Source: Gammaproteobacteria bacterium (GTDB taxonomy: Bacteria > Pseudomonadota > Gammaproteobacteria > JAKDMP01). From it: a stretch of 36,815 nucleotides of DNA. The stretch is from NCBI GenBank assembly GCA_027018875.1, contig JALUYA010000048.1, positions 1 to 36,815 on the forward strand. The letters run 5' to 3'. The notes below the pieces were generated by a model. That model had not been told where the DNA came from, ran no database searches, and saw only the letters and a list, made by a program, of their open reading frames with translations. Positions 1-36,815 of the stretch are shown here, piece after piece (position 1 is the first letter of the stretch; the number at the start of each line of letters is the position of its first letter). A program made the position numbers and the translations under genes.

Positions 1-121
1 CAAAATGCTCCGCCGCTACCTTCGTCAACGCCGCCGTTAATGTCGTCTTCCCATGATCCACATGACCTATCGTCCCAACATTTATATGCGGCTTCGTACG
101 CTCAAACTTTTCCTTGGACAT
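1..121 (-). CDS. tuf: Elongation factor Tu, N-terminal fragment (runs off left edge)
   Basis: The first 40 codons read on the minus strand give [20 protein letters not shown] followed by [12 protein letters not shown], the unmistakable start of EF-Tu with its P-loop (GHVDHGKT). EF-Tu delivers aminoacyl-tRNA to the ribosome as a GTPase. A GGAG sits nine bases before the ATG. It is the last visible gene of the str operon, 40 bases after fusA, which is the usual place for a tuf copy. The rest of the gene is outside the window. Confidence 0.96.
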
Positions 122-161
122 TACAGCAATCTCCAAATAACCTGAACAATATTTCGATTCA

Positions 162-2261
162 TTAGGATGCCTTTTTGATGATTTTACTGGCAACATTTCC
201 TGGTGCTTCGGCATAATAGCCGAACTGCATGGAATAATTAGCCCGCCCCTGGGTAGAAGATCGCAATGAAGTTGCATAGCCGAACATCTCGGCTAGCGGA
301 ACCTCGGCCCGAATAATCTTACCCGACGGTATATCCTCCATCCCCAAAACCAATCCTCGACGCCGATTCAGATCACCGACCACATCCCCCATGTATTGCT
401 CCGGGGTCACCACTTCAACCTGCATAATCGGTTCAAGCAAATAGCCCCCACCTTTCACCATCGCCTGCTTAAATGCCATCGAGGCGGCAATCTTGAAGGC
501 CATTTCCGATGAGTCCACATCGTGATAAGACCCGTCAAATAACGTAGCACAAAAATCAATCACCGGGTATCCCGCGATCACACCGTTCGCCATTTGTTCC
601 TGAATACCTTTATCAACCGCCGGGATATATTCCTTTGGCACCGTTCCGCCAACGATTTTATTAATAAACCGGTAACCTTCCCCCCGTTTGAGTGGCTCAA
701 ATCGAATCCAGACATGTCCATACTGACCACGCCCACCCGACTGGCGTATGAATTTTCCTTCCTGCTCGACCGTCTGACGCAATGTTTCCCGATAGGCCAC
801 TTGAGGGCGCCCTATATTAGCTTCTACATTAAATTCCCGCTGCATCCGATCCACAATGATTTCAAGGTGTAACTCACCCATACCCGAGATAATGGTTTGC
901 CCGGATTCCTCATCAGTATGTACCCGGAAAGAGGGATCCTCCCGGGCCAACTTCTGTAATGCCAACCCCATTTTTTCCTGATCTGGCTTAGTCTTAGGCT
1001 CTACGGCCACTGAAATAACGGGATCCGGGAAAACCATGCGCTCCAGCATGACCGGGGCATCACTCGCACACAGGGTATCCCCCGTAGTGACATCTTTCAC
1101 GCCCACGGCGGCGGCAATATCCCCAGCGCGAACTTCCTTTATTTCCTCCCGGGTGTTGGCATGCATCTGCAGTAGCCGTCCTATGCGCTCCTTACGCTCC
1201 TTGACGGGGTTATACACCAGGTCGCCCGATTGCAATACGCCTGAATATACACGCAAGAAGGTCAATGACCCCACATATGGGTCAGTAGCAATTTTAAAAG
1301 CCAGCGCGGAAAACGGCTCGTCATCATTGGGATGGCGCTCTATCACGGTATCTTCGGTATCATCCAGATGCCCCTGAACAGCCGGTACATCAATAGGAGA
1401 AGGCAAATAATCGATCACGGCATCCAAAATCGTTTGTACGCCCTTGTTCTTAAAAGCCGAACCGCACAGCACCGGAACAATTTCGCCCGCAATGGTACGC
1501 GCCCGCAATCCCCGTTGAATCTCCTCGTTCGTCAACTGAGCCGACTCGAGATACCGCTCCATCAACTCCTCATCCGCTTCTGCCGCAGCCTCGGTCAGCA
1601 GTTCCCGCAACTGCCCTGACTTTTCCTCCAAATCTTTGGGGATAGGCCGCGACTGGTAGGTGACCCCACGATCCGCCTCGTTCCAATATATTGCCCGCAT
1701 ACCGATTAAATCGATTATCCCCTGAAAATCATCCTCGACACCAATAGGAATCTGCACCATGATTGGATTTGCGCCAAGGCGTTCCTTGACCATGCGAACC
1801 GACCGGTAATAATCAGCCCCCATCTTGTCCATCTTATTAACAAATACCAAGCGCGGAACATGGTAACGATCCGCCTGCCGCCAAACTGTTTCGGTCTGAG
1901 GCTCGACACCGGCATTGGCATCCAATATGCAAATTGCCCCATCCAACACACGCAGACTACGCTCCACCTCAATGGTGAAATCGACATGTCCCGGGGTATC
2001 GATAATGTTGATCCTATGCTCGGGATACTGCCCGTCCATTCCGTTCCAGAAGGCGGTAGTGGCCGCCGAGGTAATGGTGATTCCGCGCTCCTGCTCCTGC
2101 TCCATCCAATCCATGATGGCGGTGCCTTCATGCACTTCGCCCATCTTGTGGGAGACACCGGTATAAAATAGAATACGTTCGGTCGTTGTCGTCTTGCCAG
2201 CATCAATATGAGCCATAATCCCTAGATTACGGTATCTTTCAATGGGAGTTTTACGCGCCAC
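162..2261 (-). CDS. fusA: Elongation factor G
   Basis: Translational GTPase that drives translocation of tRNA and mRNA on the ribosome and, with RRF, ribosome recycling. The protein starts [15 protein letters not shown] and carries the G1 motif [10 protein letters not shown], the switch II region DTPGHVDF and the NKMD motif, followed by domains II-V; length 699 residues, as usual for the family. The start is placed at the GTG at 2261, which gives the conserved MAR-TPI-RYRN N terminus and has GAGG seven bases upstream; a TTG two codons earlier is less likely. It lies between rpsG and tuf in the str operon. Confidence 0.98.
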
Positions 2262-2351
2262 AATCAAACCTCAATCATTAAACCTTCTTATCAACGTGCG
2301 CATCAATCACATAAATGAGGGCGCACAAGTAACCTTTACCAGCAATAACCT

Positions 2352-2819
2352 TTACCAACGATAATGAGAAAAAGCCTTGTTGGCCTCGGCCATGCGATGG
2401 ATGTCCTCACGCCGTTTTACCGCCGCACCGCGACTCTGGGATGCATCCATCAATTCACCGGCCAAGCGCTCAGCCATAGATTTTTCCGACCGCTTACGTG
2501 AAGCCTCGATAATCCAACGCATCGCCAACGCATTCTGGCGTACGGGGCGCACCTCGACTGGAACCTGGTATGTGGCCCCCCCCACTCGGCGCGACTTGAC
2601 TTCCACCATCGGGCGCGTATTCTCAAAAGCCTTTTCCAGTATAGCCAGCGGCTCGAGATCATGCTGTCCCAATCGATCAAGTGCACCATAAACAATATTC
2701 TCGGCTATTGATTTCTTCCCTGAAACCATCACAATATTGATAAATTTGGTTAATTGTTCACTACCATACTTCGGATCCGGCAAAACCTGCCGTTTTGCAA
2801 CTACTCGTCGCCTAGACAT
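2352..2819 (-). CDS. rpsG: 30S ribosomal protein S7
   Basis: Primary 16S rRNA-binding protein that nucleates the head of the small subunit. The 155-residue protein has the family signature [18 protein letters not shown] near the start and the usual basic C-terminal half ([21 protein letters not shown]). It is the second gene of the str operon, 21 bases after rpsL and about 90 bases before fusA. In E. coli S7 represses its own operon from the rpsL-rpsG gap; here that gap is very short (21 bases), so the E. coli-style site, if it exists, would have to be different. Confidence 0.98.
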
Positions 2820-2840
2820 ATCGGTCTCCTAACCTATCGC

Positions 2841-3215
2841 TCAACCCTTAGGTTGTTTCGTACCATACTTGGACCGACCCTGGCGGCGGTCATTCACACC
2901 GGAACAATCCAGGCTTCCCCGCACGGTGTGATAACGCACACCCGGCAGATCCTTTACACGCCCCCCACGAATCAGCACTACCGAATGTTCCTGCAGGTTA
3001 TGGCCTTCACCACCTATATAACTAGTAACCTCAAATCCATTGGTCAGGCGCACACGAACCACCTTGCGTAAGGCGGAATTTGGCTTTTTCGGAGTCGTGG
3101 TGTACACCCGTGTGCATACGCCGCGCTTCTGCGGACTTCCGGCAAGCGCTGGAACCTTGTTTTTTTCGCGCGGCTTGCGCCGTGGCTTACGAACTAACTG
3201 ATTGGTTGTCGCCAT
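2841..3215 (-). CDS. rpsL: 30S ribosomal protein S12
   Basis: Decoding-centre protein of the small subunit; the site of streptomycin-resistance mutations. The 124-residue sequence starts [12 protein letters not shown], and contains the conserved [12 protein letters not shown] loop (with the lysine that is Lys42 in E. coli) and the [12 protein letters not shown] segment with the second resistance site. I chose the ATG at 3215 (AGGTGGG just upstream) rather than a codon three positions earlier because it gives the conserved N terminus. First gene of the str operon; a strong promoter and a leader hairpin lie immediately upstream. Confidence 0.98.
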
Positions 3216-3244
3216 CGGACCCACCTATCCGGTTTAATAATCAG

Positions 3245-3269
3245 AAAAAGAGGCCGGCTGGGCCGGCCT
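3245..3269 (-). terminator. Terminator-like hairpin in the str operon leader
   Basis: On the minus strand the sequence reads AGGCCGGC-CCA-GCCGGCCT, a perfect 8-bp G+C-rich stem with a 3-base loop (3251-3269), followed by CTTTTT (3250-3245). This has the form of an intrinsic terminator. It lies between the predicted str transcription start (near 3278) and the rpsL ATG, about 30 bases before the gene, so it would act on the operon's own leader as an attenuator unless an upstream tRNA transcript reads through to it. The structure is seen; the regulatory role is inferred. Confidence 0.6.
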
Positions 3270-3284
3270 TCACTTAGCTTATTA

Positions 3285-3313
3285 ATGTTAAAGGCATCCT
3301 CATCTGATGTCAA
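3285..3313 (-). promoter_or_regulatory. Sigma-70 promoter of the str operon
   Basis: Minus strand: perfect -35 TTGACA (3313-3308), 17-base spacer, -10 TAACAT (3290-3285). This is the best sigma-70 match seen in the window and lies 70 bases upstream of rpsL, with transcription expected to start near 3278. Confidence 0.8.
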
Positions 3314-3752
3314 GGGCCTATCACTAGATACTTGGCTATTCAAAAATTCCCCTTCGGCTATAGAAGCCCAAGACTGATCCCGCAGTCGAAGGCAGGGTTC
3401 CCGGCTATCCAAACCGTTTTTTGGCTTAGCGCCAAGGAGGCGTTTTCTGCAAATAACTTACAAATACGGTTACGGACATATCTTCCCCCTGAGCACGCAA
3501 ACCACAAATCGTATAATTCCGGGGTTTGCCTCTAAATCCCCAATCCGGTGCTCCCGAGTCAAGATACCCGTGCCTTGCAATGATTTGAAGCGGGCGGCCT
3601 TTCCCGCAGGTTTACGCCCGCCGAGCAGTTTGCTCCACGAACTTGGTGCGCCGCCTTACGGATATCGCCACAGGCGACTTTATTCACAAGCATCGCGTAG
3701 ATAGGTCAGATTTATCGAACCTGTAAAATCCAAAATAAGCTATTGATTTTAT
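3314..3752. other. 439-base gap between tRNA-Lys and the str promoter
   Basis: No convincing protein gene. On the plus strand there is a consensus-like -10 TATAAT (3512-3517, no good -35), then a run of hairpins: GGGGTTT/AAATCCCC (3521-3541), a perfect 7-bp stem GCGGGCG/CGCCCGC (3590-3596 with 3615-3621), GAGCA/TGCTC (3623-3635), and TCGCC/GGCGA (3665-3677) followed by CTTTATT. This may be a structured small RNA of about 160 bases, but I do not recognise the family. Confidence 0.3.
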
Positions 3753-3829
<77 letters not shown>

Positions 3830-3937
3830 CGAGAGAATCCACCTGGACAGGTTATCTGTCGAGATTGACCAGCAGATATTTTCGGTAAAAACCTAAATGC
3901 CATAAATAACACATTTCAATTTTTCAAGATCATGAAT

Positions 3938-4014
3938 TGGGGTGGACGATGGGATTTGAACCCACGACCACCGGAGCCACAATCCGGGGCTCTACCAACT
4001 GAGCTACGCCCACC
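3938..4014 (-). tRNA. tRNA-His (anticodon GTG)
   Basis: Minus strand cloverleaf with anticodon loop TTGTGGC (anticodon GTG), T arm GGGTTCAAATCCC and encoded CCA (3940-3938). The extra 5' G (G-1) pairs with the C73 discriminator, the identity element that HisRS requires. A TATAAT -10 lies about 30 bases upstream of the 5' end. Confidence 0.96.
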
Positions 4015-4044
4015 ATCGTCGCGTCCATCGGCGACGCGGAGGTT

Positions 4045-4075
4045 ATTATACTGAAACTCAAGGGCGAATGCGCAA
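4045..4075 (-). promoter_or_regulatory. Promoter of the tRNA-His/tRNA-Lys unit
   Basis: Minus strand: -10 TATAAT (4050-4045, exact consensus) and a weak -35 TTGCGC (4075-4070) at a 19-base spacing. Transcription would start near 4038, about 24 bases before tRNA-His. The -10 is strong, the -35 only suggestive. Confidence 0.55.
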
Positions 4076-4255
4076 ATGTCGCAATCCAAGAGCGGCACAT
4101 CCTCCGGGATCCGAACCTGGATCCCGGGTTTGTTGCAAGATACCCTCCACAAGTTCCCGAAGCTATCGAACCCAGATCAACAGGAATTAAAAGGACAATT
4201 GTCACCCTCTTCCGTAATTTTCAAGCCCGACCGCCTCCCCAGGCGAAACCGGGCC

Positions 4256-4714
4256 TTAAAAGGGGATATCGTCGTCGTCCATCTCCTCCGGGATACTGGT
4301 CGGCGCCCCGCTCGCTGAAGGTTCCGGGCGTACCTCGTTCGAGCCCGAACGAGACACCCCGCCACCGCCTTCGCCACGCCCTCCAAGCATCTGCATATCC
4401 GCCGCTACCACCTCGGTGGAGTAACGATCCTGCCCATCCTGGCCTTGCCATTTACGGGTCTGGAGCCGCCCTTCGAGATAGACCTGCGAACCCTTGCGAA
4501 GGTACTGCTCGGCAATCTCGCCCAGTTTTCCGAACAACACCACCCGATGCCATTCAGTACGTTCCTGCATCTCACCCGACTGCTTGTTCTTCCAGCGTTC
4601 CGAGGTGGCAACACGCAAATTCGCCACTGCCGTACCGGACTGGGTATAACGCACTTCGGGATCCGCTCCGAGATGCCCGATCAAAATCACTTTATTGACG
4701 CCCCGACTGGCCAT
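4256..4714 (-). CDS. ssb: Single-stranded DNA-binding protein
   Basis: Binds single-stranded DNA during replication, recombination and repair. The 152-residue protein has an N-terminal OB fold ([22 protein letters not shown], then [22 protein letters not shown]) through about residue 110, a short Gly/Ser/Pro-rich linker and the acidic tail MDDDDIPF that recruits partner proteins. GGGAGG lies five bases before the ATG. The gene stands alone between the riboflavin genes and the tRNA pair. An imperfect hairpin (4223-4257) overlaps the stop codon but has no T tract. Confidence 0.97.
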
Positions 4715-4805
4715 GCCCGCCTCCCTTATCAGTCCAAGTAAATTCAGTCAAATAATATTGTACCCTGAGGCGGCACCGGCCTTTCGGATCCCATCTCCCC
4801 GGGAA

Positions 4806-5942
4806 CTAAACAAGGTCGGGATCCTCATAGCCGACCACGTCGAGTCCAAAACCCGAGATAGCCTGCATACGCCGTGGTGCCGATAACACTCGCATGCGAC
4901 GCACCCCCAGATCGGCAAGGATCTGGGCACCGATACCATAGGTTCTCAGATTTGTAGCCTCTTCTTCCCCTCCTGCCGCGGCCGAGGCGGCACCAACCCC
5001 TTCCTGCTCGATCTGGCGCACCAACGCGGCGGGATCTTCAGGCCGACGCAGGAGTACGAGTACCCCCCCCTCAGCGGCAATCCGCTCGAGACTTGCCGTA
5101 AGCGGCCGCCCAAGCGCCGACCAACGCACTCCGAGCACATCACCGAGTGTACTCATGATCTGCACCCGAACTAGGACTGGTTGCTCGGGATTTATCTCGC
5201 CGCTGACCAGAGCCAGATGAACCGCACCATGTACATGGTCCTCGTAGGCCACGAGACGCATCTCCCCGTAGGCGGTTGGAACCTGATGATCACTGAGCCG
5301 TTCAACGCTGCGCTCATGCTCGAACCGATAGCAAATCAGGTCGGCGATGGTGCCTACCTTCAGGCCATGCTTACGGGCAAAGCGTACCAGGTTATCGCCG
5401 CGGCGCATGCTACCATCATCGGCAACGATCTCGCAGATAATCGCCGCCGGCGCCAATCCGGCCAGGCGGACCAGATCCACCGAAGCCTCGGTATGCCCCG
5501 CACGGCAAAGTACGCCCCCTTCAGCATAACGCAACGGGAAAATATGCCCGGGGCGAGTGAAGTCCTCGGGGCTGGCCGCCGGATCGGCCAAGGCACGGAT
5601 GGTTCGAGCCCTGTCATGGGCTGAAATCCCGGTGGTCGTACCTCTATAATCAACCGAAACTGTGAAAGCAGTGTGATGGGTCTCGGTGTTTTCAGCCACC
5701 ATCTGCGGCAACATGAGTGCATCGAGCCGCTCCCGCGTGGTCGGAAGACAGATAATTCCACTGGTATGGCGAACAAAAAACGCCACCTGCTCGGGGTTGA
5801 CCTTCTCCGCTGCCATGACCAGGTCACCCTCATTTTCACGTCCCTCGTCATCCATCACGACAACTATCTCACCACGCTGTACGGCCTCGATCAATTCGGG
5901 AATCGAGTCTACCCCGAGCGCGAGTTCCTGCACTTTCGCCAT
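4806..5942 (-). CDS. ribB: DHBP synthase fused to a degenerate GTP cyclohydrolase II domain (RibB-RibX type)
   Basis: The N-terminal about 205 residues are a complete 3,4-dihydroxy-2-butanone-4-phosphate synthase: MDDEGRENEGDL, the HTSGIICLPTT loop and HTEASVDLVRLAG are all present. This half makes the four-carbon unit of lumazine from ribulose 5-phosphate. The C-terminal about 170 residues align with RibA, but the zinc site is gone: where active RibA has a three-cysteine pattern (SECLTGD...RCDCG), this protein reads IMSTLGDVLGVRWSALG with no cysteine. Such hybrids (called RibBX in Shewanella work) lack cyclohydrolase activity, so a separate ribA is expected elsewhere. Last gene of glyA-nrdR-ribD-ribE-ribB, 29 bases after ribE. 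Often annotated ribBA; the RibA name would mislead. Confidence 0.93.
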   Translation of the reverse strand: MAKVQELALGVDSIPELIEAVQRGEIVVVMDDEGRENEGDLVMAAEKVNPEQVAFFVRHTSGIICLPTTRERLDALMLPQMVAENTETHHTAFTVSVDYRGTTTGISAHDRARTIRALADPAASPEDFTRPGHIFPLRYAEGGVLCRAGHTEASVDLVRLAGLAPAAIICEIVADDGSMRRGDNLVRFARKHGLKVGTIADLICYRFEHERSVERLSDHQVPTAYGEMRLVAYEDHVHGAVHLALVSGEINPEQPVLVRVQIMSTLGDVLGVRWSALGRPLTASLERIAAEGGVLVLLRRPEDPAALVRQIEQEGVGAASAAAGGEEEATNLRTYGIGAQILADLGVRRMRVLSAPRRMQAISGFGLDVVGYEDPDLV

Positions 5943-5971
5943 ATCCGATCCACCATCTCACCCTAAAGAAG

Positions 5972-6592
5972 CTATTTTCGCATACCCGGGTTCAGGCCGC
6001 GGGAATCGAGCAGGCGATCGAGGTAGCGGGCGATTAGATCCACCTCGATATTAACCTTTACCCCCGGTTCGCAAGCACCTAGTATCGTGCATTTACGGGT
6101 CGCCGGAATCAGCATCACGGCAACAGCGGAATTGCTCACGGAATTCACGGTCAGGCTAACCCCATCCACGCTGATCGAGCCCTTGGTGGCCACAAACCGC
6201 ATCAGCGCCCCGGGCAAGCGAATCCGCACATCCCAAGCGCCGACGGCCTCGCGTCGAACCGAGATCACTTCACCAACTCCGTCAACATGTCCACTGACCA
6301 GGTGTCCGCCAAGCGCATCCCCGGCCGCAAGTGGGGGCTCAAGATTGACGGGACTGCCTTCCGGCAAGGCGCCAAGGGTAGTATGCGCCAGGGTCTCGAC
6401 CGAGGCATCTACCTCGAAACGTCCCGGTGCAGACGCAATCACGGTTAGGCAACAACCGTTCACAGCCACGCTGGCGCCAAGACTAAACGCGGAATCCGGG
6501 AGTACGCTTGCCGCAAACACCAGCCGAGCGCCATCCCCCCGAGATTCGCGCCGCAACAGCTGGCCGGTGCCGACAACTATTCCGGTAAACAC
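5972..6592 (-). CDS. ribE: Riboflavin synthase, alpha chain
   Basis: Dismutates two 6,7-dimethyl-8-ribityllumazine molecules to riboflavin and the pyrimidinedione precursor. The 206-residue protein has the duplicated lumazine-binding barrel: repeat 1 begins [10 protein letters not shown] and contains VNGCCLTV, repeat 2 contains LGGHLVSGHVDGVGEV and VDGVSLTVNSV. The start is a GTG with a GGAGG nine bases upstream, lying inside the end of ribD, so the two genes overlap by 16 bases and are probably translationally coupled. The gene is called ribC in E. coli. Confidence 0.96.
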   Translation of the reverse strand: MFTGIVVGTGQLLRRESRGDGARLVFAASVLPDSAFSLGASVAVNGCCLTVIASAPGRFEVDASVETLAHTTLGALPEGSPVNLEPPLAAGDALGGHLVSGHVDGVGEVISVRREAVGAWDVRIRLPGALMRFVATKGSISVDGVSLTVNSVSNSAVAVMLIPATRKCTILGACEPGVKVNIEVDLIARYLDRLLDSRGLNPGMRK

Positions 6593-7716
6593 AGGCTTCT
6601 TCCTCCCTCGGGTTGCAGTCTAAGCCGGGCATCGCGCCCCACGCGCTGGAGGGTGATAATACGCCATGGCGGCACCTCGGGAAGCGATTGAAGATCAGCC
6701 ACCGCGGCGAAAGGCAAGGCCCCGGTACCAAGCAGATGCGGCCCATAATAGAGTTCAAGCTCATCCACCCAGCCGCCGGCAAGGAGTGCCCCCGCAAGCC
6801 GCGGGCCAGCCTCGGCATAAAGCGAATTAAAGCCCATCTCACCCAGTTGCGCGAATATAACGGCAAGATCCGGTCTCCCGTCGCGTCCGGGCGGAAGCGG
6901 ATGCACCCGCGCACCCGCTGCCTCCAACGCTGCACGCCGCGGTGCAGCAACCGTATCGAGGCAAAACAAATGGACCATGCCCGGCTCGCGTAACAGGGCC
7001 GCGGTGGGCCGGGTGTAAAGGTGTGGGTCGAGCACCACCCGGGCCGGCTGGCGGCAAACGCGCGCCAGCCTCACACTCAGCCGGGGATCATCGGCGAGCA
7101 CCGTTCCCACCCCTGTCATAATCGCCGAAGCCCGGGCCCTGGCCCGATGTACGGCGGCACGGGCGACGGTCCCGGTTATCCAGCGGCTTTTTCCCGATGC
7201 CAGGGCTGAACGCCCATCCAGGCTGCTCGCGAGTTTGAGGGTGATCCAGGGGCGGCCCCGTTCGTGGCGGCTGAAGAAACCCCGATTTAGCCGCCGCGCT
7301 TCATCCGCACACAGACCGACAACCGTTTCAATACCCGCTTCACGCAGTAATGACAAGCCGGTACCCGCAATTGTGGGATTCGGGTCAGTGCTGGCCACGA
7401 CTACACGCCTCAGACCGGCAACGACCAAGGCCGGTGCACAGGGTGGCGTCCGGCCGTGATGGCTGCAAGGTTCCAGTGTTATGTAAGCCGTCGCACCCCG
7501 TGCAAGCCCCTCCGCCGCCGCCAGCGCCTGAACCTCGGCATGGGGGCCACCGGCGAAGGCGTGCCAACCTTCACCTACCACACATCCATCTCGCACGACC
7601 ACACAGCCGACCGCAGGATTAGGATCGGTGGTGCGAATGCCACGCGTGGCAAGACGCAAGGCGCGGCGCAGGTAGCCGCGGTCACTCTCGCGGAGTCCGT
7701 TCCGCGACACCGTCAT
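6577..7716 (-). CDS. ribD: Bifunctional pyrimidine deaminase / 5-amino-6-uracil reductase
   Basis: Carries out the second and third steps of riboflavin synthesis. The N-terminal deaminase domain has the zinc motif HAEVQAL and [11 protein letters not shown]; the C-terminal reductase domain begins near residue 150 ([17 protein letters not shown]) and contains the substrate loop [15 protein letters not shown]. Length 379 residues, typical. It overlaps nrdR by four bases (ATGA) upstream and ribE by 16 bases downstream, so nrdR-ribD-ribE-ribB is one operon. Confidence 0.96.
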
Positions 7717-8228
7717 GATGCATCGCGACGGGGTTTATCTCGCGGCAATGGACTCCCTCCACTCCCGTGGGAAGGAATCTGGCGCTCCAGCGCCTCGATT
7801 TCCTGCCGAAATGCCGCGACATCTTGAAAGCTTCGATATACCGAAGCAAAACGCACGTAGGCGACCTGATCGAGTTCGGACAGGGCCTGCATCACCTTTT
7901 CGCCGATCTCGCGTGAGTCGATCTCCCGCTCGCCGGTCAGTCGTACTTGCCTGACGAGGCGGTCTATCAACGCATCGACGGCCTCGGTGGATACGGGGCG
8001 CTTTTCCAGCGCATGCAGAATCCCCGTTCGTAGCTTGTCGGCGTCGAAGGGCACCCGGCGGCCATCTCGCTTGACCACCCGTGGCAAAGAAAACTCCGCG
8101 GTTTCAAGGGTTGTAAACCGCGCCGCGCAGGCCAGGCATTCGCGTCGCCGCCGAATCTGCCCCCCCCCGGCCGCAAGCCGCGAATCGATTACCCGGGTTT
8201 CGACGTGAGCGCAGAATGGACAGTGCAT
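7713..8228 (-). CDS. nrdR: Transcriptional repressor NrdR
   Basis: Nucleotide-sensing repressor of ribonucleotide reductase genes. The 171-residue protein has an N-terminal zinc ribbon (MHCPFC ... [17 protein letters not shown], four cysteines in CxxC pairs) and an ATP-cone domain ([20 protein letters not shown]). I start it at the ATG at 8228 because this gives the invariant MHCPFC; open reading frame further upstream only overlaps glyA. It begins four bases after the glyA stop and overlaps ribD by ATGA. The nrdR-ribD neighbourhood is common in proteobacteria. Confidence 0.96.
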
Positions 8229-8232
8229 GGAC

Positions 8233-9495
8233 TCAACCCGACGCGTAAACCGGGAAACGGGCAAGCAACGTCCCGACCTCCTCCCTGACCGCGGCGATCC
8301 GGGCCAAATCGCCGGGAGCATCGAGTATATCGGCAATCCAGCCACCCACTCGGCGAATTTCGGCCTCCCCAAGGCCGCGAGTCGTCGCTGCCGGAGTGCC
8401 AATGCGCAGGCCACTGGTCACGAACGGTGAACGTGGATCATTCGGCACCGCATTCTTATTAAGTGTAATATCGGCCGAATGCAACGCCGCCTCAGCATCC
8501 TTGCCGGTCAGATCACGCCCAATCAAATCCACCAAAAATAAGTGGTTGTCGGTGCCTCCAGAAACAATCTTGTAGCCGCGCGCGGCGAGTTCCTCGGCCA
8601 GCGCCCGGGCATTGTCCACCACTTGGTGCTGATAGACCTTGAATTCCGGTTGTAACGCTTCCTTAAAAGCCACCGCCTTGGCCGCGATCACATGCATCAG
8701 CGGCCCCCCCTGGGTACCTGGAAAGATCATCGAATTGAGCTTCTTTTCCAGCTCCGGATCTCCCCCCGCCGCAAGAATCAGCCCGCCGCGCGGGCCCCTC
8801 AAAGTCTTATGTGTGGTCGAGGTCACTACATGAGCATGCGCCAGCGGGCTCGGATACAACCCCGTCGCCACCAACCCAGCCACGTGGGCCATATCGACCA
8901 CTAGCCATGCGCCTACCGCATCGGCAATGGCTCGAAACCGCGCCCAATCAAGAATACGCGAGTAAGCGGAGAACCCGCTCATGATGAGTCGGGGTCGATG
9001 CTCGCGTGCCAGGCGTTCGATCTCGTCGTAATCGACTTCCCCGGTAATAGGGTCGATACCGTATTGCACAGCATGGAACAGTTTGCCCGAAAAGTTGACC
9101 TTCGCCCCGTGGGTGAGATGCCCCCCGTGGGCCAGGCTCATTCCAAGCAGGGTATCACCCGGCTGCAACAGGGCAAAATACACCGCCGCGTTAGCCTGCG
9201 AACCTGAATGTGGCTGCACATTGGCATACTCGCAGCCAAAAAGCCGCTTTGCCCGCTCACGCGCCAGTTCCTCGGCCACGTCCACGTATTCACAGCCACC
9301 GTAATAACGCTTGCCCGGGTAACCCTCGGCATACTTGTTGGTCAATACCGACCCCTGGGCAGCCAGTACCCGGGGGCTCGCGTAGTTCTCCGAGGCGATC
9401 AGCTCCAACTGCGTTTCCTGGCGCCGGCGCTCAGCGGCGATCGCCGCGGCCAGTTCGTCATCGAAACCCTCAATGGCCATATCGGCTGTGTACAT
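8233..9495 (-). CDS. glyA: Serine hydroxymethyltransferase
   Basis: PLP enzyme interconverting serine and glycine with tetrahydrofolate, the main source of one-carbon units. The 420-residue protein has [37 protein letters not shown], and the PLP-lysine segment [16 protein letters not shown]. The ATG at 9495 is preferred: it has AGGG a few bases upstream and gives [15 protein letters not shown], matching the E. coli N terminus in register; a second ATG five codons later has no Shine-Dalgarno. First gene of the glyA-nrdR-rib run and divergent from ettA. Confidence 0.97.
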
Positions 9496-9645
9496 GACCC
9501 TGTTTCCCGATGGATTCACCGGCAATTGTAGCCGAAGCCTATCATGGTAGGCATTACGGTAGTCCGCCGCCACCAGAAGTAAAGACCATTTTCTACCCCG
9601 CCTGACATGCAAAACCATCGCATCCCTGCCGGCCCTGCCGATCCT

Positions 9646-9651
9646 TATAAT
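9646..9651 (+). promoter_or_regulatory. -10 element likely serving ettA
   Basis: An exact TATAAT lies 28 bases before the ettA ATG in the 184-base divergent gap between glyA and ettA. No recognisable -35 occurs at 16-19 bases upstream, so the promoter call is tentative. Confidence 0.4.
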
Positions 9652-9679
9652 ATCGAGTCCAATAATTTCGGAACCTGCA

Positions 9680-11347
9680 ATGGCACGATACATCTACACC
9701 ATGAATCGGGTCGGCAAGGTCGTCCCGCCGGGCCGGCATATCCTCAAGGATATTTCACTGTCGTTTTTTCCGGGGGCAAAGATCGGTGTGCTCGGCCTGA
9801 ACGGGGCGGGAAAGTCCACATTGCTGCGGATCATGGCCGGCGTAGATACCGAGATCGAGGGCGAGGCCCGGCCCCAGCCCGGGATTCGCATCGGCTATTT
9901 ACCCCAGGAACCCCAACTCAATCCCGCCAAGGATGTACGTGGCAATGTCGAGGAGGCCCTGGCCGATATCACCGCGGCACAGGCCCGGCTGGAGGAGGTT
10001 TACGCCGCCTATTCCGAACCCGACGCCAATTTCGAGGCTCTCGCCAAAGAGCAGTCGCGGCTGGAGAACCTGATCCAAGCGGCAAATGCACACAACCTGG
10101 AGCGCAAGCTCGAGGTGGCCGCCGAGGCGCTGCGACTGCCACCATGGGAGGCCGATGTGACTCAACTCTCGGGGGGTGAACGCCGCCGTGTGACGCTATG
10201 CCGATTACTCCTTTCCGCTCCCGATATGTTACTGTTCGATGAGCCCACCAATCACCTTGATGCCGAATCGGTCGCCTGGCTGGAGCACTACCTTGCCGAT
10301 TTTCCCGGTACGGTGGTCGCCGTAACCCACGATCGCTATTTTCTGGATAATGTCGCCGGCTGGATACTTGAACTCGACCGCGGCCGCGGCATCCCCTGGG
10401 AAGGCAATTACTCATCCTGGTTGGAACAGAAGGAACGGCGCCTGGAACTGGAAGCGAAGGCCGAGACGGCACACCGCAAGGCCGTCGCCGCCGAACTGGA
10501 GTGGGTACGCCAGGGAACCAAGGGACGACATGCGAAGAGCCGTGCCCGCCTGAAGCGGTACGAGGAACTTGCCTCGAAGGAGTTTCAGCGCCGCAACGAA
10601 ACCCAGGATCTCTATATCCCGCCGGGCCCTCGGCTCGGCGAGCAGGTGATCGAAGTCGAAAATCTCACCAAGGCCTACGGCGACCGCCTACTGTTCGACA
10701 AACTTTCATTTACCATCCCTCGCGGCGCGATCGTCGGAGTAGTCGGACCCAACGGAACCGGAAAAACCACCCTGTTTCGTATCATCGTAGGCGAAGAAAC
10801 CCCCGATACCGGACAGTTGTGCCTCGGCGACACGGTCGAACTCGCCTATGTCGGGCAGCTCCGCGACGATTTACCCGATGACAAGACGGTCTGGGAGACG
10901 GTTTCCGACGGTCAGGATATTCTCAAAGTAGGAAATTATGAAACCCCGTCACGCGCCTACGTCGGGCGCTTCGGCTTCAAGGGAACCGAGCAGCAAAAGC
11001 GCGTGGGCGAGCTGGCGGGTGGCGAGCGGGGGCGGGTACATCTTGCGCGGCTGCTGAAAAGCGGCGGCAATGTCCTGATTCTTGATGAGCCCTCGAATGA
11101 TCTCGACGTGGAAACCCTGCGGGCGCTCGAGGAGGCGCTCCTGGCCTTTCCCGGCTGCGTGCTGATCAGCTCCCACGACCGCTGGTCCCTCGACCGCATC
11201 GCCACCCATATCCTGGCCTTCGAGGGCGATAGCCGTGTGGAGTGGTTCGAGGGCAACTACGCGGAATACGAAGCCGACCGCCGCCGCCGCCTGGGAGAGG
11301 CTGCCGGACAACCCCATCGCATCAAGTTCCGTCCACTCCATGCCTAA
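9680..11347 (+). CDS. ettA: Energy-dependent translational throttle protein EttA (ABC-F ATPase)
   Basis: Cytoplasmic ABC-F protein that binds the ribosomal E site and gates the first elongation cycles according to ATP/ADP. The 555-residue chain has two ATPase cassettes: Walker [10 protein letters not shown] (about residue 39), signature LSGGERRR and [11 protein letters not shown] in the first; Walker [10 protein letters not shown] (about residue 356), signature LAGGERGR and [11 protein letters not shown] in the second. Between them is the arm and linker region ([18 protein letters not shown], then [18 protein letters not shown]) typical of EttA. The N terminus [17 protein letters not shown] matches EttA. 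The second signature has Ala where most have Ser. Confidence 0.96.
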
Positions 11348-11408
11348 ACATGGCAGACGGTGTAAACTGAGGTAGTTCTCCCGGGAGGATAGAAGACTGG
11401 CCACTCCA

Positions 11409-11939
11409 ATGAGCCAGCAGCTTGCCTTGCTCATTCTGGCCGAGGACGGCGCCACGGCGTTGCGGCGCCTGGCCGAGCAGGCCAGTGCCGTCGGCTGCAA
11501 CATTAGCGAAGCGCGGGGTACACCGCTCGGCAACCGCACCGCGATCGTACTACTGATCGAGGGGACCTGGGACGCTGTTGCCCGACTGGAACAGGGGCTT
11601 GAGCGCCTTGCCGCTCAATTGCACATCGAACTACTGTCGGCCCGAGTCGAAGCGGCACCAGCGGCAAGCGACCACATTCCCTACGCGGTCGACCTGTCCT
11701 GTGCCGACAAGCCCGGCGTACTCTCCGCACTAATTGATTTTTTCATCTGCCGCGACATCATGATCATGGAACTGACTGCTCGCGGTTACCCGGCCTCTCA
11801 CACCGGAGCGCCGCTTTTTGCCGTCCAGCTAAATATCGGCATTCCACGGGACTTACACCTTGCTCCGCTACGCGAAGAGTTCATGGATTTCTGCGATGGA
11901 CTCAACCTGGATGCCATACTGGAACCCATCAAGGGCTGA
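11409..11939 (+). CDS. gcvR: GcvR-like double ACT-domain regulator
   Basis: A 176-residue protein with two ACT-like domains: QLALLILAEDGA...CNISEARGTPLGNRTAIVLLIEG and YAVDLSCADKPGVLSALIDFFICRDIMIMEL. This arrangement is that of GcvR, which in E. coli binds GcvA to repress glycine cleavage, and of related ACT regulators. Start choice is uncertain: the ATG at 11409 has no close Shine-Dalgarno, while a CTG four codons upstream (11397) sits eight bases after GGGAGG. In many relatives a peroxiredoxin gene (bcp) follows; it is absent here. Confidence 0.75.
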   Translation: MSQQLALLILAEDGATALRRLAEQASAVGCNISEARGTPLGNRTAIVLLIEGTWDAVARLEQGLERLAAQLHIELLSARVEAAPAASDHIPYAVDLSCADKPGVLSALIDFFICRDIMIMELTARGYPASHTGAPLFAVQLNIGIPRDLHLAPLREEFMDFCDGLNLDAILEPIKG

Positions 11940-11956
11940 GGTGCAAGGGTCTTACC

Positions 11957-12322
11957 ATGATCCGGGCTAAGCACGGTAAAAAAATCCGCCTCGCGTTGGA
12001 ACACAAGGCGGGAAAACTGGCGGAGCGGGACCTCCCGGGGCCAAACAATGCAACCCATTTCATGCCCCGGGGCAATGTCCCGGCGGACAACTTCCAGGAC
12101 CGCGATTCCCGTTATCCGCTGACACAATTTCGTCCGGAAGGAATCGTCGTGCCTGCCACCGCATGCAATCCCCCAGGCACACATAAGCGTTCTCACACCA
12201 GGCGGGGCCTGGCTTTTCCGCTTATTGCCAATCTCGGCAAGGAGGCACCGAGTTCGATTTCCGCTGGCATACGCGCGGCGAAAGCCCACAACCGTGCCCC
12301 ACAAGACCTGATAATCCTCTAG
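11957..12322 (+). CDS. Possible small hypothetical protein
   Basis: Open frame of 121 codons fitting neatly between gcvR and the PhoH gene, with AAGGG about seven bases before the ATG and G+C-rich third positions. The predicted product is basic, hydrophilic and without transmembrane segments, cysteine clusters or any motif I recognise. It may be a real small gene or a chance frame in a spacer. An overlapping minus-strand frame of similar length looks worse because it runs into gcvR. Confidence 0.3.
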   Translation: MIRAKHGKKIRLALEHKAGKLAERDLPGPNNATHFMPRGNVPADNFQDRDSRYPLTQFRPEGIVVPATACNPPGTHKRSHTRRGLAFPLIANLGKEAPSSISAGIRAAKAHNRAPQDLIIL

Positions 12323-12330
12323 GCCAGCCT

Positions 12331-13728
12331 GTGAATAAAAACAAGCGGCTATTCGTACTCGACACCAACGTGCTGATGCATGATCCGGCAGCGCTGTTTC
12401 GTTTCGCCGAACACGACATTTTCCTACCGATGTCGGTGCTTGAAGAACTTGATGCGAACAAGAAGGGCGTGTCCGAACCCGCGCGCAACGCCCGCCAAGT
12501 AAGCCGGTTTCTCGATGACCTAGTCCATGCCCGGAACCGAGACGAGATTGAGTCCGGCCTCAATCTCGACCGGGGGGCACCCGGCGGCAGGAGGGGCCAC
12601 GCCCAGGGTCGGTTGTTCGTCCAAACCGAAACGCTAGTGCCTTCCGGCAGAATGCCATCCGCGGCACCAACCTCCGACAACACCATCCTAGCGGTCACCC
12701 TGGCACTCGCGGAACGTCATGCAGATGCGGTGACACTGGTATCCAAAGATATCAACCTACGCATAAAGGCCGCGGTACTCGGCATCAAGGCTGAAGATTA
12801 CTATAATGACAAGGTACTCGATGATACCGACCTGCTGTATCGCGGCATTGCGCCTATGCCGGCCGGGTTTTTTTCCGCATCCGCTACCCGGATCGAATCC
12901 TGGCATGCCGGAGGCCGAACCTTTTACCGCCTTCCCCGCCCGGGACCGGAAATATGGCCGAATCAGTTCCTTTATAGCGAAGATGAAGGTCTTGCCCTGT
13001 GGGTACGCAAGGTGGATAAACGAGACCTCACCGCCGAGGTGGCGTGGGATTACCACCGCGAGCATCATGCCATATGGGGCATTACCGCCCGCAATCGGGA
13101 GCAGAGTTTCGCGCTTAACCTCTTGTTGGACCCCGAGATCGACTTTGTCAGCCTGCTGGGTCCCGCCGGCAGCGGCAAAACGTTACTCGCCCTTGCCGCG
13201 GGCCTGGCCCAAACACTTGACGATAAACGTTATCGCGAAATCGTAATGACTCGGATTACCGTTCCGCTCGGGGAGGATATCGGCTTTCTACCCGGTACCG
13301 AAGAGGAAAAGATGACCCCCTGGATGGGCGCACTGATGGATAACCTCGAGGTACTCACCGAGTCACCACAGCAGGAAGGTGGCGGGTGGGCTCGGGGCGC
13401 CGCCCAAGATCTACTCGCCAGCCGTGTCAAAATTCGTTCACTCAATTTTATGCGGGGCCGCACCTTCCTCAACCGCTATCTGATCATCGATGAGGCCCAG
13501 AACCTGACCGCCAAACAAACCAAAGCGTTGGTAACCCGCGCCGGCCCCGGTACCAAAATGGTACTGTTGGGAAATATCGCCCAAATCGACACCCCGTACC
13601 TCACCGAGGCCACTTCGGGGCTTACCTATGTGGTGGATCGGTTCAAAAATTGGAATCACTCGGGCCACGTTACCCTGCAGCGGATCGAGCGTTCGCGCCT
13701 GGCCGACTATGCGAGCGAAATTTTGTGA
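12331..13728 (+). CDS. PIN-domain / PhoH-family ATPase
   Basis: A 465-residue fusion. The N-terminal about 150 residues form a PIN ribonuclease domain with acidic residues in LDTNVLMHD, EELD and the later TSDNTILAV and SKDINLRIKA segments. The C-terminal half is a PhoH P-loop ATPase: Walker A GPAGSGKTLLALAAG, Walker B YLIIDEAQNL, and LLGNIAQIDTPYL. Proteins of this build (PhoH2/YlaK type) are thought to be RNA helicase-nucleases; this one lacks an adjacent toxin-antitoxin-type partner, except possibly the small frame just upstream. The start is a GTG at 12331. Confidence 0.92.
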   Translation: MNKNKRLFVLDTNVLMHDPAALFRFAEHDIFLPMSVLEELDANKKGVSEPARNARQVSRFLDDLVHARNRDEIESGLNLDRGAPGGRRGHAQGRLFVQTETLVPSGRMPSAAPTSDNTILAVTLALAERHADAVTLVSKDINLRIKAAVLGIKAEDYYNDKVLDDTDLLYRGIAPMPAGFFSASATRIESWHAGGRTFYRLPRPGPEIWPNQFLYSEDEGLALWVRKVDKRDLTAEVAWDYHREHHAIWGITARNREQSFALNLLLDPEIDFVSLLGPAGSGKTLLALAAGLAQTLDDKRYREIVMTRITVPLGEDIGFLPGTEEEKMTPWMGALMDNLEVLTESPQQEGGGWARGAAQDLLASRVKIRSLNFMRGRTFLNRYLIIDEAQNLTAKQTKALVTRAGPGTKMVLLGNIAQIDTPYLTEATSGLTYVVDRFKNWNHSGHVTLQRIERSRLADYASEIL

Positions 13729-13880
13729 CTCCGGCGCCACCAAAATACCGGGTGGCGGAGCTCAATCAACCGTTTGACTGGCATTATCGCCGAGTTCGTG
13801 CTACAAATACGTAACGGCCGGTCGCGGTAAAATGCCGCCGAAGCCACAGGTTCCGTTGCAAATTTATATAGGAGTGTGCC

Positions 13881-15224
13881 ATGCGACAGATTTCCCGATG
13901 GACAATAGCCCTCGCCGCTGGGGTAGCCCTCGGCCTCGGGGGATCGGCCTACGCCGGCAGTTTCAAACTTAATGAATCTAATGCCGCAAGCATGGGGCGT
14001 GCCAACGCCGGTGATGCGAGCGCCAACAAGGACGCTTCGGCGGCTTGGTATAACCCGGCGTTACTGGCTGCGCTCAAAAAATCCCAGTTCATGCTCGGTG
14101 CCACCAATTATGTTGTGCATGGTTCTTTTTCCAAAATCAGCGCGACCGACGCGGCCGGGCAGCCGCTCAGCGGCGGTAATGGTGGTAACTTCGGCAGCCA
14201 TAACCAACTGGGCGACGGGCAGACTCCGAGCATCTTCTTTGCTACCCCGATTGCACCCCGCACCGTTCTCGGTGTCGGCCTGACCGTACCCTTCGGCCTC
14301 AGTACCGGCTACGGGGGCAATTCCGTGATTCGTTATCAGGCCCAGTACACATACGTTGCGGTAAACAACATCGGCGCCAACATCGGCTACCAGGTAACCC
14401 CCGAATTCTCGGTAGGCTTCGGCCTTAACTTTGCCCGGGCCGAAGCGAAATTAACCAATAAAGTAGATTCCGGCGCTGTGTGTTTCGCCACGCAAGGACC
14501 GGCGCTGTGCAACACCTTAGGCCTGTACCCACAAAGCCAGGACGGCTTTGCCCAGGTGGCTGGTTCCGACAACGCCTACGGCTGGAATCTCGGCCTCGCT
14601 TGGCACCATGGCCCCACCACGATCGGCTTCTCCTACCGCAGCCGGTTGTTCTTCACCCTCAGCGGCAACACCGACTTTAAGGGCTTCCCCGCCCTGTTCA
14701 AAAACAGCGGGGCCTTCGTCCCCACCGGTGGATCGGCCGGACTCGACCTTCCCGATACGTTTGACTTCAGCCTCACCCAGGATATTTCTCCGCACTGGCG
14801 TCTGTCTGGATCCGTAAGTTATATCCGCTGGGGTATTTTCAACGGTATCACCGTCAAGTTCACTAATCCCCTGCAACCACCCACCACCACGGTATTCGAT
14901 TACCGCAATGTGTGGTACATTGCGCTAGGCGCCGATTATCGCCTGAATGCGAACTGGACCCTGCATGGCGGCATCGCCTACGACGAGTCACCGGTACGTA
15001 CCCAGTACCGAGAACCGCGTCTGCCCGACTACAATCGCCGTTGGGTGGCATTCGGTGCAACCTGGAACATCAATCCGGCAAACAGCCTTAGCTTCAGCTA
15101 CGCGCATCTGTTCATTAACAGCCACATTCCGATGAATCATACCGGTTCAAGCGGTAGCACCGTCATTGGCACCTGGGGTCTGAGTTCGGATCTATTCAGC
15201 GTGGGTTACCAATACCGATTCTAG
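13881..15224 (+). CDS. FadL-family outer membrane transporter
   Basis: 447-residue outer-membrane beta barrel of the FadL/TodX/OmpP1 family, which imports long-chain fatty acids or other hydrophobic compounds. A Sec signal peptide ends near AYAGS; the mature N terminus (FKLNESNAASMGRANAGDAS, then DASAAWYNPALLA) is the family's hatch-domain signature. The C terminus ends in an aromatic residue (YQYRF), as expected for BAM substrates. AGGAG lies six bases before the ATG. Single-gene unit; the substrate cannot be told from sequence. Confidence 0.93.
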   Translation: MRQISRWTIALAAGVALGLGGSAYAGSFKLNESNAASMGRANAGDASANKDASAAWYNPALLAALKKSQFMLGATNYVVHGSFSKISATDAAGQPLSGGNGGNFGSHNQLGDGQTPSIFFATPIAPRTVLGVGLTVPFGLSTGYGGNSVIRYQAQYTYVAVNNIGANIGYQVTPEFSVGFGLNFARAEAKLTNKVDSGAVCFATQGPALCNTLGLYPQSQDGFAQVAGSDNAYGWNLGLAWHHGPTTIGFSYRSRLFFTLSGNTDFKGFPALFKNSGAFVPTGGSAGLDLPDTFDFSLTQDISPHWRLSGSVSYIRWGIFNGITVKFTNPLQPPTTTVFDYRNVWYIALGADYRLNANWTLHGGIAYDESPVRTQYREPRLPDYNRRWVAFGATWNINPANSLSFSYAHLFINSHIPMNHTGSSGSTVIGTWGLSSDLFSVGYQYRF

Positions 15225-15275
15225 GAGTTTGCCCGGCTTGGACAAGCGTAGCGCGAGTACAACGGGAAAGTGAGT

Positions 15276-15338
15276 CGAAATATTTCTGATTTTGTAAAGA
15301 ACAGTGGTTCTCCGCAATGAGGAATCAGAGATATTTCG
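15276..15338. repeat. Long imperfect inverted repeat downstream of the FadL gene
   Basis: CGAAATATTTCTGATT (15276-15291) and AATCAGAGATATTTCG (15323-15338) are complementary at 15 of 16 positions, with a 31-base loop that itself contains a small AGAAC/GTTCT hairpin. Could be an mRNA 3'-end stabiliser or a miniature element remnant; no direct repeats were noticed at its edges. Confidence 0.6.
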
Positions 15339-15402
15339 GCCTCTATCCCATCAAAGTAGTAGATTATTCCCAAGTCCAGCGGGCTCCTGGGAAGTATCCT
15401 TC

Positions 15403-15426
15403 AAGGCCCGGGATACCCGGGCCTTT
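15403..15426 (+). terminator. Strong hairpin, probable terminator
   Basis: AAGGCCCGGG-ATA-CCCGGGCCTT: a perfect 10-bp stem with a 3-base loop, followed on the plus strand only by TCTAG, so the T tract is short (TTT including the stem end). Its position about 180 bases after the FadL gene suggests termination of that transcript. Confidence 0.5.
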
Positions 15427-15648
15427 CTAGCGGGAAAAGTGGGTGGAGATTTCTACAAACATCAGCTTCTGCTTATACGCTGTAGGTGAAATATCGCAGA
15501 TCCAACATCTTGTATTCCGATTGTCGCAACATCCGAATAGTGCGGTCGATGATACAAAATACTCAACTGCTTTTTGCATATAGTCCACTCGTTCTTCCAT
15601 TTGCCACCATTTTAGTCTAGAGTTAGGACTAAGTTGGAGAGGAAATTC

Positions 15649-17373
15649 ATGGCAATTACGGCACCTAATCAACTGGTGGGAGGGCTGGCCCGGCCCCTGG
15701 TAATGCATGGTCTGATCAGCGAGGCCCAGGCTACAGAGGCTTTGGCCGCCGCCCATAAGGCCGAGATCCCCTTGGTCAGTTATCTAGTGCAGGAAGGGAT
15801 AACCGATGCCGACGTACTTGCGCGAGTTATCGCGGAGGCCTTCAGTACCCCACTGATCGACCTGGACTCGATCCAGATTGATCAGGAAGTCGCCGCTGAA
15901 GTCGGAGAGCAATGGATCAACAAGCATCGGCTAATCCCGTTTTTCAAGCGCGGGAAACATATCTATGCCGCCGTATCGGATCCCAGTAACCTGCAAGGTT
16001 TCAACGAGATTCGTTTTCACACCGGGCATATGATCGAACCGGTCTTGTGCGAGGAAAACAAGCTGGTACGACATCTGGAGCGGATTGCACAGATGCTCGA
16101 TAATAACCTGGTTACACTCGATAATACCGAACTTGGAGAACTGCAAGAAGCCGGAATTGAAGCTGAAGAAGACCAGGATCCGTTTTCCGCTGCCGGGCTG
16201 GACGCCGAAGATGCCCCCGTCGTGCGCTATGTACGCGATATCATGCTGAACGCAATTCGCCGCGGAGCATCGGATATTCACTTTGAACCCTATGAGCAAT
16301 TTTACCGGGTACGCCTGCGCATTGATGGTATATTGAATGAAATCAATCGGCCACCGCCGGGATTTTCCTCAAAGCTTGCGGCACGACTCAAGGTACTGGC
16401 ACGGCTCGATATCGCCGAGCGCCGCCTGCCCCAGGACGGTCGGATCAACCTACGCCTGTCCAAACGACATGTAATAGACTTTCGTGTCAGCACCATCCCT
16501 ACGACTTGGGGCGAGAAAATCGTGCTCCGTCTACTCGATCCGGCAAGCACCCAGCTGGGTATCGAAGCACTGGGATTCACCCCTTCCCAGATGGAACTAT
16601 TCACACAAGCGCTGGCGCGTCCGCATGGCATGATCCTGGTTACCGGCCCCACGGGAAGCGGCAAAACCGTGACTTTGTATACTGCGGTGCAGGCCCTAAA
16701 CACACAGGAACGTAATATTTCCACGGCCGAAGACCCAGTGGAAATCCAGCTTCCCGGTATTAATCAGGTTAACGTGAACCCTCATATCGGCCTCACCTTT
16801 GCCAGTGCTCTACGTGCCTTTCTGCGCCAAGATCCGGACGTTATCCTGGTCGGTGAGATCCGCGACCTAGAAACGGCCGAAATTGCGGTGAAGGCGGCCC
16901 AGACCGGCCACCTTGTCCTATCCACCCTACATACCAATGATGCGCCCAAGGCCCTGACCCGGTTGCGCGATATCGGCCTGCCCACCTATTCCATCGCTTC
17001 CAGCGTAAATCTGATTCTTGCCCAACGGCTAGTACGCACCTTATGTAAAAATTGTCGTAAACTTCAAGACATCCCCCGGGAAATACTACAGAAAGAAGGT
17101 TTTAGCAAAGCCGATCTGGATGAGGGGATTCGGGTTTACGGCCCGGTAGGTTGTCCCCAATGCAATCAGGGCTATCGGGGAAGGACCGGAATTTTTGAAG
17201 TTATGCCCGTGACGGAAGAGATGGAGCGCAGCATCATAAGCGGTGCGGATGATGCCAAAATACAATCTATAGCCCGTTCTGCCGGCATATGGGATATGCA
17301 CCGATCCGGACTCGAAAAAATCAAGGCGGGCATAACCAGTCTGGATGAAATTCATCGGGTGACAATCGAGTAA
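15649..17373 (+). CDS. pilB: Type IV pilus extension ATPase PilB
   Basis: Hexameric cytoplasmic motor that polymerises pilin. The 574-residue protein has the N-terminal GspE/PilB domain, then the secretion ATPase core: Walker A GPTGSGKT (about residue 331), the Asp and His boxes around FLRQDPDVILVGEIRD (Walker B) and TGHLVLSTLHTNDA, and the zinc tetracysteine CKNC...CPQC (about residues 466-504). I start at ATG 15649 because GGAGAGGA lies seven bases upstream. Its stop overlaps the pilC start by one base (TAATG). No pilin gene lies in this cluster. Confidence 0.95.
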   Translation: MAITAPNQLVGGLARPLVMHGLISEAQATEALAAAHKAEIPLVSYLVQEGITDADVLARVIAEAFSTPLIDLDSIQIDQEVAAEVGEQWINKHRLIPFFKRGKHIYAAVSDPSNLQGFNEIRFHTGHMIEPVLCEENKLVRHLERIAQMLDNNLVTLDNTELGELQEAGIEAEEDQDPFSAAGLDAEDAPVVRYVRDIMLNAIRRGASDIHFEPYEQFYRVRLRIDGILNEINRPPPGFSSKLAARLKVLARLDIAERRLPQDGRINLRLSKRHVIDFRVSTIPTTWGEKIVLRLLDPASTQLGIEALGFTPSQMELFTQALARPHGMILVTGPTGSGKTVTLYTAVQALNTQERNISTAEDPVEIQLPGINQVNVNPHIGLTFASALRAFLRQDPDVILVGEIRDLETAEIAVKAAQTGHLVLSTLHTNDAPKALTRLRDIGLPTYSIASSVNLILAQRLVRTLCKNCRKLQDIPREILQKEGFSKADLDEGIRVYGPVGCPQCNQGYRGRTGIFEVMPVTEEMERSIISGADDAKIQSIARSAGIWDMHRSGLEKIKAGITSLDEIHRVTIE

Positions 17374-18578
17374 TGGCTGAGCAAACAAAACAGATCAACT
17401 GGTTGTGGGAAGGCCGTAATCGAACCGGGCAGCGGGTTCGCGGCCGCCTGGCAGCATCTTCGTTACCATTGGCCCGTGCCGAGCTGCGACGGCAGGGCGT
17501 GGTCCCCGGCAAGGTACGTCGGGAACCAGAACCCCGCGGGAAACGAATAAAACCTGGTGATATCGCTTATATCAGCCGCCAATTAGCCACCATGCTGGCC
17601 GCCGGTGTCCCAATCGTGCAGGCCTTCAATATCATCGGCCAAGGACATGACAACCAACGCATGCGCCGCCTGGCCTTCGAGATACGCAGCGATATCGAGG
17701 GAGGCGCTTCACTATCGAGCGCCTTGGCCAAACATCCAAAATATTTTGATGAACTCTACGTCAACTTGGTAGCCACCGGAGAGCACTCGGGTAAGCTTGA
17801 TGAGTTACTCCACCGGGTTGCCACCTACAAGGAGCGGACCGAGGAACTCAAGCGCAAGGTCAAAAAAGCCCTGTACTACCCGGTTGCAGTCGTCGTGGCG
17901 GCTATTGTGGTAACCGGAATCTTGATGGCATTCGTGATCCCGAAATTCCAAAATTTCTACCGCGGATTTGGCGCTACTCTACCCGCCTTCACCCGTTGGG
18001 TGATTGGGATCTCCGATTCCGTTCAGCACTACGGCTGGGTCTATGTATTAGGGCTCATTGTAATCATCGTAGCCTTCTTCCAGGGGCGCCAACGCTCCCA
18101 TACCTTCCGCAGGATGTCGGATCGAGTACTGCTGAAAACCCCCGTACTCGGATTGATTATGCGTAAATCGGCGATTGCACGGTTCGCGCATACGCTATCG
18201 ATCACCTTTGCCGCCGGGGTACCCATCACCGAGGCCATGGGTACGGTAGGGCGAGCTACCGGAAATGTGGTATATCAAGAAGCTATCGTACGGGCCGGGC
18301 AACAAGTCGCCGGAGGACAACGCCTGTATCAAGCACTGGAAGACACCATGATTTTCCCTAACGTAGTAACACAAATGATTGCCATCGGCGAGGAAGCCGG
18401 TGAAATCGACAGCATGGCGGGCAAGGTAGCCGAATTTTACGAGCAAGAAGTCGATTCGCTGGTCGATGGCCTGAGTTCACTTCTGGAACCTATTATTATG
18501 GTGGTATTGGGCGTTATCGTTGGGGCTCTGGTTATCGCAATGTATCTGCCGATCTTTAACCTCGGCAACGTCGTCTGA
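17373..18578 (+). CDS. pilC: Type IV pilus inner-membrane platform protein PilC
   Basis: Inner-membrane platform on which PilB and PilT act. The 401-residue protein has two copies of the type II secretion F domain (ISRQLATMLAAGVPIVQAF and FAHTLSITFAAGVPITEAM) and three hydrophobic segments: VAVVVAAIVVTGILMAFVIP (about residue 171), VYVLGLIVIIVAFF (about 224) and the C-terminal IIMVVLGVIVGALVIAMYLP. It sits between pilB and pilD with one-base and ten-base junctions, the standard cluster order. Confidence 0.95.
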   Translation: MAEQTKQINWLWEGRNRTGQRVRGRLAASSLPLARAELRRQGVVPGKVRREPEPRGKRIKPGDIAYISRQLATMLAAGVPIVQAFNIIGQGHDNQRMRRLAFEIRSDIEGGASLSSALAKHPKYFDELYVNLVATGEHSGKLDELLHRVATYKERTEELKRKVKKALYYPVAVVVAAIVVTGILMAFVIPKFQNFYRGFGATLPAFTRWVIGISDSVQHYGWVYVLGLIVIIVAFFQGRQRSHTFRRMSDRVLLKTPVLGLIMRKSAIARFAHTLSITFAAGVPITEAMGTVGRATGNVVYQEAIVRAGQQVAGGQRLYQALEDTMIFPNVVTQMIAIGEEAGEIDSMAGKVAEFYEQEVDSLVDGLSSLLEPIIMVVLGVIVGALVIAMYLPIFNLGNVV

Positions 18579-18588
18579 GCCACTTCAT

Positions 18589-19458
18589 ATGACCTCACCA
18601 CCGATTATTTCCGGGGGATGGCTGCTGTTTGTCGGTTCAGGACTGGTGGGGTTGGTCATCGGCAGTTTTCTCAATGTGGTGATCTACCGGCTTCCCCGTA
18701 TGCTGGAAGCGCAATGGCGGCGCGATTGCGCTGAAGTAAACGAGGGCGAACCTATAGCTGCTGTGCCACCCTATAATTTGGCCGTACCCGGTTCGGCCTG
18801 CCCCGGCTGCGGGCGCGCAATCCGCCCGTGGGAGAATATTCCGATTCTCAGCTACATTGCCCTGCGGGCTCGATGCCGTGGTTGTGGCATGCGCATCAGC
18901 CCGCGCTACCCCTTGGTGGAACTTTTCTCAGGTCTGCTCGCTATTCTTTTCGCTTGGCGCTTTGGTCCCACCCCGGCGCTCGCCGGCGCCTTGCTTCTCG
19001 GCTGGACCCTGTTGGCCGCTACCGGGATCGACCTAGAACATCTGCTTTTACCCGACGCGCTGACACTCCCACTTCTGTGGCTGGGGCTGGTCTTCAATCT
19101 CGCCGATATCTACGTGCCGCTACGCGATGCAGTCATCGGCGCACTCGCCGGATATCTCTCGCTCTGGGCGGTTTTTCATCTATTTCGACTGGCGACCGGG
19201 AAAGAAGGCCTGGGCCGAGGCGACTTCAAACTCCTCGCTGCACTGGGAGCCTGGATGGGTTGGCGCATGTTGCCCTTGATCGTGCTCGCCGCCGCGGTCA
19301 TCGGTGTCATCCTGGGAGGCGGGTGGCTGCTCTACCATCGTCACGGCCGTGAACGGCCGATCCCTTTCGGGCCCTTTCTTGCCGCAGCAGGAGTCCTGGC
19401 ACTAGTGGCCGGCCCCCTGATCGAGCAGGCCTATCTCGGCTGGATTCGAGTAGGTTGA
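18589..19458 (+). CDS. pilD: Prepilin peptidase / N-methyltransferase PilD
   Basis: Cleaves and N-methylates type IV prepilins and pseudopilins at the inner membrane. The 289-residue polytopic protein begins with a hydrophobic segment and GSFLNVVIYRLP, carries the cytoplasmic zinc loop CPGC...CRGC, and has the two aspartates of the GxGD-type protease (IDLEHLLLPD and GRGDFKLLAALGAW). The ATG at 18589 is the first after the pilC stop. Its stop TGA is immediately followed by the coaE ATG. Confidence 0.95.
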   Translation: MTSPPIISGGWLLFVGSGLVGLVIGSFLNVVIYRLPRMLEAQWRRDCAEVNEGEPIAAVPPYNLAVPGSACPGCGRAIRPWENIPILSYIALRARCRGCGMRISPRYPLVELFSGLLAILFAWRFGPTPALAGALLLGWTLLAATGIDLEHLLLPDALTLPLLWLGLVFNLADIYVPLRDAVIGALAGYLSLWAVFHLFRLATGKEGLGRGDFKLLAALGAWMGWRMLPLIVLAAAVIGVILGGGWLLYHRHGRERPIPFGPFLAAAGVLALVAGPLIEQAYLGWIRVG

Positions 19459-20052
19459 ATGCTCAAGATCGGACTTACAGGCGGGATTGCCAGTGGCAAG
19501 TCCACGGCCGCACAAATCTTCCAATCCCTCGGGGTGCCCGTCATCGATGCCGATGACATCGCCCAGGAACTCCTCCGGCCAGGGACCGATACTGCCGCAA
19601 CGGTCGCTCGATTATTCGGCCCCAGGATCCTGGATCACCAAGGAAACATCGACCGCTCCGCATTAAGAAAATATATTTTTTCCAATTCCAATGCCAGGCA
19701 TACCCTGGAGGCGACACTTCACCCGCTAATTCTTTCACATATTCGGCAAAAACTAGATACACTCGAAAACACACCTTACGCCATTGTAATGGCGCCGCTA
19801 CTGATAGAGTCCGGCCTGGCTCGCGACATGGATCGGATTCTGGTCATCGATTGCCCGGTAAAGCTTCAACTCGAGCGCCTGCGTACCCGCGATACAGAAA
19901 GCAAGCCCCAAGCCCTGCGCATAATGGCGGCACAAGCATCTCGGAAGGATCGTCTGGCTGCCGCCGATGACATTATCGTCAACGATGGCGACCGTGCCAC
20001 CCTTGCCACGGTCGTTCGCAACCTGCATCGCTACTATCTAACAGGCTGTTGA
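19459..20052 (+). CDS. coaE: Dephospho-CoA kinase
   Basis: Last step of coenzyme A synthesis. The 197-residue protein has the P-loop GLTGGIASGKST, VIDADDIAQELL, the CoA-binding TLHPLI region and the lid sequence RLRTRDTESK. The final codons and stop lie within ACAGGCTGTTGA, which resembles the terminal inverted repeat of an insertion sequence, so the natural C terminus may have been slightly altered by the element that follows. All catalytic parts are intact. zapD and yacG, usually next, are missing here. Confidence 0.95.
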   Translation: MLKIGLTGGIASGKSTAAQIFQSLGVPVIDADDIAQELLRPGTDTAATVARLFGPRILDHQGNIDRSALRKYIFSNSNARHTLEATLHPLILSHIRQKLDTLENTPYAIVMAPLLIESGLARDMDRILVIDCPVKLQLERLRTRDTESKPQALRIMAAQASRKDRLAAADDIIVNDGDRATLATVVRNLHRYYLTGC

Positions 20053-20483
20053 AGACCGCCCCCGTAATGACGCGGTTTTATACAATAGTCGGGACGATAA
20101 CGCTCTGGAGTTTGTACTTATGCGCGGCGCCGATATCACTCAGGAATCGCTGTTTTCCACGGTTCATCTGAACAGCTTTGTCCCGGCGGATCATCCGCTG
20201 CGAGAGGTGCGTGTGCTGCTCGATGAGGCGCTGGGGCGCCTGAATGGATTGTTCAAGCCTGGCCTATGCTCCCTATGGCAAGGCATCGATTGCCCCGGAG
20301 AAACTGTTACGGACCTTGATGTTGCAGGTGTTTTACTCCATCCGCAGCGAGCGTGCGCTGATGGAGCAAGTGCAGTACAACTTGTTGTTTCGCTGGTTCA
20401 TCGGCCTGAGTATTGACGATACGGTGTGGGATCAGTTAGTGCACCATATCTTCTGTAAATTTCTGAGCGGTGGTTTGAGGTAG
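20042..20483 (+). mobile_element. Decayed IS5-like insertion sequence, left part
   Basis: Begins with CAGGCTGTTGAAGACC, similar to the CAGGCTGTTGAAAAA-type ends of many IS elements, and contains the first part of a DDE transposase broken by a frameshift. The right end is lost: homology stops near 20430-20480, where another element's remnant begins. Confidence 0.6.
20120..20483 (+). pseudogene. IS5-family transposase, frameshifted and truncated
   Basis: The first frame (from ATG 20120) reads MRGADITQESLFSTV, then FVPADHPLREVRVLLDEAL, the N terminus of a common IS5-type transposase. Homology then moves to another frame near 20250-20270 and continues as ASIAPEKLLRTLMLQVFYS, RSERALMEQVQYNLLFRWF and IGLSIDDTVWDQ before ending in unrelated sequence and a stop at 20483. 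The catalytic DDE domain is absent, so no activity is expected. Confidence 0.8.
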
Positions 20484-20541
20484 GCCACCGGCTTATCCTT
20501 TCGATGGAAGTTGTAAATTCACAATCGAGAGGGGTCTACCG

Positions 20542-20600
20542 ATGGCCTACGGGGTTCAGGATAATGCGTTGGAGCCGATATTGGAACTGCTGAGCGAGGG
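20542..20600 (+). pseudogene. IS256-family transposase, N-terminal scrap
   Basis: MAYGVQDNALEPILELLSEG is the typical start of an IS256-type mutator transposase. After about 20 codons the homology ends at a breakpoint near 20600. The preceding 60 bases, with a good GAGAGGGG ribosome-binding region, are probably the left end of that element. Confidence 0.6.
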
Positions 20601-20680
20601 GTGCAGTTCTTCGAGATACTCAACAGTGGCAACCGCCTCAACCAGGATCTGCCCGTTGTCGAGTTTCCGGGCAGGGGGTC
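20598..20680 (-). pseudogene. Glutathione S-transferase fragment
   Basis: On the minus strand this stretch reads ARKLDNGQILVEAVATVEYL followed by EELHP, which matches the GST thioredoxin-fold signature (LDDG-xLTES-AIxEYLxE-hP) including the glutathione-contacting Glu-x region, though the usual Ser after Glu is changed. Both ends are cut: by the IS256 scrap at about 20600, and with no homology beyond about 20680. Too short to function. Confidence 0.5.
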
Positions 20681-20897
20681 TGTCCGGCCGGGTTGAGTTC
20701 GAGAAATGGGTGGGCACGATTTTCGCCAATAAAAACATCGACCGTCAAAGCCGGAATCATGAGCCTATTTTCGAGCAGAAACATGCGCAGGAAACGTAGC
20801 GCGGGAGTATGGCATCATAGATCAGCATGATGGAATTCTCCATAGCGAATCAGACCATGATTAAGTTTTGTTCACCCCGGAAAATCGCATTTACACA
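20681..20897. other. Remnant spacer, nothing recognised
   Basis: Short broken frames without recognisable motifs lie between the GST scrap and the TumE-like gene. This probably belongs to the same decayed mobile region. Confidence 0.5.
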
Positions 20898-21245
20898 TTA
20901 AGCGAGAGAGGGAGATTTTAATACGGCATCCAAAAGGCAGTGTATATTGTCCCAAGCCGGCGCTCCCGGATGGGTCAATGTATCTTCCGTTATGGCACCT
21001 CTGTCATCGTGCATGTGATTGGGAAACGTTTTCAAATCCTTGTGCAAAGGAGCCGTATCAACTTGCCAATGCTTATCGTTCCAGCACCAGGAAATAAAAT
21101 ATTCATGTAGGTTCAAATAGCGCAAATCAACTCTCAAACCATTATCAAAGTTCACGATTAAAGCATTTTGCCTAAGTTCTATTTTCTCAATGCGATCCTC
21201 ATAGAAATGCTTGATCTTTTCCTCTAAGTCTAGATGAATATTCAT
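20898..21245 (-). CDS. Putative toxin, TumE-like (DUF6516-type)
   Basis: A 115-residue protein. The core YFISWCWNDKHWQVDTAPLH, then KTFPNHMHDDRG, resembles the YDNAPHHPELPTFPHHKH core of TumE/DUF6516 proteins, with conserved histidines that may be catalytic. TumE proteins are putative RNase toxins of toxin-antitoxin modules. It lies four bases after a small helical gene on the same strand, with AGGAG ten bases before the ATG. Lower G+C than the surrounding genome and the adjacent IS debris suggest transfer. Family assignment is by eye from a short motif. Confidence 0.55.
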   Translation of the reverse strand: MNIHLDLEEKIKHFYEDRIEKIELRQNALIVNFDNGLRVDLRYLNLHEYFISWCWNDKHWQVDTAPLHKDLKTFPNHMHDDRGAITEDTLTHPGAPAWDNIHCLLDAVLKSPSLA

Positions 21246-21249
21246 ACTT

Positions 21250-21501
21250 TTATAGCTCCTGAAGGAAAGCTTTTATTTCTTCCCGGATGGATTCTCGCGT
21301 AGAAAGTAATATTTTAAATCCTAAATAATCCTCATAAGCCGGGTGCTCCTCTAGAGCCCCAGTAAATATTTTATCTTTGAATTGCTCTGCATCGGAAACT
21401 TCGTATTTTTTCAGGATTTGATCCCTGCCTTCCCGCAATTCATAAATCAGACTAGTCGCACGTTCTATCATTACTTCCGATTCCGCCGATACCTTAGCCA
21501 T
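21250..21501 (-). CDS. Small helical protein, candidate antitoxin partner
   Basis: An 83-residue acidic protein predicted to be almost entirely alpha-helical (ATSLIYELREGRDQILKKYE, then STRESIREEIKAFLQEL), with no helix-turn-helix motif visible. The ATG at 21501 has GGAAGGTGG upstream; a GTG three codons earlier is an alternative. Being first in a two-gene unit with the TumE-like gene four bases downstream is the classical antitoxin position. Described TumA partners are helix-turn-helix proteins, so this would be a different partner type. Confidence 0.5.
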   Translation of the reverse strand: MAKVSAESEVMIERATSLIYELREGRDQILKKYEVSDAEQFKDKIFTGALEEHPAYEDYLGFKILLSTRESIREEIKAFLQEL

Positions 21502-21632
21502 AAAATCCACCTTCCATTACCTTGTCTCCTTAATAGGATAATCATTCATGCCGACTCAATTGAATCAACAATTTCACTTACTACCCGACCCAACACCTCC
21601 CTAAATAAATGTCAGGCATACATCAAAGGTTC

Positions 21633-21659
21633 AAAAAATACCGCTCTCCTCACGGGGTA
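21633..21659 (-). terminator. Possible terminator of the nos operon
   Basis: Minus strand: TACCCCG ... CGGTA followed by TTTTTT, an imperfect short stem with a good T tract, 16 bases after the nosL stop. The stem is weak, so confidence is low. Confidence 0.35.
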
Positions 21660-21674
21660 GTTTCCAAGTATTCC

Positions 21675-22283
21675 TCAATTCAACTTCGGCGGCTTGGTTA
21701 TCATCTTTCCCACCTTTTTAACTTTGAAATTTATAGTGCAAGATTTAAGATGCTTGAGTAATCCGGAGGTTATTTGCGTAAAACGCACTATCTGACCACC
21801 ATGTTTTTTAGAAAATTCCACCGCATCCCGCCGATGCATAAATGGAGCCAAGGTAGGACCCATGGAACCACACATATCCTGATTTACCACATACCAGGCT
21901 TTACGGGCATCGATAAAACTACTCGCACTTTTGGAAGGATGGCGCCAATTAAAATCCGGTTCACCAACATTTTGCACATACACTGAACCAACCAAATGTT
22001 GTACATCCGGTTGATGCATGTAGGTAAACATACTCGATATCGAACCGAATTTAAGGAGCTTGGGCTTATTGCCTAGTCCCACCAGGTATACCTCGCCTCG
22101 TGGTCCCGATTGGTGAGTGATATACATTCCACAGACCGCAGATTCATCGCCGGATTTGATGTTAACCGGCGGTTGACTCGTAGTTGCATTCTTCTTGGTG
22201 CAACCACCAAGAAGAATTAATGCTATCGCCATAGCAGCTACCGCAATATGCCTGGTAAGATAAAATTGAGAATCTCGATACAT
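21675..22283 (-). CDS. nosL: Nitrous oxide reductase accessory lipoprotein NosL
   Basis: Copper chaperone for NosZ maturation. The 202-residue protein has an N-terminal hydrophobic segment ending in the lipobox LLGGC, then the CGM motif (VCGMYIT) used by NosL for Cu(I) binding, and later YVVNQDMCGSMGP. Being a lipoprotein it acts in the periplasm, anchored to the membrane. GGGAG lies seven bases before the ATG. The C-terminal about 40 residues (ending in repeated Lys-Val segments) look like a lineage-specific extension. Last gene of the nos operon. Confidence 0.88.
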   Translation of the reverse strand: MYRDSQFYLTRHIAVAAMAIALILLGGCTKKNATTSQPPVNIKSGDESAVCGMYITHQSGPRGEVYLVGLGNKPKLLKFGSISSMFTYMHQPDVQHLVGSVYVQNVGEPDFNWRHPSKSASSFIDARKAWYVVNQDMCGSMGPTLAPFMHRRDAVEFSKKHGGQIVRFTQITSGLLKHLKSCTINFKVKKVGKMITKPPKLN

Positions 22284-22326
22284 ATCAGGTCTCCCATTCG
22301 ATCTTAAATAAATAATCCTGAAATGA

Positions 22327-23160
22327 CTAGATCTCGCTACGCCGGAAACGCCATATCGCCAGAGACACGGGGATAATTCCCCATAGAAACAGAATGCCGA
22401 GTAAACTTAACCAACCTAAGGCGCCATGCATCACCGCCCCACTGAGCGTCATCGCGCCCGCACCATGGCCGAAGCGCAGCAGGTTGACCAAGCGAAATAC
22501 ATCGACGGGGTTGAGTAACAACACATAGGGGATAATTACCCGTTCAGCCGGATTGCCGCCTGTTCCCACTAGCACCGCAAGCAGGGCCAAGTCGAACACC
22601 ACCACGAAAAAAAACCATATTAGTAGCGCCATCCCCGCTGCCCGCGTCCGCTCTACCGCCCGCACGCTAACGATATAAGCCAGACCAAGAAACGCGGCAC
22701 CAAACAGGGAGGCCGAAAGAATAAAGATCCCGTAGGCAACAAAAATTCTCCCTAAGTCCGAACCCCCAGCCTGCCAGCTACTCAAGCCGGCGGCCAACCC
22801 AAAACCAACCAGGATGGCAATAAATAGAATCAGTAAATGGCCCAAAAACTTTCCTATAAGCATCTGCCCCCGACTCAGCGGGTAGGAAAGGAGCAACAGC
22901 AGTGTTCCCTGTTCGCGCTCACCGACTACGGCATCATAGCCTAATAGCAGCGCAATCAGTGGAATCAGGAAAGCCACGAGACTCGCTTGACTCGTTATCG
23001 TCGTCGCCAATGAAGTATAGCCAATGTGCCCCGAGGTGGCTCCTCCGGCATAGGCGATACCCACGGCAAACAAGGCAAACAGAATGGTCAGCCCCAGAAT
23101 CCAGCGATTACGAAATCCATTCATAAGTTGGCTATATACCACAATGGCTACGCTACGCAT
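22327..23160 (-). CDS. nosY: ABC transporter permease NosY
   Basis: Membrane subunit of the NosFY-NosD complex needed to build the copper centres of NosZ. The 277-residue protein has about six hydrophobic segments and the ABC2-type features GEREQGTLLLLLSYPLSRGQ. The start at ATG 23160 has AGGAG nine bases upstream and overlaps the end of nosF by eight bases (ATGCGTAG), which points to translational coupling. Confidence 0.93.
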   Translation of the reverse strand: MRSVAIVVYSQLMNGFRNRWILGLTILFALFAVGIAYAGGATSGHIGYTSLATTITSQASLVAFLIPLIALLLGYDAVVGEREQGTLLLLLSYPLSRGQMLIGKFLGHLLILFIAILVGFGLAAGLSSWQAGGSDLGRIFVAYGIFILSASLFGAAFLGLAYIVSVRAVERTRAAGMALLIWFFFVVVFDLALLAVLVGTGGNPAERVIIPYVLLLNPVDVFRLVNLLRFGHGAGAMTLSGAVMHGALGWLSLLGILFLWGIIPVSLAIWRFRRSEI

Positions 23161-24085
23161 CTCTATCGCTCCTATTTTGCTCGCTGACGATATGATCATA
23201 TAGAGCTTCCAGACTAGGCGGTTCTACCTGAATATCGGTAAGGGAGGGAATACCGGCAAGTGCGGCCACGGCCTTTATTTTCTTCGCATCCGCCACACGA
23301 ATTTCGATATGATCCGCATCCTTGACATCCACATCACCATAGCGGGCACATTCAGCCTTGACCTGTTCTCCAACGCTCTCAAACCGACCGCTAAGACGGA
23401 TAGTTACGGGGAGCCCAATCCTCTGGCGTATTTGATCCATAGTGCCGGTTGCGATAAGGCGACCTTGTAACAGAACGGCCACCTCATCCACCCGCGATTC
23501 AATCTCCGACAATACATGGGAAGACCAGATGATGGTCACATCCTCGCTGCGCAGAGTATCGATAATATCGTAGAACTCCTCTGCGGCAATAGGATCCAAT
23601 CCGGTTGTCGGTTCATCCATCACCAGCAACCGCGGGTTACCCAAGAGTGCCTGGGCAAGTCCCAGGCGTTGACGCATCCCCCTGGAGTACGTTTTAACTT
23701 TCTTATTGGCGACGGGTCCCAGCCCCACCTTTTCAAGCAACTGCTTACGTTGGCCGCGCGATGTCCCCTTGAGGCGACCGAAGTAATCCATAACCTCACG
23801 CCCGGTCAGCTGCCCATAGAGCACGACCACCTCGGGCAAATACCCTATCTGCACCTGCAATTCATAGGGAGTTCTGCCCGGCTCGCGGACCTGCCCTAAA
23901 ACCCGTATGCTACCGGAAGTCGGTGCGATAAGCCCCAGAACCAACTTGAACAAGGTGGATTTTCCGGCCCCATTGTGCCCGATAAGGCCTAGCACCAATC
24001 CTTCGGGAATGCTGAGATTGATATTATCCAACGCCAGGGTCTCAGCGAATTTTTTGTGTACATCAATCAACTCTACGCCTGCCAT
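23153..24085 (-). CDS. nosF: ABC transporter ATP-binding protein NosF
   Basis: Energises the NosFYD complex. The 310-residue protein has Walker A GHNGAGKST (residues 36-44), the signature-containing YSRGMRQRLGLAQALLGNP, Walker B LLVMDEPTTGLD and the switch His in IIWSSHVLSE. Its ATG starts one base after the nosD stop, with GGAG eight bases upstream. Confidence 0.95.
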   Translation of the reverse strand: MAGVELIDVHKKFAETLALDNINLSIPEGLVLGLIGHNGAGKSTLFKLVLGLIAPTSGSIRVLGQVREPGRTPYELQVQIGYLPEVVVLYGQLTGREVMDYFGRLKGTSRGQRKQLLEKVGLGPVANKKVKTYSRGMRQRLGLAQALLGNPRLLVMDEPTTGLDPIAAEEFYDIIDTLRSEDVTIIWSSHVLSEIESRVDEVAVLLQGRLIATGTMDQIRQRIGLPVTIRLSGRFESVGEQVKAECARYGDVDVKDADHIEIRVADAKKIKAVAALAGIPSLTDIQVEPPSLEALYDHIVSEQNRSDRDA

Positions 24086-24086
24086 T

Positions 24087-25454
24087 TCAACTGCTCCGAT
24101 AGTGGAGAATAAGCTTCTCCAGCTTCTGCGGTATTGGGAAGGGAGGATGCATCAAGGGATAGCTGTCCTGTACACTCGGCGGGCGCGTCACGGGGAACTG
24201 TTTCTGAGCCCAGCGCAATGCCATCAGTGCCGGGCTGCCGAGTAATAGATGCGCCATGGGATATTTCCACAACAGCACATCTACCGCGCTATTCGGACGA
24301 TAGGGGGTATCTCCAATGCCGTCTCCATTCAGATCCCAACCCATATAGCCACTCCAATAATTTCCGCGCCCTTGGAGGGACCACTCTGCTTCCATGTTTT
24401 GCACATATTTCGCCTCGATCCGGTTATACAGAAAACTATTTCCAAAAACTATCCCATTCTGGGAACCACCGGTAAAGTTCACTCCTATCTCACTGTCCGC
24501 AAGCCAGTTGTATGAGATTTGATCATAATTGCTGTCATAGACGAATATTCCTATTCCTGCCGCGCCAGGCACGGGACTACCTCCCGTTCCGTAGCCAAGA
24601 CCGGCTTCAACGTGGACTATGGTGTTTCCGGAGATTTGACTATAGTTGACGAAATTCAATAAGACACCGTAATTTCTATCATTTATAGAGCGGTTACGCA
24701 CAACCAGGAGATAGCGCGAGAACATGAGGGCGTAGCCGGCCCGGTTATCTGTCGTCCGGTTGAATAAAACGATGCAGTGGTTCGAGTACATCCAATGAAA
24801 CCCATAGCGTACGTCATGCACATAGTTATCTTCCAGGAGCACATTTTTGCTGACATAGATATAGATTCCATCTCGTGTTTGCCAAACGTCATTGCCCTTG
24901 ATCTCTCCCCCATCCACATTCCACAAATGGATCCCATCACCCCGATCTTGCGATCGCAGACTGCGGATTCCTCTCACGTGGTTATTCACTATCTTTGGCG
25001 AAGGATCACCATTCAGCCATACACCGAACAAGTCATGCACGATCCAGTTATCACGAATTGTTGTATTCGCTGCATGTTGGTCGATAAATACCCCGGCATT
25101 CTCGTTGGTTAAGTTAATACCGGAGTTGCGGATAACAAAACCACTTACCGTGACATTCGAGGCTTTCACCAGGATCACGTTACCGTGATGGCTCCCATCC
25201 AGCACCGCTCCCTTCATACCCATAAGCCAAATGGATCGTTTCAGAACGAGATGTACATGAAAAATTCCCGGATGCACCCGGATGACGGCACCCGGCGCCG
25301 CACGCGCCACCGCCTGTTCCAGGCCGATAGATCCGCCGGGAAAGACATTGATGGTTGCGGATTCCGCCGCCTGTGCAAAAGCAATCGACACCAGCAGCGC
25401 AAAAAACGCGATCCGAAGCCAACGAGCATATTGCATGAATAGATGATCTTGCAT
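24087..25454 (-). CDS. nosD: Periplasmic copper-processing protein NosD
   Basis: Right-handed beta-helix protein that works with NosFY and NosL in assembling CuZ. The 455-residue form starts at ATG 25454 with GGAG six bases upstream; an ATG one codon earlier is also possible. A signal peptide (WLRIAFFALLVSIAFAQAAE) is followed by repeated parallel-helix strands such as NTTIRDNWI, GIYIYVSKNVLLEDNYV and NYSQISGNTIVHV, and the family's C-terminal YRPNSAVDVLLWKYPMAHL. Lies between nosZ (107 bases) and nosF. Confidence 0.94.
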   Translation of the reverse strand: MQDHLFMQYARWLRIAFFALLVSIAFAQAAESATINVFPGGSIGLEQAVARAAPGAVIRVHPGIFHVHLVLKRSIWLMGMKGAVLDGSHHGNVILVKASNVTVSGFVIRNSGINLTNENAGVFIDQHAANTTIRDNWIVHDLFGVWLNGDPSPKIVNNHVRGIRSLRSQDRGDGIHLWNVDGGEIKGNDVWQTRDGIYIYVSKNVLLEDNYVHDVRYGFHWMYSNHCIVLFNRTTDNRAGYALMFSRYLLVVRNRSINDRNYGVLLNFVNYSQISGNTIVHVEAGLGYGTGGSPVPGAAGIGIFVYDSNYDQISYNWLADSEIGVNFTGGSQNGIVFGNSFLYNRIEAKYVQNMEAEWSLQGRGNYWSGYMGWDLNGDGIGDTPYRPNSAVDVLLWKYPMAHLLLGSPALMALRWAQKQFPVTRPPSVQDSYPLMHPPFPIPQKLEKLILHYRSS

Positions 25455-25561
25455 CATCCGCTCCATTTCGACAAGGTGATTACGGGAGATTTTCAAGAGC
25501 CTTTCGGCAAGTCGGCACCCGGCGATATAGACACAAAGCCGGGTGCCGACATATCCTCTTA

Positions 25562-27508
25562 TTATGCCTTTACCAACATCCGCCCCCGCATCTCCAGATG
25601 GAGTGCGTGGCAAAAGAAAGTACAATAGTACCAATAGACTCCCGCCTTGTCAGCCATGAAGGTTACCGATGCCGTTTCCTGAGGGCTGATCTCCATATTG
25701 ACCCCGTAATCGGACAGGCACCAACCATGCGTCAAGTCCTGAATATTATTGATATTGGTCACCACCACCGTAACCTCGTCCCCCTTGTTCACTTCGAATT
25801 GATCCAAACCGAACACGGGAGCCTGCGCAGTCATGTAAACCCGCACCTTGCGACCGTCCCTGATTACCTTGTTATCGCTCACCGGATTAACGCCATCGCG
25901 GCGCGCCATGGCCACCGTCTCCGCAAAGAATGGATCATTTCGGTCCCATACCCGCTTGATCTTGGGGATCAAGATCTTGGCGGGTATGAGCAAGCAATCA
26001 TGCGGTTCGCTATAGACCGGGGCATCGGCTACAAGCCGCATCTTGGGCCCGGAAATATCGATCAGTTGATCATTATCGGGATGCAGCGGCCCTACCGGCA
26101 AGAAGCGATCCTTGGAAAATTTATTCAATGAGACCAACCACTTACCATTTGCATCCCGAGTCTCTCCAAGACTCGAATGATTATGCCCAGGTTGGTAGGC
26201 CACATCGAGTTTCTGGCGGATATAATCTACCTTCTTCCCGTTATAGTGCCGGATTGCATCCTCGATATTCCACTTGACCACCTGGCTGTCGATAAACAAG
26301 GTGGTGTAAGCATTACCCCGACCATCGTAGGCCGTATGTAATGGGCCCAAGCCCAGCTCGGGTTGGGCCACCACCGCATCCATTGGATTTTTGAACTTGC
26401 CGGCAAAATACTGATCCACTTTTTCCCAGGAGATGACCGTAGCGGTAGGTGAAAGCTTCCCGCCGGCGATCACGTATTTCCCATCGGGGGTGGCATTGCA
26501 GCCATGCGGGTTTTTCGGGGTCGGAACATACATCGTCAGATCCGAACCATGGCGGCCATCGACAACCGGAACATTCGGATCTTCAATGGTGAAGTAATGC
26601 CCATCCTTTACGGCCTTCTCAATTCGCGGAATATTGAAAATCACCGTCCAGTCCCGTTCGTTGCGGATGAACTGCGCCAGGTTAACTCCGTCCTCGCTGT
26701 TATAGCAGGTCGCGGCCGCATATTTCCCCGAATAATCCGCGTCGGTATTGTCCAGGTTACCGTCCACCAGTACCTGCCAGGCAATCTTCATCGTATCGCC
26801 GTCAATGGCAGTGAACACAGCGGAATATTTCTTCGGATTATTAAGATCGCGCCCGTCATTGGGGTGCGGCACCCGGCACTCGCTGTTGCAGAACACATAC
26901 CCGGTACGCGGTACCCGTTGTACCCGCAGCCCATGAATATCCTGGGCATTGGGAATATGAATAATCTTATCCGTACGCATCACATCCACGCGAATGCGCG
27001 CCACCCGGGTATTCGCCTTGTCATTGGCAAAAATATAACGCCCGTCATACTGCGCGTTAGTCATCGACATATGGGGATGGTGCAGATCGCCCCCCACGGG
27101 ACGAGGTCCCTTGGGAAACACCCGCTTGCTTTCGTTGGTTATCCCCCAGCCGATCGTGAAATCATCCTGGAATACCGGAACCCGAACGAACTCTCGCATG
27201 GACGGAACCCCGAAAAGGCGGATCTCGGCGGAATGGCCACCGCTCCAGATTCCGTAATACTCATCGAGCTGCCCCGGGGCCACATAGTCTTCCGGCATTT
27301 TCGCCGCACGTGCGGTTCCAGGCGTTGCCAAGCCACCCAGTAATGCACCGCCGCTCGCACCCACCACGCCGGCCGCCCCGGCCAAGCCGAGAAACTTGCG
27401 GCGTGACACGGTCCATTTCTCATCCTCCGTTCCTACCGCCTGCCTTTTTACATCCTCAGCCCCAGGGCCGGTTACATCGTCTTTTGAATGACCTTTATCA
27501 TCAGTCAT
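25562..27508 (-). CDS. nosZ: Nitrous oxide reductase NosZ (clade I, Tat-exported)
   Basis: Periplasmic multicopper enzyme reducing N2O to N2. The 648-residue protein starts at ATG 27508 (AGGAGG upstream) with a hydrophilic 33-residue leader before the Tat motif [10 protein letters not shown] (RR at 36-37). CuZ histidines are visible in [33 protein letters not shown] and EPHDCL. The CuA domain has LTHGW and [12 protein letters not shown] (Cys629, Cys633, His637, Met640). The residue equivalent to the CuA ligand Trp620 of Pseudomonas stutzeri is Phe631; since that ligand acts through its backbone carbonyl, function is probably kept. HALHxEMRGRM and the Tat leader mark clade I rather than the Sec-exported clade II. 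Confidence 0.97.
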
Positions 27509-27599
27509 GTCCAATACCTCCTGTCATTAAGCCAAATTGATCAATAATCCCTTCTGCTTCCTGCAAACCGCCAAGTCCCTGGCAATCCTCTTTCCTGCG

Positions 27600-29888
27600 T
27601 CATCCTTTATCCTTTTTCTTACCCGAATTCTCTGTTTTACTTTTTTTCGCCACCACCGGCGCTACCGCTACCGGACGGTTCATTTTGAGTGCGCGTTCAA
27701 ACCGCTTCCTCCGCTCTACCAAGGGTGGGCACTTTCTGTCGTTCCAATAGGTTGCCTGGCAATCCAAACAATGGTGACACTCGTCCAGGCGGATCTCACC
27801 GGTAGGGGCAATAGCCTGCACCTCGCACTCGTTGGCACATATCTGGCACGGATGACCACACTGGATACGACGCTTAAGCCAGTCGAAGCGCCTGAATTTA
27901 GACGGAATAGCCAGGGCGGCTCCCAGCGGGCAAATATATTTACAAAAGAACTTGTCATTGAATAACGAAACCGCCAGCAGCCCGGCCGCATAGGCCCCAA
28001 ACCACCATTGGCGCCCGAAGTGCAACAGAAAAACCGTTTTGAAAGGTTCAACTTCGGCAAAGCGCTCCGCGTTCGCCACGGATTGAAGCGAAATGGCAAA
28101 CAAGATCAGGAGGATCACGTATTTCAAGGCCCACAGCCGCTCATGTACCGCCATCGGGAACTTGAACTCGGGCACATGAAGCGCCCGCCCTATGTAACTA
28201 ATAAGTTGCTGTAGTGCTCCGTATGGACACAGCCACCCACAATACACGCCTCTGCCCCACAGCAGAATAATCACGGCGACAAACACCCAGAGTATAAAAA
28301 TCACCGGGTCGAGCAAAAACGTCTTCCAGGTAAAGTTACCGGAAAGGGCATGCAGGAAGGTAAACACATTGACCACGGACAACTGCCCCATCAGGTAAAA
28401 TCCGACGTAGCCCGCCGTGAACACCAGGTAGCTGATGCGTGTCCAGTACAAAATCCGGGGATGCTGTGCCAATAGATCCTGAAAAATCATAATCAGTAAC
28501 AACACGCCAAGCGCCGCTATCAGGATGGCAATATCGACTTGATGCCGGCGCCAGATCGATTCCCAGAGCGGCATCGGAGCGGCAACCTTGGGAATATTCA
28601 GAAACCGGGATGGAATCCGGTAATGGCTGCTGAAAGTAGCCAGTACCGAAGTCAACGGCCCGGTCTGTCGTTTGACGATAAGTTGCAGCCGCCATGGGGC
28701 ACCGGGGTTGAACTTGTAAGACCCACGGATAATAAAGGTGGCCATTTGACTGAAGTGGGGCATCCCCTTCAGGCTGGGATTGATCAGATAGCGATAATCA
28801 TTCCCATGGAAAATAATAATGGAACTCCCCTGCATCAGGTGCAGCCTTCCAAACACCCCTCCCCGTACGTAACCGATACCCTTAAACGAGTAATCTCCGT
28901 TAGCCACCACGGCAAGGGCATGGTCGCCGGGATGGAGACTCGCCATCAGTTCTTTATAGTATCGATCCCCCAGAAAATTACGCCCGACGGTTGGTATAGT
29001 CAGGTCCGCATAATACAGACTGATAAAACAGCGTTGCCCCTTGGGCAGATCGACCTTGCATTTACTTTCCACACCCGAATAGTTTCCCGAACCCCATTGG
29101 GTATAACCGTGTACATCCTTAAAGGCTGCACGAACCTGGCCGAATGTAACCACCAGGTGACCAATCAGGCCCAACTTAAGGAGTTTCTGCCAATCCGCCG
29201 GCATAAAAAACTTGGTCTTGATTGTGGCAAGTGGAGCGGCATTGACATGCACTATCCCGCGAGAAGCGGCAACCTTCAATGCGGCACGCATGATCGAGGC
29301 GCTGGCCACCAGGGAAGTTACCGTGGCTCCTGAAATTCCATCGATACGTACATAACCCTCGGCATTCTTACCGCTTCCCAGCTCCAGGCGATCGGTAACC
29401 CGCAAACCGATAAACCGGCGTATGTAGTCGTAAAGTTTCTGCACCGGAATGCCGATCAGGAAAATCGGTTCATCTTCGTTCAGGACCTTGGTTCCGACAA
29501 TCTCCCCCTTGGTGTTGATCCCCACCAGGACATTTATGGGCTTACCGGAATATGCCGGAATCGGCGCGATCATCACGGTCTTGAACACATATCCGACCAC
29601 CTTGCCCGATTCATAAACCGCAGCGGCGGGAGGCTTACCTTGAATCTTGCCAAAGCGTGTGGCCTTGGGGAAAAAAGCATGTACAATAGGAAGTTTATTG
29701 GCGATACTGGCCGTGGTGATGGTAGCGGCCTGGAGCGGCGCGGCCCATAGCATCATCCCCATCCAGAGCATAATCCCAACGGCAAATACCAGGCCGCGGA
29801 TTCGTCCGAGATCCGAATTCTGGTGATCCGACGCCAGGCCGAGAAGATAAAATCCATCCTTGCTTTTATGAAAACACGAGCTTGTCAT
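27600..29888 (-). CDS. nosR: NosR, flavin- and FeS-containing membrane protein for N2O reduction
   Basis: Membrane electron-transfer and maturation factor for NosZ. The 762-residue protein has a signal/TM segment (about 33-54), a periplasmic FMN domain with the flavinylation motif DGISGATVTS (183-192), a run of hydrophobic helices, two membrane CxxxCP motifs (CGWLCPYG and CKYICPLG), and a C-terminal ferredoxin region with CGHPCQICANEC and CHHCLDC...C. All the expected cofactors' ligands are present. ApbE, encoded 12 bases upstream, would attach the FMN. The C terminus is Lys-rich. Confidence 0.95.
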   Translation of the reverse strand: MTSSCFHKSKDGFYLLGLASDHQNSDLGRIRGLVFAVGIMLWMGMMLWAAPLQAATITTASIANKLPIVHAFFPKATRFGKIQGKPPAAAVYESGKVVGYVFKTVMIAPIPAYSGKPINVLVGINTKGEIVGTKVLNEDEPIFLIGIPVQKLYDYIRRFIGLRVTDRLELGSGKNAEGYVRIDGISGATVTSLVASASIMRAALKVAASRGIVHVNAAPLATIKTKFFMPADWQKLLKLGLIGHLVVTFGQVRAAFKDVHGYTQWGSGNYSGVESKCKVDLPKGQRCFISLYYADLTIPTVGRNFLGDRYYKELMASLHPGDHALAVVANGDYSFKGIGYVRGGVFGRLHLMQGSSIIIFHGNDYRYLINPSLKGMPHFSQMATFIIRGSYKFNPGAPWRLQLIVKRQTGPLTSVLATFSSHYRIPSRFLNIPKVAAPMPLWESIWRRHQVDIAILIAALGVLLLIMIFQDLLAQHPRILYWTRISYLVFTAGYVGFYLMGQLSVVNVFTFLHALSGNFTWKTFLLDPVIFILWVFVAVIILLWGRGVYCGWLCPYGALQQLISYIGRALHVPEFKFPMAVHERLWALKYVILLILFAISLQSVANAERFAEVEPFKTVFLLHFGRQWWFGAYAAGLLAVSLFNDKFFCKYICPLGAALAIPSKFRRFDWLKRRIQCGHPCQICANECEVQAIAPTGEIRLDECHHCLDCQATYWNDRKCPPLVERRKRFERALKMNRPVAVAPVVAKKSKTENSGKKKDKG

Positions 29889-29900
29889 TTTTCTTTTCCC

Positions 29901-30935
29901 CTACACAACTTCTGCCGATCCGCGAAACAAAGGAAATCCCCTTGATCGCCATGCCTTTTTCCCGTTCCACCCGATGATGAACCACTCGTGCCCCTGTTGC
30001 GCCATGAGATTACGAATTTTTTCCAGGGGCAGGGAAAACAGGGTGACACCGAGCGCATCGGCATCCATGCTGGACCGCGTCAACGTCGTCACGCTGGAAT
30101 AATGATCCGGTGACATACCGGTATGCGGATTGATTATATGAAACAGGCGACGGTCGACGGAGAAAAACACTTCATAATTACCGGAGGTGGTCAAGGCCCC
30201 ATTACGCAGGGATACCACGGCACAGAGTCGCTTAATATCCAGTGGATCCGTGATCCCGATCAGCCACGGTTTACCACCCGGCTCGGTGATGCCATGAACA
30301 TCTCCACCGGCATCGATGAGGGCCCGGGTAATGCCGTATCGACGCAGAACGGAAATACCCTGATCCACGACATGCCCCTTGGCGATTCCATCCAGGGTTA
30401 TCGCCATACTCGGCTCGGAAAACCGGACTGAATCGGCGGTGATCAGTAACTTGCGATAATCCACACGCCGATCTCTACGCCGGATGGCAACCATATCCAA
30501 ATGACGCATATCTACAGGCGTCGGCAGGCTGAAATAGTAGTCGAGAACCGGCAGGACCGTAACGTCGAAAGCCCCATCGGAAATCCGGGAAAAATGCCGT
30601 GCCCGCTCAATAACGGTTAAAAGTTCTGCCGGTGGATGGTCTAACCGACCCTCACGATTCAAACGGGACACCGGGCTCTGCGGGTCGAAGCGAGTCAACA
30701 AGGAGGCAGCTTGCGCCATGCGCGTAAAAGCAGCATCGATGGCCCGACGACCCTGCCCGGGGGTTTTGGCCATTACGGTTACCGCAACGGAGGTCTTCAT
30801 CAGCGGACGCACACCGTGCAACTCAAAAGAATTCCTGTGCCGGTTCATGAAGTACCATCCGCCACCCACGGCCGCGGCGCCAAGCGCCACCCCTTTTAGG
30901 GACCACCCAATGAAATCCCTTCGGTTCAAATCCAT
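29901..30935 (-). CDS. apbE: FAD:protein FMN transferase (ApbE/NosX)
   Basis: Attaches FMN covalently to a threonine of its target, here most likely NosR. The 344-residue protein has a Tat-like leader (NRRDFIGWSLKGVALGAAA), the domain start with LLTRFDPQSPVSRLNREG, LDGIAKGHVVD, ALIDAGGD and the C-terminal HIINPHTG and SMDADAL motifs. It is the first gene of the operon here, before nosR, whereas it more often comes last (nosX). An FNR-type promoter lies 113 bases upstream. Confidence 0.93.
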   Translation of the reverse strand: MDLNRRDFIGWSLKGVALGAAAVGGGWYFMNRHRNSFELHGVRPLMKTSVAVTVMAKTPGQGRRAIDAAFTRMAQAASLLTRFDPQSPVSRLNREGRLDHPPAELLTVIERARHFSRISDGAFDVTVLPVLDYYFSLPTPVDMRHLDMVAIRRRDRRVDYRKLLITADSVRFSEPSMAITLDGIAKGHVVDQGISVLRRYGITRALIDAGGDVHGITEPGGKPWLIGITDPLDIKRLCAVVSLRNGALTTSGNYEVFFSVDRRLFHIINPHTGMSPDHYSSVTTLTRSSMDADALGVTLFSLPLEKIRNLMAQQGHEWFIIGWNGKKAWRSRGFPLFRGSAEVV

Positions 30936-31047
30936 AAAAATTTTCCTTCCATGCCAGTTTGTAAATTACAGAAAGCGGCCCCTTTCATCACGCGCCACCG
31001 CCGGTAAATCAACCCTTCCGATTTCCTGTACTCTCAGCGAGACTTCA

Positions 31048-31097
31048 AGGTAATAGTGTACGGCCGGTAACCTAAAATAGACTTGATCTAGATCAAG
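31048..31097 (-). promoter_or_regulatory. FNR/DNR-type promoter of the nos operon
   Basis: Minus strand: perfect palindrome CTTGATCTAGATCAAG (31097-31082), containing TTGATCTAGATCAA, the FNR/ANR/DNR consensus TTGAT-N4-ATCAA. A -10-like TACACT (31060-31055) places the start near 31048, so the box centre is at -41.5, the class II activator position. No -35 hexamer is needed in that class. Confidence 0.8.
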
Positions 31098-31395
31098 TTT
31101 TTATGTTTTTTTAAAAACCAGTGCAATTCAGATCAACTCCGGCCTTGCATGGAGATCATCCCCGGGAGATCACGAACAAGACTGGATGCCTCAGCGTGGG
31201 CCGCAAACATACGCAAAACACCTGACCCGTACCACCACAACACTCTCAGTCACCGGTACCAGGGAAGTAAAGTGGATTTAACCCAGATTCCAAGTGACGG
31301 GCGACAAGCAGCTTTCCCACGAGCAACGCCCGGCCCAGGATCGAGACCCCCGCCTCACCCTAGCATCGCGCCTCTTCTCTAAAAAAGTGACCTTT
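31098..31395. other. Spacer between the nos promoter and the first HiPIP gene, nothing recognised
   Basis: About 300 bases between the end of the HiPIP gene and the FNR box. No gene, clear terminator or repeat was found. The short plus-strand frames lack motifs and ribosome-binding sites. Confidence 0.5.
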
Positions 31396-31749
31396 CTACC
31401 TTTTCCCGGAGGCCGCAACCGGGGTATAAAGCACACACCAACCGCGGGGGCTGATGCTCCCCGCCACCACCTTGCAGGTGCCATTTTGTTTCGCGGAAGG
31501 ACCGGGGATAAAACTAGAACAGTTGCTACAATCCTGTACATGCCCAAGTTTGCCATAATCATTCCGGGTCCCAAGGGGCTTGTCCTGATAGCCTACCGAT
31601 GCCTTGGAAGCCTTTGCCGCGGCTCTCGCCGAAGGGCTGAGCAATAATACCGGCGCCAGCACCAGGCCCGTAACCGCTGTTACCCCTATCTTAAGCAAGG
31701 CCCGACGCGAAAACGATGCACCTTTTCCTTGATCGGATTTAGAAACCAT
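31396..31749 (-). CDS. High-potential iron-sulfur protein (HiPIP), Tat-exported, copy 1
   Basis: Small periplasmic electron carrier with one [4Fe-4S]3+/2+ cluster. The 117-residue precursor has a Tat leader (SRRALLKIGVTAV, ending near SARAAA) and four cluster cysteines spaced C-x2-C-x14-C-x12-C in CSNC ... GTC ... GWC. ATG 31749 has GGAGG five bases upstream. Compared with copy 2 it has about 11 extra residues (TRNDYGKLGHVQD region) just before the first cysteine. HiPIPs accept electrons from the bc1 complex or from oxidases and feed terminal reductases; the partner here is unknown. Confidence 0.9.
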   Translation of the reverse strand: MVSKSDQGKGASFSRRALLKIGVTAVTGLVLAPVLLLSPSARAAAKASKASVGYQDKPLGTRNDYGKLGHVQDCSNCSSFIPGPSAKQNGTCKVVAGSISPRGWCVLYTPVAASGKR

Positions 31750-31846
31750 ATACACCTCCACAAACGAAAGACTCTGCCAAAAGGTAAATTCCCACTTCCC
31801 GCCTCAGGCCTTCTTACGAGCGGGAATGGCACCCCAACCACACAGA

Positions 31847-32188
31847 CTAAGCCGACCCCCCGTGCATAAATCCTCCTTTGACGTCCCGGGCATAAACGAC
31901 ACACCAGCCGTGCGGACTGATGCTACCCTTCACCACCTGGCATGTGCCATTTTCCCGGGGGGATGAACCCGGTATAAAATGAGCACAGTTACTGCATTGC
32001 TGGTTTCCAAGCGGCTTATTTTGATATCCCGCCTCCGATTTGGTCATCGATGCCGTCACCTTTCTCTGCACCGCCTGGCTCGCCCATATTGCCGGTGCTA
32101 TCATCAAACCCACTGCGGCCACGGCCGCACCCTTGAAAAGCTCTCGCCGCGTGAACCTCTTGCCTTTCCCTTCATCGATTTTTGACAT
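31847..32188 (-). CDS. High-potential iron-sulfur protein (HiPIP), Tat-exported, copy 2
   Basis: The 113-residue precursor has the Tat leader TRRELFKGAAVAAVG and the same four-cysteine spacing (C-x2-C-x14-C-x12-C) as copy 1. The C-terminal half is nearly the same as copy 1 (NGTC-VV-GSISP-GWCV-Y), so the pair arose by tandem duplication. A short His/Met-containing tail follows. ATG 32188 has AGGAG six bases upstream; the ATG one codon earlier is too close. It is the first gene after an FNR-type promoter and probably cotranscribed with copy 1, 97 bases downstream. Confidence 0.9.
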   Translation of the reverse strand: MSKIDEGKGKRFTRRELFKGAAVAAVGLMIAPAIWASQAVQRKVTASMTKSEAGYQNKPLGNQQCSNCAHFIPGSSPRENGTCQVVKGSISPHGWCVVYARDVKGGFMHGGSA

Positions 32189-32393
32189 CATAATCTCCTC
32201 ACAGAATAATCGGTTATATCGACTCGATTTGAATTGACGACCTCACTCCACTTCGGTCTACATCATCTCCGCATAAACGACAAGTTGCCTCGATGCCTCA
32301 AAGCATTACACCCTGATAAAGAAATTCAAGGTGGTTTCTTTCCGGGGCTGGGGGCTGCCGGCCTGCTTCTTGTATTCCCCGTGGTTCCAACCG

Positions 32394-32408
32394 ATTGTCA
32401 TTGACAAT
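32394..32408. promoter_or_regulatory. Perfect 15-base palindrome in the HiPIP leader
   Basis: ATTGTCA-T-TGACAAT, a 7+1+7 perfect inverted repeat at about +17 to +31 of the predicted HiPIP transcript. A site just downstream of the start usually means a repressor operator. It does not match the FNR consensus and I do not recognise the regulator. Confidence 0.5.
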
Positions 32409-32423
32409 GCCCCAGTCACGATA

Positions 32424-32473
32424 CAAATTAAGTATAGTGGCTAAACTGGATCTTAATCTTGATCTAAATCAAG
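32424..32473 (-). promoter_or_regulatory. FNR/DNR-type promoter of the HiPIP genes
   Basis: Minus strand: TTGATTTAGATCAA (plus strand TTGATCTAAATCAA, 32459-32472), matching TTGAT-N4-ATCAA. The -10 TATACT (32436-32431) puts the start near 32424, so the box centre is at -41.5, the same class II spacing as the nos promoter. Confidence 0.8.
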
Positions 32474-32630
32474 AAATATGCAAGTTTTTATCTGGGAAAC
32501 ATGGGAAAGTTCAGAGACACGCAGGGTGGTTGCAGCAAGCGGGATTCAGAGGCAATACAAAGCAGCGTATCCGGGAGATTTGCGGCAGGACTACCCCGAT
32601 CCTACCGCCCGGATCCCGGCCCGAGTGCCG

Positions 32631-33446
32631 TCAGGAACCCTGTGCTTCGTCGGCCGGAAGGGGATCCGGATTCGACTCGAACCAGCGGGCCGCAAACAAC
32701 CCGGCCTCGAACAGCGCCCAGATCGGAATGGCAAGCAGGAGTTGTGCCACCACGCTCGGCGGCGTCAACACCATGCCCAGAATAAAAGCGGCCACGATTA
32801 CGTAGGGGCGCGCACTCGCCAACTGTCGCCGCGAGACCATCCCCGTCCAAACCACCAAAATAATAGCAATCGGAACCTCGAAGGTCGCCCCGAAGGCCAT
32901 GAACAACGTCATCACAAAATTCAGGTACTCACCAATATCGGTCATCATCACCACCCCGTGCGGGGTGGTGGCCACGAAGAAGCGAAAAATCATCGGAAAG
33001 ACGAGAAAGTACGCAAATGCCGTACCGAGATAAAACAACACCGAGCTGGAAACGAGCAGCGGCAGCATCATACGTTTCTCACGCTGGTACAGCGCCGGGC
33101 CGATGAACGCCCACAGGTGATACAGGATATAGGGCACCGAGATGAAAATTGCGACATACAGCGCCAGCTTCATCGGTACCATGAACGGTGTGGCCACCTG
33201 CATGGCGATCATGTTGGCCCCGGGCGGCAAGGCCGCCTGCAGCGGCTTGGACAACCAATAAAATAGCTCGTTGTCCACTGGAAACAGTCCGAGAAACACC
33301 CCGGCAACCACCAGCACGATCCACAGTACCCGGCTGCGAAACTCAAGCAAATGCTGCAGCAGCGGCTGCTCGGCTAAGGCATCGTCCCCCGGTGCGACCG
33401 GAGATTTCCGCGCCGATCGAGACGCCCGGCGCCGTCGCCCGATCAC
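32631..33446 (-). CDS. tatC: Sec-independent protein translocase TatC
   Basis: Six-helix core receptor of the Tat translocon, which recognises twin-arginine leaders. The 271-residue protein has LLQHLLEFRSRVLWIV at the first helix and FISVPYILYHLWAFIGPALYQREKR across the conserved loop; the Phe (WAF) and Glu (REKR) that match E. coli Phe94 and Glu103 are present, while the usual Gln before Trp is replaced by His-Leu. GTG start overlaps the tatB stop (GTGA). Last gene of the tatA-tatA-tatB-tatC operon. Confidence 0.95.
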   Translation of the reverse strand: MIGRRRRASRSARKSPVAPGDDALAEQPLLQHLLEFRSRVLWIVLVVAGVFLGLFPVDNELFYWLSKPLQAALPPGANMIAMQVATPFMVPMKLALYVAIFISVPYILYHLWAFIGPALYQREKRMMLPLLVSSSVLFYLGTAFAYFLVFPMIFRFFVATTPHGVVMMTDIGEYLNFVMTLFMAFGATFEVPIAIILVVWTGMVSRRQLASARPYVIVAAFILGMVLTPPSVVAQLLLAIPIWALFEAGLFAARWFESNPDPLPADEAQGS

Positions 33447-33913
33447 GGCTTGGTCGCTTCCTTCTCCGGTAGGATCACCCTCGACGCGACGGCCGGAGCG
33501 TCCCCGCCGGAGTTCGTCGCTGACCGCTCTAGCTCTACGTTCCCAGGTTTCGCCCCGGTGCCGTCCGGGGTTGCCCCGGACCGCTTCGAGTTGCTCTCAT
33601 CCGCCGCGGTCCATTCGGATATGGGTTGATTCAACACCTTCGACACCTTGCGCAACCCCGTCTCGGTCTGGGTACCGGCTTGACCAAGCTGCGCCTTCAG
33701 GCTCTGGGCGTCACGACGCAGATTCGCGGTATCCCGCTTGAGTTCATCGAGTTCAATTTCTTCTTCGAACTGGGCCCGCAGCGATTGCACCATGGTCCGG
33801 GCACGCCCGACCCACAACCCGACCTGTCGTGCCACCTTGGGTAACCGCTCGGGACCCACCACAAGCAAGGCAACGATCAGGATCAACAGCAGTTCAAACC
33901 CGGTGCCAAACAT
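33443..33913 (-). CDS. tatB: Sec-independent protein translocase TatB
   Basis: Partner of TatC in the substrate-binding complex. The 156-residue protein has a single N-terminal helix (MFGTGFELLLILIVALLVVG) and the GPERLP hinge diagnostic of TatB, then the amphipathic helix (VARQVGLWVGRARTMVQSL) and a long hydrophilic tail. ATG 33913 has GGAG just upstream; a GTG three codons earlier is less likely. Confidence 0.93.
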   Translation of the reverse strand: MFGTGFELLLILIVALLVVGPERLPKVARQVGLWVGRARTMVQSLRAQFEEEIELDELKRDTANLRRDAQSLKAQLGQAGTQTETGLRKVSKVLNQPISEWTAADESNSKRSGATPDGTGAKPGNVELERSATNSGGDAPAVASRVILPEKEATKP

Positions 33914-33958
33914 ATTCTCCACCCGCGCCAGGAGTCATCATCCACCCTCCGGTGAATT

Positions 33959-34171
33959 TCAGTCTTTCCGCGCCTCGTCTTCCTTGGGTGTGACAACCTC
34001 CGAAGCTTCGGCCGATGGGGCTTCCTCCCCTTGATGTAACCCATGCTTGAAGTCACGGATGGCGCCCCCCAAGTCACCCCCGATATGCCTGATCTTCTTG
34101 GTGCCAAACAACAACAGTACGATCAGGGCTATCAGTAACAAGGATCCTACGCTAATTCCACTCAGGCTCAT
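33959..34171 (-). CDS. tatA: Sec-independent protein translocase TatA, copy 1
   Basis: Pore-forming component recruited to TatBC. The 70-residue protein has the short transmembrane helix SVGSLLLIALIVLLLFG, the FGTKK hinge, and the amphipathic helix IRHIGGDLGGAIRDFKHG with the conserved Phe, then an acidic tail. GGAGG lies eight bases before ATG 34171. It follows the other tatA by 116 bases and precedes tatB. Confidence 0.94.
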   Translation of the reverse strand: MSLSGISVGSLLLIALIVLLLFGTKKIRHIGGDLGGAIRDFKHGLHQGEEAPSAEASEVVTPKEDEARKD

Positions 34172-34287
34172 GATAACCACCTCCGGTTAGTTGATAAATC
34201 ATACCTTTTCTCGCCTCACCCGGCGAATCCGCCACCACCTGCGGACAAGTTACCGCGACCCATTTGCCCCGGCCCTTGCCGAGACTC

Positions 34288-34563
34288 TCATGCGGCCTTG
34301 GCACCCGGTGTCGGCTTCTTGCCCGCCGGCACCACACTTCCCTTCCCGGATGCGCCGGTCGCGTGCGGCGATACGTGCTCCGCCGATTCCGGTTCCGCCG
34401 GCGTAACCCGTCGCTCCTCGCCTTCGTGCATCGCCTCGCGAAACCCGCGAACGGCATTCCCGAGATCCCCGCCGATCCGGTGCAGCTTCTTGGTGCCGAA
34501 CAGCAACAAGATAATCACCAGAATCAACAGGATCGACCCTATACTCATTCCCTCAATGCCCAT
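34288..34563 (-). CDS. tatA: Sec-independent protein translocase TatA, copy 2 (first gene of the operon)
   Basis: A second TatA of 91 residues: helix SIGSILLILVIILLLFG, FGTKK hinge, amphipathic LHRIGGDLGNAVRGFREAM with the conserved Phe, and a longer Pro/Ala/Lys-rich tail. Its ribosome-binding region GGAGGTGG eight to nine bases before ATG 34563 is the same as that of copy 1, which supports a tandem duplication. An alternative reading as TatE is a matter of naming only. An FNR-type promoter lies upstream. Confidence 0.93.
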   Translation of the reverse strand: MGIEGMSIGSILLILVIILLLFGTKKLHRIGGDLGNAVRGFREAMHEGEERRVTPAEPESAEHVSPHATGASGKGSVVPAGKKPTPGAKAA

Positions 34564-34641
34564 GGCTTCCACCTCCTGACCGTAAGGTCACAGAGCCTCC
34601 CGAGCATTCTGCGGCTGGTATCTCGACATACCCCATCCGCA

Positions 34642-34711
34642 CAAATCTATTTTATACCCCTTCATTCCTCTTCGCTCCCGCGTAAACCCGCTAAACTTGA
34701 TCTAGATCAAG
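34642..34711 (-). promoter_or_regulatory. FNR/DNR-type promoter of the tat operon
   Basis: The 16-base palindrome CTTGATCTAGATCAAG (34696-34711) is identical to the nos operon box. On the minus strand a -10 TATAAA (34656-34651) would start transcription near 34642-34644, with the box centre about 60 bases upstream, near the class I FNR position (-61.5). The only gene it can serve nearby is tatA copy 2, since the AioA-like gene ends here. Confidence 0.7.
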
Positions 34712-34747
34712 AATGATAAAGATTCTTTCCTAACCCTTGTCCCACGG

Positions 34748-34789
34748 AAAAAACCTTACATCCGTCGGTGGCAACGGCAGATGCAAGGT
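34748..34789 (-). terminator. Intrinsic terminator after the AioA-like gene
   Basis: Minus strand: ACCTTGCATCTG ... CGGATGTAAGGT forms a roughly 11-bp stem with a few G-T pairs, followed directly by TTTTTT (34753-34748). Located 10 bases after the AioA-like stop, it separates that gene from the tat promoter. Confidence 0.75.
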
Positions 34790-34798
34790 ATCCATCCC

Positions 34799-36815
34799 TC
34801 AGGAGAAATCAGCCGTAGGCAGCAGGCTGGTCTTGCGCTTCAGAGCCGGCAAGGTTCCCAACCGCCGCAGGGCCACCCGGGCGTTCTTTTTCCATGCATT
34901 GTTGCTCATCGGATCCACGTAACTGGAGGTCACGTGATTCATGGTTCCCCGGGGATGATACATAAGGACAAACACGTGCCCGGGGCGAACCTGATCGGTC
35001 AGGACGACATAAGCGGTGCAATTCCCTTGATGGTTATACACCTCCACCACGTCGCCTTCCTTCAGGCCCAAACGCCCGGCATCCTTCGGGTTGACCTGCA
35101 CCAGCTCCATCGGGTTGATCAACATTTTCTCGGTCAACCATCGTGCATGATAAACGCTCTGCCACAGATTCTGGACCCGGCCCGTACTCAGCCAGAAGGG
35201 ATAACGCTCGCGGTTTTCCCCCTGCAGATATCCATGAACCTCCTTGGCATCGCGATAACCATCCCACGGGCGGGTCGCGTACCAGCGGGCCTTGCCATCG
35301 GGCGTGCTGAAATAGAGATTTTCGTACATGCGTACGGTCCCCACCACCTTGCGGGTCACCGGATCGACGCGCACCGGCGTGGCAATACCCTTCTGGCCTA
35401 GCTTGCGCAACATGTCATAGGTGACCCCGTAGAAAGACTCCATGAACACGGTGGCCACCCGGTTCGCGGGCAGTCCATCATTCTTCTTCCACAGCTTTTC
35501 CTGAAGATCCATACAGACATCTTCCGAGGATTTCCAGGTCATTCCAGCGAAGCGGCGGGCTATCTCCGGCTTACCCGCACCGGCATATAACTGTTGCAGC
35601 TTCTGCCCGACGAGTCCCATGATTTCCCAGTCGGGCTTGGCCTCCCCCGGCGGATCCATGAATTTCTCGTAGAGCCGCAGGAGACGGCTCGAGCAGTTGA
35701 GCGAAGTCATATCCATCTCGCCCCAGGAAGCCGCCGCCGGCAAGATCAGGTGGGCATCGCGCCCGGTCTCGGTCTGGTAGATATTCTGCTCGACGATAAA
35801 CAGGCCCTTGGTACGCTCCAGGGTCTTCAGAATGCGATCGGCCAGGGCGACCGGATCCGCCGGTAAAGCCGGTTGTGCCACCGCTTGCAGAAAGTCATTG
35901 GAACGCTGGTGGATCCGCTGCTGCAGAAGCTGCGAATCGTAGGCCGTGAGATAGGGATTATTACCGATGACCCAGAACATTTTGCCCCCACCGCCTTCCA
36001 GGTAGGTGAGAATGTTCTTTCCCGGTCGCGGATACAGGTATGGCGGGTGCGCCGCCGATTCCTGATGTCCACCCTGGCGCCCGGTTCCCGTACCGGGGCG
36101 ACCGATATTGTGCGTGAGGATACCGAGCTGAGCCACGGCCGCCACCGAATCATACTGCCGGTAGCCCCAGATGATGCCCTTCTCGTACAAGATGTGAGTG
36201 CGACGCATGAAACCGCCCTGCTTGGGTTCGGCGATCCAGCGGGCCGCCTCGGTCATATCGCGCGTACTCACCCCGGTGATTTCCGCCGTCCGGCGAAGCA
36301 CCACCTCAAGAGATTTACCGGTTTGCAGCGCCCCCTTTTTGTAGTCCTCGAAGGTTTTGAGATCGGTATGTTTTTCCACCAGGTCGCGATCGTACCAGCC
36401 GCGTTCATAGCAGATTCGCGCAATGGCGTTGGCCAGCTCCGTATCCGTGCCGGGATTCAGTTGCAAGTGCAGCACCCGTTTCGGATCGATGTTGCGGAAC
36501 AGCCCCAGGGTCGAGGGCACACGAACATCCACCACGACCACCCGGCTCGCCGCCGCCGGCTCGCCCTTGGCGAAGACCGCCCGCTTCTCGGACACCGTGT
36601 TGCCGAGAAAGTTAGGTAGCTGATGGGCGGCCGTCAGGACCGAGGCGGTATCGTAGGTATTGGCACCCCAAAATACCTGGGTATCGCACAGGCGCACATC
36701 GTCGGTGGTGTAGTTCAACACCTGCAGACCACGATCCTCGCTGCCCCAGGTTTCACTGTTATCCGCCGGGCGATTATGACGCGCACAGTATTCAAGACGC
36801 AAGGCAGTATGGAAC
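34799..36815 (-). CDS. AioA-like molybdopterin oxidoreductase, C-terminal part (runs off right edge)
   Basis: The visible 671 or so residues belong to the DMSO-reductase family and resemble the arsenite oxidase large subunit AioA over their whole length: PGTDTELANAIA, YEKGIIWG, HNIGRPGTGTGRQGGHQES, LPAAASWGEMDMTSLN, KFMDPPGEAKPD and FWLSTGRVQNLWQSVYH. The residues matching the four oxyanion-binding residues of Alcaligenes AioA (His195, Glu203, Arg419, His423) are all present: HNRPADNSE (His about 36777, Glu about 36753) and RQGGH (36079-36065). The N-terminal FeS domain is outside the window. In Aio operons a Rieske subunit with a Tat leader precedes this gene. Alternatives: an iodate reductase (IdrA) or another AioA-clade enzyme; substrate not proven. 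Confidence 0.8.
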   Translation of the reverse strand, partial: FHTALRLEYCARHNRPADNSETWGSEDRGLQVLNYTTDDVRLCDTQVFWGANTYDTASVLTAAHQLPNFLGNTVSEKRAVFAKGEPAAASRVVVVDVRVPSTLGLFRNIDPKRVLHLQLNPGTDTELANAIARICYERGWYDRDLVEKHTDLKTFEDYKKGALQTGKSLEVVLRRTAEITGVSTRDMTEAARWIAEPKQGGFMRRTHILYEKGIIWGYRQYDSVAAVAQLGILTHNIGRPGTGTGRQGGHQESAAHPPYLYPRPGKNILTYLEGGGGKMFWVIGNNPYLTAYDSQLLQQRIHQRSNDFLQAVAQPALPADPVALADRILKTLERTKGLFIVEQNIYQTETGRDAHLILPAAASWGEMDMTSLNCSSRLLRLYEKFMDPPGEAKPDWEIMGLVGQKLQQLYAGAGKPEIARRFAGMTWKSSEDVCMDLQEKLWKKNDGLPANRVATVFMESFYGVTYDMLRKLGQKGIATPVRVDPVTRKVVGTVRMYENLYFSTPDGKARWYATRPWDGYRDAKEVHGYLQGENRERYPFWLSTGRVQNLWQSVYHARWLTEKMLINPMELVQVNPKDAGRLGLKEGDVVEVYNHQGNCTAYVVLTDQVRPGHVFVLMYHPRGTMNHVTSSYVDPMSNNAWKKNARVALRRLGTLPALKRKTSLLPTADFS

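Follow-up and report, generated by a model that had tools for sequence, protein, structure and literature searches.

The main biological sink known for N2O is nitrous oxide reductase (NosZ), whose electrons are thought to come from cytochromes c or cupredoxins. In clade I nos clusters the donor is a small c-type cytochrome or pseudoazurin, and the clade II clusters of Wolinella and Methylacidiphilum encode a dedicated carrier, NosC1/NosC2, within the cluster itself (PMC11102522). HiPIPs are iron-sulfur carriers for which a different partner has been described. Their reduction by quinol:cytochrome c/HiPIP oxidoreductases is established, and in Rhodothermus the quinol-oxidising complex ACIII reduces a soluble periplasmic HiPIP, from which electrons have been proposed to flow to the CuA acceptor of an oxygen reductase (PMC5928083). 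The small HiPIPs (PF01355), among them Acidithiobacillus Iro, Rhodopseudomonas PioC and Ferrovum HiPIP-41, combine a Tat motif with a small mature domain. A literature search for HiPIPs together with nosZ or nitrous oxide reductase found no paper; because subscription journals lay mostly outside that search, the novelty of such a pairing is unproven.

The window, by which we mean the whole 36,815-nt stretch of gammaproteobacterial DNA that was analysed, carries on its minus strand the gene order tatA-tatA-tatB-tatC, HiPIP-A, HiPIP-B, apbE(nosX)-nosR-nosZ-nosD-nosF-nosY-nosL. The nos block comprises apbE/nosX, encoding an FAD:protein FMN transferase (29901..30935; Pfam ApbE, 205 bits), nosR (27600..29888; NF046105, 906.6 bits against a cut-off of 1000), nosZ (25562..27514), nosD (24087..25634; TIGR04247, 438 bits), nosF (23153..24085; ABC_tran, 111 bits), nosY (22327..23199; ABC2_membrane_2, 121 bits) and nosL (21675..22283; Pfam NosL, 117 bits). 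The nosZ product is a Tat-dependent clade I N2O reductase, scoring 998.8 bits with TIGR04244 (cut-off 625) and containing the ligand motifs of both copper sites. All CuZ His motifs are conserved, as seen by alignment to solved N2O reductases and in a motif survey, and the CuA motif C-x3-C-x3-H-x2-M is present, with Phe633 (codon 25616..25618) in the CuA loop at a position where most clade I NosZ proteins have Trp. The block shares nosR, nosX/apbE, nosZDFYL and the CuZ His motifs with described clade I clusters, but differs from them in being headed by HiPIP genes, in lacking a cytochrome or cupredoxin gene within the window and in the CuA-loop Phe. It likewise resembles the clade II clusters in encoding a candidate dedicated carrier, whereas here the carrier is an iron-sulfur protein, the NosZ belongs to clade I and NosR is present. 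Short transposase-like (IS-like) ORFs recognised by eye at ~20120-20800 mark the downstream edge of the block, hinting at an acquired island. Downstream of nosL, a small protein encoded at 20898-21245 (-) looks by eye like one encoded in a distant nos cluster (L108:1166-1576 (-)).

HiPIP-A (31847..32191, (-)) and HiPIP-B (31396..31749, (-)) each have a ribosome-binding site. In HiPIP-A a GAGGAG precedes ATGATG and the favoured start is 32188; in HiPIP-B a GGAGG points to the ATG at 31749 and thus not to the listed GTG at 31761, which lies upstream of this site. Both exceed the Pfam HIPIP (PF01355) cut-off of 22 bits, with scores of 30.0 and 26.3, respectively, and both match the solved HiPIPs 3h31 and 1isu, while HiPIP-A also matches the PioC structure 6xyv. 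These matches, and a GSISPxGWC motif held in common, identify them as HiPIPs of the small Iro/PioC-like type. They fall well short of the Iro iron oxidase model (NCBIfam NF041615; 55.8 and 47.5 bits against an equivalog cut-off of 100) and their genomic context is that of nos and FNR, not that of iron oxidation. Both proteins carry a twin-arginine motif (TRRELFK and SRRALLK) and are likely Tat clients.

The sequence-only reading had described two Tat-exported HiPIPs upstream of nos, and the ORFs, profile scores and twin-arginine motifs agree with it. It had also pointed to a conserved cysteine spacing. The spacing C-x2-C-x14-C-x12-C is indeed identical in the two proteins, but it is common to nearly all small HiPIPs that we collected and so adds no information. 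The difference that it saw just before the first cysteine is real: HiPIP-B has an insertion of about 10 residues there (TRNDYGKLGHV) that none of the aligned relatives has. Divided roles for the pair, which that difference had been taken to suggest, are speculation, since nothing beyond the insertion speaks for them; HiPIP-A and HiPIP-B are sisters in the HiPIP tree (88/75, modest support), and the alphaproteobacterial nos loci described below carry a single HiPIP. Those single copies led us to reject the tandem duplication as a sign of divided roles and indicate that a tandem pair is not required. An AlphaFold2 model of HiPIP-B has a mean pLDDT of 54.6, a confidence too low for judging the HiPIP fold.

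Upstream of the HiPIP genes lies a Tat set (32631-34572) made up of a second tatA-like gene read from its ORF translation (34288..34572, (-)), tatA (33959..34180, (-); TIGR01411, 59.2 bits), tatB (33443..33922, (-); TIGR01410, 77.8 bits) and tatC (32631..33446, (-); TIGR00945, 221 bits). The set has its own FNR box, and the HiPIPs and NosZ are likely Tat clients. Beyond it is an AioA-like arsenite-oxidase large-subunit gene (34799..36814, (-); TIGR02693, 657 bits, cut-off 359) that is cut by the contig end, so that the genes for its small subunit and for any carrier that goes with it would have to lie on a different contig. No window ORF of at least 50 aa contains a CxxCH motif and no cupredoxin occurs among the window genes annotated with Pfam and NCBIfam, in agreement with the earlier statement that the island encodes no small cytochrome or cupredoxin. 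Rfam matches in the window are limited to two tRNAs.

The HiPIP pair and the nos operon had been said to share a type of promoter, and this is what we find. A perfect FNR box (TTGATTTAGATCAA, 32459..32472, (-)) lies upstream of the HiPIP pair with TATACT 22 nt downstream, and another (TTGATCTAGATCAA, 31083..31096, (-)) precedes the nos operon with TACACT 22 nt downstream. In both cases the -10-like hexamer starts exactly 22 nt past the box, which is class II FNR geometry, while the box of the tat genes (34697..34710, (-)) has TATAAA further downstream, at a class I-like distance. Perfect boxes, searched with the pattern TTGATnnnnATCAA, occur 15 times in the 2.21 Mb of the genome, three of them within the one 3.6-kb stretch that serves nos, the HiPIPs and tat; the reversed pattern, used as a control, occurs 0 times. 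In sequence, therefore, the HiPIP and nos promoters fit a predicted FNR regulon. Class II spacing recurs at a ttr operon (C43) and at a cytochrome-porin/cytochrome c operon (C1), and the HiPIP genes thus seem to be part of an anaerobic regulon of which nos is one member among others.

To place this arrangement among other genomes, we scanned genome contigs with a profile built from the HiPIP alignment, which gave 27 loci in 26 genomes. In an alphaproteobacterial MAG (L086) a HiPIP gene directly precedes apbE-nosR-nosZ-D-F-Y-L; the same holds for L106 (genome G094), where a perfect FNR box starts 107 nt before the HiPIP and the promoter spacing is kept, and for L119, where an FNR box again stands before the HiPIP. 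A HiPIP gene thus lies directly upstream of nos in three alphaproteobacterial genomes, with one HiPIP each and a perfect FNR box in two of the three (L106, L119), and in four genomes of two classes when the window is included. A nosZ search of the order of G106 recovered 2 of 96 genomes, G106 and G159, both with HiPIP-apbE-nosR-nosZDFYL. The G159 locus, in which an FNR box precedes the HiPIP, is the one among the three alphaproteobacterial cases that was found by nosZ alone, regardless of HiPIP.

With the window NosZ as query, clade I NosZ was found in 30 of 385 alphaproteobacterial and 38 of 369 gammaproteobacterial genomes. Screening 73 nos loci with the HiPIP HMM, mostly over ~9 kb on either side and with some loci cut by contig ends, yielded L086, L106 and L119 as the only positives. 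These three group with the window and L182 in one NosZ clade (SH-aLRT 100), such that nos has a neighbouring HiPIP in 4 of the 5 clade loci, compared with 0 of the 69 remaining nos loci (Fisher p ~4e-6), a figure that is flattering because two of the positives came through the HiPIP search. Among loci found by nosZ alone the proportions are 1 of 2 in the clade and 0 of ~68 elsewhere (p ~0.03), and since nos loci are related by descent neither value is a true probability. Across the linked loci NosZ is 74-87% identical and ApbE and NosR ~50%, so the HiPIP linkage has outlasted much sequence change within a single NosZ clade. The closest NosZ, that of G657 (L182), comes from a locus with unchanged gene order in which apbE is preceded by an imperfect FNR-like box; the ~20 kb ahead of apbE and the 9 kb beyond nosZ contain no HiPIP. 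The CuA-loop Phe is found in 5 of 5 members of the clade, while among the other NosZ proteins surveyed 49 have Trp and 0 have Phe, with His, Asn or other residues in further lineages. Because L182 has the Phe but no local HiPIP, the residue tracks the NosZ clade and not the HiPIP, and as a sign of altered electron entry it is only a hint.

Outside the nos loci, the HiPIP family keeps varied company. In the HiPIP scan 21 of the 26 genomes carry HiPIPs of this family without nosZ, which was found in the other five, and in the order of G106 such HiPIPs occur in 19 of 94 nosZ-free genomes; the two nos-linked HiPIPs were part of the query profile of that order search, and their top scores are therefore not independent evidence. 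Members of the family come after bc1 genes in two loci, L080 (Rieske, cytochrome b, cytochrome c1) and L078 (Rieske), which is consistent with reduction by bc1. They follow aioB-aioA on the same strand in Acidiphilium iwatense (L087), and stand next to ttrA in L096 and next to cytochrome-porin genes in L088 and L090. Such surroundings would be expected if the HiPIPs were general periplasmic carriers that accept electrons from bc1 or from periplasmic dehydrogenases. We rejected the idea that the nos-linked HiPIPs form an orthologous group of their own: all nos-linked copies fall in a group of eight (88/86, modest) that also holds L074, L082 and L243, so that this HiPIP type alone is no marker of NosZ. 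At the nos locus of G094 the HiPIP has its nearest relative in a second HiPIP of that genome and not in other nos HiPIPs, and the copy of G181 (L273) lies among seemingly unrelated genes.

The genome of the window itself encodes other candidate carriers. Pfam finds HiPIP-A and HiPIP-B as its only HiPIPs, and a third HiPIP-like protein with C-x2-C-x16-C-x12-C (L066:359-715 (-), contig C43) ends an FNR-driven tetrathionate-reductase-like operon of ttrB, an nrfD-like gene, ttrA and a chaperone-like gene. A near relative of this protein adjoins TtrA in Mizugakiibacter SZUA-23 (L096). Family searches, which are not exhaustive (Pfam, for one, overlooked the third HiPIP), place class I cytochromes c on contigs C1, C30, C42 and C46 and a CopI-like cupredoxin on C9. 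The C1 cytochrome c (138 aa; C1:66677-67093) lies downstream of a 450-aa protein that has one N-terminal CxxCH, no family match and by eye the look of a Cyc2-like fused cytochrome-porin; homologues of the latter adjoin HiPIPs in L088 and L090. As the C1 pair (L061:8677-10491 (-)) stands under a class II FNR box, an island without a cytochrome does not mean a cell without one under anaerobic control. On C40 the genes for haem-copper oxidase subunits I and II (CuA-type; L067:5400-8893) have a perfect FNR box and a gene for a Crp/FNR-like regulator close by. Another perfect box (L003, C1:12723) has UbiU/UbiV-like genes (U32 peptidase type) on one side and an SCP2-like gene on the other, a setting that suggests ubiquinone synthesis independent of O2; a UbiU gene is also found beside the nos operon in L086.

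We propose that HiPIP-A and HiPIP-B would act as periplasmic one-electron carriers of an FNR-controlled anaerobic respiration, at least one of them delivering electrons to the CuA site of NosZ. Electrons would leave quinol through a quinol-oxidising complex (bc1, our presumed source, or a similar complex), and possibly arsenite oxidase, and would pass through the HiPIP to CuA, CuZ and N2O, the HiPIP replacing the small cytochrome c or cupredoxin in this NosZ lineage. Given that HiPIP reduction by quinol-oxidising complexes is established, the proposal amounts to a known carrier with a new acceptor, N2O reductase in place of the oxygen reductase proposed for Rhodothermus. CuA potentials are usually ~+250 mV. 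Acidophile HiPIPs such as Hip reach up to +510 mV at pH 7, compared with 330-351 mV in neutrophiles (PMC10879576), which can place them too high to reduce CuA readily; the strongly downhill reduction of N2O could still pull electrons through despite this gap. We estimate a probability of about 0.6 for a HiPIP-to-NosZ branch in one NosZ lineage, with at least one HiPIP feeding CuA, and we infer the electron flow and its direction from the sequence context. The earlier suggestion of such a route thus gains from the recurrent HiPIP-apbE-nosR-nosZDFYL order and the FNR boxes, and loses from a HiPIP family found mostly without nosZ and beside other redox enzymes, from the FNR-driven class I cytochrome c and from a closest NosZ relative with no local HiPIP. 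An extended form, in which a dedicated HiPIP-to-NosZ branch with a co-adapted CuA site could in this organism also receive electrons directly from the adjacent arsenite oxidase in the periplasm, such that arsenite oxidation is coupled to N2O reduction with bc1 bypassed, strikes us as improbable.

The HiPIPs might instead be general anaerobic or lithotrophic carriers, for example acceptors of arsenite oxidase or participants in iron oxidation, that adjoin nos through shared FNR control while NosZ uses cytochrome c. The AioA-like gene just upstream in the window, the aio neighbourhood in Acidiphilium iwatense, the third HiPIP in the FNR-driven ttr operon, the class I cytochrome c under an FNR box and the iron oxidase Iro as nearest, though below cut-off, NCBIfam model all argue for such a role. 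However, L086, L106 and L119 have no AioA homologue by the HiPIP (the distant molybdoenzyme match in L106 is 13 kb off) and in all three the nos block starts with the HiPIP gene; in the window aioA is separated from the HiPIPs by four tat genes and two FNR boxes. We regard this explanation as unlikely. That the linkage is an accident, with a HiPIP picked up by a single transferred nos island and retained fortuitously, would agree with the restriction of HiPIP-linked NosZs to one clade, so that the linkage may have arisen once, and with the IS-like ORFs at the island edge. Its persistence across two classes at the identities given above, the FNR promoter spacing retained in L106 and the G094 HiPIP, whose closest relative in the same genome suggests upkeep or replacement at nos, all make hitch-hiking very doubtful.

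The HiPIP could also serve the maturation or re-activation of NosZ or NosR, acting on CuZ or the NosR flavin state, with catalytic electrons arriving via NosR or cytochrome c. The products of apbE and nosR, which the HiPIP genes adjoin, act on NosR and NosZ activity. We know of no HiPIP in NosZ maturation, however, and 69 other nos loci manage with no HiPIP nearby, and we give this role little credence. NosX has been assigned to NosR maturation and NosR to electron transfer to NosZ in work cited in PMC11102522; NosR itself may feed NosZ, which weighs against the HiPIP-to-NosZ route.

The HiPIP-nos operon is a compact unit in which the question of the electron donor is directly testable. If true, electron supply from an iron-sulfur carrier to one NosZ lineage would add to the known electron routes to N2O reductase. 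Acidophiles are the best-known source of such small HiPIPs, and the route might therefore bear on N2O reduction at low pH, where NosZ is usually poorly assembled.
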